From Flavobacterium flabelliforme (lineage in GTDB: Bacteria; Bacteroidota; Bacteroidia; Flavobacteriales; Flavobacteriaceae), in NCBI RefSeq assembly GCF_017948675.1, contig NZ_JAGFBU010000001.1, forward strand, positions 186,001 to 250,000: a DNA stretch of 64,000 bases, read 5' to 3'. The number at the start of each line of letters is the position of its first letter. Position 1 is the first letter of the stretch. The position numbers and the translations under genes are program-made. Under the pieces are notes generated by a model. The model did not search any database and had not been told where the DNA came from. It saw only the letters and a program-made list of their open reading frames with translations. Shown here piece after piece: positions 1 to 64,000 of the stretch.

Positions 1-1
1 T

Positions 2-1318
2 AGATCGAGCATAATTTGGGCAATTATACTTGGATTAGCTTCTATAAATATTCTATTTTTTATTTATTCTGGTTTTACAATGACGCTTAAAAGAAGAGCC
101 AATCGTATTAAGAATAAATATAAAGCTACTGAAAGCAAATATATAGTATTAGTTGGTTCAGAAAACGGAAGCACCTTGCGTTTTGGTAATGCCATTTTAA
201 AACAACTAAATGATCAAGGTGAAAAAGCCCATCTTGCAGAATTAAATAGTTATACCAATTATCCTAAAGCTGCTCATTTAATTATTCTTACATCTACTTA
301 TGGCTTGGGCGATCCGCCATCTAATGCCACAAAATTTATATCTCTTTTAGAAAAAAATAAGCAACAACAACAAATTAATTATTCGGTAATTGGTTTTGGT
401 TCTACCTCTTATCCTGATTTTTGTGCTTATGCTAAAGCCATAGATAGTTTACTAGCTAAACAATCTTGGGCAAATCGCTATATAGAATTACAAACTGTGA
501 ACGATAAATCAGCACATGAATTTGTAAACTGGGTTCAATTATGGAATGCTCAAAGTAATATATTATTTGCTTCTACTCCTTCTTTATACAATCATATTCC
601 GAATGGCTTAGAAAAATTGGTGGTTTTAGACAAAACCATGGTTTCAGAAAAAGATCAAACTTTTTTACTCACTTTGCGAGCAGGAATTCGAAGTAAATTT
701 ACCTCTGGTGATCTTTTGGCAATTTATCCCGCGAATGACAACAGGGAACGCTTGTATTCTATTGCTAAAAATAATGGAAATATTCAGTTAGCAATAAAAC
801 TACATCCTTCAGGACTTGGTTCTAGCTATTTAAATGAGCTGAAAGTTGGAGAAACCATAAAGGCTCAATTAATAAATAATAAAACTTTTCATTTTCCTAA
901 AAAAGTAAAAAAAATAGCGCTAATATCAAATGGAACTGGAATTGCACCTTTCCTTGGAATGATTTCACAAAACAAGAAAAAATCCGAAATTCATTTGTAC
1001 TCTGGTTTTCGCCAAAACACCGCAATTACCACTGTCTATCAAAATTTTGCTTCAGAAATGAAACTTAAAAACCAACTATCTAACTTTCATATAGCTTATT
1101 CTCGCGAAGAAAATCATCAATATGTAATGGATCTTATCAAAAGAGATTCTGAATTCTTTGCCGATTTATTAATAAATAATGGTTCAATAATGATATGCGG
1201 ATCACTAAAAATGCAATTTGACGTCGAAAGTGTTTTAAATTCTATTTGCTTAATCCAAAATAAAACTCCTCTCTCTGAATATAAAACTAGAGGTCAGATT
1301 CTAACCGATTGTTATTAA
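2..1318 (+). CDS. Membrane-anchored flavodoxin/FAD-NAD(P)H oxidoreductase, 5' truncated by window edge
   Basis: The reading frame is open from base 2 with no stop, so the gene begins before the window. The first visible ATG is at 80. Residues before it form a hydrophobic segment (codons at 11-79) that reads as the last transmembrane helix. A flavodoxin-like domain follows (GSENGSTLRF, then TSTYGLGDPP), then an FAD/NAD(P)-binding reductase domain with RLYSIA (FAD contact), GTGIAPFLGM (pyrophosphate/NADPH loop) and a C-terminal CGSLKMQFDVESVL. This layout matches the C-terminal half of PepSY-type membrane flavoreductases annotated as sulfite reductase flavoprotein-like. These are thought to pass NAD(P)H electrons to the periplasm. 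The PepSY part is inferred, since it would lie outside the window. It is 13 bp upstream of the ApbE gene, so the two are probably co-transcribed. Confidence 0.85.
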   Translation, partial: RSSIIWAIILGLASINILFFIYSGFTMTLKRRANRIKNKYKATESKYIVLVGSENGSTLRFGNAILKQLNDQGEKAHLAELNSYTNYPKAAHLIILTSTYGLGDPPSNATKFISLLEKNKQQQQINYSVIGFGSTSYPDFCAYAKAIDSLLAKQSWANRYIELQTVNDKSAHEFVNWVQLWNAQSNILFASTPSLYNHIPNGLEKLVVLDKTMVSEKDQTFLLTLRAGIRSKFTSGDLLAIYPANDNRERLYSIAKNNGNIQLAIKLHPSGLGSSYLNELKVGETIKAQLINNKTFHFPKKVKKIALISNGTGIAPFLGMISQNKKKSEIHLYSGFRQNTAITTVYQNFASEMKLKNQLSNFHIAYSREENHQYVMDLIKRDSEFFADLLINNGSIMICGSLKMQFDVESVLNSICLIQNKTPLSEYKTRGQILTDCY

Positions 1319-1331
1319 TCTAAAGCTGAAA

Positions 1332-2327
1332 ATGAAATTAAGTACTACCTATTACTTATTAATACTGCTACTCTGCTCTTTTTATACACAAGCTCAAGTG
1401 CTGCGAAAAAGAACTACAGTATTGATGGGTGGCCGTTTTGATATCACTCTAGTTGCAAAAGATTCATTAACAGCCGAAGAAAGCATTGATGAGGTTATTT
1501 CCGAAATTTCCCGTATCGAATTTTTAATCTCAGATTGGAAGTCTACGTCTCAAGTATCCGAAATTAATCAAAACGCAGGAATACGACCTGTAAAAGTCGA
1601 CAAAGAAGTTTTTGATCTAACTAAAAGAGCCATTCATTTATCTCAAATCACTAACGGTGCGTTTGACATTAGCTTTGCAGCAGTAGATAAAATTTGGAAA
1701 TTTGATGGCTCCATGACAGCAATGCCCTCTGAAGAAAGCATTAAAAAATCAATAGAAAAAATAGGCTATAAAAACATCATTTTAGACAGTATAAACAGCA
1801 CCGTTTTTTTGAAATTAAGAGGAATGAAAATTGGTTTTGGTGCACTTGGTGAAGGCTACGCCACAAATAAATGCCAAGTAATAATGCAAGCCAAAGGAAT
1901 TCAATCCGGAATCATAAATGCCACAGGAGACATGAGTGTTTGGGGTACACAACCCAACGGAAAACCGTGGAATATTGGTCTTACTAATCCTTTTCATCCC
2001 AAAGAACTGTTAGCGATCATCGCATTAAAAAATACCGCAATTACCACCTCTGGATCCTACGAAAAATTTGTTATTTTTAATGGTAAACGCTATTCTCATA
2101 TTATTAATCCAGTAACCGGTTATCCTGCAACGGGGTTATGCAGTGTAACTATTTTAGGACCAAATGCAGAAATAGCCAATGGTTTTAGCACTTCGGCTAT
2201 GGTTTTAGGAAAAAAAGATGCAATAAAATTATTGAATAATTTTCCTAATTATCAGTATCTTTTTATAACGGATTCTGGAAAAATAATAAAATCTAAGAAT
2301 TTCCCAAAGTATCAACGAAAGAAATAA
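1332..2327 (+). CDS. apbE: FAD:protein FMN transferase (ApbE family), divergent
   Basis: This 331-residue protein has a cleavable signal peptide (about residues 1-22, ending TQAQ). The ApbE fold is recognisable from the glycine-rich stretch around residues 168-180, the HIINPVTGYPA motif, and the C-terminal IANGFSTSAMVLG. ApbE enzymes covalently attach FMN from FAD to Thr/Ser of periplasmic redox proteins, using Mg2+. Several canonical positions differ here: KGYAxD is GEGYATN (E174, N179), and the metal-binding Asp of the AD-A-x-x-T motif is Asn283, while Thr287 is kept. The gene lies directly downstream of the membrane flavoreductase, which fits a flavinylation-dependent electron-transfer pair. 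Family assignment is firm; unchanged catalytic activity is not certain. Confidence 0.88.
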   Translation: MKLSTTYYLLILLLCSFYTQAQVLRKRTTVLMGGRFDITLVAKDSLTAEESIDEVISEISRIEFLISDWKSTSQVSEINQNAGIRPVKVDKEVFDLTKRAIHLSQITNGAFDISFAAVDKIWKFDGSMTAMPSEESIKKSIEKIGYKNIILDSINSTVFLKLRGMKIGFGALGEGYATNKCQVIMQAKGIQSGIINATGDMSVWGTQPNGKPWNIGLTNPFHPKELLAIIALKNTAITTSGSYEKFVIFNGKRYSHIINPVTGYPATGLCSVTILGPNAEIANGFSTSAMVLGKKDAIKLLNNFPNYQYLFITDSGKIIKSKNFPKYQRKK

Positions 2328-2490
2328 AATACTACTTGGCCAATCTACTTTTTGATTTTTAACATCTCAGCAAAGTGATTGTTATTTTTTAAAGATAATA
2401 GGAATTATTCATTTAGAAACGACTCAATAAAGTAGCTATTTTATTAAGTAAATATTAATTAATTTTTCTGAATTGATTTGAATTATTATC

Positions 2491-2498
2491 TATATTTG
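2491..2498 (+). promoter_or_regulatory. Promoter -7 element (TATATTTG)
   Basis: TATATTTG matches the flavobacterial -7 consensus TAnnTTTG. It lies about 50 bp before the ATG of the Cys-rich peptide gene, with TTG trinucleotides upstream at a somewhat short spacing. It suggests the small gene has its own promoter. Confidence 0.45.
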
Positions 2499-2549
2499 AC
2501 TAGTAATCTTTAAGATATCAAAAAATAAAAATAATTTAATATTTATAAA

Positions 2550-2762
2550 ATGAAAAAAATAATAACAGTAATTGCCATTGCATTCTTTACTATTAATCTG
2601 AGTGCGCAAGAAGTAAAAACTACTAAAGAAAAAGCTAAAAAAGAATCTTGCTGTGCAAAAAAAGAGAGTAAAACTATGAGTGCATCAGAAATTGCCAAAT
2701 GTCAAGCCAAATGCAAATCAGAAGGAAAAAAATGCGATTCTGGTTCCGGAAAAAAATGCTAA
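2550..2762 (+). CDS. Small exported Cys/Lys-rich peptide
   Basis: This is a 70-residue protein of unknown function. Residues 1-19 form a clear signal peptide (MKKIITVIAIAFFTINLSA, then Q). The mature part of about 50 residues is highly charged (mostly Lys and Glu) and holds six cysteines in the pattern CC, C-x3-C, KKC and KKC. Such spacing could bind metal or form disulfides in the periplasm, but I do not recognise a family. A -7 box about 50 bp upstream and a strong terminator 28 bp downstream make it look like a monocistronic gene. It sits just after the flavoreductase-ApbE pair; a shared role is speculation. Confidence 0.7.
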   Translation: MKKIITVIAIAFFTINLSAQEVKTTKEKAKKESCCAKKESKTMSASEIAKCQAKCKSEGKKCDSGSGKKC

Positions 2763-2790
2763 TCTATACCATTTGTATTTAATACATATA

Positions 2791-2820
2791 AAAAACGCCT
2801 CTACAATTAGAGGCGTTTTT
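2791..2820. terminator. Bidirectional rho-independent terminator
   Basis: A 12-bp perfect stem (AAAAACGCCTCT / AGAGGCGTTTTT) with a 6-base loop is flanked by A and T runs. It lies between the Cys-rich peptide gene (+) and the convergent DUF4442 gene (-), and can serve both. Confidence 0.85.
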
Positions 2821-2858
2821 ATATTTTAAAAGCTAGTTGTCAGTCCTTTGAACTGGTT

Positions 2859-3311
2859 TTATTTAACTCGAACACTCCATTCAAAATCCATTTCAGATAC
2901 TTGAACTCCTTTTTCATCAGTTCCAATTGATTTCATCCAGAAGGTTTTTCCTTCACCAGTTGCTACAGTTTCCTGTATTGCTTTTTCGATAAGATGCCCA
3001 TCATTACATACAAAAGTAATTCTACCGGTTGCTTTTTTTGTAAAATTCCCTTTATTATTCGCGACTAACATAGAGATTTTCCTTCCACTCTTTTGAATTT
3101 GAAACATTACTAGAGCACCAGTAGAAAGCTCTGCAGCCATAGCTTGCACAGCAAAATACATGGAATTAAAAGGGTTCTGGTTAATCCATCTGTGTTTTAC
3201 AGATACTATGCATTTGTTCTCATCTATATTTTTTACGCGAACACCACAAATAAATGCAGAAGGCAATTTGAACAATAGAAATTTATTAAGTTTTGATACG
3301 GTAAGTTTCAT
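2859..3311 (-). CDS. DUF4442 / hotdog-fold thioesterase-like protein
   Basis: A 150-residue protein starting MKLTVSKLNKF. The start at 3311 is chosen because the upstream in-frame stretch (to 3410) is hydrophobic sequence unlike the family. The segment NQNPFNSMYFAVQAMAAELS is typical of DUF4442 / PaaI-like hotdog proteins, in which this helix holds the substrate-binding region. The family is related to acyl-CoA thioesterases, but the substrate is unknown here. There is no signal peptide, so it is cytoplasmic. It converges on the Cys-rich peptide gene and shares its terminator. Confidence 0.7.
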   Translation of the reverse strand: MKLTVSKLNKFLLFKLPSAFICGVRVKNIDENKCIVSVKHRWINQNPFNSMYFAVQAMAAELSTGALVMFQIQKSGRKISMLVANNKGNFTKKATGRITFVCNDGHLIEKAIQETVATGEGKTFWMKSIGTDEKGVQVSEMDFEWSVRVK

Positions 3312-3428
3312 TATCAGTGGTTTTTTTGCTAAAATACAAAAAAATAGTATGCGTACATATAAAAATACATTTGTTAAATTTATGTTAAATTTAGGTACTA
3401 TGCGAAACAAGATACTGTCTTTTGAACA

Positions 3429-3436
3429 TATATTTG
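3429..3436 (+). promoter_or_regulatory. Promoter -7 element upstream of the DUF4870-PadR-PspC operon
   Basis: TATATTTG fits the TAnnTTTG consensus. It would give a leader of roughly 70 bases before the ATG at 3512. I do not see a well-placed TTG -33 element. Confidence 0.4.
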
Positions 3437-3511
3437 CATAAGAAATTACTAGGTAAGCTATCTGGTATTAAAAAAAAGAGTTTCAATCATCATCATCAAA
3501 AAATCAAAACC

Positions 3512-3967
3512 ATGGAATCAACAACTGAAAAAAACATTGCCACATTTACGCACTTGAGTGCCTTAACTAAATACTTTATCCCTTTTGGAAATTATATTTT
3601 TCCTATAATATTGTGGACCAGTAAAAAAGACAAATCTGAACTTGTAGATGAAAGCGGAAAACAGATTCTTAATTTTCAATTGAGTTTATTACTTTACTCT
3701 TTAATACTACTTGTCATTGCAGTTCCCACTTTTTTAGTTACGCTATTTAAAAACACTTCTTTTCAAAGCTTAAACTATAACAATGATTTTGAAATCTCAA
3801 ATTTTAACTTTGAAGGTAATATCGGTTTACTAACTTTAGGATTTACATGTTTGTTAATTTTTGCCCTTTTAAAAATATCAGAATTCTTTTTAATCATTTA
3901 TGCTTCGATAAAAACATCAAACGGCGAAAAATATAAATATCCTATCACAATCCCATTTATAAAATAA
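3512..3967 (+). CDS. DUF4870 domain membrane protein
   Basis: A 151-residue integral membrane protein. I start it at MESTTEKN (3512); the longer in-frame extension to 3422 is Lys/His-rich and overlaps the -7 promoter element. The N-terminal motif with THLSALTKYFIPFGNYIFP, then WTSKKDKSELVDESGKQ and NFQLSLLLYSL, is the signature of DUF4870 (Tic20-like) proteins. Three or four hydrophobic segments are visible. Function is unknown. It is the first gene of an operon with a PadR regulator, a PspC protein and a GIN-domain lipoprotein, an arrangement I associate with flavobacterial envelope homeostasis. Confidence 0.82.
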   Translation: MESTTEKNIATFTHLSALTKYFIPFGNYIFPIILWTSKKDKSELVDESGKQILNFQLSLLLYSLILLVIAVPTFLVTLFKNTSFQSLNYNNDFEISNFNFEGNIGLLTLGFTCLLIFALLKISEFFLIIYASIKTSNGEKYKYPITIPFIK

Positions 3968-3990
3968 AAAACGATCTCATCATTCGTATC

Positions 3991-4092
3991 ATGCAAAATC
4001 AATTTTCATCTTGCCAAGAAATAATGCTGGCACATCAATCAAAAAAAGAACAGTTTAATCAACTAAAACAACAAATGAATTATGAACATTGA
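3991..4092 (+). CDS. Possible micro-ORF overlapping the PadR start
   Basis: An ATG at 3991 opens a 33-codon frame (MQNQFSSCQEIML..., Gln/Lys-rich, one Cys) that ends at 4092, eleven bases inside the PadR gene (ATG 4082). It fills the gap of 114 bases between DUF4870 and PadR. The overlap could couple PadR translation to it. No family is recognised and it may not be translated. Confidence 0.3.
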   Translation: MQNQFSSCQEIMLAHQSKKEQFNQLKQQMNYEH

Positions 4093-4414
4093 AAACACAA
4101 AAGCCCAAATGCGCAAAGGGGTTCTCGAGTTCTGCATCTTATCTGTATTAAAAGAGAAAGATGCCTATACATCGGAGATATTAGACACTTTAAAAAACGC
4201 AAAATTACTAGTGGTTGAGGGAACAATTTATCCGCTACTAACTAGACTTAAAAACGACGGATTACTCAACTATCGTTGGGAAGAATCGACCTCTGGACCA
4301 CCCAGAAAATATTATGGACTAACCGAAATAGGACAAACTTTCTTAAACGAACTTAATGGTACTTGGACAGAACTATCCGATGCCGTAAACCTTATAACCA
4401 ACCAAAAACAATAG
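4082..4414 (+). CDS. PadR family transcriptional regulator
   Basis: A 110-residue winged-helix protein. The PadR signature is clear: KGVLEFCILSVLKEKDAYTSEI (helices 1-2), then VVEGTIYPLLTRLKNDGLL (recognition helix) and the wing YRWEESTSGPPRKYYGLTEIG. PadR proteins are usually repressors, often of adjacent membrane-protein genes, and may respond to small molecules. It is 3 bp before the PspC gene, so it probably controls its own operon. Its C-terminal helix is short, as in the single-domain PadR subfamily. Confidence 0.92.
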   Translation: MNIENTKAQMRKGVLEFCILSVLKEKDAYTSEILDTLKNAKLLVVEGTIYPLLTRLKNDGLLNYRWEESTSGPPRKYYGLTEIGQTFLNELNGTWTELSDAVNLITNQKQ

Positions 4415-4416
4415 TC

Positions 4417-6147
4417 ATGAATAAAACTGTAAATATAAACTTAGGCGGAATGTTCTTCCATATAGATGAAGATGCATACCAAAAACTAACTCGTTATTTT
4501 GACGCTATAAAACGTTCTTTATCAAACTCATCTGGTCGTGATGAAATAATAAAAGATATTGAAATGCGCGTTTCAGAATTATTACATGAAAAACAAATTA
4601 GTGATAAACATGTTATTGTTTTAAAAGATGTAGATGAAGTTATTGCTGTAATGGGACAACCCGAAGATTACATTATAGAAGAGGAAAATACAAGCAATAC
4701 TTCCTTTAATAATTCGGATACTAGAGGAACTAAAAAACTGTATCGTGACAAAGAAAAAGGAATGATTGGTGGCGTTGCTTCTGGTTTAGGATATTATTTT
4801 GGAATAGATGCCGTATGGATCAGAGTGGTACTTATTCTATTAATATTTGCTGGATTTGGAACTGGTATTTTAGCTTATATCATTCTCTGGATTGTAACTC
4901 CTGAGGCAATAACAACTTCAGAAAAACTAGAAATGACTGGAGAACCAGTAACAATTTCAAACATAGAGAAAAAAGTTAGAGAAGAGTTTGAGAATGTTTC
5001 AGACAAATTCAAAAACGCAGATTATGATAAATATGGCAATCAAATTAAGAGTGGTGCTGGTAAATTAGGAAATTCATTAAGTGATTTCATAATGACTCTT
5101 TTTAATGTGTTTGCAAAATTTCTAGGAATAATTTTAATCCTATCTGGTTTAGCAATGATTATCGTTTTTTTAGTTGGCGCCTTAACTTTAGGTTCTACTA
5201 ATTTTGGAAACTTTCCTTTTCACCAATTTATTGAGTCAGGAAATTTTACAGATTATCCGATTTGGGTTTTTGGAGCGTTAGTTTTTATAGCAATAGCAAT
5301 TCCAAATTTCTTCTTGATACTTTTAGGATTTAAATTAGTGTCACCTAACATAAAATCAATAGGAAGCATTGCTAAATATACTTTATTAGCACTTTGGATA
5401 ATTGCAATGGCGTTGTTAATTTCTATTGGAGTTAAACAAGCAAGCGCATTTGCTGTAGATGGTAGAGTCGTAAAAAAAGAGATCTTAAATCTAAAACCTA
5501 CTGATACTCTTTTTATAAAGTTTACGCACAGTGATTATTTCGCAAAAAACATTAATGATCGCAATGACTTTATAATTTCACAGGACTCAACAGGAACAGA
5601 TGTAATTTATTCGAATGAAGTTTCTTTAAAAATAGAAAAAACGAATGAAAAACTACCTTATATTCAGATTGAGAAAGAAGCAAAAGGAAAATCATTATCT
5701 GAAGCCAAGAAAAGAGCTGAACAAATTAAATACAGCTATAAAATAGAAGGAAGTCATTTAATTTTAGACAACTATTTGTTAACAGATTTAAAAAACAAAT
5801 ACAGAGATCAAGAAATTGAAATCACTTTATATTTACCAAAAGGAACTTTATTAAAACCGGATGAATCTTTGCGAAACTATGACCGTACCGATGCAGATTA
5901 CTTTTTATGGAATCCAGAATCTAATACCAATGTTTACAAAGTTGAGGAGAACAAAGTAAGATGTTTAAATTGTGATACTGAAGAAGACTATAATAGTGAT
6001 TACGATTCTGAAAATGATACTAAGCAAACCTCAATAACTATCAATGAAAATGGGGTATCAGTCAAAGGAGATACTATAAAAAATTCAAAAAAAGTGTTTA
6101 AAGAATTAAAAATAAATAAAGACGGTATAATAATTAAAACTAACTAG
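4417..6147 (+). CDS. PspC domain membrane protein
   Basis: A 576-residue protein starting MNKTVNINLGGMFFHID at 4417; the frame extends upstream only through PadR coding sequence. Residues about 1-85 form a cytoplasmic domain (DEIIKDIEMRVSELL). A PspC domain follows (KLYRDKEKGMIGGVASGLGY, about 107-170) with a transmembrane hairpin. A linker and several more hydrophobic segments come next (about 225-350). A C-terminal soluble region of about 220 residues is rich in charged residues. PspC proteins belong to phage-shock-type envelope stress systems, but the long C-terminal part is characteristic of Bacteroidota versions. It is followed after 2 bp by the GIN lipoprotein gene. Confidence 0.88.
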   Translation: MNKTVNINLGGMFFHIDEDAYQKLTRYFDAIKRSLSNSSGRDEIIKDIEMRVSELLHEKQISDKHVIVLKDVDEVIAVMGQPEDYIIEEENTSNTSFNNSDTRGTKKLYRDKEKGMIGGVASGLGYYFGIDAVWIRVVLILLIFAGFGTGILAYIILWIVTPEAITTSEKLEMTGEPVTISNIEKKVREEFENVSDKFKNADYDKYGNQIKSGAGKLGNSLSDFIMTLFNVFAKFLGIILILSGLAMIIVFLVGALTLGSTNFGNFPFHQFIESGNFTDYPIWVFGALVFIAIAIPNFFLILLGFKLVSPNIKSIGSIAKYTLLALWIIAMALLISIGVKQASAFAVDGRVVKKEILNLKPTDTLFIKFTHSDYFAKNINDRNDFIISQDSTGTDVIYSNEVSLKIEKTNEKLPYIQIEKEAKGKSLSEAKKRAEQIKYSYKIEGSHLILDNYLLTDLKNKYRDQEIEITLYLPKGTLLKPDESLRNYDRTDADYFLWNPESNTNVYKVEENKVRCLNCDTEEDYNSDYDSENDTKQTSITINENGVSVKGDTIKNSKKVFKELKINKDGIIIKTN

Positions 6148-6149
6148 TC

Positions 6150-6890
6150 ATGCTAAAAATTTTAACATTAATCACAAAATTTATTTTAGTAACCTTAACC
6201 GCACTGTTTTTTGCATCTTGTAATTATTCTATAAATCTCAAGTCAATTAAAGGCAGCGGAAATATTACTACTGAAAAAAGAAATGTAGAAAGTGATTTTA
6301 CAAGTATTGAAGTAAACAATTCTATTGATGTTGTAATCGAACAATCGAATACTACAGAAATAATGGTTGAAGCTGATGATAATTTGCAAAAACACATCAC
6401 TACAAAAGTAGAGAATGGCACTCTTATTATTTCATGCGATAAAAATTTTCAAATCGATACGAAAACAAAAAAAGTAAGTGTTAAAATGCCGATTATTGAT
6501 GAATTAGAAGCCACTAGTAATTCAAAAATCACCAGCAAAAACACTTTAAAAGGAGAAAATATTCGTTTAAATACTTCTAGTGCTGCACGTATTAACATCA
6601 ATATTGAATCGGATAACATTAGTTGTGATACCAGTAGCGGAAGCATCATTATACTTAATGGCAAATCATTAAAATTAGAAGCAAATGCATCTAGTGGAAG
6701 TGAAATAATTGCGGTAAAGATGCTTGCTAATGAAGTTATTGCAGATGTATCTAGTGGAGCAAGGATTAGTGTTCATCCAATTGTTAAGTTAAATGCTGAA
6801 GCTTCTAGCGGAGGAAGTATTACATATGACATTCAGCCTAAATCGATATCTAAAAATACAAGTTCTGGCGGAAGTATCAATCAAGAATAA
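6150..6890 (+). CDS. GIN-domain (DUF2807) lipoprotein
   Basis: A 246-residue protein with a lipoprotein signal peptide: a hydrophobic stretch then LFFASC, so Cys is about residue 25. The mature part opens with the head motif IKGSGNITTEKRNVESDFTSIEVNNSIDVVIEQ, typical of GIN / head-GIN (DUF2807) proteins. It then runs into repeated SSG/SSGS turns (TSSAARI, TSSGSI, ASSGSE, VSSGAR, ASSGGS, TSSGGS) that mark coils of a right-handed beta-helix. It is the last gene of the operon and ends before a strong terminator. It is probably anchored in an envelope membrane, with a binding or scaffold role that is not known. Confidence 0.88.
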   Translation: MLKILTLITKFILVTLTALFFASCNYSINLKSIKGSGNITTEKRNVESDFTSIEVNNSIDVVIEQSNTTEIMVEADDNLQKHITTKVENGTLIISCDKNFQIDTKTKKVSVKMPIIDELEATSNSKITSKNTLKGENIRLNTSSAARININIESDNISCDTSSGSIIILNGKSLKLEANASSGSEIIAVKMLANEVIADVSSGARISVHPIVKLNAEASSGGSITYDIQPKSISKNTSSGGSINQE

Positions 6891-6910
6891 AAAAAAGCAA
6901 GTAAATATAA

Positions 6911-6942
6911 AAAAATCATCCATCAAAAAATGGATGATTTTT
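6911..6942 (+). terminator. Rho-independent terminator after GIN lipoprotein
   Basis: A 12-bp perfect stem (AAAAATCATCCA / TGGATGATTTTT) with an 8-base loop and a following T run ends the DUF4870-PadR-PspC-GIN operon. The next gene's -7 box (TATATTTG, 6944-6951) starts within the T run. Confidence 0.85.
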
Positions 6943-6943
6943 T

Positions 6944-6951
6944 TATATTTG
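6944..6951 (+). promoter_or_regulatory. Promoter -7 element for the second GIN gene
   Basis: TATATTTG matches TAnnTTTG and lies 23 bp before the ATG at 6975, directly on the tail of the preceding terminator. This shows the second GIN gene is transcribed separately. Confidence 0.5.
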
Positions 6952-6974
6952 TAAATACATTAATACAAATAATC

Positions 6975-7808
6975 ATGAAAAAATACCTTACGCTACTCCT
7001 ACTCTTTTTAGCAACAACGATCTTGTTTGCTCAAAAAAAAGAAAAGATAAAAGGATCTAAAATAGTAACCATAGAACGTAGAGAAGTTGGTAAATTTTCA
7101 GCTTTGCTGATTGAAGATAATCTTGAGGTATATTTAGAAAGAGGAGAAAAAGCAGAATTAAAAATAGAAGCTGACGAAAATTTACAGGACATTATTTCTT
7201 TTGAATTGCATGACAGCACCTTGCGTATTTTTACTACTAAGAATATCACTAATTACAAAAAAATAATAGTAAAAGTTACTTATACTGATGAATTAAATCT
7301 AATCACTTCAAAAGATGATACTACCATCAACTCGATTCAGGAACTTTTATTAAATTCAATTACGATAAAAGCACAAGATGCGTCAAAATTATTTTTAAAT
7401 GCCAATACCAAAGATTTTTTACTTCAAGCAGGAGACAAAACAAAAACAGAACTGAATTTAAAATCAGAAAACGCAACTGTTGAACTAAATAAAAATGCTA
7501 CATTAAAAGCATTGATCAACACCAGTTTTTTAAAGGTGGATCAGTATCAAAAAACAACTGCAACTATTGAAGGAACTGCTCTAAACACGGCTATACGATT
7601 AGACAATAATGCAACCTTTGTTGGAAATAAGTTAACTACTAAAAAAGGAGACATTACAGCAGAAAGCTATTCTTCCTGCAGTTTATTTGTAGAAAAAGAA
7701 GTGATGATTGAGGCAACAAATAAATCTGAAATTCAACTCTTGGGAAATCCAAAAATAGAAATACGCAAGTTTTTAGATGAAGCTAAACTTCTTAAAAAAT
7801 TGAAGTAA
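6975..7808 (+). CDS. Second GIN-domain (DUF2807) exported protein
   Basis: A 277-residue protein. The start at 6975 gives a clean signal peptide (MKKYLTLLLLFLATTILFAQ); the longer frame to 6930 overlaps the terminator and promoter. The region KGSKIVTIERREVGKFSALLIEDNLEVYLERGEKAELKIEADENLQ resembles the head of the preceding GIN lipoprotein (IEVNNSIDVVIEQ...EADDNLQ), so the two look like diverged paralogues. No lipobox Cys is present, so it is probably free in the periplasm or surface-bound. The SSG-turn repeats of its neighbour are largely missing. Confidence 0.78.
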   Translation: MKKYLTLLLLFLATTILFAQKKEKIKGSKIVTIERREVGKFSALLIEDNLEVYLERGEKAELKIEADENLQDIISFELHDSTLRIFTTKNITNYKKIIVKVTYTDELNLITSKDDTTINSIQELLLNSITIKAQDASKLFLNANTKDFLLQAGDKTKTELNLKSENATVELNKNATLKALINTSFLKVDQYQKTTATIEGTALNTAIRLDNNATFVGNKLTTKKGDITAESYSSCSLFVEKEVMIEATNKSEIQLLGNPKIEIRKFLDEAKLLKKLK

Positions 7809-7862
7809 AAACATCTATTTTATAATTAAGAAAAATTCTTTAATACAGTATATCAAGTATAA

Positions 7863-7902
7863 AAAAAGAGTCCCGATTTTTACAAATTGGGACTCTTTTT
7901 TT
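7863..7902. terminator. Bidirectional terminator between GIN gene and trxB
   Basis: The stem AAAAAGAGTCCC / GGGACTCTTTTT with a 14-base loop has A and T runs on both sides. It separates the convergent GIN gene (+) and trxB (-). Confidence 0.85.
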
Positions 7903-7920
7903 ATACTATTTTATAATCAC

Positions 7921-8868
7921 TTATTCTTTAGAAGCTAAATAGCGTTCTGCATCTAGAGCAGCCATACAACCTGTTCCAGCAGCAGTAATTGCTTGACGGT
8001 ATACACTATCTGCAGCATCTCCGGCAACAAAAACACCTGGCACATTCGTTTTAGCACTTCCAGGAGTATTAACAATATATCCTGTTTCATCTAGAGTGAT
8101 GTAATCCTTAAAAATATCAGTATTAGGCTTATGACCAATAGCTACGAAAAAACCTGTAGCCTCAATTGTAGCAGTTTCTCCATTATTTTTATTCAACACT
8201 TTTACTCCAGTTACTACTTGCTCGTCTCCTAAAACCTCAATAGTATCGTGATTCATTAAAATGGTAATATTTTCGGTTTTGCGAACGCGTTCTTCCATGA
8301 TTTTAGAAGCTCTAAATTTTTCGCTTCTAACCAACATGGTTACTTTTTTACAAAGTTTAGATAAGTAATGTGCTTCTTCACAAGCAGAGTCTCCTGCTCC
8401 AACGATAACTACTTCTTGATTTCTGTAGAAAAAACCATCGCATACCGCACAGGCAGAAACGCCACCACCCATTTTTAAATAATGTTGTTCTGAAGGTAAA
8501 CCTAAATATTTAGCAGAAGCTCCAGTAGAAATAATTACAGTTTCACAATGCAATTCTTTAGTTCCGTTGATCCACACTTTATGTACATTATCTGAAAAAT
8601 AAACTTCAGTTGCCCATCCATCACGTACATCTGTACCAAAACGTTTTGCTTGCGCTTCTAAACCTACCATCATCTCTGGACCCGTTATTCCTTCTGGATT
8701 TCCAGGCCAGTTTTCTACTTCATTAGTTGTTGTTAGTTGTCCACCGGGTTGCATACCTTGATATAAAACAGGATTCATATTTGCTCTTGCAGCGTATATT
8801 GCAGCTGTATAACCAGCGGGACCAGAACCTATAATAAGACATTTAATTTTTTCTATTGTATCTGACAT
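7921..8868 (-). CDS. trxB: Thioredoxin-disulfide reductase
   Basis: A 315-residue flavoenzyme of the usual TrxB length. It has the N-terminal FAD motif GSGPAGYTAAIYAARA, the redox-active CAVC (Cys140-Cys143) followed by DGFF, the NADPH motif VGAGDSACEEAHYLS, and the C-terminal FAD motif VFVAGDAADSVYRQAITAAGTGCMAALDAERYL. It uses NADPH to reduce thioredoxin in the cytoplasm, feeding ribonucleotide reductase and peroxide defence. It is monocistronic: its own -7 box is at 8899-8906 and a terminator follows the stop. Confidence 0.97.
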   Translation of the reverse strand: MSDTIEKIKCLIIGSGPAGYTAAIYAARANMNPVLYQGMQPGGQLTTTNEVENWPGNPEGITGPEMMVGLEAQAKRFGTDVRDGWATEVYFSDNVHKVWINGTKELHCETVIISTGASAKYLGLPSEQHYLKMGGGVSACAVCDGFFYRNQEVVIVGAGDSACEEAHYLSKLCKKVTMLVRSEKFRASKIMEERVRKTENITILMNHDTIEVLGDEQVVTGVKVLNKNNGETATIEATGFFVAIGHKPNTDIFKDYITLDETGYIVNTPGSAKTNVPGVFVAGDAADSVYRQAITAAGTGCMAALDAERYLASKE

Positions 8869-8898
8869 AATGGAATTTTATAATAATTTTTATTGATG

Positions 8899-8906
8899 CA
8901 AATGTA
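8899..8906 (-). promoter_or_regulatory. trxB promoter -7 element
   Basis: Read on the minus strand, TACATTTG matches TAnnTTTG. It lies about 30 bp before the trxB ATG. Confidence 0.55.
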
Positions 8907-8987
8907 TGTTTTTTATTAAAAAATCGATTCAAAAACCCATCACATTTAGCTATTTAAAAATAATCGCAATCAATTTAAAATTATCAC

Positions 8988-9017
8988 TTGTAAAACACAA
9001 AAAAAGTTTTATATTTG
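8988..9017 (+). promoter_or_regulatory. tRNA-Pro promoter (TTG / TAnnTTTG)
   Basis: TTG at 8988-8990 and TATATTTG at 9010-9017, separated by 19 bp, fit both halves of the flavobacterial sigma-A promoter. The tRNA begins 10 bp downstream. This is the clearest full promoter in the window. Confidence 0.75.
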
Positions 9018-9027
9018 CACCCGATTA

Positions 9028-9102
9028 CGGGGTGTAGCGTAGCTCGGTTATCGCGCCTGCTTTGGGAGCAGGAGGCCGCAGGTTCGAATCCTGCCACCCC
9101 GA
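9028..9102 (+). tRNA. tRNA-Pro (anticodon TGG)
   Basis: The acceptor arms CGGGGTG (9028-9034) and CACCCCG (9095-9101) pair fully, with discriminator A9102. The anticodon stem CCTGC/GCAGG encloses the loop TTTGGGA, giving anticodon TGG, which reads CCN proline codons. The T arm GCAGG-TTCGAAT-CCTGC is perfect. CCA is not encoded. The gene is a single unit between a full promoter and a terminator. Confidence 0.96.
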
Positions 9103-9103
9103 C

Positions 9104-9138
9104 AAAAAAGCTGAACAGCAATGTTCGGCTTTTTTTTA
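9104..9138 (+). terminator. tRNA-Pro terminator
   Basis: The stem AAAAAGCTGAAC / GTTCGGCTTTTT (one wobble pair) around AGCAAT is followed by T residues, directly after the tRNA. Confidence 0.8.
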
Positions 9139-9493
9139 TGGAACTAATTTAAAAAAAAGGAGCTCCACTTTTCAACTTGATTTTTAAAACAAAAACGGGA
9201 TTTCAAACCAATAAAAATACCCAAAAGAACAATAAAACAATTGTAAACTGTATTGATTTGTTATTGTTAGAGAATAAAATCAAACAAAACACCTTTGTTT
9301 TTAAAACCCTGAAAAACCGATAATAGGATAAAAATTCACGTCAATAGTAGTAACAACAGCTATAAAATAGTGATAGACTGTCAAAATAAAAATGGGTAAA
9401 TAGCAAGGAATCAAACTTTAAGAAATGTTTACAAAATAGATTTTTTGAAACCATAAATAATTGTATTTTTACCGTTCAAAATTATAAAAATAA
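9139..9493. other. Gene-free stretch before parA
   Basis: About 355 bases of AT-rich sequence without a credible ORF. I looked for parS-type palindromes (TGTTnCACGTGnAACA) and DnaA boxes and saw none. The only notable short motif is TTGTATTTTTA at about 9462-9472, which could be a weak promoter for parA. Confidence 0.5.
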
Positions 9494-10261
9494 ATGGGCA
9501 AAATCATCGCGATTGCTAATCAAAAAGGAGGAGTTGGAAAGACTACAACATCGGTTAATCTTGCTGCTTCATTAGGAGTTTTAGAAAAGAAAGTATTACT
9601 TATTGATGCTGATCCACAAGCAAATGCCAGCTCTGGGGTTGGAATTGATGTTGAATCTGTTGAAATTGGTACCTATCAAATTCTAGAACACAGTCATACT
9701 CCAAAAGAGGCTATTATAAAGTGTAATGCTATAAACGTAGATATTATTCCAGCACATATTGATCTTGTGGCTATCGAAATAGAATTGGTAGACAAAGAGA
9801 ACAGAGAATATATGTTTAAAAAAGCGCTAGAAAGCATTAAAGATGACTACGACTACATCATTATTGATTGTGCTCCTTCATTAGGATTGCTAACTTTGAA
9901 TGCATTGACTGCTGCTGATTCTGTAATCATTCCAATTCAATGTGAATATTTTGCATTAGAAGGTCTAGGTAAATTGTTAAATACTATAAAAAGTATCCAA
10001 AAAATACACAATCCAGATTTAGATATAGAAGGATTATTATTGACGATGTTCGATTCTAGATTGCGTTTGTCTAACCAAGTAGTAGAAGAGGTTCAAAAAC
10101 ATTTTAACGACATGGTTTTTGACACAATCATACAAAGAAATGTAAAATTGAGTGAAGCACCTAGTTTTGGCGAAAGTATTATAAACTATGACGCAACAAG
10201 TAAAGGGGCTATTAATTACCTGCACTTGGCTCAAGAAGTTATAAAGAAAAACAGCAAATAG
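9494..10261 (+). CDS. parA: Chromosome-partitioning ATPase ParA/Soj
   Basis: A 255-residue ParA-type ATPase of chromosomal (Soj) size. It has the deviant Walker A motif NQKGGVGKTTTSVNLAASLG with both Lys residues, Walker A' (DADPQANASSGVG), and Walker B (YIIIDCAPSLGLLTLNAL). It binds DNA non-specifically in its ATP dimer form and moves ParB-parS complexes during segregation. It is 4 bp upstream of parB. No N-terminal HTH extension is present, which separates it from type Ia plasmid ParA proteins. Confidence 0.96.
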   Translation: MGKIIAIANQKGGVGKTTTSVNLAASLGVLEKKVLLIDADPQANASSGVGIDVESVEIGTYQILEHSHTPKEAIIKCNAINVDIIPAHIDLVAIEIELVDKENREYMFKKALESIKDDYDYIIIDCAPSLGLLTLNALTAADSVIIPIQCEYFALEGLGKLLNTIKSIQKIHNPDLDIEGLLLTMFDSRLRLSNQVVEEVQKHFNDMVFDTIIQRNVKLSEAPSFGESIINYDATSKGAINYLHLAQEVIKKNSK

Positions 10262-10265
10262 TTTT

Positions 10266-11165
10266 ATGGCAAAAGCACTTAAAAAACAAGCCTTAGGAAG
10301 AGGATTATCAGCATTATTAAAAGATCCAGAAAACGATATAAAATCTGTTGACGATAAGAATGCAGATAAAGTAGTGGGAAATATTATTGAGCTTGAAATA
10401 GAAGCTATTGAAATAAATCCTTTTCAGCCTAGAAGTAACTTCAATGAAGAATCGCTAAGAGAACTAGCAACTTCTATTAGAGAATTAGGTGTTATTCAGC
10501 CTATTACTGTTAGAAAGCTAGAATTTAATAAGTACCAATTAATTTCTGGAGAACGTCGTCTTCGCGCTTCTACTTTAGTGGGATTGACTACTGTTCCTGC
10601 TTACATTCGTATTGCAAATGATAACGAATCGCTGGTTATGGCATTGGTAGAAAACATCCAGCGTCATGATTTAGATCCAATAGAAATTGCACTTTCTTAC
10701 CAACGTTTAATTGATGAAATTCAATTAACGCAGGAGCAAATGAGTGAACGTGTGGGTAAAAAAAGATCTACAATCGCCAATTATTTACGACTATTAAAGT
10801 TAGATCCAATTATCCAAACTGGGATTCGTGATGGTTTTATTAGTATGGGTCATGGACGTGCGATAATCAATATTGAAGATCTTGATATTCAAACTGACAT
10901 CTATCAAAAAATCGTAAGTCAAAACTTATCGGTACGTGATACAGAGGCATTGGTGAAAAACTATCAAGAAAGTTTAAAACCTAAACCAGAAGGAAAGCCT
11001 AAAACAGCTTCTTTTGAAATTGAGGACTCTCAAAAAAACCTCTTTGTCAATTATTTTGGAGCTAAAGTAGATGTTAAAATAGCTGGAAATGGCAAAGGTA
11101 AAATTACCATTCCTTTTGACTCTGAAGAAGATTTTAATAGAATCATTAAATTAATAAACGAATAA
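10266..11165 (+). CDS. parB: Chromosome-partitioning protein ParB/Spo0J
   Basis: A 299-residue protein starting MAKALKKQALGRGLSALL, the typical ParB N-terminus. The CTP-binding ParB/Sulfiredoxin domain contains NPFQPRSNFNEESLRELATSI and the box II motif GERRLRA. Next is the HTH (QEQMSERVGKKRSTIANYLRLLKL) that reads parS, and a C-terminal dimerisation region. It works with ParA in origin segregation and SMC loading. The DUF5683 gene starts on the base after its stop codon. Confidence 0.96.
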   Translation: MAKALKKQALGRGLSALLKDPENDIKSVDDKNADKVVGNIIELEIEAIEINPFQPRSNFNEESLRELATSIRELGVIQPITVRKLEFNKYQLISGERRLRASTLVGLTTVPAYIRIANDNESLVMALVENIQRHDLDPIEIALSYQRLIDEIQLTQEQMSERVGKKRSTIANYLRLLKLDPIIQTGIRDGFISMGHGRAIINIEDLDIQTDIYQKIVSQNLSVRDTEALVKNYQESLKPKPEGKPKTASFEIEDSQKNLFVNYFGAKVDVKIAGNGKGKITIPFDSEEDFNRIIKLINE

Positions 11166-11726
11166 GTGAATAAAATTATTTTCATAGTTCTATTCTTATT
11201 TAGCCTTGGAACTGCAACTGTTTATTCGCAAAAAAAAACAGATGCAGTTCTTGTGGCTAAAGACACTTTGAAATCAAATGACATTGATCCTTTGACTCCA
11301 GCAAAAGCTGCTTTTTTCTCAGCAGTTTTACCAGGTTTAGGACAAGCCTACAACAAAAAATATTGGAAAATTCCTTTAGTTTATGGTGCTCTTGGTACCA
11401 GCCTTTATTTTTATATTGATAATAATAAAAAATACCATCAGTATAGAGATGCTTATAAAAGCAGATTAGAAGGATATGTCACCGACGATTTAGCTTTTTT
11501 AGACAATACTCGATTAATTGCTGCACAAAAATTTTACCAACGCAATCGCGACTTATCGGCTTTAATTACGGTAGCCTTTTATGCGTTAAATATTATTGAT
11601 GCCAATGTAGATGCCGCTTTAATCCAATTTAATGTTGATGAATCTCTATCGATACGTCCAGTACTTTACCCAAATGATGTAACATTAAAAACAAATGTTG
11701 GACTAACCCTTAATTACCGTTTTTAA
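11166..11726 (+). CDS. DUF5683 exported protein
   Basis: A 186-residue protein with a GTG start immediately after the parB stop, and a signal peptide ending about YSQ (residue 22). The conserved AAFFSAVLPGLGQAYNKKYWKIPLVYGALGTSLYFY is typical of DUF5683 proteins, common between parB and dapB in Flavobacteriaceae. The motif is hydrophobic and Gly-rich, so it may be membrane-inserted. Its biochemical role is unknown. The operon position suggests co-expression with segregation and cell-wall precursor genes rather than a known function. Confidence 0.8.
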   Translation: MNKIIFIVLFLFSLGTATVYSQKKTDAVLVAKDTLKSNDIDPLTPAKAAFFSAVLPGLGQAYNKKYWKIPLVYGALGTSLYFYIDNNKKYHQYRDAYKSRLEGYVTDDLAFLDNTRLIAAQKFYQRNRDLSALITVAFYALNIIDANVDAALIQFNVDESLSIRPVLYPNDVTLKTNVGLTLNYRF

Positions 11727-11768
11727 TAGGTAAAATTAAGAACATACAAATTTAAATAAATACCCAGT

Positions 11769-11966
11769 ATGAGATTAAATAACAAAATAGGAAATAGGTA
11801 TTATTTAATAATCATTTCGTTTCTAATTTTGATTAATTTAATAAATTACTCCAATATCAAAAGTTTTGAATCCTTAAGAATGAATGATTTTTTTTCAGGA
11901 GCATTTATTGGAATACTCATACCATTAGCTTTTGTAGGAATGCTAAATTACATAAAAACTAAATAA
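11769..11966 (+). CDS. Small two-helix membrane protein
   Basis: A 65-residue protein with two hydrophobic segments (about 12-25, YYLIIISFLILINL, and 43-59, FSGAFIGILIPLAFVGM) and a basic tail. No family is recognised. It sits 42 bp after DUF5683, and its stop codon directly abuts the dapB ATG, which is strong positional support that it is a real operon member. Confidence 0.6.
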   Translation: MRLNNKIGNRYYLIIISFLILINLINYSNIKSFESLRMNDFFSGAFIGILIPLAFVGMLNYIKTK

Positions 11967-12665
11967 ATGAAAATTGCGCTTTTAGGATATGGAAAAATGG
12001 GTCAAGTTATTGAGCGAATAGCGCTTGAAAGAGGCCGTGAAATCGTTTTGAAAAAAGACGAAAACAGCACTTTTGAAGGACTTTCTAATGCTGATGTAGC
12101 AATTGATTTTAGTGTTCCCTCTGCTGCAGTTCAAAATATCTCTGCTTGTTTTCATGCTAATGTTCCTGTAATTTCAGGGACAACAGGTTGGCTCGAACAC
12201 TATGATGAAATGGTCGCGTTGTGTAAGTCTACTAATGGTGGATTTATCTCTAGCTCTAATTTTAGTTTAGGGGTAAATATTTTCTTTGAAATCAATGAAT
12301 ATTTGGCAAAAATCATGTCAAAATTTGATTCTTATTCTGTAAATATGGAAGAAATTCATCATACTCAAAAATTAGATGCACCAAGCGGAACGGCAATTTC
12401 ATTAGCCAGAGGAATAATCGAAAATAGTTCTTACACGGAGTGGACTTTAGAAAATGCAGCGCCAAAACAAATTCATATAGAAACCAAACGAATAGGATCA
12501 GTACCGGGAACACACACGGTAACTTACAATTCGGGCGTAGACGCAATAGAAATAAAACATACTGCTCACAATCGAGAAGGTTTTGCTCTTGGAGCCTTAA
12601 TTGCTGCAGAATGGATTGTTGGCAAACAAGGCATTTTTACTATGAAGGATGTTTTAGAACTTTAA
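11967..12665 (+). CDS. dapB: 4-hydroxy-tetrahydrodipicolinate reductase
   Basis: A 232-residue enzyme, a little shorter than E. coli DapB (273) as usual for Bacteroidota. It has the N-terminal dinucleotide motif GYGKMGQ, SGTTGW in the middle, and the catalytic/substrate signature EIHHTQKLDAPSGTA with the catalytic Lys. It reduces HTPA with NAD(P)H in the diaminopimelate/lysine pathway, supplying peptidoglycan precursors. It is the last gene before a 125-bp gap and lepB. Confidence 0.96.
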   Translation: MKIALLGYGKMGQVIERIALERGREIVLKKDENSTFEGLSNADVAIDFSVPSAAVQNISACFHANVPVISGTTGWLEHYDEMVALCKSTNGGFISSSNFSLGVNIFFEINEYLAKIMSKFDSYSVNMEEIHHTQKLDAPSGTAISLARGIIENSSYTEWTLENAAPKQIHIETKRIGSVPGTHTVTYNSGVDAIEIKHTAHNREGFALGALIAAEWIVGKQGIFTMKDVLEL

Positions 12666-12790
12666 ACGGGTTTTAAACTATTATTTTTTGTATTTATTTT
12701 ATAATTTTCAATCAAATATATTAATCACAAACATTGTCGAGTTAGCTCCTGTTTAGCTTAGCAATTATTTAATCAAAAAAACATCATATT

Positions 12791-14344
12791 ATGTCAGTAT
12801 ATCAATGGTTTATTTTTTTCTTGCTTATCCAAATCGTTCACTTTTTAGGAACTTGGAAATTGTATGAAAGCGCTGGTAGAAAAAAATGGGAAGCAGCAAT
12901 TCCTGTGTATAATGCAATCGTTTTAATGAAAATAATAAAAAGACCTACCTGGTGGACCATTTTATTATTTCTTCCTATTATCAACTTGATTATGTTTCCT
13001 GTTGTTTGGATAGAAACGTTACGTAGTTTTGGAAAGCGCTCTACTTTAGATACTTTTTTAGGAATTTTTACTCTTGGATTTTATATCTATTATGTAAACT
13101 ACACACAAAAATTAGAGTATGTATCAGACAGAAGTTTAGTTCCAAAATCAAAAACAGCAGATACGATAAGTTCTTTGCTTTTTGCAGTTATTGTAGCCAC
13201 ATTGGTACATACTTATTTAATTCAACCGTACACAATCCCAACTCCTTCATTAGAAAAATCATTATTAGTTGGAGATTTTCTATTTGTTAGCAAAATGAAT
13301 TACGGAGCTAGAGTACCTATGACTACCATTGCATTACCGATGGTTCATGACTCAATTCCTTTGACAAAACTAAAATCGTACTTATCCTATCCTCAATTGC
13401 CGTACATGAGATTACCGGGAATTCAGAATATTAATCGTACCGATATTGTAGTTTTTAACTGGCCCGTAGATACTGTATATCGTTTTTTTGACACATCAAA
13501 AAGACGTGCTTATAAGCCTGTAGACAAAAAATCAAATTATGTAAAAAGATGTGTTGGTATACCTGGAGATTCTTTGGCTATAAAAGATGGAGTCGTTTAC
13601 ATTGATGGTAAAATATTACAATTACCAGAGAGAGCAAAACCACAATTCTCTTATAAAATTGCTTTTGATGGAAAAACTGCTGTTAATCTTGAATATTTAT
13701 TTAAAGATTTAGACATAACAGATCCAGCTTTTTTTACAAATGACGTAAAAAGAGATACACTTTTTTTAAGTGCATTAACAGAAGTTGGAGCGCAAAGATT
13801 TAAAGACACACCCGGAATTACAGCTGTTATAAGACAAATTTCTACCGCTCCAGACAATGGCGTTTTTCCTCATATTAACAAATGGAATAAGGATAATTAC
13901 GGACCAATATACATTCCGCAACAAGGAAAAACTGTTGCTTTGAACTTAGAAACGTTACCTTTTTACAAAGCGATAATAACAGATTACGAAAATAATGAGT
14001 TAAAGGTAGAGGGTTCAGAAATAAAAATTAATGGCAAAGTAGCAACTACTTATACCTTTAATCAAAATTATTATTGGATGATGGGAGACAACCGTCACAA
14101 CTCAGAAGATAGCCGTTATTGGGGTTTTGTACCACAAAATCATATCGTAGGAAAACCTATTTTTATCTGGCTAAGTAATGATCCGAACGGTAAAGGAATA
14201 AATAAAATACGCTGGGATAGAGTTTTTACTACAGTTAGTGGTGAAGGACAACCTCAATCCTACTTTAAATTGTTCTTACTCGGTTTAGTGGTTTTCTTTG
14301 TAGGTGAATATTTTTGGAAAAAAAGAAAACAGGCAAAAGTGTAA
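12791..14344 (+). CDS. lepB: Signal peptidase I (long Bacteroidota form)
   Basis: A 517-residue membrane serine protease, about 200 residues longer than E. coli LepB. The N-terminus holds two or three hydrophobic segments (a DUF5684-like region, residues 1-100) before the catalytic part. The catalytic Ser is Ser153 in IPTPSLEKSL and the general-base Lys is Lys252 in KRCVGIPGDS. The C-terminal box is MMGDNRHNSEDSRYWGFVP. The 99-residue gap between Ser and Lys is longer than in E. coli (about 55). A final TM segment precedes the KKRKQAKV tail. It removes signal peptides at the outer face of the inner membrane. Confidence 0.94.
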   Translation: MSVYQWFIFFLLIQIVHFLGTWKLYESAGRKKWEAAIPVYNAIVLMKIIKRPTWWTILLFLPIINLIMFPVVWIETLRSFGKRSTLDTFLGIFTLGFYIYYVNYTQKLEYVSDRSLVPKSKTADTISSLLFAVIVATLVHTYLIQPYTIPTPSLEKSLLVGDFLFVSKMNYGARVPMTTIALPMVHDSIPLTKLKSYLSYPQLPYMRLPGIQNINRTDIVVFNWPVDTVYRFFDTSKRRAYKPVDKKSNYVKRCVGIPGDSLAIKDGVVYIDGKILQLPERAKPQFSYKIAFDGKTAVNLEYLFKDLDITDPAFFTNDVKRDTLFLSALTEVGAQRFKDTPGITAVIRQISTAPDNGVFPHINKWNKDNYGPIYIPQQGKTVALNLETLPFYKAIITDYENNELKVEGSEIKINGKVATTYTFNQNYYWMMGDNRHNSEDSRYWGFVPQNHIVGKPIFIWLSNDPNGKGINKIRWDRVFTTVSGEGQPQSYFKLFLLGLVVFFVGEYFWKKRKQAKV

Positions 14345-14357
14345 ACATAAGGAATTG

Positions 14358-14400
14358 AAAGGGTAAGGTTTAAAATAATATTAGACTTTACCCTTTACTT
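14358..14400 (+). terminator. Probable lepB terminator
   Basis: The inverted repeat AAAGGGTAAGGTTT ... GACTTTACCCTTT followed by ACTTTTT could terminate lepB transcription. The stem has mismatches at the loop end, so the call is moderate. Confidence 0.5.
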
Positions 14401-14417
14401 TTTAAACTAGTAAATAA

Positions 14418-15044
14418 ATGAATACTTTAATACACCCTACCTATTTCCCATCGATTAGTCATTTCGTTGCTATGGCTCAGGCGGATAAAATTACTTTTGA
14501 AATTGAGGATAATTTCCAAAAACAAACCAATAGAAATAGAACTTACATCTACAGTCCAAACGGAATTTTATTATTAAACATTCCAATTAAGCATTCAAAA
14601 GAAAACCGTCAAAAAACAAAAGAAATTAGAATTGAACCTGATTTTGATTGGCAAAAACAACATTTTAAATCTTTAGAAGCAGCCTATAGAAGTTCTCCAT
14701 TTTTCGAGTTTTTTGAAGATGATCTTCGTCCTCTTTTTGAAAAAAAGTATGAGTTCTTATTAGATCTTAATTTTGAAGTATTAGATATTGTATTCAAATG
14801 TTTAAGAATGAAAGTGGAATACAATAAAACTACCGAATATTTTCATCAAGTAGATGAGAATAATATTTCTGACTATAGAAATTTAGTTGAAGGAAAAAAA
14901 GACATTTCTGAATTTGAGAAATACACTCAGGTTTTTGATGATAAATATGGATTCCTTAACAACCTTAGTATTTTGGATCTATTATTCAATGAAGGCAAAT
15001 ATGCAATGGAATATCTTAAAGAACAAAAATTAATCATCAAATAG
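14418..15044 (+). CDS. WbqC family protein
   Basis: A 208-residue protein. The N-terminal HPTYFPSISHFVAMAQADKI and DNFQKQTNRNRTYI (residues 6-50) are the WbqC signature, seen in proteins linked to surface polysaccharide or amino-sugar modification in some gene clusters. Here it is outside any such cluster and follows lepB, which is common in flavobacteria. The protein is soluble and lacks a signal peptide. The reaction is not known. Confidence 0.85.
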   Translation: MNTLIHPTYFPSISHFVAMAQADKITFEIEDNFQKQTNRNRTYIYSPNGILLLNIPIKHSKENRQKTKEIRIEPDFDWQKQHFKSLEAAYRSSPFFEFFEDDLRPLFEKKYEFLLDLNFEVLDIVFKCLRMKVEYNKTTEYFHQVDENNISDYRNLVEGKKDISEFEKYTQVFDDKYGFLNNLSILDLLFNEGKYAMEYLKEQKLIIK

Positions 15045-15055
15045 TAAAGTCACTT

Positions 15056-16102
15056 TTACTCTAATGATAATCGTGCAAGGATAGGAAAATGATCTGAATT
15101 GATAAAACTAGGGAAGCTTTCAAAACTCTTGACAGTCATTTTTTCATCAGTAAAAATATAATCAATTCTAGCGGGATAATATCTAAATTTATAGGTGCTT
15201 CCAAAACCAGTTCCAGCTTCTTCAAAACCATCCTTCATTTTCCCCTTAATACTTCTGTAAACATAAGAAAAAGCACTGTTATTCATATCTCCGCAGATGA
15301 TAATTGGATAAGTACATTCCGTTTTATGAGTAGCAAATATTTCAGCTTGTTGCTGTTGTTGCTTAAAAGCTTTACTGATTCTAATAAACAACTTTTGCGA
15401 TTTCTGCTGGTTAATGACATCAATATTCTCATCTATTTCATTTACATCTGGAGAAATTTTAATGGATTGTAAGTGCATATTGTACACTCGGATAATATCC
15501 TTTCCTTTTTTTATATCTGCAAAAACAACATTATTATTAGAATTTGGAAAAATGATATTTCCCTGATTGATAATAGGAAATTTAGAGAAAATAGCTTGAC
15601 CGCCTTTAATTTTATCACCTGTTGTAAAAATATAGCGGTGTGGATAAACTTTTAGATCAATATTAGCGGAAGGTGCGTATTCCTGAATGCACAAAATATC
15701 GGGATTTTTTTCATTTATAAAACCTACAATATCTGTTGGAACATCATCTCTGTCAATCCACTTAAAAACGTTTAACAGACGAACATTATAACTCATTACA
15801 GTAAAGTCATCTTCTTCTACAGAAAATTTTGGAGCAGAAAATTTGTAGAATTTATTTATAAAAGTAATTCCTAACAATAAAACTAAACCGGAAACAACCA
15901 ATTGTTTTTTGAATTGAAATGCCCAATAAATAAAAAACAAAGCATTAAATATAAAAAAAAGAGGCATGAAAAGAGTTAATACTGACAACAAAGGAAAAGA
16001 TTTTGGGGCCAAGAAAGGCAAAACATAAGCAATGAAAGTCACCAGTGTAAGAACAATATTTAAAAAAAACATTACTTTATTAAACCATGACAGATTTTTC
16101 AT
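15056..16102 (-). CDS. Membrane-anchored endonuclease/exonuclease/phosphatase family protein
   Basis: A 348-residue protein. Residues 1-85 carry three hydrophobic helices. Residues from about 98 form an EEP (DNase I-like) domain with VMSYNVRLLNVF (Asn), LCIQEY (metal-binding Glu), CGDMNNS (Asp/Asn pair) and C-terminal NSDHFPI (catalytic His). The active-site set looks complete. Substrate could be nucleic acid, phosphoinositide-like lipid or another phosphodiester; the membrane anchor makes a DNA-repair role less likely. It sits downstream of the two rhomboid genes on the same strand. Confidence 0.88.
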   Translation of the reverse strand: MKNLSWFNKVMFFLNIVLTLVTFIAYVLPFLAPKSFPLLSVLTLFMPLFFIFNALFFIYWAFQFKKQLVVSGLVLLLGITFINKFYKFSAPKFSVEEDDFTVMSYNVRLLNVFKWIDRDDVPTDIVGFINEKNPDILCIQEYAPSANIDLKVYPHRYIFTTGDKIKGGQAIFSKFPIINQGNIIFPNSNNNVVFADIKKGKDIIRVYNMHLQSIKISPDVNEIDENIDVINQQKSQKLFIRISKAFKQQQQQAEIFATHKTECTYPIIICGDMNNSAFSYVYRSIKGKMKDGFEEAGTGFGSTYKFRYYPARIDYIFTDEKMTVKSFESFPSFINSDHFPILARLSLE

Positions 16103-16191
16103 TTGCTATATTTTAGTATTATCAAACAGAGATAAAAAATAGATAGGATATGGGCCAAAACTTATAAACGTATTTTATATCTAAAAGGTAT

Positions 16192-17061
16192 TTATTTCCC
16201 CACTTTAAACAAGAATTCTTTTTCTTCTTTTGTTAGACTATCATAACCGGATTGACTAATTTTATCTAAAATCTCATCAATTTGCTGCTGTGATTTGTCT
16301 TTAGTAACTATTTTAGAAACAACTTTTTCAACGGGTTTATTGTAATTTTTATGTACTTTTTTAAATGGTGTGCTTTGTCTTTTATTGAATAAATTTGCAA
16401 AAAAATCTAAAACTGAAGTAACAACTTTACTTAAATCAGTTCCATTTTGTAGCAATTTAATAAATATAAAACCAAAAAAAGCACCTGCAAGATGTGAAAT
16501 ATGTCCTCCCATATTTTCAGAACGAATTTGCATCAAGTCAATAAGAACAATTACTGCCGTTACATGCCACAATTTTACATTTCCTATGATAAACAACCGT
16601 AGCTCCATGAAAGGATTATAGGTTGCCGTTGCAACCAAAATCGCCATTATTGCTGCAGAAGCACCCACTATTGGAGCATTAATATTAAGAATATAAAATA
16701 CAGAAATATAAATAATTCCAGCAAAAATTGCACTCAAGATATATAAACCCAATAATTGCTTCCCTGTAAAATACGTCATAAACAATCGGCCAGCAAAATT
16801 TAAAACAATCAAATTAAAAATAATGTGCATGAAACCACTGTGAAAAAAAGCATAGGTAAGCAAAGACCAAGGTTTCCATAATAAAAAAGAAGGATTTGAC
16901 GACAAACTTACATAATCGATATAATCAATAGTAAGACCTAAGAAAGATAAAATGGCAAAAAATAACCAAGGGATTACAAATAATGAAATATTCCAGAAAA
17001 TTAGCTTAATTACTATTCCTCCTGCCTTGTATTGCAATTTTAAGTCGTCTAATATATTCAT
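16192..17061 (-). CDS. Rhomboid intramembrane serine protease (1)
   Basis: A 289-residue polytopic protein with about six TM helices. WSLLTYAFFHSGFMHIIFN is the typical rhomboid N-terminal helix (His/Asn). The catalytic Ser135 is in GASAA and His190 in GGHISHLAGAFFGF. A soluble C-terminal tail of about 85 residues (Lys-rich, then IDEILDKISQSGYDSLTKEEKEFL) resembles the short DUF6576-type tail of Bacteroidota rhomboids. It cleaves TM segments within the membrane; substrates are unknown. It follows rhomboid 2 by 28 bp and is probably co-transcribed with mutL. Confidence 0.93.
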   Translation of the reverse strand: MNILDDLKLQYKAGGIVIKLIFWNISLFVIPWLFFAILSFLGLTIDYIDYVSLSSNPSFLLWKPWSLLTYAFFHSGFMHIIFNLIVLNFAGRLFMTYFTGKQLLGLYILSAIFAGIIYISVFYILNINAPIVGASAAIMAILVATATYNPFMELRLFIIGNVKLWHVTAVIVLIDLMQIRSENMGGHISHLAGAFFGFIFIKLLQNGTDLSKVVTSVLDFFANLFNKRQSTPFKKVHKNYNKPVEKVVSKIVTKDKSQQQIDEILDKISQSGYDSLTKEEKEFLFKVGK

Positions 17062-17089
17062 ATCCTTCTAGGAGTTTTATGGTATTAAA

Positions 17090-17836
17090 TTAATTCCAAC
17101 GATTTTGATTGAATTGGTTCTTCTTCCAATACCACATAATGATAAATCCAAATAAAGCACCACCAACATGGGCAAAGTGTGCAATTCCTCCACCGCCAAA
17201 AATAGACTGTCCAGAAATTCCTAAATACAAATCGATTAATACCAAACCAGGAACAAAATATTTTGCCTTAATAGGTACTGGAATAAACATTAAAGCTAAC
17301 TCTGCATTTGGAAACATAAAAGCAAAAGCCACAATAGTTCCATAAATAGCACCAGAGGCTCCTACTGCAGTTCCCATGTAAGCGCTAGTAAAGTTTTGGA
17401 AATCAGAAACGGTTAAAATTTCTTGCCATCTCGTATTTATCTTTCCTTCATTTAATAATTGTAAGATTTCTTGCTTTTGAAATCCATGACTTATTAAGGT
17501 ATTTAAACCCTCTTGAAAGTAATAATAATTCACACCTGTGTGTAATAAAGCAGCACCTAAACCACATGATATATAGAAAAATAGAAATTTTTTGCTTCCC
17601 CAAAAGCTCTCTAAAGCAGATCCAAAAGAATACAAGGCGAACATATTAAAGAAAATGTGCATGTATCCACCATGCATAAACATATGGGTAATGGGTTGCC
17701 AAAATTGAAAACTAGGATTCTCAGGAAAATATAGCGCTAAATACTTATACGCAACATCTCCTAAAGCTAAAGTACCAACAAAAAACAAAACATTAATAAT
17801 AATTAATTGTTTAACGGTCTCTGTTACATTTCTCAT
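17090..17836 (-). CDS. Rhomboid intramembrane serine protease (2)
   Basis: A 248-residue polytopic protein. It has the rhomboid pattern QPITHMFMHGGYMHIFFNMFALY, catalytic Ser161 in VGASGAIYG, and His223 in HFAHVGGALFGF. Its loop between the first helices is longer than in rhomboid 1. Its ATG overlaps the mutL stop by four bases (ATGA-type), so translation is probably coupled. The tandem rhomboid pair downstream of mutL is a synteny I associate with Flavobacteriaceae. Confidence 0.94.
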   Translation of the reverse strand: MRNVTETVKQLIIINVLFFVGTLALGDVAYKYLALYFPENPSFQFWQPITHMFMHGGYMHIFFNMFALYSFGSALESFWGSKKFLFFYISCGLGAALLHTGVNYYYFQEGLNTLISHGFQKQEILQLLNEGKINTRWQEILTVSDFQNFTSAYMGTAVGASGAIYGTIVAFAFMFPNAELALMFIPVPIKAKYFVPGLVLIDLYLGISGQSIFGGGGIAHFAHVGGALFGFIIMWYWKKNQFNQNRWN

Positions 17837-19674
17837 ATTACAAATTTTTTATCTAAATCTTCCACACGCATTGTGATGAAAGTGGGTTTCTGAAATGGGG
17901 AAACATTAGGATCTTTACAAGCAAAAAGCCCGTTTACCAAATTTTCCTGTTCTTTTTCTGTCAAATGTGTTCCGGTCTTTACCGCCAGACTTTTAGCCAT
18001 TGACTTGGCTATTGTATCGTTTTGACTAAAACTACTTTCGGGAATTCCGTCTTGTAAATCACTCAATAACTGTTCAAAAATTATAGATACTTCACTTTCT
18101 GTAACATTCACTGGAATTCCAGAAATAACAATATGGTCCTTATTATTGTCTTCAAAAACAAATCCGGTATTCATAAGCGATAGTTGAAGTCCACTAATAA
18201 GTTCCATTTCGGTATTTGAATAAAACAAGTTTAACGGAAACAGCAATTGCTGACTAGAAGCTTGATTTACGGTCATATTTACCAAAAACTGTTCATATAG
18301 CACCCGTTGATGAGCGCGTTGCTGATCTACAATTACCATTCCTGATTTTATTGATGAAATGATATATTTTTTATGTATTTGGTAAGTTTTATGAACGGAT
18401 TGCTCAATTTCTTCATCATTAAATAAAGAAGAAGTCATCTCTTCATTCTCGAAAGTAAGATGCTCCATTTCCTGTGAATCTTGTTCTAAGCCTACATATA
18501 AACTCTCCCAATTGGCAGTTGGTTCTGGTTTTTTATAAGAAGTAAATTGTTTGCTTGGTCTTTGTTCAGCAAAGGGATTAAAACTTCCATCCACTTGTAT
18601 TGTGGGAGTTTCTCCATCTAAATCTTTATAATGATAAGGCGTATCCAAATTAGAATCGCGATCAAAATCTAAAACTGGCGCAACATTAAACTGACCCAAA
18701 CTATGCTTAATTGATGCTCGTAAAATAGCATATAATGCTTGTTCATCATCAAACTTGATTTCCGTTTTAGTAGGATGAATATTAATATCGATGGTGTTGG
18801 GTGGCAAAGTTAAATTCAAGAAATAACTCGGCTGTGTCCCTTCTTTTAAGATTCCATCATAAGCAGCCATCACCGCATGATGCAAATAACCACTTTTTAT
18901 AAATCGATCATTTACAAAGAAAAACTGTTCTCCCCTACTTTTTTTTGCAAATTCAGGTTTACTTACAAATCCTTCAATTGTTATTATTTCGGTTTCCTCT
19001 TGTACCGGTATTAATTTTTCATTGGTTTTACCTGAAAAAACAGCAACAATTCTTTGACGCAATGTCGAAGAGGGCAAATTAAACATTTCGCTACCGTTAT
19101 GATAAAAAGTAAAATGAATTTTAGGATGTGCCAAAGCTACGCGTTGAAACTCATCAATTACATGACGGTATTCAACGGTATCCGATTTCAAAAAATTGCG
19201 TCGCGCAGGAATGTTAAAGAATAAATTTTTGACAGCAAATGAAGTCCCTTTTGGTAAAACAGCAACTTCTTGAGATACAAATTTACTTCCTTCAACCACA
19301 ATATGAGTTCCAAGTTCCTCTTGATCTTGCTTGGTTTTCATTTCAACATGAGCAATTGCAGCAATAGAAGCCAAAGCTTCACCACGAAAGCCCTTTGTAT
19401 GTAATGAAAATAAATCTTCGGCTTGACGGATTTTTGAGGTGGCATGGCGTTCAAAACACAAACGCGCATCGGTAACACTCATCCCTAAACCATTATCAAT
19501 TACTTGTACTAATGCTTTCCCAGCATCTTTGATAATTAACTTGATATCGGTTGCCCTTGCATCAACAGCATTTTCAAGTAGTTCTTTGACCACCGAAGCA
19601 GGTCTTTGAACCACTTCTCCAGCAGCAATTTGATTGGCAACGTGATCAGGAAGTAATTGAATTATACTCGACAT
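17833..19674 (-). CDS. mutL: DNA mismatch repair protein MutL, apparently without endonuclease motif
   Basis: A 613-residue MutL. The GHKL ATPase domain is intact: Glu31/Asn35 in ELLENAVDA, DNGLGM, HATSKI, TKGFRGEALASI. The C-terminal dimerisation domain is present, but the endonuclease motif DQHA-x2-E-x4-E reads DQQRAHQRVLYE (D450), with Gln for His, Arg for Ala and Gln for the first Glu. The CPHGRP-like zinc motif is replaced by PFQKP. It probably works as an ATP-driven matchmaker without its own nicking activity, like E. coli MutL, although the lineage is not expected to encode MutH. First gene of a minus-strand operon with the rhomboids. Confidence 0.95.
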   Translation of the reverse strand: MSSIIQLLPDHVANQIAAGEVVQRPASVVKELLENAVDARATDIKLIIKDAGKALVQVIDNGLGMSVTDARLCFERHATSKIRQAEDLFSLHTKGFRGEALASIAAIAHVEMKTKQDQEELGTHIVVEGSKFVSQEVAVLPKGTSFAVKNLFFNIPARRNFLKSDTVEYRHVIDEFQRVALAHPKIHFTFYHNGSEMFNLPSSTLRQRIVAVFSGKTNEKLIPVQEETEIITIEGFVSKPEFAKKSRGEQFFFVNDRFIKSGYLHHAVMAAYDGILKEGTQPSYFLNLTLPPNTIDINIHPTKTEIKFDDEQALYAILRASIKHSLGQFNVAPVLDFDRDSNLDTPYHYKDLDGETPTIQVDGSFNPFAEQRPSKQFTSYKKPEPTANWESLYVGLEQDSQEMEHLTFENEEMTSSLFNDEEIEQSVHKTYQIHKKYIISSIKSGMVIVDQQRAHQRVLYEQFLVNMTVNQASSQQLLFPLNLFYSNTEMELISGLQLSLMNTGFVFEDNNKDHIVISGIPVNVTESEVSIIFEQLLSDLQDGIPESSFSQNDTIAKSMAKSLAVKTGTHLTEKEQENLVNGLFACKDPNVSPFQKPTFITMRVEDLDKKFVI

Positions 19675-19784
19675 TAAAAAATTTAATTTTAAAGATTTTT
19701 GTTTTAATTTTCGAAAGTAAGAGTCGCAAATTTAATAATTTTCTACTGGGAATTGTAGCTTATTTAATCATTAATAAAACAAAA

Positions 19785-19808
19785 CCTATACTATCAAAAT
19801 AGTATAGG
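19785..19808 (-). terminator. ribH terminator
   Basis: The perfect 10-bp stem CCTATACTAT / ATAGTATAGG with a 4-base loop is followed on the minus strand by TTTTGTTTT. It lies 30 bp past the ribH stop. Confidence 0.7.
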
Positions 19809-19837
19809 CTTAAATTTTTATAAATTATTTTAACAAT

Positions 19838-20413
19838 TTATTCTTTCAATTCTAGCGGACCACCTTCTTCTATTTGAATAGGCCCTGAGGACAACAAATG
19901 TTGATTGTCTATTTGATGTGTTAGAGAAGCTTGCTGACGAATAAAAGCCATCTTTATAGCTGCTATTGCAGCTTCTGTACCTTTATTACCATGAATTCCT
20001 CCGCTTCTGTCAATAGATTGTTGCATTGTATTATCAGTCAATACACAAAAGATAACTGGAATATCAGTTTGAACGTTTAAATCTTTAATTCCCTGAGCAA
20101 CTCCTTCACAAACAAAATCAAAATGCTTAGTTTGACCTTGAATAACACATCCTATGGCAATAACGGCATCAACATTTTGTGTTTGTAACATTTTTTTTGA
20201 ACCATAAATAAGTTCAAAACTACCAGGAACATTCCAACGTATTATGTGATGAGCCGGAACTTGATTTTCTAAAAGTGCTTCTACAGCACCTCTACAAAGT
20301 CCTTCAGTAATCACATCATTCCATTCAGAAACAACAATCCCAAAGCGAAAGTCTTTCGCGTTTGGGATTGAATTTTTATCGTACTCTGATAAATTTTTAT
20401 TTACAGTAGCCAT
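19838..20413 (-). CDS. ribH: 6,7-dimethyl-8-ribityllumazine synthase
   Basis: A 191-residue enzyme of riboflavin synthesis. The substrate site is visible: FRFGIVVSEWNDVITEGL, PGSFELIYG, AIGCVIQGQTKHFDFVCEGV, IPVIFCVLT, and the GNKGTEAAIAAIKMA helix. It condenses a ribityl-aminouracil with 3,4-dihydroxy-2-butanone 4-phosphate to give lumazine. It is about 30 residues longer than typical RibH; the extra sequence is a C-terminal Gln/Glu-rich tail (after residue 165). No FMN riboswitch is visible upstream. Confidence 0.96.
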   Translation of the reverse strand: MATVNKNLSEYDKNSIPNAKDFRFGIVVSEWNDVITEGLCRGAVEALLENQVPAHHIIRWNVPGSFELIYGSKKMLQTQNVDAVIAIGCVIQGQTKHFDFVCEGVAQGIKDLNVQTDIPVIFCVLTDNTMQQSIDRSGGIHGNKGTEAAIAAIKMAFIRQQASLTHQIDNQHLLSSGPIQIEEGGPLELKE

Positions 20414-20515
20414 TTGATCTCTATTTAAAATTTTAGATTATAATTTAAGTAGCTAAAGATACCATTTTGAAATCAAAAATACCTAGTCTCAAATTCAATC
20501 TTAAATCAATTTTAA

Positions 20516-21292
20516 CTATTGCGCTAAACCAATTAATACATCCGCTGAACCTGATTCCGGAGATCCATCGTAATTATCTTTAATATCATTTAGATATTTT
20601 AAAGCATCCGATTTATTACCCAAAGCCAATGCTGTTTTAGCTGCTTTTAACAAAAAACGTGGTGTAGTAAAATCATTTTTGTTTGTATTAGCTGCTTTAA
20701 CATAAAAATCTAAAGCTTCTTTAGCTTGATTTTTTTCAGCATAAGCGTCTCCTATTGCTCCTTTAGCTAAAGCGCCAAGAACAATATCATCCGACTTAAA
20801 TTTATTTAAATACTCAATTGCTTCTGTATATTTTCCAGTATTCAAATACGCAATTCCAGCATAATAGTTCGCTAAATTACCAGCATCAGTTCCTGAATAC
20901 TCATCTGCAATTTTCAAAAAACCAAATTTACCTTCAGCACCATTTAATGACAATTTATATAAAGAGTCGCTCGCTACACCATCAGTTGCTTTTTGAAAGT
21001 TTTGCTCTGCAAGAAACATTTCATTAGCCGCTTCTTCTTGTTTTGGTGAAGCAATAAAACGTTGATACGCCAAATAACCAATAGTAAATATCGCTGCTGC
21101 TGCAACTAATCCTATAATTATTTTTTGATTTTTAGCTACCCAATCCTCTGTCATTGAAGCCGTTTGATCTAATTTAGAAAAAACTTCAGCTGTTGTGCTG
21201 TCTTTTTCATCAATTACAGTTGCATTAACTGCATCATCTTTTACTTCTTTTTCTTTTGGTGCTTTATATCCTCGTTTATTGTACGTTGCCAT
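20516..21292 (-). CDS. Tetratricopeptide-repeat single-pass membrane protein (YfgM-like)
   Basis: A 258-residue protein. Residues 1-58 are charged and cytoplasmic. One TM helix follows (about 59-80, KIIIGLVAAAAIFTIGYLAY). The rest is helical TPR sequence, including NLANYYAGIAYLNTGKYTEAIEYL and ALAKGAIGDAYAEKNQAKEAL. The layout resembles YfgM/DUF2659 proteins that associate with SecYEG and periplasmic chaperones. That link is by family resemblance only. A -7 box lies at 21314-21321; ribH follows on the same strand after a gap of about 100 bp. Confidence 0.82.
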   Translation of the reverse strand: MATYNKRGYKAPKEKEVKDDAVNATVIDEKDSTTAEVFSKLDQTASMTEDWVAKNQKIIIGLVAAAAIFTIGYLAYQRFIASPKQEEAANEMFLAEQNFQKATDGVASDSLYKLSLNGAEGKFGFLKIADEYSGTDAGNLANYYAGIAYLNTGKYTEAIEYLNKFKSDDIVLGALAKGAIGDAYAEKNQAKEALDFYVKAANTNKNDFTTPRFLLKAAKTALALGNKSDALKYLNDIKDNYDGSPESGSADVLIGLAQ

Positions 21293-21313
21293 TTTTTATT
21301 ATTTAGTGAAGCG

Positions 21314-21321
21314 CAAAAATA
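21314..21321 (-). promoter_or_regulatory. Promoter -7 element for the TPR gene
   Basis: Minus-strand TATTTTTG matches TAnnTTTG about 20 bp before the ATG at 21292. Confidence 0.5.
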
Positions 21322-21524
21322 AAATTTTTATTCAAACCCACACAAGAAATATGCTTTAATATTAAAAAAAAACGTTATTAATGATTCTTTACTAGTTAAG
21401 GCAAATTATTTACCAGAGAAACAAAGAGAAAAATGCTTTATATCGATAATTTTCGATAATTTGCACCCTCTTTAAAAAAATGGTCTAAAAACAGCAAAAT
21501 TCTCAATACCAGCAAGCTTTATAC

Positions 21525-22604
21525 ATGTATTTAAAAAATATTTCCCTCTTCAATTACAAAAATTTTTCAGAAGCAAATTTTGATTTCGACACCAAAATAA
21601 ACTGTTTTGTTGGCAAAAATGGCATTGGAAAAACTAATGTTCTCGATGCAATTTATCATTTATCTTACGGAAAAAGCTATTTTAATCCATTGGCTGTCCA
21701 AAACATCAAACATGGTGAAGAGTTTTTTGTAATTGATGCGACATTCGAAAAAAACGAGAGGAGTGAACAAATTGTTTGCAGTTTAAAAAAAGGGCAAAAA
21801 AAAATACTGAAACGAAATGGTAAATCCTATGATAAGTTTTCAGATCATATTGGCTTTATCCCTTTAGTGATTATATCACCAGCAGATAGAGATTTGATTG
21901 TTGAAGGAAGCGAAACCAGACGAAAATTTATGGATAGTGTAATTTCTCAATTGGACGCTCAGTATTTACAGCAACTCATACAATATCAAAAAGTAATCAA
22001 CCAGCGTAATGCATTATTAAAATATTTTGCTTTAAACCATGTTTTTGAAAACGATACATTGTCTATTTATAATGAGCAACTAGACGGTTTAGGAAAATTT
22101 ATTTTTGAAAAAAGAAAAGAATTTATCGAACAATTTATTCCTATTTTCAATAAGCATCATCAGGCAATAACAGGTTCACAAGAAAGCGTACGATTGGTAT
22201 ATGAAAGTCATTTATTCGAAAAAGAACTCCTGCTCCTTTTGCAGGAAAACATCAATAAAGATCGGGCTTTGCATTATACAAGTGTCGGTATTCATAAAGA
22301 TGATCTAGCTTTTGAAATCGACCATTACCCAATTAAAAAATTTGGTTCTCAGGGACAGCAAAAAACCTACCTAATCGCTCTGAAATTAGCGCAATTTGAA
22401 TTTTTAAAAAAACAAAGTGGCGTAAAGCCCATTTTACTGTTTGATGACATCTTTGATAAATTAGATGAAAACCGAGTTTCAAAAATAATTGAAATGGTAA
22501 ATAGCGATACTTTCGGTCAGCTTTTTATTTCTGATACGCATGCGGATCGCACAGAAGAAATTTTAAAATCTACACATCAATCCTATAAAATTTTCAATTT
22601 ATAG
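21525..22604 (+). CDS. recF: DNA replication/repair protein RecF
   Basis: A 359-residue SMC-like ATPase. It has Walker A ([22 protein letters not shown]), the signature segment [19 protein letters not shown] and Walker B with D-loop ([17 protein letters not shown]). RecF with RecO and RecR loads RecA at gaps and stalled forks. Unlike many bacteria, it is not next to dnaA/dnaN/gyrB here. The divergent TPR gene shares a 232-bp intergenic region with it. That region holds a tandem repeat of CGATAATTT at about 21444-21461, just before TTTGCAC. Confidence 0.96.
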
Positions 22605-22682
22605 TTTTATTTAAGACTTCATTAGCCTTGGCAAAGTGAAAAAATAACTAATTTAGCCTAATCATTTTAAAATTAAAACACC

Positions 22683-23381
22683 TTGAAATTCAATCCAAAA
22701 ATACTCGTAATTATTTCCTTTATAATATTCTCGTGCAATGCACAAAACGCTAAGGACGTAAAAACAATAGAAGCAAAAGATTTTGCCGAAAAAATAGCCG
22801 AAACTCCAAATGCACAAATTCTAGATGTAAGAACTCCTGAGGAATTTTCTGGATCTCACCTAGATAATGCCATAAATATTAATTGGTTAGGAAATAGCTT
22901 TGTGACAGATGTAGAAAAAATAGACAAAACAAAACCTGTTTTTGTGTATTGTAAAAGTGGCGGAAGAAGTCAAAATGCTGTTAATAAATTAGAAGAATTA
23001 GGCTTCAAAAACATTTATCAACTACAAGGTGGAATCTTGAAATGGGATGCTGCAGGCTTATCTAAGCCAAGTGATAAAGTGAGCGGAATGTCTGTTCAAG
23101 AATACAACAAATTAGTAAATGCAGATAAAAAGGTACTTATTAATTTTTATGCAGAATGGTGCGCTCCTTGTAAAAAAATGGCTCCTTACCTTGCTAAAAT
23201 GCAAAAAGAAGAAAATGAAAATGTTGTAATTATTAGATTAGATGCTGATAAAAACAAAACATTGATGGATGTATTGAAAATTAGTGAACTTCCTACATTA
23301 TTTGTATATGAAAAAGGAGCGATAAAATGGAAACATTCTGGTTATATAAGTGAAGAAGACTTAAGAAAACAAATACAATAA
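22683..23381 (+). CDS. Rhodanese-thioredoxin fusion lipoprotein
   Basis: A 232-residue protein with a TTG start at 22683; this start gives a clean lipoprotein signal (residues 1-18, then IIFSC with Cys18). Residues about 27-125 are a rhodanese domain (QILDVRTPEEFSGSHLDNAININ; active site CKSGGRS). Residues about 135-232 are a thioredoxin domain with the WCAPC redox motif. The protein is probably anchored in the periplasm, where it could handle sulfane sulfur or disulfides. It stands 6 bp before the DUF2461 gene. Confidence 0.9.
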   Translation: MKFNPKILVIISFIIFSCNAQNAKDVKTIEAKDFAEKIAETPNAQILDVRTPEEFSGSHLDNAININWLGNSFVTDVEKIDKTKPVFVYCKSGGRSQNAVNKLEELGFKNIYQLQGGILKWDAAGLSKPSDKVSGMSVQEYNKLVNADKKVLINFYAEWCAPCKKMAPYLAKMQKEENENVVIIRLDADKNKTLMDVLKISELPTLFVYEKGAIKWKHSGYISEEDLRKQIQ

Positions 23382-23387
23382 CCGAAT

Positions 23388-24059
23388 ATGCTTTCAAAAG
23401 AAACAATACAATTTCTAGACGATTTAAAAGCCAATAACAATAGAGATTGGTTTTTAGAAAACAAGAAAAGATATGAGGCCTTCAAAAAAGATTATCAGCA
23501 ATTAGCAGCTTCCTTTCTAGACGCTCTGAAACCGCTTGATCCTTCCTTAGAAATGCTCGAAGTAAAAAATTGCACCTTTCGAATTAATCGAGACATTCGG
23601 TTTTCAAAAGATAAAACTCCCTATAAAACACATTTAGGACTTTGGTTCTCCTCAGGAAGTAAAGGCTTGAACCGTTCTGGATACTACATACATTTAGAAA
23701 AAGGCGCTAGTTTTATTGCAGGCGGACTTTACTGTCCTGAATCTGAAGACTTAAAAAAAATGCGTAAGGAAATTGCTTATTTCCATGATGATTTAGAAGC
23801 TATTCTTGAAGAAAAAAACTTTAAAACAGAATTTAAGGATTTTGATCGCAATGAAAAAAATACCCTAAAAAATCCACCTAGAGGTTACGAAAAAGAGCAT
23901 CCAGCTATTGAATTACTTAAATTAAAAAGTTTTGAATCCTCTCAAGCAATCGATTTTTTGTCCGTTTCCAAAAAAGACTTTGTTACTGTTATGAGTCGAA
24001 AACTAATAGCATTAAAACCTTTAAATGATTTTATAAATCGCGCCTTAACGTCGGAATAA
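23388..24059 (+). CDS. DUF2461 domain protein
   Basis: A 223-residue protein. FLDDLKANNNRDWFLENKKRYE (residues 7-28), then NRDIRFSKDKTPYKTHLGLWF and GSKGLNRSGYYIHLE are the DUF2461 (TIGR02453) signature. The family is widespread and its function is unknown. It is cytoplasmic, with no signal peptide. Close spacing (6 bp) to the rhodanese-thioredoxin gene and to the glycosyltransferase (6 bp) suggests one operon. Confidence 0.9.
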   Translation: MLSKETIQFLDDLKANNNRDWFLENKKRYEAFKKDYQQLAASFLDALKPLDPSLEMLEVKNCTFRINRDIRFSKDKTPYKTHLGLWFSSGSKGLNRSGYYIHLEKGASFIAGGLYCPESEDLKKMRKEIAYFHDDLEAILEEKNFKTEFKDFDRNEKNTLKNPPRGYEKEHPAIELLKLKSFESSQAIDFLSVSKKDFVTVMSRKLIALKPLNDFINRALTSE

Positions 24060-24065
24060 TTATAA

Positions 24066-25130
24066 ATGAAAAAAAAGAAAATACTTTTTCTTGGAGAAAC
24101 CTACAGAGCCGATGCAATTACTTGGATGAATGGTCTTCGGGAATTTGGCGATTTTGAAATTATTACGTGGGAATTAAAAACACCAAGCAATTCTAATCTA
24201 AACCGAATTTTAAGAATATTTGAGTTTCTATTTGCAATTTTTAAAATAAAGAAAATTAGCCGACTCCAAAAACCGGATATGATTATTGCCGAACGAACCA
24301 CCAGTTATGGTTTTCTTGCTGCCTTATCTGGCGTAAAACCCGTAGCGATTGCTCAACAAGGCAGAACTGATTTATGGCCTGAAAAATCATTTTCGTTTCA
24401 TTTAAAAAAAATGATTCAAAAATATGCATTTCAAAAAGCAGATTTAATACATGCTTGGGGACCCGTAATGACGGTTTCTATGAAGGAGAGAAATGTAGCT
24501 ATGAAAAAGGTTTTAGTACTATCAAAAGGAATTGATCTCAAAAAATTTAAAAATATAAATAGCGCTAATCCATCAAAAATTAATGCAGTAGTAACTCGTT
24601 CTTTACTGCCTGAATACCGTCATGATACTATCCTTAAAGCTTTTTCATTGCTAAATGAAGAAGGTACAGATTTCTCCCTTACAATAATTGGAGACGGAAA
24701 TCAATTGACAAATTTGAAAGATTTAGCTCGAAATTTAAATATTGAAAAGAAAGTTAATTTTACGGGAAGAATTGCAAATACCGAATTACCCAAAATACTT
24801 CAAGCATCAAATTTTTACATCAGTATGCCAATAACAGAAGGTGTTTCGGCCTCTTTATTTGAAGCTATGGCTTGCAATTGTTTTCCCATTGTTACTGATA
24901 TTGCTGGAAATAGATCTTGGATTCAACATCGTAAAAACGGACAACTTATTCCAATTGATGATTATGAAAAGCTTGCATCGGAATTAATATGGTCCTTTGA
25001 AAATAAGGATTTTAGAGAAGAAGCCGTAGTAAAAAATAGAAAATTTGTAGAAAAAAATGCAGATTATAATATAAATATGAAAATCATTTCTGAAAGATAT
25101 CACGAGTTAATCAATACTACTAAGAATTAA
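24066..25130 (+). CDS. Glycosyltransferase family 4-like protein
   Basis: A 354-residue GT-B glycosyltransferase. The C-terminal half shows TIIGDGNQLTNLKDLARNL, VNFTGRIANTELPKILQASNFYISMPITEGVSASLFEAMACNCFPIVTDIAGN, which is the donor-nucleotide site with the E-x7-E motif (EGVSASLFE). The N-terminal acceptor domain is less conserved. The substrate cannot be told. It is not in a polysaccharide cluster; a 216-bp gap separates it from murB. Confidence 0.87.
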   Translation: MKKKKILFLGETYRADAITWMNGLREFGDFEIITWELKTPSNSNLNRILRIFEFLFAIFKIKKISRLQKPDMIIAERTTSYGFLAALSGVKPVAIAQQGRTDLWPEKSFSFHLKKMIQKYAFQKADLIHAWGPVMTVSMKERNVAMKKVLVLSKGIDLKKFKNINSANPSKINAVVTRSLLPEYRHDTILKAFSLLNEEGTDFSLTIIGDGNQLTNLKDLARNLNIEKKVNFTGRIANTELPKILQASNFYISMPITEGVSASLFEAMACNCFPIVTDIAGNRSWIQHRKNGQLIPIDDYEKLASELIWSFENKDFREEAVVKNRKFVEKNADYNINMKIISERYHELINTTKN

Positions 25131-25346
25131 AAACGAGAAATAATTCTATTGAAATTTTCAATTGAATAAGATATTATTTTTTGATTCAGTTTCAAAACAT
25201 TCCCTCAAATATTTCAAAAATCATAATTGAGAAAATAATAAATTAAACATTCATAAAATTAAAAAACACATCTATGAATGAAAAATTATCCAACTAAATT
25301 ATAATTATTACTTTTGGATTAAGAATTCAAAAAAGCAAACACTTTC

Positions 25347-26360
25347 ATGGACATACAACATCAATTTTCTTTAAAAAAACACAATACTTTTGGCATTGAA
25401 GCCAAAGCAAAACAGTTTGTAGCCATTCACACACTTGAAGAACTAAAAGACATTTTAGAGTTAAAAAAATCTGATAAAAAATTCATTTTAGGAGGAGGAA
25501 GCAATATGCTTTTGACAAAAGACATAGATGCCCTTGTAATTCATATCGATTTAAAAGGCAAAAAAATTATAAAAGAAAATGAAGATTTTGTTTGGGTTGA
25601 AAGTCAAGCGGGAGAAAACTGGCATGAATTTGTTCTTTGGACCATTGATCACAATTTTGGTGGTTTAGAAAACATGTCATTGATCCCGGGAAATGTAGGC
25701 ACCACTCCTGTTCAAAATATAGGAGCTTATGGAACTGAAATCAAAGACACCTTCGTTTCATGTGAAGCCATTGCAGTAAAAGATCAGGTAATAAAAAACT
25801 TTACAAAAGAAGAATGCCGTTTTGGATATCGAGAAAGCATCTTCAAAAACGAGGCAAAAGACCAATACATCATTACTTCAGTTGTTTTTAAATTAACCAA
25901 AAACAATCATAAAGTTAATACATCCTACGGAGACATAATTAGTGAATTAGCAAAAAACAACATAACTAATCCTTCCTTAAAAGAGGTTAGCAATGCAGTA
26001 ATCGCTATTCGTCAAAGTAAATTACCCGATCCTAAGGAGTTAGGAAATAGCGGTAGTTTTTTTAAAAATCCAATTCTTTTGAAATCAGAATTCGAACCAA
26101 TAAAGCAGCAATTTCCAGAAATGAAATATTATGAAATTTCTGAAACTGAAGTTAAAGTTCCGGCTGGATGGCTAATAGAACAAGCTGGATTTAAAGGGAA
26201 ACGTTTTGGAGACGCAGGAGTTCATAAAAATCAAGCTTTAGTTTTAGTCAATTATGGCAATGCTACTGGAGCAGAAATCCTACAGGTTTCAAGGAATATT
26301 CAGGAAACTATTTTGAAAAAATTTGGTATTCATATAGAAGCAGAAGTCAATATTATTTAA
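25347..26360 (+). CDS. murB: UDP-N-acetylmuramate dehydrogenase
   Basis: A 337-residue FAD enzyme of the E. coli-like type I length. The FAD-binding motif is LGGGSNMLLT, followed by NMSLIPGNVGTTPVQNIGAYGTEIKD. The catalytic Ser is in GNSGSFFKNP, and substrate binding is in WLIEQAGFKGKRFGDAGVHKNQALVLVNYGNAT. It reduces UDP-GlcNAc-enolpyruvate with NADPH to UDP-MurNAc in the cytoplasm, an early peptidoglycan step. It is followed by a PaiB-like gene after 87 bp. Confidence 0.97.
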   Translation: MDIQHQFSLKKHNTFGIEAKAKQFVAIHTLEELKDILELKKSDKKFILGGGSNMLLTKDIDALVIHIDLKGKKIIKENEDFVWVESQAGENWHEFVLWTIDHNFGGLENMSLIPGNVGTTPVQNIGAYGTEIKDTFVSCEAIAVKDQVIKNFTKEECRFGYRESIFKNEAKDQYIITSVVFKLTKNNHKVNTSYGDIISELAKNNITNPSLKEVSNAVIAIRQSKLPDPKELGNSGSFFKNPILLKSEFEPIKQQFPEMKYYEISETEVKVPAGWLIEQAGFKGKRFGDAGVHKNQALVLVNYGNATGAEILQVSRNIQETILKKFGIHIEAEVNII

Positions 26361-26447
26361 AAAAAATAATAGTATTCTATTCAAAATTTTTTGCTTTATA
26401 AACAGTTTTTTTCAAAATTTAAATTCTTTAATAATAAAAATTCCACC

Positions 26448-27071
26448 ATGTTTACACCAGATATATACAAAAATGAGAATCCTGAAGAAGTAAATAAATT
26501 TCTAGAGGAGAATAGTTTTGGCATATTGATCAATCAGACTAACGGAAAATTGTGGGCCACTCATATACCGCTTGAACTTGCGATTAATAATGAAGGGAGA
26601 ACCATTTTAGAAGGTCATATCGCTAAGGAAAATCCACAATGGGAAGGCTTTAAGCAAAACGAAGAAGTTTTGGCAATTTTTTCAGGACCAAATTCATATA
26701 TATCTTCCTCATGGTATGATCATGAAAATGCGCCAACTTGGAATTATATTGCCGTACATGTGTATGGAAAAATAAAAATAATTGAAGGTGAAGCCGTTGT
26801 AAATTCGTTAAAAAGATTAGTGGATAAACACGAACAGCAGTCTGAAAAACCAATTCGTGTAGAAGATTTATCTTCAAAAACGATGAGACAAGTTAATGGA
26901 ATTGTTGCTTTTGAAATTGAAATTGAAGAAATTCAAGCCACTCGCAAGATGTCACAAAATCGAGACGAGAAAAATTATCAGAATATTATTCTAGAATTAG
27001 AGAAAAAAAACACAACTGAGTCTATTGCCACAGCAAAAGAGATGAAAAAATGTCCTTATGAAAAACTTTAA
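26448..27071 (+). CDS. PaiB-like FMN-binding protein
   Basis: A 207-residue protein starting MFTPDIYKNENPEEV at 26448; the upstream in-frame stretch is AT-rich and unlike the family. LWATHIPLEL, GHIAKENPQW, FSGPNSYISSSWYDHENAPTWNYIAVHVYG are typical of PaiB/FMN-binding negative transcriptional regulators. These have a split-barrel flavin-binding fold. Regulation by DNA binding is known only for a Bacillus member, so a redox or detoxification role is equally possible. Confidence 0.9.
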   Translation: MFTPDIYKNENPEEVNKFLEENSFGILINQTNGKLWATHIPLELAINNEGRTILEGHIAKENPQWEGFKQNEEVLAIFSGPNSYISSSWYDHENAPTWNYIAVHVYGKIKIIEGEAVVNSLKRLVDKHEQQSEKPIRVEDLSSKTMRQVNGIVAFEIEIEEIQATRKMSQNRDEKNYQNIILELEKKNTTESIATAKEMKKCPYEKL

Positions 27072-27112
27072 AATTCATAAATTTATAATTTACTAATGAT
27101 AATTGTATTTCA

Positions 27113-27120
27113 TACCTTTG
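27113..27120 (+). promoter_or_regulatory. Promoter -7 element for GT2 gene
   Basis: TACCTTTG matches TAnnTTTG and lies 42 bp before the ATG at 27163. It probably drives the glycosyltransferase and the overlapping sigma factor gene. Confidence 0.5.
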
Positions 27121-27162
27121 CACTTTCTTAAAATTAAGGAAATAAAATTACACTAAACTCTG

Positions 27163-28269
27163 ATGCTTATTATCATTCTTTACATTTTTATATTTATTGT
27201 TGCAGTTCAAATTTTGTATTATTTGGGTATCTTTAGCAAATTTGCTTTTGCAAAAACGCAACAGACAACACCAAATACGCTCCCTATTTCAGTTATCGTA
27301 TGTGCTAAAAATGAGCAAGAAAACATAGTTCGTTTTATTCCTCTCCTTGCTGAACAGAACTATTCAAACTTTGAAATCGTATTAATTGATGACGCTTCAA
27401 GCGATAATACTTTGGCTATTTTTGAAGAATTTGAGAAGCAATATTCTAATATTAGATTAGTAAAAGTTCAAAACAACGAAGCCTTTTGGGGAAACAAAAA
27501 ATATGCTTTGACATTAGGAATTAAAGCAGCTAAAAAAGAATATTTACTTTTTACAGATGCCGATTGTTATCCCACTTCAAAAGATTGGATAACGGCTATG
27601 AGTGCTCAATTTACGGCACAAAAAACAATAGTTTTAGGATATGGTAAGTATGAAAAGATAAACAACTCGTTTTTAAATAAAATAATTCGTTTTGAAACTT
27701 TATTAACTGCAATTCAATATTTTTCATGGGCAAAAGCAGGACATCCTTACATGGGTGTAGGTAGAAATTTAGCGTACAAAAAAGAAGAGTTTTTTAATGT
27801 TAACGGATTCATAGATCACATGAGAGTTCGTTCTGGAGATGATGATTTATTTATCAATCAAGCTGCGAATTCTAAGAATACAACTATCGCATATACACCA
27901 GAAAGCATTACACTTTCTAAACCAAAAACTACTTATAAGGATTGGTTGATTCAGAAAAGAAGACATATTGCTACTGCGAATTATTACAAAAAATTTGACA
28001 AGTTTCAATTGGGACTTTTCTATTTCTCGCAACTAACTTTTTTAATACTTTCAATAGTATTATTAGCAATACAATTTGAATGGATTGTGGTACTCCTATT
28101 AATCGGTTTTCGTTACCTTATAACTTGGCTGGTGATCGGATTTTCTGCTGGAAAATTAAAAGAAAAAGATGTCGTATATTGGTATCCGGTAATTGAAATA
28201 GTATTAATATTTACGCAAATCAATATATTTGTAACAAATATATTCTCAAAACCAATACATTGGAAATAA
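27163..28269 (+). CDS. Membrane glycosyltransferase family 2
   Basis: A 368-residue membrane GT. An N-terminal TM helix (1-25) precedes a GT-A domain: PISVIVCAKNEQENI, IVLIDDASSDNT, the DxD-like metal motif TDADC, and GDDDLFINQ with the catalytic-base region, followed by QKRRHIATANYYKKF (QxxRW-like). Two C-terminal TM helices follow. The product is probably a surface glycan or lipid-linked sugar. Its 3' end overlaps the sigma factor start by 10 bases. Confidence 0.9.
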   Translation: MLIIILYIFIFIVAVQILYYLGIFSKFAFAKTQQTTPNTLPISVIVCAKNEQENIVRFIPLLAEQNYSNFEIVLIDDASSDNTLAIFEEFEKQYSNIRLVKVQNNEAFWGNKKYALTLGIKAAKKEYLLFTDADCYPTSKDWITAMSAQFTAQKTIVLGYGKYEKINNSFLNKIIRFETLLTAIQYFSWAKAGHPYMGVGRNLAYKKEEFFNVNGFIDHMRVRSGDDDLFINQAANSKNTTIAYTPESITLSKPKTTYKDWLIQKRRHIATANYYKKFDKFQLGLFYFSQLTFLILSIVLLAIQFEWIVVLLLIGFRYLITWLVIGFSAGKLKEKDVVYWYPVIEIVLIFTQINIFVTNIFSKPIHWK

Positions 28270-28811
28270 AAAATCAAATAGAAAAAGCAAAACAAGGTGA
28301 TCAAGTTGCTTTCACTTTTCTATTGAATCATTATTGGAACGAAGTGTATGGTTTCATGCTAAAACGTACTGAAAATGAAACCAACGCAGAGGATATAACT
28401 ATTGAAACATTCTCAAAAGCTTTTGATAAAATTGCTTCTTACAACTCAGAATTTCAGTTTAACACTTGGTTGATTGCCATTGCAAAAAATGTTCATATCG
28501 ATATTTTACGCAAAAAGAAAGCCAGTTTATTCGTAGAAATCACAGACGAGGAAGACCAACAAGCTTACAATATTGCCGATACTACTCCGTCTGCAGAGGA
28601 CAAATTAATCACAGAACAAAATTTATCTTTATTACTGCAGTTTATCAAAGAATTGAAGCCACATTATCAAGAAGTAATTCAGTTACGCTACTTTCAGGAA
28701 ATGACTTATCAAGAAATAGCCACTAAAATTAATGAACCCTTGAGCAATGTAAAAGTAAAATTACTTCGTGCTAAAAAATTACTGGCTGAAATAATTCAGA
28801 AAAAAAAATAA
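28260..28811 (+). CDS. ECF-type RNA polymerase sigma factor
   Basis: A 183-residue sigma-70 family protein with regions 2 (AFTFLLNHYWNEVYGFMLKRTENETNAEDITIETFSKAFDKI... WLIAIAKNVHIDILRK) and 4 (LKPHYQEVIQLRYFQEMTYQEIATKINEPLSNVKVKLLRAKKLL). The start is a TTG at 28260 overlapping the glycosyltransferase; no closer ATG keeps region 2 whole. No anti-sigma factor gene lies next to it. Translational coupling with the GT2 gene is likely. Targets are unknown. Confidence 0.92.
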   Translation: MEIKNQIEKAKQGDQVAFTFLLNHYWNEVYGFMLKRTENETNAEDITIETFSKAFDKIASYNSEFQFNTWLIAIAKNVHIDILRKKKASLFVEITDEEDQQAYNIADTTPSAEDKLITEQNLSLLLQFIKELKPHYQEVIQLRYFQEMTYQEIATKINEPLSNVKVKLLRAKKLLAEIIQKKK

Positions 28812-29144
28812 TTTACTTTCAATTATTTTACGCCAACAAATTCAATTCCTTAATTCGTACTATTTTAATTATAAAAAACACAATCTTTTTTTTAGACAAT
28901 TAAAATTATATAGCATTGAAAATTAACACTATACATCTTTTTTAACTAAATAATTAATTACCAATAATTAGGCAAAATGATGTAATATTGAAATTTTAAT
29001 TACTATAGTAGTTAAATAAGTGTATAATATTTACGATTATATTAAAATAATTACTAAATTCACATATATAAAATAAACACTTTGATGATTTAAAAAAAAC
29101 ATGCTTATGATCTGAATGTTACTTAACCATTAAACCCACTAATT
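28812..29144. other. Gene-free stretch before the tonB gene
   Basis: About 330 bases of very AT-rich sequence. I see no ORF with coding character, no strong hairpin and no exact TAnnTTTG box. It presumably holds the tonB promoter. Confidence 0.4.
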
Positions 29145-29966
29145 ATGTCAAAATTAAGCATCTACGAAACCAGTTGGTTGAACCTTGTTTTTGAGAACAG
29201 AAACAAAGAATACGGAGCCTATCAACTCCGTAAGGAAAGTAATAAAACCTTACTATTTGCCCTTTTTATGGGGGTATTATTTTTATTTGGAACTATAAGT
29301 ATTCCTAGATTCTTAAATTATTTTAGTGCTGATTCTTCAGAAAACGTAAGTACTCCTGATTTTACTAATACTATAGTACAAATTAATGAGATCATTCCAA
29401 ACCAAGTTAAACCCAACGAATCAGTTCCGGCGGTAAAAAGTAATACAACAGAAGCACCAATTATAAAAAAACAATTAGTAAATCCAGAAATCGTACAAGC
29501 CGCGCAAGCTACACAAGACGTTCCTAAAAATACTGATAACCAAAGTACTACAACTGTTGTAAATGATGGAACTGGAATAACAGGAGTAAATCCTACTGCA
29601 GGCACAACAAGCGGAACAGATAACACTAATGGTACTGATTTAGGCAATACTATTGTCGCTAGTGTAGCACTAGACAAACTTCCTGAATTTCCGGGTGGTA
29701 TTAATAAATTCTATGTATATGTTGGTAATAATTTTGAAAAACCAGAAATAGAAAACACAAGTAATATTCGCATTTTTGTCTCTTTTGTGATCGAAAAAGA
29801 TGGAAGTATGACCGACATTCAAGTAAAAAAAGATCCAGGTTATGGATTAGGAAAAGAAGCGATTCGAGTTTTGAAATCATTACGAACCAAATGGACGCCT
29901 GGAATGATTGATGGAAAAGCAGTTAGAACAGCTTATAATCTTCCTATTATCATAAAAATGGAGTAA
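29145..29966 (+). CDS. TonB energy transducer
   Basis: A 273-residue protein. The N-terminal cytoplasmic segment LNLVFENRNKEYGAYQLRKESNK is the Bacteroidota TonB hallmark. One TM helix follows (about 31-50), then a long Asn/Thr/Pro-rich periplasmic linker and a C-terminal TonB domain (residues about 185-273; VSFVIEKDGSMTDIQVKKDPGYGLGKEA, WTPGMIDGKAVRTAYNLPI). It couples proton-motive force from ExbBD to outer-membrane receptors such as those at 45 and 50 kb; which partner is served cannot be told from sequence. Confidence 0.95.
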   Translation: MSKLSIYETSWLNLVFENRNKEYGAYQLRKESNKTLLFALFMGVLFLFGTISIPRFLNYFSADSSENVSTPDFTNTIVQINEIIPNQVKPNESVPAVKSNTTEAPIIKKQLVNPEIVQAAQATQDVPKNTDNQSTTTVVNDGTGITGVNPTAGTTSGTDNTNGTDLGNTIVASVALDKLPEFPGGINKFYVYVGNNFEKPEIENTSNIRIFVSFVIEKDGSMTDIQVKKDPGYGLGKEAIRVLKSLRTKWTPGMIDGKAVRTAYNLPIIIKME

Positions 29967-29990
29967 ATTATTAAATGAAAATATTTTAAT

Positions 29991-30022
29991 AAAAGCAGCA
30001 TCTATAAGTGCTGCTTTTATTG
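29991..30022 (+). terminator. tonB terminator
   Basis: The 10-bp perfect stem AAAAGCAGCA / TGCTGCTTTT with an 8-base loop lies 25 bp past the tonB stop and is followed by ATTGTTT. Confidence 0.75.
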
Positions 30023-30070
30023 TTTAGATTCTTTTTAGGAAAACCTCTTTAGCACTACAAAAAGTTCTAA

Positions 30071-30132
30071 CCTAGCCCTGATAGAGCCGATATCCTCGTA
30101 GCATAGCGGAGAGATAAAGGGGAAAGCAGGAC
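30071..30132 (+). repeat. Intergenic repeat-like element, copy A
   Basis: This GC-richer segment in an AT-rich gap starts CCTAGCCCTGATAG and ends GAAAGCAGGAC. The reverse complement of 61207-61278 begins TAGCCCCGATAG, continues with a matching ATCCT core edge, and ends AGCGGGAC. Both ends match with a few changes. It resembles a short dispersed element that I associate with Flavobacteriaceae intergenic DNA. That association is from general familiarity and not checked. Confidence 0.5.
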
Positions 30133-30231
30133 AACTATTTGTTAAAAAACGAAAAAAATCTGCTTTAAATATATCTATTTACATTGCTTTAAATAAAAGG
30201 ACAAACGAATCCACAAATAGACTACAATCGT

Positions 30232-30239
30232 TATCTTTG
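30232..30239 (+). promoter_or_regulatory. lipA promoter -7 element
   Basis: TATCTTTG matches TAnnTTTG and lies 18 bp before the lipA ATG, giving a very short leader. Confidence 0.55.
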
Positions 30240-30257
30240 CACTTTGAAAATTGATAT

Positions 30258-31127
30258 ATGGAAACTGTTTTAGAAAATACTTTACCGGTTGGAAAACCGA
30301 AATGGTTGAAGGTGAAACTACCAATAGGCCAAAAATACACTGAACTTAGAGGATTAGTTGATAAATATAGTCTGAATACAATTTGCACCTCAGGAAGTTG
30401 TCCAAATATGGGAGAATGCTGGGGAGAAGGAACGGCAACTTTCATGATATTGGGAAATATTTGCACTCGTTCTTGTGGTTTTTGTGGTGTAAAAACCGGA
30501 AGACCAGAAACCGTAGATTGGGATGAACCTGAAAAAGTAGCTCGCTCGATAAAAATCATGAATATCAAACATGCGGTAATTACAAGTGTAGATAGAGATG
30601 ATTTGAAAGATGGCGGATCTATTATTTGGATAGAAACGGTAAAAGCGATTCGAAGAATGAATCCTACTACTACTCTAGAAACATTGATTCCAGATTTTCA
30701 AGGAATCGAAAGAAATATAGATCGCATTGTAGAAGCCAACCCAGAAGTTGTTTCTCACAACGTAGAAACCGTTCGAAGACTAACACGTGAAGTTCGTATA
30801 CAAGCAAAATACGATAGAAGTCTAGAAGTTTTAAGATACCTGAAAGAAAAAGGAATTAATAGAACAAAATCCGGGATCATGCTTGGACTAGGAGAACAGG
30901 AAGAAGAAGTTTATCAAACCATGCGTGATTTACGTGAAGCTAATGTAGATATTGTGACTATTGGTCAGTACTTGCAACCTAGCAAAAAACATTTACCTGT
31001 AAAAGAATTCATAACTCCAGAGCAATTTAAAAAATATGAAGATTATGGATTAGAACTTGGATTCCGTCATGTAGAAAGTGGTCCTTTAGTTCGTTCTTCT
31101 TACAAAGCTCAAAAACATATACTATAA
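30258..31127 (+). CDS. lipA: Lipoyl synthase
   Basis: A 289-residue radical-SAM enzyme. It has the auxiliary-cluster cysteines in [12 protein letters not shown], the radical-SAM motif CTRSCGFC, and the C-terminal RSSYKA whose Ser ligates the auxiliary cluster. It inserts two sulfurs into octanoyl groups on lipoyl domains of 2-oxoacid dehydrogenases and GcvH. Length is normal. It is monocistronic: a -7 box lies 18 bp before the ATG and a terminator hairpin follows. Confidence 0.97.
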
Positions 31128-31138
31128 TACAATGGTAT

Positions 31139-31183
31139 AACATCATAAGTTAAAATTCTGAAGATTTTTAACTTATGGTGTTT
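31139..31183 (+). terminator. lipA terminator hairpin
   Basis: AACATCATAAGTTAAAA pairs with TTTTAACTTATGGTGTT through 17 bp with one wobble, around TTCTGAAGA. It is followed by TTACTTTA, so it is a hairpin with a moderate T tract. Confidence 0.7.
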
Positions 31184-31211
31184 TACTTTAAGAACCTACA
31201 CTTTCCTACTT

Positions 31212-32213
31212 ATGATAAGAATCGCTATAAATGGTTTTGGAAGAATTGGGCGCAATTTATTTCGCTTACTCTTAAATCATCCTAACATTGAAGTAATAGC
31301 CATAAATGATATTGCGGATACAAAAACAATGGCTCACTTAATAAAATACGACAGCATTCACGGTGTTTTACCAAATGTTGTAAGTAGTGATAAGGAAGGA
31401 ATTATAATTGATGACAAACACTTTTTATTTTTCCATGAAAAGAGTATTCTAAATTTAGATTGGAAAAGTTTAAATATTGACTTTGTTATTGAATCTACAG
31501 GAAAATACAAAACTTTTGAAGATTTAAATAATCATATTTTAGTTGGAGCCAAAAAGGTAATTCTTTCTGCACCGTCTGAAGTTGACACTATAAAAACAGT
31601 AGTTTTAGGGGTTAATGAAAACATACTTGATGGTTCAGAAACGATTATATCAAATGCTAGTTGCACTACTAATAATGCAGCACCTATGATAAAGGTAATC
31701 AATGAGCTTTGCGGTATTGAGCAAGCTTATATAACCACCATACACTCCTATACAACAGATCAAAGTTTACACGATCAACCTCATAAAGACTTGCGTCGCG
31801 CCCGTGGAGCAAGCCAATCTATTGTCCCTACAACAACTGGAGCTGCAAAAGCATTAACAAAAATTTTCCCTGAATTTGAAGGTAAAATTGGGGGTTGTGG
31901 TATTCGTGTCCCAGTGCCAGATGGTTCATTGACCGATATTACTTTCAATGTAAAAAGAGCGGTAACAATAGAAGAGATCAATAAAGCTTTTAAAGTTGCT
32001 GCACAAACCAGCCTGAATGGCATTTTAGACTATACTGAAGATCCAATTGTATCAGTAGATGTAATTGGCAATAAAAATTCTTGTATATTTGATGCTCAGC
32101 TAACTTCAGTAATTGACAAGATGGTAAAAGTCGTTGGTTGGTACGATAATGAAATAGGGTATTCCTCCAGGATAATTGATTTAATTCTTTTGACTAATTT
32201 AAAAAAGCCATAA
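31212..32213 (+). CDS. gap: Glyceraldehyde-3-phosphate dehydrogenase, type I
   Basis: A 333-residue enzyme. It has the NAD-binding start IRIAINGFGRIGRNLFR, ND after the second strand (specificity for NAD), the catalytic SNASCTTNNAAP (Cys151) and the phosphate site SLHDQPHKDLRRARGASQSIVPTTTGAAKA with C-terminal WYDNEIGYS. It is not in a glycolytic operon, being flanked by lipA and a hybrid kinase. It may be one of two GAPDH genes in the genome; the other would lie outside the window. Confidence 0.95.
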   Translation: MIRIAINGFGRIGRNLFRLLLNHPNIEVIAINDIADTKTMAHLIKYDSIHGVLPNVVSSDKEGIIIDDKHFLFFHEKSILNLDWKSLNIDFVIESTGKYKTFEDLNNHILVGAKKVILSAPSEVDTIKTVVLGVNENILDGSETIISNASCTTNNAAPMIKVINELCGIEQAYITTIHSYTTDQSLHDQPHKDLRRARGASQSIVPTTTGAAKALTKIFPEFEGKIGGCGIRVPVPDGSLTDITFNVKRAVTIEEINKAFKVAAQTSLNGILDYTEDPIVSVDVIGNKNSCIFDAQLTSVIDKMVKVVGWYDNEIGYSSRIIDLILLTNLKKP

Positions 32214-32240
32214 AAATAAGAGTCATAAAATTGGTAACAA

Positions 32241-34406
32241 ATGAAATGGTCTTTCGTTTATTTACTTTTTTTAACTTCGTTACTATATTCTCAACAACGC
32301 GAGAAAATAGATAGCACAGCTTACTATGTTAGCTTAAACTACCCTTTAGTTGACAATAACAATTACAAAGAAGCACTATCAAATACTCAGAAAAAGATAG
32401 TAAAAGCAGAAAGAAGCAATAATATCAAAGAGCAAGCTTCAGAAAATTATAATTTAGGAAAACTATATTATGATTTAAAAAAATACAATGATGCTATTGG
32501 GACACTTCTTAAAAGTGCTTCACTGTATTCTTCGTTAAAACCAAACACAAAACAAGTTGCGACATTATACACAATAGCAATGTGTTATATGGAAAAAGAA
32601 GACTTTAGCAATGCCGAAATCTTCTTAAACAAAGCCAAAGTAATTCAAGATTTTTTAAAGATACCTGATACTGCCGAATTATTCTCTCTTCAAAAAGGAA
32701 TATTATACAAGTCCGAAAATAAATTGGATGAAGCTTTAACAATATTTAAAACCATAATAGCAAAACCGGATAACAGTAGCAATTTAAATTCGAAAATAGA
32801 AGCGCTTTATCAAACTGGCTATATTGAAAATCAAAACAACAGAAGTAATTTAGCCCTGAATTATTTATATAAAGCACTAGAATTAGGTGATAATTCAGAT
32901 AACTTAGAACAGCGATCTAATATTTTATTGGCCCTTAGCACCGTTTATGAAAAAATTCTAGATAAAAGCACTGCCTACTCCTATTTAAAACAACATCTGA
33001 ATTTAAAAGAGCGTATTACTATTAGAAATAATAAAAGACTCGGAATAGATGATTATACCAAATTCAAACAATCACAACGATTAAAAGAAATTATTCAGAA
33101 TAACAATGAGATTAAGGAACAGGAAAAAACAAGTAAATTTTCTAAACTGATCAGCATCTTAGCTATAGCTTTAATCTCAATATTGTCTTTGTTAAGTCTT
33201 TCTTTATACAAGAACAATATCATTAGAAATCAATCAAATTTATTATTACAAGAAAAAAATAACGAGCTAGAAATTGCAAAAAACAAAGCAGAAAAAGCAT
33301 CAAAAGCAAGATCTGAATTTCTTTCTACTGTGAGTCATGAACTTCGAACACCATTAAACGCAATTAATGGAATTGCACATTTACTATTAGAAGAAAAACC
33401 GAAAAAAAACCAATTGGATTATTTGCATTCTTTAAAATTTTCGGGAGATTATTTGACAAAATTTATCAATGAAATATTAGAAATAAACAAAATAGAATCT
33501 GATAAATCTGAAGTAGAACAAACTAATTTTAATTTAAAGCAACTGCTATTTGACATTAAAAATTCTTTAAAAGAATTAGCTGTCGCAAATAACAACGATT
33601 TAGTACTAAAAATTGATGAGGGAATACCCGATTATCTAATTGGAGATCCAACAAAATTATCTCAAATAATACTAAACTTGATTAATAACGCGCTAAAGTT
33701 TACAAAGAATGGTACAATCCAATTAATTACCAATCTTGAAATGTTAGAAGATAAAATAGCCACGCTTTATTTTGAAATTAATGATACTGGAATTGGAATA
33801 CCTGAGGACAAATTAAGTAGTGTTTTTGATAGTTTCTCACAAGGCTCAATAGAAGTGAACCGAAAATATGGTGGCACAGGATTGGGCTTAACTATTGTAA
33901 AAAAATTAATTAAAATCCTTGGAGGTAAAATAAAGTTAACAAGTATTGTAGGTAAAGGCTCTACTTTTTCTTTCAAATTAGCTTTTGAAATAAGCGAAAG
34001 CCCAGTAGAAGTAAAAGTGCTTCCAAAAATTGATTATGATTTTAAATTAATAAATAAAAAGATATTAGTAGTTGAGGATAATAAAATCAATCAAATGATC
34101 ACTCGTAAAATGCTACATAATAAGAAAATTATATGTGAGATAATTGATAATGGAGAAGATGCAATTGATTGGGCTAGGAATAATAAATTTGATTTAATAC
34201 TGATGGACGTTCACTTACCCGGAATTAACGGAACTGTTGCTACAGAACACATTCGTAGTTTTGATAAAACTACACCTATTATAGCACTTACAGCTATTTC
34301 GCTTCACGAAAACCGCGAAATGCTTTTATCCTTTGGGATGAATGAAGTAATAACAAAACCTTTCGTCCCAGAGGATTTTTATAGCACAATCGCAGAATAT
34401 ATTTAG
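32241..34406 (+). CDS. TPR hybrid histidine kinase/response regulator
   Basis: A 721-residue sensor. A signal peptide (1-19) leads to a periplasmic TPR domain (about 40-270) and one TM helix (about 300-320). The HisKA box FLSTVSHELRTPLNAINGI has phospho-acceptor His366. The HATPase has N (LINNALKFT), G1 (DTGIGIPEDKLS) and G2 (GGTGLGLTIVKKL). A C-terminal receiver carries EDN and Asp656 in LILMDVHLPGINGT. The TPR sensor topology is common in Bacteroidota. No cognate regulator is next to it, so phosphotransfer may go to an outside partner. It ends 4 bp before the punA stop. Confidence 0.93.
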   Translation: MKWSFVYLLFLTSLLYSQQREKIDSTAYYVSLNYPLVDNNNYKEALSNTQKKIVKAERSNNIKEQASENYNLGKLYYDLKKYNDAIGTLLKSASLYSSLKPNTKQVATLYTIAMCYMEKEDFSNAEIFLNKAKVIQDFLKIPDTAELFSLQKGILYKSENKLDEALTIFKTIIAKPDNSSNLNSKIEALYQTGYIENQNNRSNLALNYLYKALELGDNSDNLEQRSNILLALSTVYEKILDKSTAYSYLKQHLNLKERITIRNNKRLGIDDYTKFKQSQRLKEIIQNNNEIKEQEKTSKFSKLISILAIALISILSLLSLSLYKNNIIRNQSNLLLQEKNNELEIAKNKAEKASKARSEFLSTVSHELRTPLNAINGIAHLLLEEKPKKNQLDYLHSLKFSGDYLTKFINEILEINKIESDKSEVEQTNFNLKQLLFDIKNSLKELAVANNNDLVLKIDEGIPDYLIGDPTKLSQIILNLINNALKFTKNGTIQLITNLEMLEDKIATLYFEINDTGIGIPEDKLSSVFDSFSQGSIEVNRKYGGTGLGLTIVKKLIKILGGKIKLTSIVGKGSTFSFKLAFEISESPVEVKVLPKIDYDFKLINKKILVVEDNKINQMITRKMLHNKKIICEIIDNGEDAIDWARNNKFDLILMDVHLPGINGTVATEHIRSFDKTTPIIALTAISLHENREMLLSFGMNEVITKPFVPEDFYSTIAEYI

Positions 34407-34410
34407 TCTA

Positions 34411-35223
34411 TTAATAGTTTAAAATTAATTCTCTAATAAGTTTTCTCACTTTAGGTTCTGCTCCTTTAGCAGCCTCTAATACTTCATCATGAGAAATAGT
34501 TCCAATACTTTCTTCGTCACCCATATCTGTTATTACAGAAATACCAAATGTTTCTAAATCCATATGGCGTGCTACGATTACTTCTGGAACAGTTGACATT
34601 CCCACACAATCAGCACCCAAAATTTTCACCATTTTATATTCGGCTAAAGTCTCAAAAGTAGGGCCTTGTAAGCCTAGATAGATTCCTTCTTGCACTTCTA
34701 TATTCAAGTTTTTTGCTAAAGCTTTACTGGTAGCAATCATCTTTCTAGAATAAGGCTCGCTCATATTTACAAAACGAGGTCCAAAACGCTCATCGTTTTT
34801 GCCACGCAAAGGATGTTCTGGAGTCATATTAATGTGATCTGTAATCATCACAATAGATCCTACTTTATAGTTTGGATTTACTCCACCAGAAGCATTTGAG
34901 ACTACTAATTTATCAATTCCTAAAAATTTCATTACTCGCACCGGAAAAGTAACTTCAGTCATAGAATATCCCTCATAAAAATGAAATCTTCCTTGCATAG
35001 CAACTACTTTTTTAGAACCAATGGTTCCGAATACTAAGGCTCCTTTATGACCCTGAACGGTTGAAACTGGAAAATTTGGAATCTCATTATACGGTAAAGT
35101 GTACTCAATTTGCATTTCATCGGTAAAACTCCCTAATCCTGATCCTAAAATAACACCATATTCTGGCTTAAAATTGATCTTCTCGTTGATATAACTAACG
35201 GTTTCTTGTACTTGTTCCCACAT
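34411..35223 (-). CDS. punA: Purine-nucleoside phosphorylase
   Basis: A 270-residue trimeric-type PNP. It has GVILGSGLGSF (phosphate loop), HKGALVFG, MQGRFHFYEGYSMTEVTFPVRVM, and VSNASGGVNP; the C-terminal Asn/Glu base site is near GISVITDMGD. It splits purine nucleosides with phosphate for salvage. Its 5' end overlaps the lpxK 3' end by 29 bases, so lpxK and punA are probably co-transcribed. Confidence 0.94.
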   Translation of the reverse strand: MWEQVQETVSYINEKINFKPEYGVILGSGLGSFTDEMQIEYTLPYNEIPNFPVSTVQGHKGALVFGTIGSKKVVAMQGRFHFYEGYSMTEVTFPVRVMKFLGIDKLVVSNASGGVNPNYKVGSIVMITDHINMTPEHPLRGKNDERFGPRFVNMSEPYSRKMIATSKALAKNLNIEVQEGIYLGLQGPTFETLAEYKMVKILGADCVGMSTVPEVIVARHMDLETFGISVITDMGDEESIGTISHDEVLEAAKGAEPKVRKLIRELILNY

Positions 35224-36220
35224 AATTTATAATTGTTTTATCAAATTTCTCACTATCACACAGAAAAGAACTTTTTATGGGCAAATAGAAAAGCTGTTCT
35301 GTTGGCAAACTTCCTTTCAAACGCATATAATCTTTCTCGGTAGTAATAATAATATTATTTTGAGCTATTTTTTTTATTTCTAAAATGTCTTTATCAGTAA
35401 AATTATGATGATCTGGAAAAGACAAACAGACTTCATTATTATTTTGTAAATGTTTAAAAAAAGGTTCTGGCTTTGCAATTCCTGCAATTACTATTTTGGG
35501 TGTTGATTGCAGTTCATTAAGGTTTAACTTTAGATTTTCGCTAAAAATAAAAGTATCATACGCTATAAAAGTAAAGTATAATTCTTGATCTGAAGAAATA
35601 TTCAACTTGTTTCTGATTTTGTTTTTCTCCTCTGATGAAAGTGTAGCAGGACATTTAGTTACAATGACAACATTCGCTCTTTTTACCCCACTTCTGCTTT
35701 CTCTTAAATTTCCTGCTGGCAATATAAAATCATCTGAAAATAAATCTCCATAAGAAGTTAGCAAAATATAAAATCCCGCTTTTACTTTTCGGTGTTGAAA
35801 AGCATCATCTAATAAAATAACTGCTGGCTTTTCTTTTTGGGCAAGTAATTGCTTAATCCCATTTTGTCTATCAGCATCAACAGCAACTTGAATTTCTTTA
35901 AATTTTTCAAAAAATTGAAAAGGTTCGTCACCAAGAATAACAGCAGTCGCAGTTTGATCAGCCAAAATAAAACCTTTCGATTTCCTTTTATAACCTCTAC
36001 TAAGAGTGGCTACTTTATATTTTTTAGAAAGCAAACGAATTAAATATTCTATTTGAGGCGTTTTACCAGTCCCTCCAACACTAAGATTTCCCACTGCAAT
36101 AATTGGCAAATCAAAAGAATAGGATTTTAAAATCCCTTTATTAAAAAGAAAATTACGAATACTTGTGATTATACCATACAAAATGGAAATTGGAAACAGT
36201 ATTTTTCTAAGTAAATTCAT
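35195..36220 (-). CDS. lpxK: Tetraacyldisaccharide 4'-kinase
   Basis: A 341-residue enzyme of lipid A synthesis. It has the N-terminal membrane-binding helix (residues 1-28), the P-loop GNLSVGGTGKTP, VATLSRGYKR, and ILLDDAFQHRKV. It phosphorylates the 4' position of tetraacyldisaccharide 1-phosphate at the inner membrane. It overlaps punA by 29 bases. Diagnostic kinase residues are all in place. Confidence 0.95.
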   Translation of the reverse strand: MNLLRKILFPISILYGIITSIRNFLFNKGILKSYSFDLPIIAVGNLSVGGTGKTPQIEYLIRLLSKKYKVATLSRGYKRKSKGFILADQTATAVILGDEPFQFFEKFKEIQVAVDADRQNGIKQLLAQKEKPAVILLDDAFQHRKVKAGFYILLTSYGDLFSDDFILPAGNLRESRSGVKRANVVIVTKCPATLSSEEKNKIRNKLNISSDQELYFTFIAYDTFIFSENLKLNLNELQSTPKIVIAGIAKPEPFFKHLQNNNEVCLSFPDHHNFTDKDILEIKKIAQNNIIITTEKDYMRLKGSLPTEQLFYLPIKSSFLCDSEKFDKTIINYVGTSTRNR

Positions 36221-36404
36221 AAAACAAATATAAAAAGATAAGCTACCAATTCACGAATAAAACGGTTCAAATATTAAAAAAACATCGTTTATGCTTATAT
36301 TTGAAAGTACAAATCGCTAAGATTCTCATTTAGTCAAACATACACTTTTCTCTTAAATAGATTCTTAAAAAATTTGATAATTTATAAATGCAAAACAATT
36401 AATA

Positions 36405-37502
36405 ATGAGTAAAATAAAAGACATTCTTTCTATTCTGGAGGAAATGGCGCCGCTTGCTTACGCTGAAGATTTTGATAATGTAGGCTTATTAGTTGGAGAT
36501 CAAAATAATGAAGCCACAGGAGTTTTAGTTTGTCATGATGCGTTAGAAAGCATAATTGATGAAGCCATAGCAAAAAAATGCAATCTTGTAGTTTGTTTTC
36601 ATCCTATATTATTTTCTGGCTTAAAAAAAATAACAGGCAAAGATTATGTAGAACGCTCGATTATCAAAGCTATAAAAAATGATATTGCTATATATGCAGT
36701 TCATACTGCTTTAGACAATCATCAAAATGGAGTGAATAAAATTTTCTGTGATGCGCTTGGTTTAATAAATACTAAAGTTTTAGTTCCAAAGGAAAATTTC
36801 ATTAGGAAACTAGTGACTTATACAATTGCTGAAAATGCAGAAAAAGTTCGAAAAGCACTGTTTGATGCTGGCGCTGGAAATATAGGAAATTATGAAGATT
36901 GCAGTTTCAATTCAAAAGGCATAGGAACTTTTATGGGAAATGAAAATAGCAATCCTCAATTAGGAGAGCGATTTGAATTTGTTCAAACAGAGGAAATTAA
37001 AATTGAAGTTACTTTTGAAAAACATTTAGAAAATAAAATATTAAAAGCATTGTTTCAAAATCATGCTTATGAAGAAGTGGCGTATGAAATTTACGATTTA
37101 AAAAACCAGCATCAAAATATTGGTTTAGGAATGATTGGTGAATTGAAAGAACCAATGAAAGAAAAAGATTTTTTACTATTTGTAAAAGAAAAAATGCAAT
37201 CAAAAGGGATAAGGCATTCTAACTTTATCGGAAAAGAAGTAAAAAAAATAGCCGTTCTTGGTGGAGCTGGAAGTTTTGCCATAAAAAATGCAATTCAAGC
37301 TGGCGCAGATGTATATTTGACCGCTGATTTGAAGTATCATGAGTTTTATCAAGCCGAAAATCGACTTTTATTGGCAGATATTGGACATTTTGAAAGCGAA
37401 CGCTATACAAAAAATTATATTGTTGAGTATCTTCGAAAAAAAATCCTTAATTTTGCTGTTATTTTATCAGAAGAAAATTCAAATCCAGTTAAGTACTTAT
37501 AG
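36405..37502 (+). CDS. Nif3-like dinuclear metal protein
   Basis: A 365-residue protein. LAYAEDFDNVGLLVGDQ, LVCHDALE, VVCFHPILFSG, HTALDNHQNGVN and C-terminal DIGHFESERY hold the metal ligands of the Nif3/DUF34 family, sometimes annotated GTP cyclohydrolase I type 2. A central insert of about 100 residues is usual in bacteria. The physiological reaction is unresolved. It is 3 bp upstream of the coiled-coil gene, a well-known neighbour pair. Confidence 0.92.
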   Translation: MSKIKDILSILEEMAPLAYAEDFDNVGLLVGDQNNEATGVLVCHDALESIIDEAIAKKCNLVVCFHPILFSGLKKITGKDYVERSIIKAIKNDIAIYAVHTALDNHQNGVNKIFCDALGLINTKVLVPKENFIRKLVTYTIAENAEKVRKALFDAGAGNIGNYEDCSFNSKGIGTFMGNENSNPQLGERFEFVQTEEIKIEVTFEKHLENKILKALFQNHAYEEVAYEIYDLKNQHQNIGLGMIGELKEPMKEKDFLLFVKEKMQSKGIRHSNFIGKEVKKIAVLGGAGSFAIKNAIQAGADVYLTADLKYHEFYQAENRLLLADIGHFESERYTKNYIVEYLRKKILNFAVILSEENSNPVKYL

Positions 37503-37505
37503 AAT

Positions 37506-38285
37506 ATGACGAATACGAAAGAATTAAGTGTTGAGGACAAGTTAAGAGCGATTTACGATTTACAACTTATTGACTCCAGAATTGACGAAATTAGAAACGT
37601 AAGAGGAGAGCTTCCTTTAGAAGTTGAAGATTTAGAAGATGAAGTGGCTGGTTTAAGTACGCGTTCAGAAAAATTGAAAGGAGAACTTGAAGTAATTGAG
37701 GACCTTATCAAAGTAAAAAAGAATGCCATTGAAGACCACAAAGAGTCTATCAAAAAATATACGAAACAACAAGAAACGGTTCGTAACAACAGAGAATTTA
37801 ATTCGCTGACTAAAGAAATAGAATTTCAAGAATTAGAAATTCAATTGTCTGAAAAGCAAATTAAAGAAATGAAAGCTTCTATGGAACACAAGAAGGAAGT
37901 AATTGCAAGCTCTAAAGAAAGATTAGAAGCAAAATCAAATCACTTAAAGCATAAAAAATCTGAGCTAGACGCTATCATGGCTGAAACAGCAAAAGAAGAG
38001 GCATTCTTATCTGAGAAATCTCAAGAATTTCAAGCTTTAATTGAAGAAAGATTATTGAAAGCATATACAAGAATCAGAACTAGTGTTCGTAACGGTTTAG
38101 CTGTTGTATCTATCGAAAGAGGAGCATCTGCAGGATCATTCTTCACTATTCCGCCACAGACTCAAGTAGAAATTGCTTCGAGAAAGAAAATCATCACAGA
38201 CGAACACTCTGGAAGAATATTAGTAGACAGCATGCTAGCTGACGAAGAAAAAGAAAAAATGGATCAATTATTTGCTAAGTTTTAA
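37506..38285 (+). CDS. DUF164-type coiled-coil protein with degenerate zinc ribbon
   Basis: A 259-residue protein with an N-terminal long coiled coil (about 25-180, Glu/Lys heptads) followed by a region that aligns with the CxxC zinc-ribbon tail of the family. Where most members have C-x2-C then C-x2-CGRIL, this one has GASAGSFFTIPPQ and DEHSGRIL, with no Cys in the whole protein. Pairing with the Nif3-like gene fits the family. It is cytoplasmic, and a terminator follows at 38294. See the finding. Confidence 0.88.
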   Translation: MTNTKELSVEDKLRAIYDLQLIDSRIDEIRNVRGELPLEVEDLEDEVAGLSTRSEKLKGELEVIEDLIKVKKNAIEDHKESIKKYTKQQETVRNNREFNSLTKEIEFQELEIQLSEKQIKEMKASMEHKKEVIASSKERLEAKSNHLKHKKSELDAIMAETAKEEAFLSEKSQEFQALIEERLLKAYTRIRTSVRNGLAVVSIERGASAGSFFTIPPQTQVEIASRKKIITDEHSGRILVDSMLADEEKEKMDQLFAKF

Positions 38286-38293
38286 TTACATTT

Positions 38294-38323
38294 AAGTCCC
38301 GATTTACATCGGGACTTTTTTTT
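38294..38323 (+). terminator. Terminator after the Nif3-coiled-coil operon
   Basis: The perfect 10-bp stem AAGTCCCGAT / ATCGGGACTT with a TTAC loop is followed by a T run. Confidence 0.85.
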
Positions 38324-38384
38324 ATATTATATTTGGTCTGCTTTGCAGACTTTTTTTGTTTGTATAGTTTGATAATTTTATTTC

Positions 38385-39236
38385 ATGAAAAACAGTTTTT
38401 ATTTTTTGTTAACTAAATCAATTGGTGCTTACATCAATCTTATGAGCTATGTTTTTCCTGATAAAGCTATTCAAATAGCACATGGATTTTTTAGCCAACC
38501 TAGAAAAGGAAAAATCAATAGCAACAAAATTCCTAAAACACTACAAGGTGCAATTCGAGACACAATAATTGATAATGATAATGTAATACAAACCTACATT
38601 TGGAAAGGAAACGATACCACTATATTACTTATTCATGGTTGGGAAAGCAATTCCTCTAGATGGAAAAAAATGCTACCCTATCTTATCGACTCAGGAAGTA
38701 CCATAATTGCTATTGATGGACCAGGACAAGGAATGTCAAGTGGAAAAGAATTTACCATACCAAAATATGCAGAATTTATTGATATTGTTGCTAAAAAGTA
38801 CCAACCTCAATATATGATTGGTCACTCTATGGGAGGAAAAACAAGTTTGTATTATCAATACAAACACCAAAACCCTAATATTCAAAAAATGGTAATTCTA
38901 GGTGCGCCTAGTGATTTTGTTATTATTTTAAAAAACTTTACAACTCTATTAAGATTGAACAATAAAGTTACACAAGCTTTAAAAAACAAATACACTCAGG
39001 TATTGGATAAAAATTTAGATGAATTTGCATCAAAAGAATTTGTTTCCAATAATGAAACTAAAGGATTTCTAGCGCATGATGTTGATGATACTATTGTCTT
39101 ATTTACAGAAGGAAAAAAAATAGCCTCCGCATGGAAAGACGTTCATTTTGAAGAAACTAAAGGCCTTGGTCACAAATTACACGATGAGGAATTGTATAAA
39201 AAAGTAAATGCCTTTTTATTTGATTCAAAGGACTAA
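38385..39236 (+). CDS. Alpha/beta hydrolase
   Basis: A 283-residue hydrolase. The oxyanion loop is LIHGWESNSSRWKKM, the nucleophile elbow IGHSMGGKTS (Ser148), and GLGHKLHD supplies the catalytic His. There is IDGPGQGMSSG between them. The fold is clear but the substrate is not. No signal peptide is visible. It sits alone on the + strand between a terminator and rluF. Confidence 0.88.
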   Translation: MKNSFYFLLTKSIGAYINLMSYVFPDKAIQIAHGFFSQPRKGKINSNKIPKTLQGAIRDTIIDNDNVIQTYIWKGNDTTILLIHGWESNSSRWKKMLPYLIDSGSTIIAIDGPGQGMSSGKEFTIPKYAEFIDIVAKKYQPQYMIGHSMGGKTSLYYQYKHQNPNIQKMVILGAPSDFVIILKNFTTLLRLNNKVTQALKNKYTQVLDKNLDEFASKEFVSNNETKGFLAHDVDDTIVLFTEGKKIASAWKDVHFEETKGLGHKLHDEELYKKVNAFLFDSKD

Positions 39237-39416
39237 AATCCATAATTTTTAATAGTACATTTTGAAAAAGTGTGAGTGTTTCAAAAATAATATTGACTGT
39301 TTTAAACACATAAGAAATATAAGAATGTCTAAATTTTAATTTGCCAGTAATTTATATTTCAAATTTATGAATTAGATTAATTAGGTTTTAAAACTTTAAG
39401 GGATTTTTGATATTTA

Positions 39417-39455
39417 TTGACATTTGTGATAAACAACTTTAAAGTTGAATGTCAA
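39417..39455. promoter_or_regulatory. Nested palindrome upstream of rluF
   Basis: TTGACATT (39417-39424) and its inverse AATGTCAA (39448-39455) surround the perfect 12-bp palindrome AACTTTAAAGTT (39435-39446). It could be an operator or an RNA hairpin. It lies about 80-115 bp before the rluF ATG, upstream of the -7 box. No known regulator is recognised. Confidence 0.4.
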
Positions 39456-39519
39456 ATCACTTTCCTACCCAAACATCATTTTTAAAAAAGAGTTTAAGAA
39501 ACCGATAAAGAAATTTGCT

Positions 39520-39527
39520 TACTTTTG
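39520..39527 (+). promoter_or_regulatory. rluF promoter -7 element, giving a leaderless start
   Basis: TACTTTTG matches TAnnTTTG and ends 4 bp before the ATG at 39532. With the usual -7 spacing, transcription would start on or beside the start codon. Confidence 0.5.
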
Positions 39528-39531
39528 CACT

Positions 39532-40350
39532 ATGGAAGAAAATTTAAAACGCCTCAATAAATTCATAGGAGAAACAGGATATTGCTCTCGCCGTGAAGCC
39601 GATAAAATTATTGAAGAAGGTCGCGTTACCATTAATGGAATCGTACCAGAATTAGGAACCAAAGTATCTCCTAATGATGAAGTGCGTATTGATGGTAAAT
39701 TGATACGAGAAAAAAATGAAAAACCAGTATACCTTGCTTTCAACAAACCAGTAGGTATAGAATGTACTACTAATTTAGAAGTTCGCAATAATATAGTTGA
39801 TTATATAAACTATCCCACTCGTATTTTTCCAATTGGACGATTAGACAAAGCAAGTGAAGGATTGATTTTTATGACCAATGACGGTGACATTGTAAATAAA
39901 ATTTTAAGAGCGAGAAACAATCACGAAAAAGAATATACCGTAACAGTAAACAAATTAATTACGGACCGATTTATAGAAAAGATGGGAAATGGAGTTCCTA
40001 TTTTAGATACTGTAACCAAAAAGTGTAAAGTAGAGAAAATTAGTTCTACCACATTCAAAATTATACTTACACAAGGTTTAAATCGCCAAATTCGTAGAAT
40101 GACCGAGTATTTAGGTTATGACGTTGTAGCGCTTAAGCGTATTCGAATCATTAATATTTCACTTGATATTCCTGTGGGTCGTTTTAGAGATTTAACGGAT
40201 GCTGAAATTTTAGAAATGAATCAATTGATTGAGCCTTCAATAAAAACAGAAGAGGGAAGTTTACCTAAACCAGAAGCATCACCTAACAGAAGAAAAACCG
40301 AATTTATAAAAAGGGATGATCCTCGATTTAAGAAAAGAGGAGAATATTAA
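39532..40350 (+). CDS. rluF: 23S rRNA pseudouridine synthase RluF-like
   Basis: A 272-residue RsuA/RluF-type enzyme. Residues 1-60 form an S4 domain (RLNKFIGETGYCSRREADKIIEEGRVTING). The catalytic Asp is in GRLDKASEGL. The C-terminal GLNRQIRRMTEYLGYDVVALKRIRI is the family mark. It modifies a uridine in large-subunit rRNA; RluF versus RluB identity is a best guess from sequence pattern. The start at 39532 is chosen since the S4 domain begins there; the upstream frame to 39445 has no family match. Confidence 0.88.
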   Translation: MEENLKRLNKFIGETGYCSRREADKIIEEGRVTINGIVPELGTKVSPNDEVRIDGKLIREKNEKPVYLAFNKPVGIECTTNLEVRNNIVDYINYPTRIFPIGRLDKASEGLIFMTNDGDIVNKILRARNNHEKEYTVTVNKLITDRFIEKMGNGVPILDTVTKKCKVEKISSTTFKIILTQGLNRQIRRMTEYLGYDVVALKRIRIINISLDIPVGRFRDLTDAEILEMNQLIEPSIKTEEGSLPKPEASPNRRKTEFIKRDDPRFKKRGEY

Positions 40351-40355
40351 AAAGT

Positions 40356-40390
40356 AAAAAAGCGTTTCAAAATCTGAAACGCTTTTTTTA
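40356..40390. terminator. Bidirectional terminator between rluF and corA
   Basis: The stem AAAAAAGCGTTTCA / TGAAACGCTTTTTT with a short AT loop is flanked by A and T runs, between the convergent genes. Confidence 0.85.
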
Positions 40391-40393
40391 TAT

Positions 40394-41320
40394 TTAAAAC
40401 CAGCGTTTTCTTTTAAATAAAAACACACCAAAAGCAGGTAAGATCATAGATATGGCAATTACAATCCAGATTCCATATTTGTTTTCTTGTAAATCATTAG
40501 GAACATTCATTCCGTATAAACTAGCGATCAATGTTGGAATCATTAATATAATTGAAATAGAAGTCATCTGTTTCATTATAGTATTCATATTGTTTGAAAT
40601 TACAGAGGCATACGCATCCATAGTTCCTGTTAAAATATCACTATATATATTAGTGGTTTCTTGTGCCTGGCGCAATTCAATCTCCACATCTTCTAACAAA
40701 TCAAGATCAAAATACTCTCTTTGTGATTTTATATTCTTGATTCTGTGTAATAAAATATCATTGCCTTTTAAGGAAGTCATAAAGAAAACCAAGCACTTCT
40801 CTATTTGAAGTAAGGCTTGTAATTCTTCATTTTTTATGGATTTCTCCAAATTATCTTCGGCTAATTTTATTTTTTGGTTGACTTGTTTTAAGTATTTCAA
40901 AAACCAAACACTAGAGGATAGTAACAATTTTAATACTAAATCAAAATTATCTTTGATATTAATATTCTTGCGTTTGGTGTATGTTACAAAATCGGCAAGC
41001 ATTTCTGTTTTGTGAAAACTTATGGTAATGCATATTTGACCTTTAAAAACAATACCAACAGGAATGGTATGAAAAGGCAACTTTATATCATTGCTTTTTA
41101 CAGGAATTCGCATAATGATTAGAGTCCAACCATTTTCAATTTCTATCCTTGGTCTTTCGTCAATATCTTCAATATCATTATAAAAAGCTTCTGGAATCTC
41201 TAGGTCTTCTAGTAAATATTTTTTTTCTGCTTCGGTCGGACATTCTATATTTATCCAGCAGTTTGGAATCCATTTTTCAATGGCAATTAATCCGTTATTG
41301 TTTTTGTAAAAAGCTCTCAT
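40394..41320 (-). CDS. corA: CorA-type magnesium/divalent cation transporter
   Basis: A 308-residue protein. The large N-terminal cytoplasmic domain is followed by two C-terminal TM helices around the YGMNVP selectivity signature (GMN). The tail is Lys/Arg-rich (KRKRW). Identification is firm. Ions carried could be Mg2+, Co2+ or Ni2+. It is a single gene with its terminator shared with rluF. Confidence 0.95.
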   Translation of the reverse strand: MRAFYKNNNGLIAIEKWIPNCWINIECPTEAEKKYLLEDLEIPEAFYNDIEDIDERPRIEIENGWTLIIMRIPVKSNDIKLPFHTIPVGIVFKGQICITISFHKTEMLADFVTYTKRKNINIKDNFDLVLKLLLSSSVWFLKYLKQVNQKIKLAEDNLEKSIKNEELQALLQIEKCLVFFMTSLKGNDILLHRIKNIKSQREYFDLDLLEDVEIELRQAQETTNIYSDILTGTMDAYASVISNNMNTIMKQMTSISIILMIPTLIASLYGMNVPNDLQENKYGIWIVIAISMILPAFGVFLFKRKRWF

Positions 41321-41501
41321 ATCAAAATTCTATAGGTTTAGTCATAGCCTCTTGATTTAGTTACAAGGGCTACTTTAATTCAACATTTCCGAATAATAAT
41401 CGTCCATTTTAAAATTATTTATTTTTTTAAGTGCTGCAAAAGTATTGTTTAAATTTCGTTTAATCGTCAATTAACTAATTTTTAAGTCGTTTTTAAGCTA
41501 A

Positions 41502-41537
41502 AAAAAAAGCCTTAAACTCACATTTAAGGCTTTTTTT
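41502..41537 (-). terminator. folD terminator
   Basis: The 15-bp stem AAAAAAAGCCTTAAA / TTTAAGGCTTTTTTT with a 6-base loop lies directly downstream of the folD stop. Confidence 0.85.
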
Positions 41538-41550
41538 CAAATCAATTATA

Positions 41551-42432
41551 CTATTTATTTCTTTTCATTTCTCTTGCCAAAAGTGTGTTTTTAAGTAACA
41601 TTGCTATCGTCATTGGTCCTACTCCACCTGGAACAGGAGTTATAAAAGATGCTTTTTTACTTACTTCATCAAAATCAACATCTCCTGTAATTACATATCC
41701 TTTTTCATGATTTTCATCAGGAACACGAGTAATACCAACATCAATAACAACAACACCTTCTTTTACCATATTTGCTTTAAGATAATTAGGAACTCCAAGT
41801 GCAGTAATAATAATATCTGCCTGAATCGTTATTTCTTCAATGTTTTTAGTGTAGCTGTGTGTCAGAGTAACTGTTGAATTTCCTGGGAATCCTTTTCTTC
41901 CCATTAAGATACTCATTGGGCGTCCTACAATATGGCTACGACCAATAACTACTGTATGTTTACCTTTTGTTTCTACTTCATATCTTTCTAATAACTCTAA
42001 GATACCGAACGGTGTAGCTGGGATAAAAGTTGTCATATCTAATGCCATCTTACCAAAATTCTCTGGGTGAAAACCATCCACATCTTTACTCGGATCAACA
42101 GCCATTAAAACTTTTTGTTCATCAATTTGTTCAGGCAATGGTAACTGAACGATAAAGCCATCAATAGCCTCATTCTCGTTCAATTCTTTTATTTTTTTAA
42201 GTAATTCAACTTCTGTAGTTGTACTAGGCATTTTTACTAAAGTAGATTCGAATCCTACTCGTTCGCAAGCTTTCACTTTACTGCCAACATAAGTTAAACT
42301 TGCCCCATCGTTACCAACGATTAAAGCAGCCAAATGAGGTACTTTTTCCCCATTATCTTTCATTTTTTGTACTTCTACAGCGATTTCACTCTTAATATCT
42401 TCCGCTGTTTTTTTTCCGTCTAGTAGTTGCAT
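41551..42432 (-). CDS. folD: Methylenetetrahydrofolate dehydrogenase/cyclohydrolase
   Basis: A 293-residue bifunctional enzyme of one-carbon metabolism. It has YVGSKVKACERVGF (catalytic Lys), DGFIVQLPLPEQID, KDVDGFHPEN, GRSHIVGRPMSILM, and PGGVGPMTIAML. It interconverts methylene- and formyl-tetrahydrofolate. It is followed by a strong terminator and preceded by ffh on the same strand with a long hairpin between them. Confidence 0.97.
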   Translation of the reverse strand: MQLLDGKKTAEDIKSEIAVEVQKMKDNGEKVPHLAALIVGNDGASLTYVGSKVKACERVGFESTLVKMPSTTTEVELLKKIKELNENEAIDGFIVQLPLPEQIDEQKVLMAVDPSKDVDGFHPENFGKMALDMTTFIPATPFGILELLERYEVETKGKHTVVIGRSHIVGRPMSILMGRKGFPGNSTVTLTHSYTKNIEEITIQADIIITALGVPNYLKANMVKEGVVVIDVGITRVPDENHEKGYVITGDVDFDEVSKKASFITPVPGGVGPMTIAMLLKNTLLAREMKRNK

Positions 42433-42531
42433 TTTAATTTAGTTTAAAGGATAATAATTCTTTGCTGTAGTCAAACCAACTCAGCAAAAAAAGGATAACA
42501 TAATAGTTGTTGTAATTGTTCTGCTAAAAAA

Positions 42532-42574
42532 TTAAGGTTTAAAGTTTTAATTTAATTAAAACTTTAAACCTTAA
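42532..42574 (-). terminator. ffh terminator, 19-bp perfect hairpin
   Basis: TTAAGGTTTAAAGTTTTAA (42532-42550) and TTAAAACTTTAAACCTTAA (42556-42574) are perfect complements with a 5-base loop. On the minus strand it follows the ffh stop and is trailed by TTTTTTAGC. The AT-only stem is unusually long. Confidence 0.75.
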
Positions 42575-42579
42575 AGATA

Positions 42580-43941
42580 TTATCTCATTCCAGGCATTCC
42601 TCCAGGCATTCCGCCTTTCATTCCGCCCATCATTTTCATTAAATTTTTTCCTCCTGGTCCCTGCATCATTTTCATCATCTTGCTCATTTGATCAAATTGT
42701 TTCATCAATTGATTGACTTGTTCGATTTTCGTTCCGGAACCTTTAGCAATTCTTGCTTTTCTTTTTACATCAATCAAAGCGGGTTTGCTTCTTTCAATTG
42801 GAGTCATCGAGTGAATAATGGCTTCTATATGTTTGAATGCATCATCTTCGATCTCTACATCTTTCATGGCTTTTGAAGCACCAGGTATCATTCCGACCAA
42901 GTCTTTCATATTACCCATTTTCTTTACTTGCTGAATTTGAGATAGGAAATCATCAAAACCAAATTCATTTTTAGCAATTTTCTTTTGAATCTTTCTGGCT
43001 TCGTCTTCGTCAAATTGTTCTTGCGCTCTTTCTACCAAAGACACAACGTCACCCATCCCTAAAATTCTTTCAGCCATACGAATAGGATAGAATACATCTA
43101 TAGCATCCATCTTTTCCCCTGTACCGACGAATTTAATTGGTTTATTTACAACTGTTTTTATAGAAATAGCTGCCCCACCACGCGTATCACCATCAAGTTT
43201 CGTTAAAATAACACCATCAAAATTCAATCGATCATTGAACGTTTTTGCTGTATTTACGGCATCTTGACCTGTCATTGCATCTACAACAAATAAGGTTTCT
43301 TGAGGCTGAATCGCTTTATGAACACGTTCTATCTCGTTCATCATTTCCTCATCAACCGCCAAACGACCTGCTGTATCGACAATAACCACATTAAATCCAT
43401 TTGCTTTCGCGTGTTTGATTGCATTTTGGGCAATTTCAACAGGATTTTTATTTTCAGGCTCAGAGTATACCTCAACACCTATTGAATCTCCAACAACATA
43501 TAATTGCTGAATCGCTGCTGGACGATAAATATCACAAGCAACCAATAGTGGTTTTTTATTCTTTTTTGTAAGAAGATAATTCGCTAGTTTTCCAGAAAAA
43601 GTAGTTTTTCCTGATCCTTGCAAACCAGACATTAAAATAACGGTTGGATTTCCAGAAAGATTAATTCCTGCAACATCACCACCCATTAATTCTGTCAGTT
43701 CATCTTTAACTAACTTTACTAACAATTGCCCTGGCTGAAGCGTTGTTAATACATCCTGCCCGATTGCTTTTTCTTTTACTTTAGTGGTAAAATCTTTCGC
43801 AATTTTAAAGTTAACATCCGCATCAAGCAAAGCTCTACGAACTTCTTTTAAAGTTTCGGCTACATTTACTTCGGTGATTTTTCCGTGACCTTTAAGTATA
43901 TGAAAGGCTTTATCTAGTTTATCGCTTAAATTATCGAACAT
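42580..43941 (-). CDS. ffh: Signal recognition particle protein
   Basis: A 453-residue SRP54 GTPase. The N domain (1-90) leads to the G domain with GLQGSGKTTFSGKLA (G1), DTAGRLA (G3), and TKLDGDTRGG (G4). The C-terminal M domain is Met-rich (MMKMMQGPGGKNLMKMMGG...). It directs nascent membrane proteins to FtsY and SecYEG. The 4.5S RNA gene is not seen in the window. A -7 box at 43964-43971 drives it. Confidence 0.97.
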   Translation of the reverse strand: MFDNLSDKLDKAFHILKGHGKITEVNVAETLKEVRRALLDADVNFKIAKDFTTKVKEKAIGQDVLTTLQPGQLLVKLVKDELTELMGGDVAGINLSGNPTVILMSGLQGSGKTTFSGKLANYLLTKKNKKPLLVACDIYRPAAIQQLYVVGDSIGVEVYSEPENKNPVEIAQNAIKHAKANGFNVVIVDTAGRLAVDEEMMNEIERVHKAIQPQETLFVVDAMTGQDAVNTAKTFNDRLNFDGVILTKLDGDTRGGAAISIKTVVNKPIKFVGTGEKMDAIDVFYPIRMAERILGMGDVVSLVERAQEQFDEDEARKIQKKIAKNEFGFDDFLSQIQQVKKMGNMKDLVGMIPGASKAMKDVEIEDDAFKHIEAIIHSMTPIERSKPALIDVKRKARIAKGSGTKIEQVNQLMKQFDQMSKMMKMMQGPGGKNLMKMMGGMKGGMPGGMPGMR

Positions 43942-43963
43942 GGTTTATTTTTTTATTGAAATG

Positions 43964-43971
43964 CAAAGATA
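43964..43971 (-). promoter_or_regulatory. ffh promoter -7 element
   Basis: Minus-strand TATCTTTG matches TAnnTTTG and lies 22 bp before the ATG. Confidence 0.55.
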
Positions 43972-44384
43972 AACTAATTAGATAATTAGGCAATTAGATA
44001 CAATAGATAATTGAGACTATTTTATGGAATAGAAAAAAACAGAAAAGAGTGTTTTATTTTAGCTAAACTGTGTTTAACATGAATACATTAAAAACAAAAA
44101 AGAGGCTAGATAAATCTAACCTCCTTTTCCCAAAATACAAACAAGTAACTCATAAACAGTATTGACATTAACATTTTAGCTTATAAAAGCCAAAATCTAA
44201 TTGGTTACAAAAAAAGAAATATCAAGACAATATTTTGAACCTAATTATAATACTAGTTTAAGGAGTGTGTTTAATATGCTGAATTACATCAAATTATCTC
44301 AATAATTATTAGTAGGAATAGCTCAAAATAAGTGGCTAAACTTTATAAATCAAAATAAATGGATAGATTCAAAAAAAAAAAAAA
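43972..44384. other. Gene-free stretch between ffh and hmuY
   Basis: About 410 bases, AT-rich. It contains a hairpin at 44102-44122 (GAGGCTAGA-TAAA-TCTAACCTC, one mismatch) followed on the minus strand by a T run, a possible terminator for the HmuY operon. A run of 14 A residues sits at 44371-44384, touching the hmuY stop. No credible ORF. Confidence 0.5.
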
Positions 44385-45008
44385 TTAAAAAGTTGTTGTA
44401 CTATTGGGCTGATAAGCAAAATTGAAGGTGTAATATCTACCTGTAGAAGTAAGATCTGGTGCTGCAGGTGCATCTTTGTAATAACTTAGGATTTCAAATT
44501 TTGCGTATTTCCCATCATGTGTTTTTATAACAAATATCTTTCCCGCTTTAGACGATATAAGATGGGTATTAGAATTGTAATCGTACCACGCATTATCTCC
44601 AGACTTTGGAAAAGCATAAATCGCAGCTGCATCTTGTTTAAAGGTTGACGCTAAGGGAATCGATTTTATAGTTGAAAATGCACCAGAAACAATGCTTACA
44701 GCAGCATTTCCCGTTCTGTTTGGCTCATCGACAATACCAATTTTAGCTCCTCCGTTTACAATAATTACAGTACCACGAAAAGCTACATCCCAATTATCAC
44801 TGGTTACAATTTTATTTTCAGAAAAACTGAATTTTGTGAATGCACCGCCTTCAGGTTGTCCTTGTCCCCCTGTGGCTGGAGCCGGAAGATTAGTGAATTT
44901 TTGAGTTATAACTGCTGGAACTAGCTCCTCCTTTTTATCATCATTACTACAAGATGTTGTGAAAATTACTAGTGCTAAAAGCGAAAGTTTTAAAAAATTT
45001 GTTCTCAT
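44385..45008 (-). CDS. HmuY-like heme-binding lipoprotein
   Basis: A 207-residue lipoprotein: signal peptide then TTSC (Cys20). The mature part holds the HmuY pattern GAFTKFSFSENKIVTSDNWDVAFRGTVIIVNGG and the end GRYYTFNFAYQP. HmuY proteins of Porphyromonas capture heme at the cell surface and give it to a TonB-dependent receptor. Family support comes from sequence pattern; a heme-axial-ligand His pair is not evident, so the ligand could differ. It follows the receptor gene by 26 bp on the same strand. Confidence 0.82.
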   Translation of the reverse strand: MRTNFLKLSLLALVIFTTSCSNDDKKEELVPAVITQKFTNLPAPATGGQGQPEGGAFTKFSFSENKIVTSDNWDVAFRGTVIIVNGGAKIGIVDEPNRTGNAAVSIVSGAFSTIKSIPLASTFKQDAAAIYAFPKSGDNAWYDYNSNTHLISSKAGKIFVIKTHDGKYAKFEILSYYKDAPAAPDLTSTGRYYTFNFAYQPNSTTTF

Positions 45009-45034
45009 TGTAAAAGTGTTTAAATAAATATTAA

Positions 45035-47095
45035 TTAAAAATTGAATTGAATTCGTGCAAAAAGTTGTCTTCCAGAAAGATTAGGAATTTGATTGGGCTC
45101 TTTATAATCAAGTAAATTATTAGCACCGATTTGAAAAAGTAATGTATCCGAAATGTATTTTGAAGCCGATAAATTGGTAATAAAATAATCATCTACAAAC
45201 GTGTCGTATTTATCCAGTATTTGATTACCATTGCTATCAAACATTCCGTATTTACTTCTGTAAAAAATACGCAAATTGATATCTGTTTTTATAGTTGAAA
45301 TAGTGTATAATAGTTTGAGATTGGCAGTATGTTTCGAGCGATTGTAAAATCCGAAATAATCTGATTTATCAATTTTTATCGTTTGTAGTTCGTTGTTTCT
45401 TATGTATTGATAGTCTTGAAAGTGTTCCGAAATCGATTTGTCTTTTGCTGTTAGATATTGATAACCAAAAGAAACCATTACATCTTTAGTGAAGTTATAA
45501 TTCGAATTCAGTTCTAATCCATACGTAAAAACAGCATTAGTATTAAAATAACTAAAAATACTCTGACCATTATTTTTTTGAGCAACTGCCTTAGTATCAA
45601 TTAAATTATGAATAGAATTATAAAATGTGTTTACCTCTAATTTAAATTTTTCCTTTTTGTAAAAAGTTCCAAAATTACAATTCACAGCACTTTCTGCTTG
45701 TAATGGTTCATCAAAATTAATCCCTGATTCTTTTTTCAATATTTGATCTTGCATCTCATTTAATCGCGCTTCAGCTACATTATATCCCAAAACGGTATAT
45801 CCTACTGATGGATTTGTAAAATCGAAATACAATTGGCGAAAATCTGGTGCCTTGTATCCGTATCCAACAGATGTTTTTAAAGAAAAATTAGTGTTAATTT
45901 TATAATTCAACGCTAATTTTGGACTTAACTGTGAGGCGTATTCACTGTGATTATCGTACCTAAATCCCGCTAGAATATTCCATTTTTGGTTTGGGTTGTA
46001 ATCATACTGCACAAAAACATATTGAGAATTAAATTTGACAATAGCATTAAAATAAGTTCTATCTAAAGTTTCCTGATTCATTCCTATTCCTGCTGTTAAC
46101 TTATTTTTATTAATAGAGAAAGTAGTTCTTATTTCAGGTCTAAAAAGCCATTGATTGTAAAAGGTTTGATCGTAAAGCACTTTACTTTCATCCTCTAAGA
46201 AGGAATTGTTTTTATAATTCGTTGCATATAATTCATACTCAAAATACAACTTTGAATTCAACTTGTGTTCTACCTTAACTTGAGAATTCCATTCCTTTTC
46301 TTCAGCATCACCTTTGTAATATTCAGTTTCAATGAGGGCGACATTATTCATATTCTGATTGTAAAAGCGATTGCTTATAATTAGCTTAACTTTTTTAGAA
46401 AAATCATAATACAATTTGGGATTAATGGTGTAATTATAAAATTTTTCAACATTTTTTAAAGGTGTTGCTTTATCCAAATCAAATCCGTCAGAAGAATAAA
46501 AGTTAGCGAATACATTAGCAGAAAACCTGTTCTTTTTCCAGAGCAGATTAGCATTCAAGTCATTGGTATTGAAAGTTGCATATCGATAGGAAAAATTACC
46601 TGACAGCATATCTTTTTTAGGTTTTTTTGTAATTACATTGATCACACCGCCCATTGCTTCTGAGCCATATAAAGCAGAAGATGCCCCTTTTACAATCTCA
46701 ATTCTATCTATATTCCCTACTGATATTCTTGATAAATCTAAAACTCCTGCATTTCTACCAACAATTGGAACGCCATCAATTAGTACTAACGTGTAGGCTG
46801 CGTCTAAACCTTGAATCTGAATCCCCTCAAAACCACTTTCATCAGGAATTAAAATAATACCTGTTTGCTCGCTTAAAATTTCATTTAATCGAGTAACTCC
46901 TGTTTTCTCAATTTCTTTGGCAGTTATTATACTTATTGGCAAGGGTAAGGAAGAAAGTACTCTTTCAGTTCTTGTCGCTGTAACAACCTTAACTTCTAAT
47001 AATTCCTTAACAACTAAACTGTCTTTTTGCACTTGTTGCGCAAAGGAAAATTGACAAAAAAGAAGAGTGATATAAAGAGTATTTTTAAATTTCAT
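45035..47095 (-). CDS. TonB-dependent receptor, probable HmuR-like heme/iron importer
   Basis: A 686-residue outer-membrane receptor. It has a signal peptide (1-19), a TonB-box-like VKVVTATRTERVLSSLPLPISIITA, a plug domain (about 40-150; IQGLDAAYTLVLIDGVPIVGRNAG, RIEIVKGASSALYGSEAMGGVINVITKKP) and a beta-barrel ending in Phe (ARIQFNF). Pairing with HmuY points to heme or another iron ligand. A -7 box at 47124-47131 and a Fur-like palindrome at 47141-47157 lie upstream. Confidence 0.92.
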   Translation of the reverse strand: MKFKNTLYITLLFCQFSFAQQVQKDSLVVKELLEVKVVTATRTERVLSSLPLPISIITAKEIEKTGVTRLNEILSEQTGIILIPDESGFEGIQIQGLDAAYTLVLIDGVPIVGRNAGVLDLSRISVGNIDRIEIVKGASSALYGSEAMGGVINVITKKPKKDMLSGNFSYRYATFNTNDLNANLLWKKNRFSANVFANFYSSDGFDLDKATPLKNVEKFYNYTINPKLYYDFSKKVKLIISNRFYNQNMNNVALIETEYYKGDAEEKEWNSQVKVEHKLNSKLYFEYELYATNYKNNSFLEDESKVLYDQTFYNQWLFRPEIRTTFSINKNKLTAGIGMNQETLDRTYFNAIVKFNSQYVFVQYDYNPNQKWNILAGFRYDNHSEYASQLSPKLALNYKINTNFSLKTSVGYGYKAPDFRQLYFDFTNPSVGYTVLGYNVAEARLNEMQDQILKKESGINFDEPLQAESAVNCNFGTFYKKEKFKLEVNTFYNSIHNLIDTKAVAQKNNGQSIFSYFNTNAVFTYGLELNSNYNFTKDVMVSFGYQYLTAKDKSISEHFQDYQYIRNNELQTIKIDKSDYFGFYNRSKHTANLKLLYTISTIKTDINLRIFYRSKYGMFDSNGNQILDKYDTFVDDYFITNLSASKYISDTLLFQIGANNLLDYKEPNQIPNLSGRQLFARIQFNF

Positions 47096-47100
47096 TATAT

Positions 47101-47171
47101 TTATTTAGACTTAATAATTTCTACAAAAGTAGTCTTATTTTTATTTATTCTAAATAAACTTTATATATTTG
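47101..47171. promoter_or_regulatory. Divergent promoter region with Fur-like palindrome
   Basis: The region has two -7 boxes: TACTTTTG on the minus strand (47124-47131, receptor) and TATATTTG on the plus strand (47164-47171, DUF6607). Between them is the perfect 7-3-7 inverted repeat TTATTTA-TTC-TAAATAA (47141-47157), plus TTATTTAGA at 47101-47109. The AT-rich palindrome is Fur-box-like in length and symmetry. It could couple both genes to iron. Confidence 0.5.
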
Positions 47172-47200
47172 TCAAAAATTTTTAATTAATAAAATCAACT

Positions 47201-48112
47201 ATGTTAACAAAAAAACTCTATTTATCTGCATTAATGACAGTTACAACTCTAACAAGCTTTAGTCAAGAAATCAAAAAAAGTGAAGATATAAAAGCGATCA
47301 AAGCCATGTGTGGTTGTTATGAAGTAAAATTCAATTTTGCAGAAACATTTCAATATTCAAAAGACAGCGTTAATTACAAACCATCTGCGACAAAACATGA
47401 CAATGGTTTAGAATGGGTAGAATTAGTAGAAGATACACCCAACAAAATAATGCTACAACACTTATTAATTGTGAGTGACGACATGATTATCAAACATTGG
47501 AGACAAGATTGGCTTTATGAAAACACTAATTTGTATCGTTTTGACAAAGACAATACTTGGAAATTTACTAAGTTGAATAAGATGGATGTAAAAGGACAAT
47601 GGACTCAAAAAGTATTTCAAGTTGACGATAGTCCAAGATATGAAGGAACTGCTTCTTGGGTTCATATTGACGGAAAAGACTATTGGAAAAATACAACGGA
47701 TGCTCCATTACCTAGAAGAGAAGATACCAAACGCAAAGATTATAATGTCTTGAAAAGAAGAAACATTCATGAAATCACTAAAACAGGTTGGAACCATGAA
47801 CAAGATAATGATAAAATTTTAAGAACAGAAGCAGGAAAAGATTACCTACTTGCTCAAGAAAAAGGAATGGATATTTATACTAAAGTAGCCGATTCTAAAT
47901 GTATCGCTGCTCAAAATTGGTGGAAAGAAAACAATAATCTATGGAAAAATATAAGAACGAAATGGGATACTGTTTATGATCAAAACAAAGATATAAAATT
48001 GGAAAAAAAAGTAAATAAAAAGACTTTGTATTCCCAACTATTTGACTTAAAACCAAATGCAACAAAAGACCAAACGGATAGCATTATTGACAATTTTGTT
48101 ATCAAAAAATAA
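47201..48112 (+). CDS. DUF6607 family exported protein
   Basis: A 303-residue protein with a signal peptide ending about SFSQ (residue 22). The mature N-terminus IKAMCGCYEVKFNFAETF has a C-G-C pair that stands out. A central DKDNTWKFTKLNKMDVKGQW TQKVFQVDDSPRYEG region, then TGWNHEQDNDKILRTEAGKDYLLAQEKG and SKCIAAQNWWKENN follow. I associate the whole with DUF6607, a family found beside TonB-dependent iron or heme receptors. Function unknown. It is divergent from the receptor gene and shares its promoter region. Confidence 0.82.
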   Translation: MLTKKLYLSALMTVTTLTSFSQEIKKSEDIKAIKAMCGCYEVKFNFAETFQYSKDSVNYKPSATKHDNGLEWVELVEDTPNKIMLQHLLIVSDDMIIKHWRQDWLYENTNLYRFDKDNTWKFTKLNKMDVKGQWTQKVFQVDDSPRYEGTASWVHIDGKDYWKNTTDAPLPRREDTKRKDYNVLKRRNIHEITKTGWNHEQDNDKILRTEAGKDYLLAQEKGMDIYTKVADSKCIAAQNWWKENNNLWKNIRTKWDTVYDQNKDIKLEKKVNKKTLYSQLFDLKPNATKDQTDSIIDNFVIKK

Positions 48113-48133
48113 AATAACAACTGAATATTTTTA

Positions 48134-48174
48134 AAAACAAAAGCCGATAATTTTAAATTATCGGCTTTTGTTTT
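48134..48174. terminator. Bidirectional terminator between DUF6607 and argS
   Basis: The near-perfect 20-bp inverted repeat AAAACAAAAGCCGATAATTT / AAATTATCGGCTTTTGTTTT stands between convergent genes. Confidence 0.85.
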
Positions 48175-48194
48175 ATAATGAATTATAAAATAAA

Positions 48195-49973
48195 CTACAT
48201 TCTTTCTGGAACATTAATTCCTAGTAATTTAAAAGAAGAAGCAATAACATCGGCTACTTTTTTTGATAATTGCACTCGGAATATTTTCTTTTCTAAATCT
48301 TCTTCACCTAAAATAGGAACTGCTTGATAGAACGAATTGTACTCGCGAACTAAGTCATAAGTATAATTTGCCAATAAAGCGGGACTATGATGTTGTGCAG
48401 CATTTTGAATCACTTCTGGAAACAACTCTAATTGCTTTACTAATTCTTTTTCTTTTTCGTGAAGTGTTGTTATTTCTGATTTATTTGTAAAATCGAAATT
48501 AGCCTTACGAATTATAGATTGAATTCTGGCGTAAGTATATTGAATAAACGGTCCTGTATTTCCAGCAAAATCAACAGATTCCTCTGGATTAAATAAGATT
48601 CGTTTTTTAGGATCTACTTTTAAAATGTAATATTTTAAAGCTCCAAGACCAATAGTATTATATAATTTTGCTTTTTCATCAGCATTATACGTATCTAATT
48701 TACCTAAATCTTCAGCAATTTTTTGAGCTGTATCGGTCATTTCTTGCATCAAATCATCGGCATCAACTACCGTTCCTTCACGGCTTTTCATTTTACCCGA
48801 AGGTAAATCTACCATTCCGTAAGACAAATGAAATAAGTTTTTAGACCAATCAAAACCTAATTTTTTCAAGATTAAGAATAACACTTTAAAGTGATAATCT
48901 TGCTCATTTCCAACGGTATAAACCATTCCTCCTACATCAGGAAAATCCTTTACACGCTGAATTGCCGTTCCAATATCTTGCGTCATATATACGGCTGTTC
49001 CGTCAGAACGCAATACAATTTTACGATCTAAACCTTCTTCGGTCAAATCAATCCAAACTGAACCATCTGGATCTTTCTCGAAAACACCTTTATCTAAACC
49101 TATCTGAACGACATCTTTTCCTAATAAATAAGTATTACTTTCATAATAATAAGTATCAAAATCTACTCCTAGATTTTTGTAGCTAATAGCAAAACCATCA
49201 TAAACCCATTGGTTCATCATTTTCCAAAGCGTAATTACGGCTTCATCTCCTGCTTCCCATTTCAAAAGCATTTCTTGTGCTTCTAAAATAATTGGCGCTT
49301 GTTTTTTGGCTTCTTCTTCCGTTTTTCCAGCGCTAATTAATTGCGCTATTTCTTCTTTATAGGCTTTATCAAAAGCAACATAGTAGTTCCCTACTAATTT
49401 ATCTCCTTTAAGACCAGTTGATTCGGGAGTTTGTCCGTTACCGAATTTCTGCCAAGCCAACATGGATTTACAAATATGAATTCCTCTGTCATTAATGACT
49501 TGGGTTTTATATACTTTTTTACCTGAAGCTTTTATAATTTCGGCAACAGAATATCCTAAAAGATTATTACGTACGTGACCTAAATGCAGTGGTTTGTTAG
49601 TATTTGGCGAAGAGTATTCAACCATAACTGCTTTATCCTCTGGATTAGGAGTTACAAAACCAAAGGACTCAATGTTTTTTATTTCATTAAAGAAATTTAA
49701 ATAATAGTCATCCGAAATAACAATATTTAAAAATCCAGAAACCACATTAAAACGACTTACGGCTGCCAAATTTTCGACTAAATATGTTCCAATTTTATTA
49801 CCTAATTCAACTGGATTACTTTTTACCAATTTCAGTAAAGGAAAAATTACCATGGTAATATCTCCTTCAAATTCTTTCCGAGTAGTTTGAAATTCAATTT
49901 TTTCAACAGTAACATCAAATAAAGCATTCACGGCTTTTTCAATAGCGGGCGTAAGAATCTGTGGTAATGTCAT
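48195..49973 (-). CDS. argS: Arginine-tRNA ligase
   Basis: A 592-residue class I synthetase. The start at 49973 (MTLPQILTPAIEKAV) is chosen because the upstream frame to 50084 overlaps the promoter. It has the HIGH variant HLGH (in KPLHLGHVRNNLLG), the KMSK region LPSGKMKSREGTVVDADDL and the C-terminal anticodon domain (NTGPFIQYTYARIQSI...). It charges tRNA-Arg. The -7 box is at 49996-50003, leaving a short leader. Confidence 0.96.
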   Translation of the reverse strand: MTLPQILTPAIEKAVNALFDVTVEKIEFQTTRKEFEGDITMVIFPLLKLVKSNPVELGNKIGTYLVENLAAVSRFNVVSGFLNIVISDDYYLNFFNEIKNIESFGFVTPNPEDKAVMVEYSSPNTNKPLHLGHVRNNLLGYSVAEIIKASGKKVYKTQVINDRGIHICKSMLAWQKFGNGQTPESTGLKGDKLVGNYYVAFDKAYKEEIAQLISAGKTEEEAKKQAPIILEAQEMLLKWEAGDEAVITLWKMMNQWVYDGFAISYKNLGVDFDTYYYESNTYLLGKDVVQIGLDKGVFEKDPDGSVWIDLTEEGLDRKIVLRSDGTAVYMTQDIGTAIQRVKDFPDVGGMVYTVGNEQDYHFKVLFLILKKLGFDWSKNLFHLSYGMVDLPSGKMKSREGTVVDADDLMQEMTDTAQKIAEDLGKLDTYNADEKAKLYNTIGLGALKYYILKVDPKKRILFNPEESVDFAGNTGPFIQYTYARIQSIIRKANFDFTNKSEITTLHEKEKELVKQLELFPEVIQNAAQHHSPALLANYTYDLVREYNSFYQAVPILGEEDLEKKIFRVQLSKKVADVIASSFKLLGINVPERM

Positions 49974-49995
49974 TTTGTGTACTTTTTTAAGGGTG

Positions 49996-50003
49996 CAAAG
50001 ATA
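49996..50003 (-). promoter_or_regulatory. argS promoter -7 element
   Basis: Minus-strand TATCTTTG matches TAnnTTTG and ends 22 bp before the argS ATG; its position also rules out the longer upstream start. Confidence 0.6.
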
Positions 50004-50214
50004 GTGATTCTGCGGGAATTTTAAAATTGAAGAATGAGATAATTTCCTATTCATTATGAGTTGTTTAGTTTTTATTTTCAACAAACAGATTTATTTTTCA
50101 AAAAAAATCTGTAACAAATAATAATTTATGCAGTCTTACTAAGTAACATTAAGTAATTATTTAATGGATTAAAGTTTAAACATCAATCAAATCACAATCA
50201 AATCACAATCAATC

Positions 50215-52623
50215 ATGAAAATCAAATTAACACTAATTTGCTTTATTGCAACGCTCTTTTCGTTGCAGGCACAAACAGCTGTCAAACCAACACTTTTAGA
50301 AAACTCAGGAAGTATTTCAGGTAAGGTAATTGACCAAAAAACGAACGAACCTTTAGCTTATGTAAACATTACAATAAAGGAAAACAACAAAATTATTACC
50401 GGCGGAATTACCTCTGAAAAAGGATTGTTTCAAATCAAGAATTTAGCCTTAAAAGATTATGTGGTAGAAATTCAATTTATTGGATACAAAACCATCACAA
50501 AATCAGCAAAACTTACTGAGAATACTACTTTAAACTTAAACACCATTTCCCTTGAGGAAGATGCCATTGAACTAAAAGGAGTTTCAGTAATTAGCGAGCG
50601 TTCTACAATTGAACAAAAAATTGATAGAAAAGTAATTAATGTCGGAAAAGACCTTACGACTTCGGGAGCTACGGCTTCGGATATTATGAGTAACATTCCT
50701 TCTGTAAATGTTGATCAGGACGGAAAAATATCTTTGAGAGGAAATGAAAATGTTAGGATTTTAATAGATGGTCGTCCTAGCAATATTGATGCTGCACAAT
50801 TACTAAAACAAATTCCTTCTACTTCTATTAAGAAAATTGAATTAATCACCAATCCAAGTGCAAAATATAATCCAGAAGGAATGTCAGGAATTATTAATAT
50901 TGTTTTGCATAAAAATGCTAGTGATGGGTTTAATGCCAGTATAAATACGGGACTAACTTTTGCCAAAAAACCAAAAATTAATAGTTCTACTAACATGAAC
51001 TATAGAACTGGAAAATTAAACTTTTTTGGAACTTACGGGAATAACTTTGGTAAGAAACTCAATGAGGGAAATATCCTGAGATTAGATGACCTTAGCAATC
51101 AACATCTTGATATCATCAATAACGATAAATCCCATTTGTTTAAAATTGGAATGGATTATTACATCAATGATAAAAACACCTTGTCTGTTTATACAAATCA
51201 AAACAAACAACTTGGAAATGCACAAATCGATGTTGCTATTACAAATCCTGATGCCTCCAAAAACCTATTTCAAAATTCGAAATATAAAGGAAATAACACT
51301 GACGGAACCTACAATTTAGCCTTTAAACATTTAACAAAAAAAGAAGGAGAGTCATTAGATTTAGAAATCAATCACAGTATTTATACTGGAGATGAAATTT
51401 CAAATTTCCGTACCGCTTTTACTAATCCTATAATTCCTAGTAGTAGTTATAGAGACAACATCAACGAAAAAAGACAAAACTCTATCGTTAATCTTGATTA
51501 CGTAAACCCTTTGAACGAAAAAAGCAAATTGGAATTAGGTGCAGAAACTAGAATTGTTAGAACGGACAATAATTATGTTACTACAAACAGCGCTTTATCA
51601 AATTCTAATTATCAATACGATTTAGACATTAATTCGGCTTACGTAACTTTTGGACAAAAATTTAGTAAAATTGGTTATCAATTGGGTGCTCGTCTGGAAA
51701 GCTATAAAGTGAATGCGAAACTAAATAACACTGTTGCTTTCAAGGACGATTATATTACGGTATATCCATCAGCGTCGATGACATATTCTCCTAGCGAGAA
51801 AGATCAATTTCAAATTAGTTACAGTCGCCGTGTAGACAGACCTAGTTTAGACCAAACCAAACCAATAAGAGAATTTAGTACTCCAAGAATTACCTCTATT
51901 GGAAATCCCGAATTACAACCTCAATTTACAAATTCTGTCGAAGTAAATTATACAAAAACCATTACTAAAGGATCGATCACTACAGGTGTTTTTGTGAGAT
52001 CTATTAATAACGAAATTAACCGAATTATCTATCCAGACCCACAAAATCAAAATCAACAAATTCTAAGTTATGACAACTTTGATAATAATAGAGCGTATGG
52101 TTTTGAAGCCTCTTTAAATTATAAGATAAACAGTTGGTGGGATATTCAACCTGCGGTAGATTTCTCAAGCATTGCTCAAAAAGGATTGATTTCTGTTTAC
52201 AATTCAACGTCAAATTCTTTTGACTTTGTAACAAAACAAGTTGATGCCGCTGCATTTAATGCTCGTTTTACAAGTAATTTTAAAGCCAATAAAAATCTTA
52301 GATTCCTTTTATTCGGTTTTTATAGATCGGGAGTTGATGGTGTTCAGTTTAATGGTAAGGAAATGTATAAAATTGATGCAGGTGGACGTTACTCTTTCTT
52401 AAAAGACAAGGCAACCTTAAGCATTCGTTTTAATGATATTTTCGACACAATGAAAGCTGGTTTTAGCGGAGACAATCCGTATCCTCAAGTAGGACAATTC
52501 AGTTGGGAAAGTCAATCGGTTTATGTAGGTTTTAATTATATGTTTGGTGCTGGAAAAAACAAAAGTTTACAGCGCAAACAAAGAGACAACAATACCAAAG
52601 AAGGTGGCGGAGGAATGTTTTAA
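50215..52623 (+). CDS. Outer-membrane beta-barrel receptor with carboxypeptidase-like N-domain (PF14905 type)
   Basis: An 802-residue protein. Signal peptide 1-19 is followed by a carboxypeptidase-regulatory-like domain (about 32-115; ISGKVIDQKTNEPLAYVNITIKEN), a plug domain (about 120-235; SIPSVNVDQDGKISLRGNENVRILIDGRPSN, IELITNPSAKYNPEGMSGIINIVL) and a barrel with the YSRRVDRPS motif. The sequence matches outer membrane beta-barrel family proteins of Bacteroidota. Ligand unknown. The C-terminus is not the usual aromatic end but a KEGGGGMF tail. No partner gene is adjacent. Confidence 0.9.
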   Translation: MKIKLTLICFIATLFSLQAQTAVKPTLLENSGSISGKVIDQKTNEPLAYVNITIKENNKIITGGITSEKGLFQIKNLALKDYVVEIQFIGYKTITKSAKLTENTTLNLNTISLEEDAIELKGVSVISERSTIEQKIDRKVINVGKDLTTSGATASDIMSNIPSVNVDQDGKISLRGNENVRILIDGRPSNIDAAQLLKQIPSTSIKKIELITNPSAKYNPEGMSGIINIVLHKNASDGFNASINTGLTFAKKPKINSSTNMNYRTGKLNFFGTYGNNFGKKLNEGNILRLDDLSNQHLDIINNDKSHLFKIGMDYYINDKNTLSVYTNQNKQLGNAQIDVAITNPDASKNLFQNSKYKGNNTDGTYNLAFKHLTKKEGESLDLEINHSIYTGDEISNFRTAFTNPIIPSSSYRDNINEKRQNSIVNLDYVNPLNEKSKLELGAETRIVRTDNNYVTTNSALSNSNYQYDLDINSAYVTFGQKFSKIGYQLGARLESYKVNAKLNNTVAFKDDYITVYPSASMTYSPSEKDQFQISYSRRVDRPSLDQTKPIREFSTPRITSIGNPELQPQFTNSVEVNYTKTITKGSITTGVFVRSINNEINRIIYPDPQNQNQQILSYDNFDNNRAYGFEASLNYKINSWWDIQPAVDFSSIAQKGLISVYNSTSNSFDFVTKQVDAAAFNARFTSNFKANKNLRFLLFGFYRSGVDGVQFNGKEMYKIDAGGRYSFLKDKATLSIRFNDIFDTMKAGFSGDNPYPQVGQFSWESQSVYVGFNYMFGAGKNKSLQRKQRDNNTKEGGGGMF

Positions 52624-52663
52624 TGAAAAATTAGAGAATTAGTTTTTAATAGTTGTTATCCAT

Positions 52664-52698
52664 AAAAAACCCGGAGTATGCCAACTCCGGGTTTTTTT
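52664..52698. terminator. Bidirectional terminator between barrel receptor and fabH
   Basis: The perfect 14-bp stem AAAAAACCCGGAGT / ACTCCGGGTTTTTT with a 6-base loop lies between convergent genes. Confidence 0.9.
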
Positions 52699-52729
52699 AT
52701 TGAATAATTCAATGATATCAAACTTTATT

Positions 52730-53737
52730 CTACCACTTAATAATAGCACTAGCCCAAGTAAATCCGCTACCAAAAGCAGCTAATACAATGGTATCTCCAG
52801 ATTTTATTTTGCCTTGTTCCCATGCTTCGGTCAAAGCAATTGGAATAGATGCAGCTGTTGTGTTACCGTATTTTTGAATATTATTAAAAACTTGATCGTC
52901 GTTTAACTTAAATTTATTTTGAATAAATTGAGAAATTCTCAAATTTGCTTGATGCGGAATTAACATATCGATATCAGAAACCTCTAAATTATTAGCTTCT
53001 AAACCTTCATTGATTACTTCACTAAAACGAACTACTGCATTTTTAAATACAAATTGTCCATTCATGTGAGGAAAGTAACTCTCATCGTCTGGATCGTTAT
53101 CCGCCAAAATATCAGATACCCAACGACCACCCATTCCTGGTGCTTTGAGCACTAACTCTTCAGCATGTTGTCCTTCAGAGTGTAAATGTGTTGATAAAAT
53201 CCCTTTTGTCAAATCTTCTTCTCTACTCAAAACTGCTGCTCCTGCTCCATCTCCAAATATTACAGAAACACCACGACCGCGCGATGTCATATCTAATCCA
53301 GATGAATGTACTTCAGAACCAATCACCAAAATATTTTTATACATACCCGTTTTTATGTACTGATCTGCAACAGATAAAGCATAAATAAAACCAGAACATT
53401 GGTTTCTAACATCTAATGCGCCTATAGTTTTTAATCCCAAATCTCTTTGAACCAAAACTCCTGGTCCTGGAAAATAATAATCTGGACTCAAAGTAGCAAA
53501 AACAATAAAGTCAATATCCTCTTTAGCCACTCCAGAACGAGTAATTGCAATTTCAGCTGCTTTTACGCCAATTGATGTCGTGGTATCTTCACCAGGTACA
53601 ATATGTCTTCTTTCTTGTATTCCTGTTCTCTCTTGAATCCATTCGTCATTAGTATCAATGAGTTTAGACAAATCATCATTTGTCACTACGTTTTCGGGAA
53701 CATAAAATCCTAACCCTGTTATTTTTGAATGATACAT
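52730..53737 (-). CDS. fabH: 3-oxoacyl-ACP synthase III
   Basis: A 335-residue KAS III. The catalytic triad is complete: Cys114 in RNQCSGFIYAL, His in PHQANLRI and Asn in YGNTTAASIPIAL. It condenses acetyl-CoA (or branched primers) with malonyl-ACP, starting fatty-acid synthesis; Bacteroidota usually make branched chains. It is not next to rpmF/plsX here, so it may be one of several copies. A -7 box lies at 53766-53773. Confidence 0.94.
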   Translation of the reverse strand: MYHSKITGLGFYVPENVVTNDDLSKLIDTNDEWIQERTGIQERRHIVPGEDTTTSIGVKAAEIAITRSGVAKEDIDFIVFATLSPDYYFPGPGVLVQRDLGLKTIGALDVRNQCSGFIYALSVADQYIKTGMYKNILVIGSEVHSSGLDMTSRGRGVSVIFGDGAGAAVLSREEDLTKGILSTHLHSEGQHAEELVLKAPGMGGRWVSDILADNDPDDESYFPHMNGQFVFKNAVVRFSEVINEGLEANNLEVSDIDMLIPHQANLRISQFIQNKFKLNDDQVFNNIQKYGNTTAASIPIALTEAWEQGKIKSGDTIVLAAFGSGFTWASAIIKW

Positions 53738-53765
53738 ATTATATTATTTTATTAAAATACGATTG

Positions 53766-53773
53766 CAAATTTA
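53766..53773 (-). promoter_or_regulatory. fabH promoter -7 element
   Basis: Minus-strand TAAATTTG matches TAnnTTTG about 28 bp before the fabH ATG. Confidence 0.5.
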
Positions 53774-53998
53774 TAACATACTTAAAAATATGAGCTACCA
53801 AATTACCATTATTTTAGCAATTTACAATTTTTATGCTTTTAAGAGAACTAAAACTGAATTCGAATTCACACAAATAAAAACATTAAAGGAATAATTTTGA
53901 TGAATATCAAGCTCTTGCAAAAGTTAAAAAGAGTCATTTACTTTCAAATCTAATAACATTACTTTATTTTCGGTTGCTAATTTAAAATCACTTAAATC

Positions 53999-56410
53999 AT
54001 GAAATTGAAAATTCCATTTTTTCTTTTCCTCGGACTGAGTTTAACCACCTATGCTCAAGAAAATCTCAGCTATCAAAAACCTTCTAAATCTATTTTAGAA
54101 TTAGCCGATTATGAAAGAGCACCTTCAGTATCTATGGATACAAAAAAAGAATATTTATTATTATCCTATAGAAATACCTATAAATCATTAGATGATTTAA
54201 ACCAAGACGAACTGCGATTGGGAGGTTTACGCATCAATCCCGTAACCAACATTTCTAGTACCGTTACGTATGTCAACAACCTTAAACTTCAAAAAGTAAG
54301 CGATAAGAAGGAGATGCAAGTTGCTGGATTGCCTGATAATCCTCGTATTAGCAATCTATCTTGGTCTCCAAACGATAAAAAAATTATTTTCTCACATACT
54401 ACAAATACTGGGGTTGAACTTTGGGTAATTGATGTATCTACAGCAAAAGCTACAAAACTAACAGAAGCTACAGTCAATGCAAATCTTGGCAATCCATTCA
54501 GTTGGATGAATGACAATGAAACTATTTTGGTAAAAATGCTACCAAAAAATAGAGCTGCACTTTTAGATTCTAAAAAAGATCTTCCAACTGGTCCGATAAT
54601 TTCGAATGCTGACGGAGAAAAATCTCAAAACAGAACGTATCCAGATATGTTGAAAAACAAGAATGATGAGATCAACTTTGAAAACATCATGACGTCTGAA
54701 TTATATAAGATAAACTTAAACGGAACGGCTACTTTATTTCAAAAAGCAGCTATGTATGCAGGAGAAAGTTTCTCGCCAGACGGAAATTACTTGATGTTAA
54801 ATACAATACAAAAACCGTTTTCCTATATTGTTCCCTTAAGTCGTTTTCCGATGAAAACAACTATATATGATGTTGCAGGAAAAGAAGTAAAGGTTGTAAA
54901 TGAAGTGCCTCTTACAGAAATAATTCCTAAAGGTTTTATGGCCGTTAGAAAAGGAAGAAGAAACATGAGTTGGAGAGCAGACAAACCAGCAACATTAGTA
55001 TATGCAGAAGCTTTAGATGGTGGAGATCCTGCTAATAAAGTAGATTATAGAGACGAGGTTTTTCTTTGGAACGCTCCTTTTACAACTGCTGCAACTTCAT
55101 TGGTAAAAACACCTCAACGCTACAGCAGAATGATTTGGGGAAATGACAATATTGCAATTGCAACAGACGAATGGTACGATACTCGTAATACTAAAACTTA
55201 TTTAATCAATCCATCAAATCCGAGTCAAGAACCAAAAGTAATTTTTGATAGAAATTCACAAGATTCTTATTCTAATCCGGGGAACTTTGAAACCAAAAAA
55301 AATCAATACAATAGATATGTTTTGGCTATAGAAAATGACAATGCATTTCTTATAGGTGATGGATTTACTAAAAATGGTCAATTTCCTTTTATCACAGAAT
55401 ATAATTTAAAAACATTGCAATCAAAACGTCTTTACACATCTGCATATACAGATAAAAAAGAGGATATCATTGAAATTGAAGATTTCAAAAAAGGAACGGT
55501 TTTAGTACAAATACAATCTAAAAACGAATATCCTAATTACTACATTAGAAATATTAAAGAGAAAAACAAACTTACTCCAATTACTGCCTTTAAAAATCCT
55601 TTTGAGAGTATCAAGAACGTAAGCAAAGAAGTAATCAAGTACAAACGTAAAGATGGTGTTGAGTTATCGGGAACATTATATTTACCGGTAGGTTATGACA
55701 AAGTAAAGAAAGAAAAAATGCCATTGCTTATTTGGGCCTATCCAGCAGAATACAAAGACAAAAACTCAGCAGGGCAAGTTACTCAAAATCCAAATGAATT
55801 TACATTTCCTAGCTATGGTTCCTTTGTATATTGGGTAACCAAAGGTTATGTGGTTCTTGATGATGCTGCTTTCCCAATTATTGGAGAAGGAACAACTGAA
55901 CCAAACGATAATTTTATTTCGCAATTAGTTGATAATGCCGAAGCAGCAATTAATGCTGTTGATGCTTTAGGATACATCAATAGAAAAAAAGTAGCTGTTG
56001 GCGGTCATTCTTATGGTGCATTTATGACAGCTAACTTGTTAACACATTCAAATTTATTTGCTTGTGGAATTGCTAGAAGTGGCGCATACAATAGAACACT
56101 AACTCCATTTGGTTTTCAAAGTGAGCAACGTAATTACTGGGAAACTCCCGAAGTTTATAATACGATGTCACCGTTTATGAATGCTGATAAAATGAAAACA
56201 CCGATGCTTTTGGTACATGGTGAAGCAGATAATAATCCAGGAACATTTACCTTACAAACAGAACGTTATTTTCAAGCGTTAAAAGGATTGGGTGCTCCCG
56301 CAAGAATGGTCATTTTACCAAAAGAATCTCATGGATATGCTGCGAAAGAAAACATATTGCACTTATTATGGGAACAAGATCAGTTTTTAGAGAAGTATTT
56401 GAAGAATTAA
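53999..56410 (+). CDS. S9 family prolyl oligopeptidase-like peptidase, exported
   Basis: An 803-residue protein with a signal peptide ending TYAQ (residue 20). The N-terminal beta-propeller (about 60-480) is followed by an alpha/beta-hydrolase domain: nucleophile Ser671 in GGHSYGAFMTAN, Asp in HGEADNNPG and His in KESHGYAAKEN. It probably cleaves peptides or protein ends in the periplasm. Specificity (DPP-like, acylaminoacyl or other) cannot be assigned. Monocistronic, with a terminator downstream. Confidence 0.92.
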   Translation: MKLKIPFFLFLGLSLTTYAQENLSYQKPSKSILELADYERAPSVSMDTKKEYLLLSYRNTYKSLDDLNQDELRLGGLRINPVTNISSTVTYVNNLKLQKVSDKKEMQVAGLPDNPRISNLSWSPNDKKIIFSHTTNTGVELWVIDVSTAKATKLTEATVNANLGNPFSWMNDNETILVKMLPKNRAALLDSKKDLPTGPIISNADGEKSQNRTYPDMLKNKNDEINFENIMTSELYKINLNGTATLFQKAAMYAGESFSPDGNYLMLNTIQKPFSYIVPLSRFPMKTTIYDVAGKEVKVVNEVPLTEIIPKGFMAVRKGRRNMSWRADKPATLVYAEALDGGDPANKVDYRDEVFLWNAPFTTAATSLVKTPQRYSRMIWGNDNIAIATDEWYDTRNTKTYLINPSNPSQEPKVIFDRNSQDSYSNPGNFETKKNQYNRYVLAIENDNAFLIGDGFTKNGQFPFITEYNLKTLQSKRLYTSAYTDKKEDIIEIEDFKKGTVLVQIQSKNEYPNYYIRNIKEKNKLTPITAFKNPFESIKNVSKEVIKYKRKDGVELSGTLYLPVGYDKVKKEKMPLLIWAYPAEYKDKNSAGQVTQNPNEFTFPSYGSFVYWVTKGYVVLDDAAFPIIGEGTTEPNDNFISQLVDNAEAAINAVDALGYINRKKVAVGGHSYGAFMTANLLTHSNLFACGIARSGAYNRTLTPFGFQSEQRNYWETPEVYNTMSPFMNADKMKTPMLLVHGEADNNPGTFTLQTERYFQALKGLGAPARMVILPKESHGYAAKENILHLLWEQDQFLEKYLKN

Positions 56411-56564
56411 GCTACTTACCACTAAGAAATATGTTTTATTGCCACAAAGTCAAAAAGTTTTTAAGGTTGATTAAATTCACGCCTTTTTGCTTCATCGGCA
56501 AATGATTCAAAAATTTAAAATGACTGAATCTACGATTAAAAATAAGCTTAATTATAATAAATGG

Positions 56565-56600
56565 AAAACCCCGAAAATCATTGAATTTCGGGGTTTTTTA
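56565..56600. terminator. Bidirectional terminator
   Basis: The 12-bp stem AAAACCCCGAAA / TTTCGGGGTTTT with a 9-base loop separates the S9 peptidase (+) from the ABC ATPase (-). Confidence 0.85.
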
Positions 56601-56602
56601 TT

Positions 56603-57553
56603 TTAAGCTAGCATTAAGTGTACTTCCTGATTTATTTCTAATTCTGTATCGTGCTCAAAGAAAATAGCTCTTCGCTCAAAAGCAGCTTTGACTAAGTAAT
56701 GACTGCCTTTATAATAGCATTGTTTTACTACAACTTGCATCACTCCACTGTCAACCAATTTTAGTTGATGTGGATAAAGTAATAAAAACTCATCCTCTTC
56801 TTCTTCGATAGGAATTAATTGAGATAATTTCAATTCATTAACCTCGCCAAAAAGAGAAGCTGTATATTTATTAATTGGATTTTCATACACCAGCTTCGAA
56901 TTTCCTTTTACAACCAGTTTTCCGTTTTGAATCACTATCGTTTCATCAGAAAAAGCCAAAGCGTCTGTACTATCGTGAGTTGCAATGATACACGTAACAC
57001 CTTTATCTTTCAAGTATTTAAATAAATTGCGACGCAATGAATTCTTTCTAAAAGAATCGATTTGACTAAAAGGTTCATCTAGTAATAAAATTTCTGGTTC
57101 TAACGCCAAAACTCTAGCCAATGCCACTCTTTGTTGTTGGCCACCACTCAAAAATTTTGCTTTTACTTTGGCGAAAGCGGTCATTTCGACCATGTCTAAC
57201 AACTCATAAACACGTTGTTTCTTTTCATCCGGAAACATGTTCGATAAAAACTTACCTACATTTTCCTCTACCGTAATATAAGGCATTAAATCAAAATCTT
57301 GCGCTAAATATTTGATATAATCTTCTCCTGGAACCAGATTATGCTTGGGTCCCAAAATAGTATTTTCATTATAGGTTATTACTCCAGCATCTAAATCGTA
57401 TAAACCATAAATAAGTTTTAGCAAAGTACTTTTTCCACAGCCACTTTCGCCAATAATCGCTGTATTTTGACCTTTTTCAATCGTAAAACTAACTTCCTGA
57501 ATTACCGGAATATCAATATACGTGAAGGATATGTTATTTATCTCTAGCATCAT
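56603..57553 (-). CDS. ABC transporter ATP-binding protein, orphan
   Basis: A 316-residue ATPase. Start chosen at the ATG at 57553 (MMLEINNISFTYID); the longer frame begins with a TTG that lies inside the -7 promoter box. Walker A GESGCGKST, signature LSGGQQQRVALARVL, Walker B ILLLDEPFSQIDSF and the H-loop IATHDSTD are complete. A C-terminal domain of about 80 residues (TOBE-like; HQLKLVDSGVMQVVVKQCYYKGSHYLVKA) suggests an importer of the MalK/PotA/CysA type. No permease or binding protein is nearby. It may also act in a non-transport role. Confidence 0.88.
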   Translation of the reverse strand: MMLEINNISFTYIDIPVIQEVSFTIEKGQNTAIIGESGCGKSTLLKLIYGLYDLDAGVITYNENTILGPKHNLVPGEDYIKYLAQDFDLMPYITVEENVGKFLSNMFPDEKKQRVYELLDMVEMTAFAKVKAKFLSGGQQQRVALARVLALEPEILLLDEPFSQIDSFRKNSLRRNLFKYLKDKGVTCIIATHDSTDALAFSDETIVIQNGKLVVKGNSKLVYENPINKYTASLFGEVNELKLSQLIPIEEEEDEFLLLYPHQLKLVDSGVMQVVVKQCYYKGSHYLVKAAFERRAIFFEHDTELEINQEVHLMLA

Positions 57554-57568
57554 CTTTATTTGAGAGCA

Positions 57569-57576
57569 CAAATTTA
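57569..57576 (-). promoter_or_regulatory. ABC ATPase promoter -7 element
   Basis: Minus-strand TAAATTTG matches TAnnTTTG. It supports starting the gene at 57553 rather than at the TTG within it. Confidence 0.5.
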
Positions 57577-57773
57577 CAATGTTTAATTTGCTTATACCAC
57601 GATTTATTTAGGTTTATAATTGATTTTCCACACAGATAAAACTTCATTAATAATAATATTTAACTTTTAAAAAAATACATTAATAAATTATTTTTTTTAG
57701 TTTGAAATAAGCAACTGAAGGTTACTATTTAAAACTGAAAATTTTAGTATTATCAAATCATTCAAAACAAATC

Positions 57774-57807
57774 ATAAAAAAAGGCTGCTTCTAGAAGAAA
57801 CAGCCTT
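57774..57807 (-). terminator. OmpA-lipocalin operon terminator
   Basis: AAGGCTG (57781-57787) pairs with CAGCCTT (57801-57807) around an internal TTCTAGAA palindrome, with a T7 run on the minus strand after it. It lies 22 bp past the OmpA-family stop. Confidence 0.7.
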
Positions 57808-57828
57808 AAATTTTATTGTAATGTTTGC

Positions 57829-58524
57829 TTATTTTTTACTTTCAGCTTCAGCGTCTTTGATCATTTTATCATTTGCAGTAATAGCAAATTCTACACGACG
57901 GTTTTGGCTTCTTCCTTCAACTGTTTCATTAGAAGCAATTGGATCAGCAATACCTAAACCAGTAACCTGAAATCTACTAGAAGAAACACCTTTACTATTT
58001 AAGTATGATTTTACAGCTCCAGCTCTTTCTCCTGAAAGTTTCAAGTTATAATCAGCAGCACCTGTATTATCAGTATAACCGTAAATAGTAATATTAGTAT
58101 CTGGATATTCAGCAAAAACTGGAACTAATTTATCTAAATTAGCTTTAGCAGCAGCAGTCAAAGATGATTTATTAGTATCAAATCGTACTGCATTTTCATT
58201 TAAAACTAATTTAATACCTTCTCCAACACGAACTACTTCAGCTCCTGGAAGAACTTGATCAATTTGTCTTGCTTGTTTGTCCATTTTATTACCAATAACT
58301 CCACCGGCAACTCCACCAACAACTCCACCAAGAACCGCTCCCATTGCACCATTACCACCTTTACCAAGATTGTTACCTAAAACTCCTCCTAATACAGCTC
58401 CTGCAACAGCACCTATTCCTGCTCCTCTTTGCGTTTTGTTTGTGTTTTTTACCGCTTCACAGCTCGTAAACATTGAACCTATAACCATTATTGTTGCTAT
58501 TGCAACTATTGAAATCTTTTTCAT
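57829..58524 (-). CDS. OmpA family lipoprotein with glycine zipper
   Basis: A 231-residue protein. A lipoprotein signal (FTSC, Cys22) leads to a Gly-rich zipper (about 37-82; GAVAGAVLGGVLGNNLGKGG and repeats), then an OmpA/Pal peptidoglycan-binding domain (about 110-220; FDTNKSSLTAAAKANLDKLVPVFAEYP, YGYTDNTGAADYNLKLSGERAGAVKSYL, GRSQNRRVEFAI). It anchors an envelope membrane to peptidoglycan. Twenty bases separate it from the upstream lipocalin-like gene on the same strand. Confidence 0.92.
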   Translation of the reverse strand: MKKISIVAIATIMVIGSMFTSCEAVKNTNKTQRGAGIGAVAGAVLGGVLGNNLGKGGNGAMGAVLGGVVGGVAGGVIGNKMDKQARQIDQVLPGAEVVRVGEGIKLVLNENAVRFDTNKSSLTAAAKANLDKLVPVFAEYPDTNITIYGYTDNTGAADYNLKLSGERAGAVKSYLNSKGVSSSRFQVTGLGIADPIASNETVEGRSQNRRVEFAITANDKMIKDAEAESKK

Positions 58525-58544
58525 AATTGTATTTTTTTTTAATA

Positions 58545-59021
58545 TTAATTTACTTTTTGGAATTGATAAACAACGTCCGTCATTTTACCTGCAACATCAA
58601 TTTTATCGATCAATTGAAAAGAAGTTTCTGATTGATTAGCTAAACCTAATACATAACCATCTCTTACTTTTCTAGCTTTTTCGCCTGCATCTAATATCTT
58701 AAGAACAAATTGTCCGTCTGCATTAACAAACCAAGTAATTGGAGAACTAAAAGCTACACAATTTGTTTTTGTTAAAGCCATTGTTCCTTTATTGTTATTT
58801 GAAACGAATTTCCATGTACTACCAACAAAACATTCTGAGTCTGCTAATTGAAAAGTGTTCACTTTCACATATTGTGAACCTGGATACGTTACTGAACTAA
58901 TTTCCCAATTCCCTTTTATAGCTACTTGCGATTTTCTATCTGTTTTCGTACTTGTAGCTGAGTTCGATTTACATGCAAACATCAAAACTGCTAATGTGCA
59001 TACTAAAATAACTTTTTTCAT
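58545..59021 (-). CDS. Lipocalin-like lipoprotein
   Basis: A 158-residue lipoprotein (lipobox MFAC, Cys17). The mature part (IKGNWEISSVTYPGSQYVKV, then CFVGSTWKFVSNNNKGTMALTKTN) has the GxW start of lipocalin-type barrels. It is distinct from blc at 63 kb. Operon with the OmpA family gene; a -7 box is at 59052-59059. Probable role is in the envelope; no ligand is known. Confidence 0.78.
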   Translation of the reverse strand: MKKVILVCTLAVLMFACKSNSATSTKTDRKSQVAIKGNWEISSVTYPGSQYVKVNTFQLADSECFVGSTWKFVSNNNKGTMALTKTNCVAFSSPITWFVNADGQFVLKILDAGEKARKVRDGYVLGLANQSETSFQLIDKIDVAGKMTDVVYQFQKVN

Positions 59022-59051
59022 CTTTCTAAATTTAATGTATTAATACTGATA

Positions 59052-59059
59052 CAAAGATA
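59052..59059 (-). promoter_or_regulatory. Lipocalin-OmpA operon promoter -7 element
   Basis: Minus-strand TATCTTTG matches TAnnTTTG, about 30 bp before the lipocalin-like ATG at 59021. Confidence 0.5.
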
Positions 59060-59200
59060 CACTGCATTGTTATAATTTTGTTTCAAAATTATAATATTTT
59101 GTATCATAATTAAAGGCTACGACAATTTGTCACTTCCCTTATTATTGGTATCTTATTTGAAAGAATAGTAGGCTATAAAACAAACTTAAAAACTCAAAAT

Positions 59201-61105
59201 ATGACAACAGGTAAAATTAATGTTTCGGTAGAAAACATCTTTCCCTTGATCAAGAAGTTCTTATACAGTGATCACGAAATTTTTTTAAGAGAATTAATAT
59301 CGAATGGTACTGATGCCACTTTAAAATTAAAACATTTAACTAGTATTGGTGAAGCCAAAGTAGAATATGGCAATCCAATTATTGAAGTAAAAATAGACAA
59401 AGAGGGCAAAAAAATACACATCATCGATCAAGGTTTAGGAATGACTGCCGATGAAGTCGAAAAATACATCAACCAAGTTGCATTTTCTGGAGCAGAAGAA
59501 TTTTTAGATAAATACAAAGATTCTGCAAAAGATTCTGGAATTATTGGTCATTTTGGTCTTGGTTTTTATTCGGCTTTTATGGTTGCTGAAAAAGTTGAAA
59601 TTATCACTAAATCTTTCAAAGACGAACCAGCGGCACATTGGACTTGCGATGGAAGCCCAGAATTCACATTAGAACCAGCAGATAAAACCACTCGTGGAAC
59701 GGAAATTATTTTACATATCGCTGAAGATTCTTTAGAATTTTTAGAAGAATCTAAAATTAGTGGGTTATTAAATAAGTACAATAAGTTCATGCCTATTCCG
59801 ATTAAATTTGGAACAAAGACAGAGAAAATTGAACAAAAAAAGGGCGAAGAAGTTGCTGAAGAAGATAAAGACAAAACTTTTACAGAAGTAGAAGTTGACA
59901 ATATTATCAATAACCCAAATCCGGCTTGGACCAAACAACCAACAGAATTATCTCCAGAGGATTACAAGAATTTCTATCATGAATTGTATCCAATGCAGTT
60001 TGAGGAGCCGTTATTCCACATTCACTTGAATGTTGATTATCCGTTTAACTTAACTGGTATTTTATATTTCCCAAAATTAGGTTCTGATTTACAAATTCAG
60101 AAAGACAAAATCCAATTGTACCAAAATCAGGTATATGTAACGGATAATGTAGAAGGAATTGTTCCAGAATTTTTAATGATGTTAAAAGGGGTTGTTGATT
60201 CGCCAGATATCCCATTAAATGTTTCTCGTTCTGGATTGCAGGCAGATGCTGCTGTTAAGAAAATTTCAAATTACATTACTCGTAAAGTAGCGGATAAATT
60301 GAAATCTTTGTTCACAGAAAATCGCGCTGATTTTGAACAAAAGTGGAATGACATTAAAATCGTATTGGAATACGGAATGCTTTCTGAAGATAAATTCTAT
60401 GAAAAAGCAGGCGCATTTGTTTTATATCCAACAGTAGATGATAAATTCTACACGCTTGAAGAATTAAAAACAAATCTTGCCGCTACGCAAACCGATAAAG
60501 ACGGAAAACTAGTAGTTTTATATGCTGGAAACAAGGAAGCGCAACACTCTTATATCGAGACTGCGAAAGAAAAAGGATACGAAGTTTTATTACTAGATTC
60601 GCCAATTATCTCTCATTTAATTCAAAAAATTGAAGGCGATAACAGCAACATGACTTTTATCCGTGTCGATTCAGATCATATTGATAACTTAATCAAAAAA
60701 GAAGAAACTGCTATTTCTAAATTATCTGAAGAAGAGCAAACTAACTTAAAAACCGTTCTAGAAGCTATCGTTCCTAAACAAACGTACTCTGTGCAGCTAG
60801 AAGCTTTAGATAGCAATGCATCTCCATTTATCATCACGCAACCAGAATTTATGCGTAGAATGAAAGAAATGAGCCAATCCGGTGGCGGTGGCGGAATGTT
60901 TGGCATGGGTAATATGCCAGAAATGTACAATTTAGTGGTAAACACTAACTCTGAATTGGCAACTAATATTTTGAACAATACCGATAAAGCAGCTCAAGAA
61001 AGTTTAATCAAACAAGCCCTTGACTTAGCTAAATTATCGCAAAATCTTCTAAAAGGAGAAGCGCTAACGGCATTTGTAAAAAGAAGTTTCGAGATGATTA
61101 AATAA
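59201..61105 (+). CDS. htpG: Molecular chaperone HtpG (Hsp90)
   Basis: A 634-residue Hsp90. The GHKL ATPase domain has FLRELISNGTDATLK (Glu/Asn), DQGLGMTADEV and IIGHFGLGFYSAFMVAEKVEI. The middle domain has LPLNVSRSGLQ-like sequence (PLNVSRSGLQADAAVKKI) and the C-terminal domain has FMRRMKEMSQSGGGGGMFGMGNMP. It is an ATP-driven chaperone in the cytoplasm. No other heat-shock gene is near. A terminator lies at 61141. Confidence 0.97.
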   Translation: MTTGKINVSVENIFPLIKKFLYSDHEIFLRELISNGTDATLKLKHLTSIGEAKVEYGNPIIEVKIDKEGKKIHIIDQGLGMTADEVEKYINQVAFSGAEEFLDKYKDSAKDSGIIGHFGLGFYSAFMVAEKVEIITKSFKDEPAAHWTCDGSPEFTLEPADKTTRGTEIILHIAEDSLEFLEESKISGLLNKYNKFMPIPIKFGTKTEKIEQKKGEEVAEEDKDKTFTEVEVDNIINNPNPAWTKQPTELSPEDYKNFYHELYPMQFEEPLFHIHLNVDYPFNLTGILYFPKLGSDLQIQKDKIQLYQNQVYVTDNVEGIVPEFLMMLKGVVDSPDIPLNVSRSGLQADAAVKKISNYITRKVADKLKSLFTENRADFEQKWNDIKIVLEYGMLSEDKFYEKAGAFVLYPTVDDKFYTLEELKTNLAATQTDKDGKLVVLYAGNKEAQHSYIETAKEKGYEVLLLDSPIISHLIQKIEGDNSNMTFIRVDSDHIDNLIKKEETAISKLSEEEQTNLKTVLEAIVPKQTYSVQLEALDSNASPFIITQPEFMRRMKEMSQSGGGGGMFGMGNMPEMYNLVVNTNSELATNILNNTDKAAQESLIKQALDLAKLSQNLLKGEALTAFVKRSFEMIK

Positions 61106-61140
61106 ATCCTTTCCAAACTCCTATAAAGTAGAGAATTGAA

Positions 61141-61174
61141 GACCTGCAAGTGCAAACTTGCGGGTCTTTTTTTT
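61141..61174 (+). terminator. htpG terminator
   Basis: GACCTGCAAGT pairs with ACTTGCGGGTC (one wobble) around GCAA, followed by eight T residues. Confidence 0.85.
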
Positions 61175-61484
61175 GGAGCAGATCGAATGTTTTACTAAGA
61201 AGTTTTGTCCCGCTATTTGCTACAATCTTTGCTTTTGGCTACCGCCACAACAAAGGATTTTCACTACTATCGGGGCTAAGTTTGAACAATTTGTATTTAT
61301 ATGTTCTTACGGAAAATTGTAAGAAAATTTTAATATATTTGACAATTATTTAGTAAAAAAACTATTTACAATCATAAAAACATATAAGTCCTAAATAGGA
61401 ATGGATTCAAAGAACTTAGCATAATTCTGAAAATTACTCTTTGGAAACAGCCAATTATAAATTTAATAACGAAACATTGATTAA
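61175..61484. other. Gene-free stretch after htpG with repeat
   Basis: About 310 bases. It holds the repeat-like element at 61207-61278 and, after it, AT-rich sequence without coding character. An open frame of 67 codons crosses the element (61150-61353) but begins in the htpG terminator and looks spurious. Confidence 0.5.
61207..61278 (-). repeat. Intergenic repeat-like element, copy B
   Basis: Reads GTCCCGCTATTTGCTACAAT ... ATCGGGGCTA. Its reverse complement begins TAGCCCCGATAG and ends AGCGGGAC, matching copy A at 30071-30132 at both ends. It is GC-richer than its surroundings and shows no coding frame. It lies directly downstream of the htpG terminator. Confidence 0.5.
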
Positions 61485-61670
61485 ATGAAAAATAAAATAA
61501 ACTTTAATATCGTTTTTGCAATAATTGCATTTCCCATTGGATTAGCTTTGTATAAACACACCGATTTTGCCACTTTTACATTTAAAAAACCAGCATTAGA
61601 TTGGCTATTCTTAATTACATTTATTATCTGTATTTTTCTAACATTTAAAAAGAAAAACAAGAAAATATAG
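61485..61670 (+). CDS. Small two-helix membrane protein
   Basis: A 61-residue protein. Hydrophobic segments at about 8-22 (FNIVFAIIAFPIGLALY) and 40-54 (LFLITFIICIFLTF), and a Lys-rich tail (KKKNKKI). No family is recognised. The coding potential rests on the ATG and the membrane pattern. It is the first of several orphan genes in this sparse end of the window. Confidence 0.5.
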   Translation: MKNKINFNIVFAIIAFPIGLALYKHTDFATFTFKKPALDWLFLITFIICIFLTFKKKNKKI

Positions 61671-61952
61671 AACCTATAAAATCAATAAAGATTAGAAAAT
61701 GAATTGTAAGAGACTTTTAATATGTATCAAATTAAAATTATCTAAATAGAATATTTGACTAAAAAATTTACCGCTTTTAAAAAGGTAAAATGGATAAAAA
61801 AAATTTCTGTCAGACAAACTTAATCCTGTTGAAATTCACTAATAGTTTATAGACTCATTATCAAATTATTGTGAGAGTTATTCTATTTCCAATTTTTAAT
61901 TCCACTTGTATTTTTAATTTAGACGAAGATATTTAAATCCAAAAAATAGACA

Positions 61953-62369
61953 ATGAGAATTATAATATTACTATTTTTTTTAACCGCATTGAGTTCTTGT
62001 GGTTCCAAATACATTCAAGAAGTATCTGCTGCTCAAAAAACAAAGTTTGGTTTTGAAATAACAGCTCCAAACCAAGCTATCTATTTTGTGACAAATGAAA
62101 AAATTGAATTTAGGAATATAACCAAAAATAATCCTGAGAAAATAGCCAACGCACTTTATAATAAATACGGACCAGCGAGAGATGACTTTTTTATTGGAAG
62201 TACAAATGCAATCGACTTTAAATTTAATTTAGAAAATAAAACCTACTATATCGCTATCGATAAATTCCGGAAAAGAAATGCAATGCTATTATTTGACGGA
62301 AAACACAAACCAAAAATTGAATTTAATCCTAAGAAATACGACCAATTAATTATTAAAAGTAAGCACTGA
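61953..62369 (+). CDS. Hypothetical lipoprotein
   Basis: A 138-residue protein. A lipoprotein signal peptide ends SSC (Cys16). The mature part is basic (ends KKYDQLIIKSKH) with no recognised domain. The segment ANALYNKYGPARDDFFIGSTNAIDFKFNLENKTYYIAID suggests a beta-rich fold. It is flanked by AT-rich gaps, and no operon partner is seen. Confidence 0.55.
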   Translation: MRIIILLFFLTALSSCGSKYIQEVSAAQKTKFGFEITAPNQAIYFVTNEKIEFRNITKNNPEKIANALYNKYGPARDDFFIGSTNAIDFKFNLENKTYYIAIDKFRKRNAMLLFDGKHKPKIEFNPKKYDQLIIKSKH

Positions 62370-62515
62370 GGTATGATCCTAAAATTTTGCTGTCTACAGC
62401 AAATATAAATTTTATAATTTTTTTGATTCTCGCTTCTATCAAGAAAGCTAATCAAAGATTTAACGGTAATTTTACATGAAAATCAATAAAAAATAGTCTT
62501 TTTTAAAAATTTAAA

Positions 62516-62965
62516 ATGAAAACATTTATAAAAACTTATGCAGCTTTTTCAAAAAAGAGAATATTTATTAACATTTGCATTGTTTTTCTATTTACATTTT
62601 TGCAATTCTATTTGTCAATGAGAAAACTCTCTAACAGTATTTCCAGTGGATGTCTAGAGTGTGGTTTTTTTGAAGACATTTTCGTTATATCAATCTTTTC
62701 CTGTTTTTTCTTCATAATGCTATTTTACTTCTTTTCAGTGATTAAGCAGAAAATTATGAGAATAACACTTCAATATATATTCTTGATATTAATTTGGTTT
62801 TTCTTTAATTATACTGTTTTTGTAGACCGAGAATCATCATGGAGTACTTATCTTTTTCATGAAGAAATCTATTTTACTATTCGATATTCATTTATATCAA
62901 TTGTAATTTTATCTACAGTTTTGATATTAATTCTAAATTTTATAAATAGTGATCGACAAAAATAA
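62516..62965 (+). CDS. Hypothetical four-helix membrane protein
   Basis: A 149-residue protein with four hydrophobic segments (about 17-33, 52-73, 82-102, 124-143) and basic ends. A CLECGFF segment lies between helices 1 and 2. No family is recognised. It is surrounded by AT-rich DNA and may be part of an accessory patch. Confidence 0.55.
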   Translation: MKTFIKTYAAFSKKRIFINICIVFLFTFLQFYLSMRKLSNSISSGCLECGFFEDIFVISIFSCFFFIMLFYFFSVIKQKIMRITLQYIFLILIWFFFNYTVFVDRESSWSTYLFHEEIYFTIRYSFISIVILSTVLILILNFINSDRQK

Positions 62966-63326
62966 TAATAATTGATATGTTTCTTAAAACAGTTCAATTT
63001 TGTATCGTAAAACTTAGTCCTACCAACCTTTTTGCAGGACTATTTAATACATTATTTTGATTAACATATATTAGCATGTTTTAATAAAAAAATAATTTAT
63101 ATTGTAGATATGAGCGGGAGTCTTTGGTCTTAGACAGAATTTCGAGCAATCATTCCTCGCAGTTATAACTAAGCAATTACCAAATTTTTGGTTACAGCAA
63201 GTATAATTTTAACCCAGATATTCTACCTTAGCAAAGACAATGTAATGCGATTTAATCCCATGCAATTTTATAGGTAGAACTTTTATTAAAGACCTATATT
63301 AAATCGGTAAAAAAAATAATACATCT
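62966..63326. other. Gene-free stretch before blc pseudogene
   Basis: About 360 bases, AT-rich. A 7-bp inverted repeat TAGTCCT / AGGACTA (63015-63021 and 63036-63042) may form a weak hairpin after the membrane protein gene. Nothing else is recognised. Confidence 0.4.
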
Positions 63327-63865
63327 ATGAAAACCAATAAAATAATTTATTTAGCAACACTTTTTTTAATAGTTGCATCTATTTGCTCTTGCAAAATAAT
63401 TCCTGAAAATGTAACAGCAGTTAAACCGTTTTACAAAGAAAATATCTTGGAAAATGGTATGAAATTGCCCGATTAGATTTCAAATTCGAAAAAGATTTAA
63501 ATAATACAACAGCAGAATATTCTTTAAAAAACGATGGGAAAATTAAAGTTATAAACAAAGGATACAACGTAAAAAAACACAAATGGACACAAGCAATTGG
63601 AAAGGCTAAATTTGTTGGTAGCGAAGATATTGCAATGCTTAAAGTCTCTTTCTTTGGTCCTTTCTATGCTGGATATAATGTAATTGCAATTGATGAAAAT
63701 TACAAATACGCCTTAGTTGCAGGTAAGAGCACACAATATTTATGGATCTTATCTCGAGAAACGACTATTCCTGATGCTATCAAAAAAGACTATTTGAAAA
63801 TTGCAGAAAAGTCCGGTTATACAACAAAGGACCTTATATGGGTAAAACACGATAAACAAAATTAA
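63327..63865 (+). pseudogene. blc: Bacterial lipocalin (blc), frameshifted
   Basis: ATG at 63327 starts a lipoprotein signal (ICSC) and the Blc N-terminus in one frame, which stops at TAG 63474-63476. In the next frame the Blc sequence continues as YLGKWYEIARLDFKFEKDL, NKGYNVKKHKW, LKVSFFGPFYAGYNVIAID, YALVAGKSTQYLWILSR to the stop at 63865. Adding one A in the GAAAA run (63439-63442) restores a 179-residue Blc of normal length, an outer-membrane lipoprotein that binds lipids. The frameshift is real in this sequence but could be a sequencing error. Confidence 0.88.
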
Positions 63866-64000
63866 GAGTATTGCTTCTCTGAAATTAGGTTCTACAATTC
63901 CCTCCCTTTTTACCATAAAATACTTGCTTGCTAATAAGATAGATTACCCTAAAAGCAATGAAGAAAAAGAAAAAATAATAAAAATTTAGAGAGAATTATT
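63866..64000. other. Window end, nothing recognised
   Basis: About 135 bases of AT-rich DNA after blc. No ORF or hairpin of note. Confidence 0.4.

Follow-up and report, generated by a model that had tools for sequence, protein, structure and literature searches.

The locus at 44385-48112 of the window, the whole 64,000-nucleotide stretch of Flavobacterium flabelliforme DNA that was analysed, is very probably (at a probability of about 0.92) a haem-acquisition locus laid out like rhuH / rhuR-rhuA of Riemerella anatipestifer CH-1, with the DUF6607 protein as its haemophore. Gene identities, homology to the solved structure 8XJC, residue conservation, gene linkage and conservation of the operator were observed directly, and Fur control would apply here by analogy with published relatives. 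The original prediction, which proposed DUF6607 as the missing partner in haem/iron uptake, is right in substance, as indicated by its co-occurrence with HmuY, a divergent receptor in 74 of 80 loci and a Fur-like site, but it is not new, given that the function has been published for close relatives.

The DUF6607 protein and its neighbours

All three genes of the predicted locus were found in place, with Pfam matches over the cut-offs. On the minus strand, the gene for a TonB-dependent outer membrane receptor of 686 aa (45035-47095), which carries both TonB domains (Plug, E 2.6e-24; barrel, E 2.1e-28), is followed after 26 bp by that for a HmuY-family lipoprotein of 207 aa (44385-45008; PF14064, E 6e-11, 43.1 bits against a gathering score of 27), in whose translation a lipobox-like ...FTTSC is read by eye at residue 20. 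Divergent from this pair, across 105 bp (47096-47200), the plus strand encodes the DUF6607 protein of 303 aa (47201-48112; PF20311, E 1.9e-106), which Pfam, phmmer and the predicted model point to as a RhuH-type haemophore. An NCBIfam scan assigned no family to the DUF6607 or HmuY protein. A terminator-like hairpin, weakly supported, lies behind the HmuY gene (44096-44129, minus strand), from a scan of 43900-48300 that returned two such sites against a mean of 1.2 in shuffles. An inverted repeat seen by eye at 48139-48170, absent from that scan, lies between DUF6607 and its convergent neighbour (48195-50084) and may be a two-way terminator.

The receptor falls below the NCBIfam cut-off for haem receptors (TIGR01785, 148.6 bits against 316.85 required) and below that of the B12/BtuB model (TIGR01779, 161 bits), so that haem as its substrate rests on context. 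The higher BtuB score could suggest a locus for another TonB substrate, such as cobalamin or a siderophore, with DUF6607 as a bystander; the HmuY partner, the conserved haem-site residues and a published rhu locus of the same layout make this extremely improbable. No haem oxygenase (PF01126) was found in the genome.

A literature search under the name DUF6607 found no paper, and the Pfam entry still reads "unknown function", as the original prediction had it, but the family contains a solved and characterised haemophore, RhuH of R. anatipestifer (PDB 8XJC; PMC11967795, 2025). Residues 17-301 of the window protein align to RhuH (8xjc_A) by phmmer at E 1.5e-90 and about 50% identity, which amounts to homology over the full length. 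Structure prediction, a check proposed at the outset, agrees: the model (pLDDT 89.4) has the RhuH fold, with TM scores of 0.83/0.90 to 8xjc and a Z of 35.9 at rmsd 2.2 over 272 residues. Among the 97 rows of a profile search of solved structures (E up to 10), 8xjc alone is significant, and the next rows, MHC chains from E 0.062, were judged to be chance matches.

RhuH binds haem with a Kd of 3.44e-11 M, weakened by about six orders of magnitude in the His96Ala variant, and homologues from R. columbina, F. columnare and F. soli likewise take haem from haemoglobin (PMC11967795). In the phmmer alignment, the haem-iron ligand His96 corresponds to H99 of the window protein, and Arg143, Tyr144, Arg170, Arg183 and Gln198 correspond to R146, Y147, R173, R186 and Q201; the propionate contacts of RhuH derive from an AlphaFold3 complex and not from the crystal (PMC11967795). 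H99, R146, Y147 and R173 are each present in all 121 distinct sequences, the window's included, R186 in 118 and Q201 in 120. Among HmuY-family members, the haem ligands (paired His or Met) vary (PMC11967795).

A Sec signal without a lipobox is recognised by eye at about residues 1-22 of the DUF6607 protein. The periplasmic location first considered for it does not fit RhuH, which leaves the cell in outer membrane vesicles (PMC11967795). The protein encoded here is probably a secreted haemophore of the RhuH type, to which haem binding, haemoglobin extraction and vesicle export would carry over from the published relatives.

A role as an envelope storage or detoxification protein for haem or tetrapyrroles, rather than as a haemophore proper, is improbable. 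The barrel (residues ~23-231) does resemble haem nitrobindins and CpcS/CpeS bilin lyases (Z 9.0-10.6), which are smaller proteins at 4-8% identity; they have only the fold in common with it, and the likeness is not taken to imply function or descent. Such a role would also suit the observations that deletion of rhuH leaves R. anatipestifer virulence in ducklings unchanged (PMC11967795) and that HmuY and the receptor often occur without DUF6607. However, haem extraction from haemoglobin has been shown in vitro for four members of the family, the rhuH mutant grows poorly with haemoglobin or haemin as iron source (PMC11967795), and iron-starvation control suits scavenging instead.

The CGC motif that the original prediction placed at the mature N-terminus exists, but as residues 37-39 it lies about 15 residues past the likely Sec cleavage site, itself placed by eye. 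The weight put on the motif is not borne out, since its first Cys is missing from 13 of the 121 distinct sequences and is thus dispensable; RhuH has AGC at this position. C39 and C234 co-vary throughout the 121 sequences, both present in 115 and both absent in 6, a pattern that fits a disulfide, and a C39-C234 disulfide is likely on these alignments. A metal or lipid site at CGC was dropped, given the unconserved first Cys and the fit of the C39/C234 pattern to a disulfide.

The shared promoter

Two outward-facing -7 boxes were located between the divergent genes, as predicted: TATATTTG for DUF6607 (47164-47171, plus strand) and TACTTTTG for the receptor-HmuY operon (47124-47131, minus strand). 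The motif TAnnTTTG is a form of the Bacteroidota -7 consensus. Conservation was followed in 71 intergenic regions, those of the window and 70 relatives, drawn from 74 divergent pairs by a length filter that kept those longer than 40 bp and shorter than 200 bp (4 of the 74 pairs fell outside it, three of 28 bp and one of 458 bp). TAnnTTTG stands on the plus strand in 69 of these regions and on the minus strand in 70, and both outward boxes occur together in 69/71, against 19/1420 dinucleotide shuffles, which is more than chance.

The perfect palindrome described between the boxes is also there, with arms of eight rather than seven bases around a spacer of three, TTTATTTA-TTC-TAAATAAA (47140-47158). 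It is the single match to a perfect 8-3-8 form in the window, and none was found in 100 shuffles. The exact form recurs in just 10 of the 71 regions, so that the conservation is that of an underlying site and not of the perfect palindrome.

Overlapping the palindrome is a Fur-box-like site, ATTTTTATTTATTCTAAAT (47137-47155), which agrees with the Riemerella consensus at 16 of 19 positions and lies between the outward -7 boxes, 45 bp upstream of the DUF6607 ATG and 41 bp upstream of the receptor ATG. The Riemerella Fur boxes come from strain RA-YM, in which the pair is named hmuR/hmuY (PMC5609570). The site is the best-scoring 19-mer of the 64 kb under a matrix built from Riemerella sites, the hmuR/rhuH box of Riemerella itself among them. 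At three or fewer mismatches the consensus has this one match in the window, where 0.50 would be expected by chance and one or more turn up in 37 of 100 shuffles; a lone three-mismatch match is therefore near chance, and the case for the site rests on its place and its conservation. The best Fur-like 19-mer falls between the -7 boxes in 39/71 regions, as compared to 2/1420 shuffles, and the count stops at 39 because, in those of the failing loci that were inspected, a second Fur-like stretch by the receptor start ties or wins. Any Fur-like site with up to five mismatches is present between the boxes in 57/71 regions, at a threshold set post hoc and without a shuffle control of its own. The shared promoter thus looks to hold a Fur-box-like operator that is conserved in relatives, and one Fur gene was found in the genome. 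As in the RhuH family, the DUF6607 gene is divergent from a receptor and HmuY, with a site that is Fur-like by sequence in the shared promoter.

Linkage to receptors and HmuY

The proposed check of co-occurrence supports the partnership: HmuY is present in 24 of 25 DUF6607 genomes of a phylum sample (296 genomes; one of the 25 hits, G327, spans profile positions 9-37 only), in 18/20 of a 60-genome sample and in 32/35 of a genus sample (101 genomes; G397, G409 and G433 lack it), counts that ignore kinship and include many genomes from one genus. HmuY is the commoner of the two, such that 72 of 96 HmuY genomes in the phylum sample are without DUF6607, and HmuY systems can therefore do without it.

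A divergent receptor lies within 600 bp of DUF6607 in 74 of 80 named loci, taken as the top scorers among 578 confirmed stretches and hence biased to near relatives; in 72 of the 74, HmuY lies within 4 kb. The receptor and HmuY profiles were iterated from the window proteins and may catch other receptors, the nearest of which was counted. In the remaining two of the 74 (L097, L115), HmuY was not found on contigs that extend just 872 and 118 bases past the receptor. Among the six loci with no divergent receptor, three have a receptor on the same strand (L110, L126, L127), one has a receptor 5.5 kb away (L134), one has no receptor found (L111), and one is on a contig of just 3.7 kb (L116). Scattered DUF6607 genes without receptors, the outcome named in advance as refuting, are thus not the rule among these loci. 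The locus is also carried by F. johnsoniae strain CI04 (L062).

Where HmuY is missing, the surroundings differ. One genome (G196) has DUF6607 next to a receptor and a PepSY_TM gene, a second (G004) next to a receptor-HTTM/VKGC-imelysin row, and a third (G035) has no adjoining receptor. In sphingomonads, DUF6607 relatives stand next to a haemoglobin-type receptor without HmuY, which suggests that the family extends past the order from which it was first reported.

Proposed route of haem and related systems

In the mechanism proposed by analogy with the rhu system, scarcity of iron would release Fur from the shared operator (47137-47158) and open both promoters. The DUF6607 protein would be exported through the Sec pathway and then out of the cell, where its barrel would take haem from haem proteins, the iron facing H99 and the propionates lying near R146, Y147, R173, R186 and Q201. 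The haem might then be handed to the HmuY lipoprotein on the cell surface, straight to the TonB-dependent receptor, or to both, for import by the receptor, the order of hand-over being the presumed one.

A stricter form of this mechanism is a relay of two haemophores, in which DUF6607 gives haem to HmuY and HmuY alone docks to the receptor, so that DUF6607 would depend functionally on HmuY. This is plausible at somewhat less than even odds. It agrees with the distribution, in which DUF6607 genomes nearly always have HmuY and HmuY often occurs without DUF6607, and with the finding that RhuH strips haem from haemoglobin and RhuA cannot (PMC11967795); RhuA acts via RhuR and hands haem to RhuB, according to the portion of PMC10986502 drawn on here. 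The sphingomonad and G196 loci, however, pair DUF6607 with a receptor in the absence of HmuY, so that some lineages must be capable of direct delivery.

A broader proposal, offered more tentatively still, is that the RhuH-type haemophores reach well beyond the published Flavobacteriales set, as a class with a calycin-like barrel held by the C39-C234 disulfide. They might form a module that joins different haem or iron receptors: HmuR with HmuY in Bacteroidota, a lone haemoglobin-type receptor in sphingomonads and, in other settings, a receptor operon with PepSY_TM. In most Bacteroidota they might supply the opening step of an obligate relay from RhuH to HmuY.

The closest known system, rhuH / rhuR-rhuA of R. 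anatipestifer CH-1, likewise has a haemophore divergent from an operon for a receptor and a haem-binding protein, with a Fur box in the promoter (PMC11967795). Its shared promoter is 122 bp, as compared to 105 bp here, and its Fur box is separated from rhuH by 25 bp and from rhuR by 78 bp, where the distances here are 45 and 41 bp. The window receptor and HmuY are equated with RhuR/HmuR and RhuA/HmuY by position and name only. The hfpR-DoxX-hfpY operon of F. psychrophilum also combines a TonB receptor with a HmuY-like haem binder under iron-starvation control; it has a DoxX-family gene between receptor and hfpY, where the window has a 26-bp gap, and the part of its description drawn on names no DUF6607 (PMC9331221). 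In P. gingivalis, hmuYR likewise pairs a HmuY-family haem binder with its own TonB receptor (PMC9331221, PMC11967795), in an operon with four more uncharacterised proteins, among which the same part of PMC9331221 does not name DUF6607.

It is now reasonable to annotate DUF6607 genes as probable haemophores of the RhuH type, and an adjoining receptor as a probable haem receptor. Species that bear homologues come mostly from marine, soil, freshwater and plant sources, plus animal ones (PMC11967795), and a haemoglobin scavenger is less expected in species of the former kinds. The sphingomonad relatives beside a haemoglobin-type receptor without HmuY, the likely disulfide and the calycin-like barrel are minor additions to the published account. 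A Bernardetia plasmid carries DoxX together with DUF6607.

RhuH-like identity of DUF6607

The DUF6607 gene of the window (47201-48112, + strand; PF20311, E 1.9e-106) stands back to back with a TonB-dependent receptor gene (45035-47095, - strand; Pfam domains) and a gene for an HmuY-family protein (44385-45008, - strand; 43.1 bits, where the cut-off is 27); both coordinates and domain matches agree with the original prediction. The receptor and HmuY genes, 26 bp apart, look like one operon, and the DUF6607 gene appears to be transcribed singly, the neighbour beyond it being convergent. A genome-wide profile search returned one match each for DUF6607 and HmuY, and the nearest named relatives, at most 77% identical, belong to Flavobacterium species, which makes that genus the most probable source of the window.

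A search of solved structures with this protein (E 0.001) gave a single match, to 8xjc_A, "haemophore" (E 1.5e-90, residues 17-301). This is RhuH of Riemerella anatipestifer, which, according to PMC11967795, binds haem with a Kd of 3.44e-11 M, strips it from haemoglobin and is exported in outer membrane vesicles when iron is limited; the rhuH mutant grows poorly with haemoglobin or haemin as the iron source. Homologues from R. columbina, F. columnare and F. soli also removed haem from haemoglobin in vitro, and rhuH and rhuR-rhuA point away from each other on either side of a 122-bp promoter that contains a Fur box; rhuH mRNA goes up when fur or the Fur box is mutated and when iron is limiting (PMC11967795). 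A literature search on RhuH as a haemophore found nothing beyond that paper.

Structure prediction, as originally proposed, gave a model (36 aligned sequences, pLDDT 89.4) that matches 8xjc with TM 0.83/0.90; a structural aligner reported Z 35.9 and rmsd 2.2 over 272 residues. By sequence alignment, H99, R146, Y147, R173, R186 and Q201 correspond to RhuH His96, Arg143, Tyr144, Arg170, Arg183 and Gln198. The 127 aligned DUF6607 sequences, the window's included, reduce to 121 distinct ones when residues 30-290 are compared; H99, R146, Y147 and R173 are kept in all 121, R186 in 118 and Q201 in 120, and a further histidine, H87, is invariant (121/121). The original view of DUF6607 as a partner in a haem/iron system holds up; its description as a protein of unknown function does not, given the role published for close relatives (RhuH). 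The window protein adds a member to a known kind, and the additions made here are small: how strong the coupling is, the operator, a cysteine pair, fold neighbours and sphingomonad copies.

Of the 121 distinct sequences, 115 have both C39 and C234 and six have neither (double losses that may amount to only a few events), and none has just one of the two; C37, the first cysteine of the CGC motif, is missing from 13. This pattern suggests a C39-C234 disulfide and a dispensable C37.

Foldseek with the model found no match below E 0.001 apart from 8xjc. Next in rank, the structural aligner listed CpcS/CpeS-type bilin lyases (Z 10.6), polyketide spirocyclases (Z 10.6 and 10.4) and nitrobindins (Z 9.0-10.5). 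These alignments cover 138-156 barrel residues with 4-8% identity and are only moderately above background, since models lacking any clear match typically reach a best Z of 7-8. In fold, the barrel of the haemophore thus falls close to calycin-like proteins that bind tetrapyrroles; a common fold at Z ~9-10.6 proves neither descent nor function. The RhuH structure is stressed as distinct from other haemophores in PMC11967795, which makes no mention of nitrobindin, lipocalin or calycin.

Coupling to HmuY and the receptor

The expected co-occurrence across Bacteroidota was borne out in a phylum sample of 296 genomes, with DUF6607 in 25 (one match a short fragment), HmuY in 96 and both in 24 (Fisher p 3.8e-12, kinship ignored). 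The family sample of 60 genomes gave 20, 26 and 18 (p 2.1e-7) and the genus sample of 101 gave 35, 45 and 32 (p 1.2e-12), again with kinship ignored; the two genes lie within 5 kb in 16 of the 18 family genomes with both (by eye). DUF6607 was found in 0/14 well-known control genomes. The relation is one-sided, HmuY without DUF6607 being common. Among 80 named loci, the best 80 of 578 confirmed stretches, a receptor is divergent and at most 600 bp away in 74, HmuY lies within 4 kb in 72 of these 74, and the median DUF6607-receptor gap, 105 bp, is that of the window.

The HmuY partner varies in size, being ~200 aa, as in the window, or 360-494 aa. Among eight such proteins scanned, two HmuY stretches are present in three of the long ones, and a type IX secretion sorting domain forms the C-terminus of three proteins encoded next door. 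Long partners with a second gene ending in such a domain occur in loci L089 (5002-7690), L126 (7310-9990) and L114 (5312-7731); in L089, 6287-7690 encodes two HmuY stretches in one protein.

The shared promoter

The Riemerella Fur box is given as ATTTAGAATTATTCTAAAT in the results of PMC5609570, as against the general Fur consensus GATAATGATAATCATTATC in its abstract, and a symmetric score matrix was built from ten of the eleven Riemerella sites listed there. By this matrix 47137-47155 ranks first among all window 19-mers, differing from the Riemerella box at 3/19 positions. Matches at that level are expected 0.50 times per 64 kb by chance, and at least one arose in 37/100 shuffles; a lone match is not rare, and the case for a Fur site therefore rests on place and conservation. 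Across 71 intergenic regions (the window and 70 relatives), the pair of outward -7 boxes originally described is kept in 69, against 19/1420 shuffles. A Fur-like site with at most 3 mismatches occurs at any position in 40/71 regions (4/1420 shuffles), and the best-scoring Fur-like 19-mer of a region falls between the -7 boxes in 39/71 (2/1420). At the aligned position of the window's site, 33/71 regions have at most 3 mismatches and 65/71 at most 5. Because the window site sits between the two -7 boxes, approximately where both -33 elements are expected, one repressor bound there could shut both promoters.

The interval separating the receptor -7 box from the start codon, 47096-47124 in the window, contains another conserved stretch, about ATTNAGTCTTAATAAT, which recurs at the same place in relatives. 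It holds a Fur-like 19-mer (2-3 mismatches) in 13/71 regions, 18/71 being too short there to score, and is weak in the window (7 mismatches to the Fur box).

DUF6607 outside the usual layout

Three genomes with DUF6607 and without HmuY were opened (G196, G004 and G035); the genus sample holds three more. In G196 the row is DUF4397, receptor, PepSY_TM and DUF6607; a DUF6607 operon without HmuY, with a TonB receptor and in this order, spans 3491-8949 of locus L140. In G004 DUF6607 is convergent with a row of receptor, HTTM/VKGC and imelysin genes, which resembles the receptor, gamma-carboxylase and imelysin entries grouped in the regulated-gene table of PMC5609570, where the text calls the receptor Fur-regulated. 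No receptor adjoins DUF6607 in G035, and a 997-aa frame at a distance of 2.4 kb resembles SusC by eye. One of the three in the genus sample, likewise without an HmuY match (G409:C2:334605-335189), has a 210-aa frame matching only profile positions 83-276, possibly a decaying copy.

RhuH homologues are mostly from Weeksellaceae and Flavobacteriaceae according to PMC11967795, which makes no mention of sphingomonads; RhuH was likewise absent among the matches listed in a literature search on Sphingomonas, hemophore and RhuH. In Sphingomonas parapaucimobilis DUF6607 is downstream of, and on the same strand as, a gene whose annotation reads "TonB-dependent hemoglobin/transferrin/lactoferrin family receptor". 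This arrangement recurs in one Novosphingobium (receptor with plug and barrel, then DUF6607); the other has no receptor match within its 14.7 kb, and none of the three stretches has an HmuY match. Sphingomonad plasmid loci L135 (4689-7849) and L136 (4707-7852) carry a TonB receptor followed by DUF6607 on the same strand, with HmuY not found. Five plasmid records carry a DUF6607 gene, these sphingomonad ones included; on those of Fibrella and Bernardetia it is divergent from receptor and HmuY, and on the latter a DoxX gene sits between receptor and HmuY.
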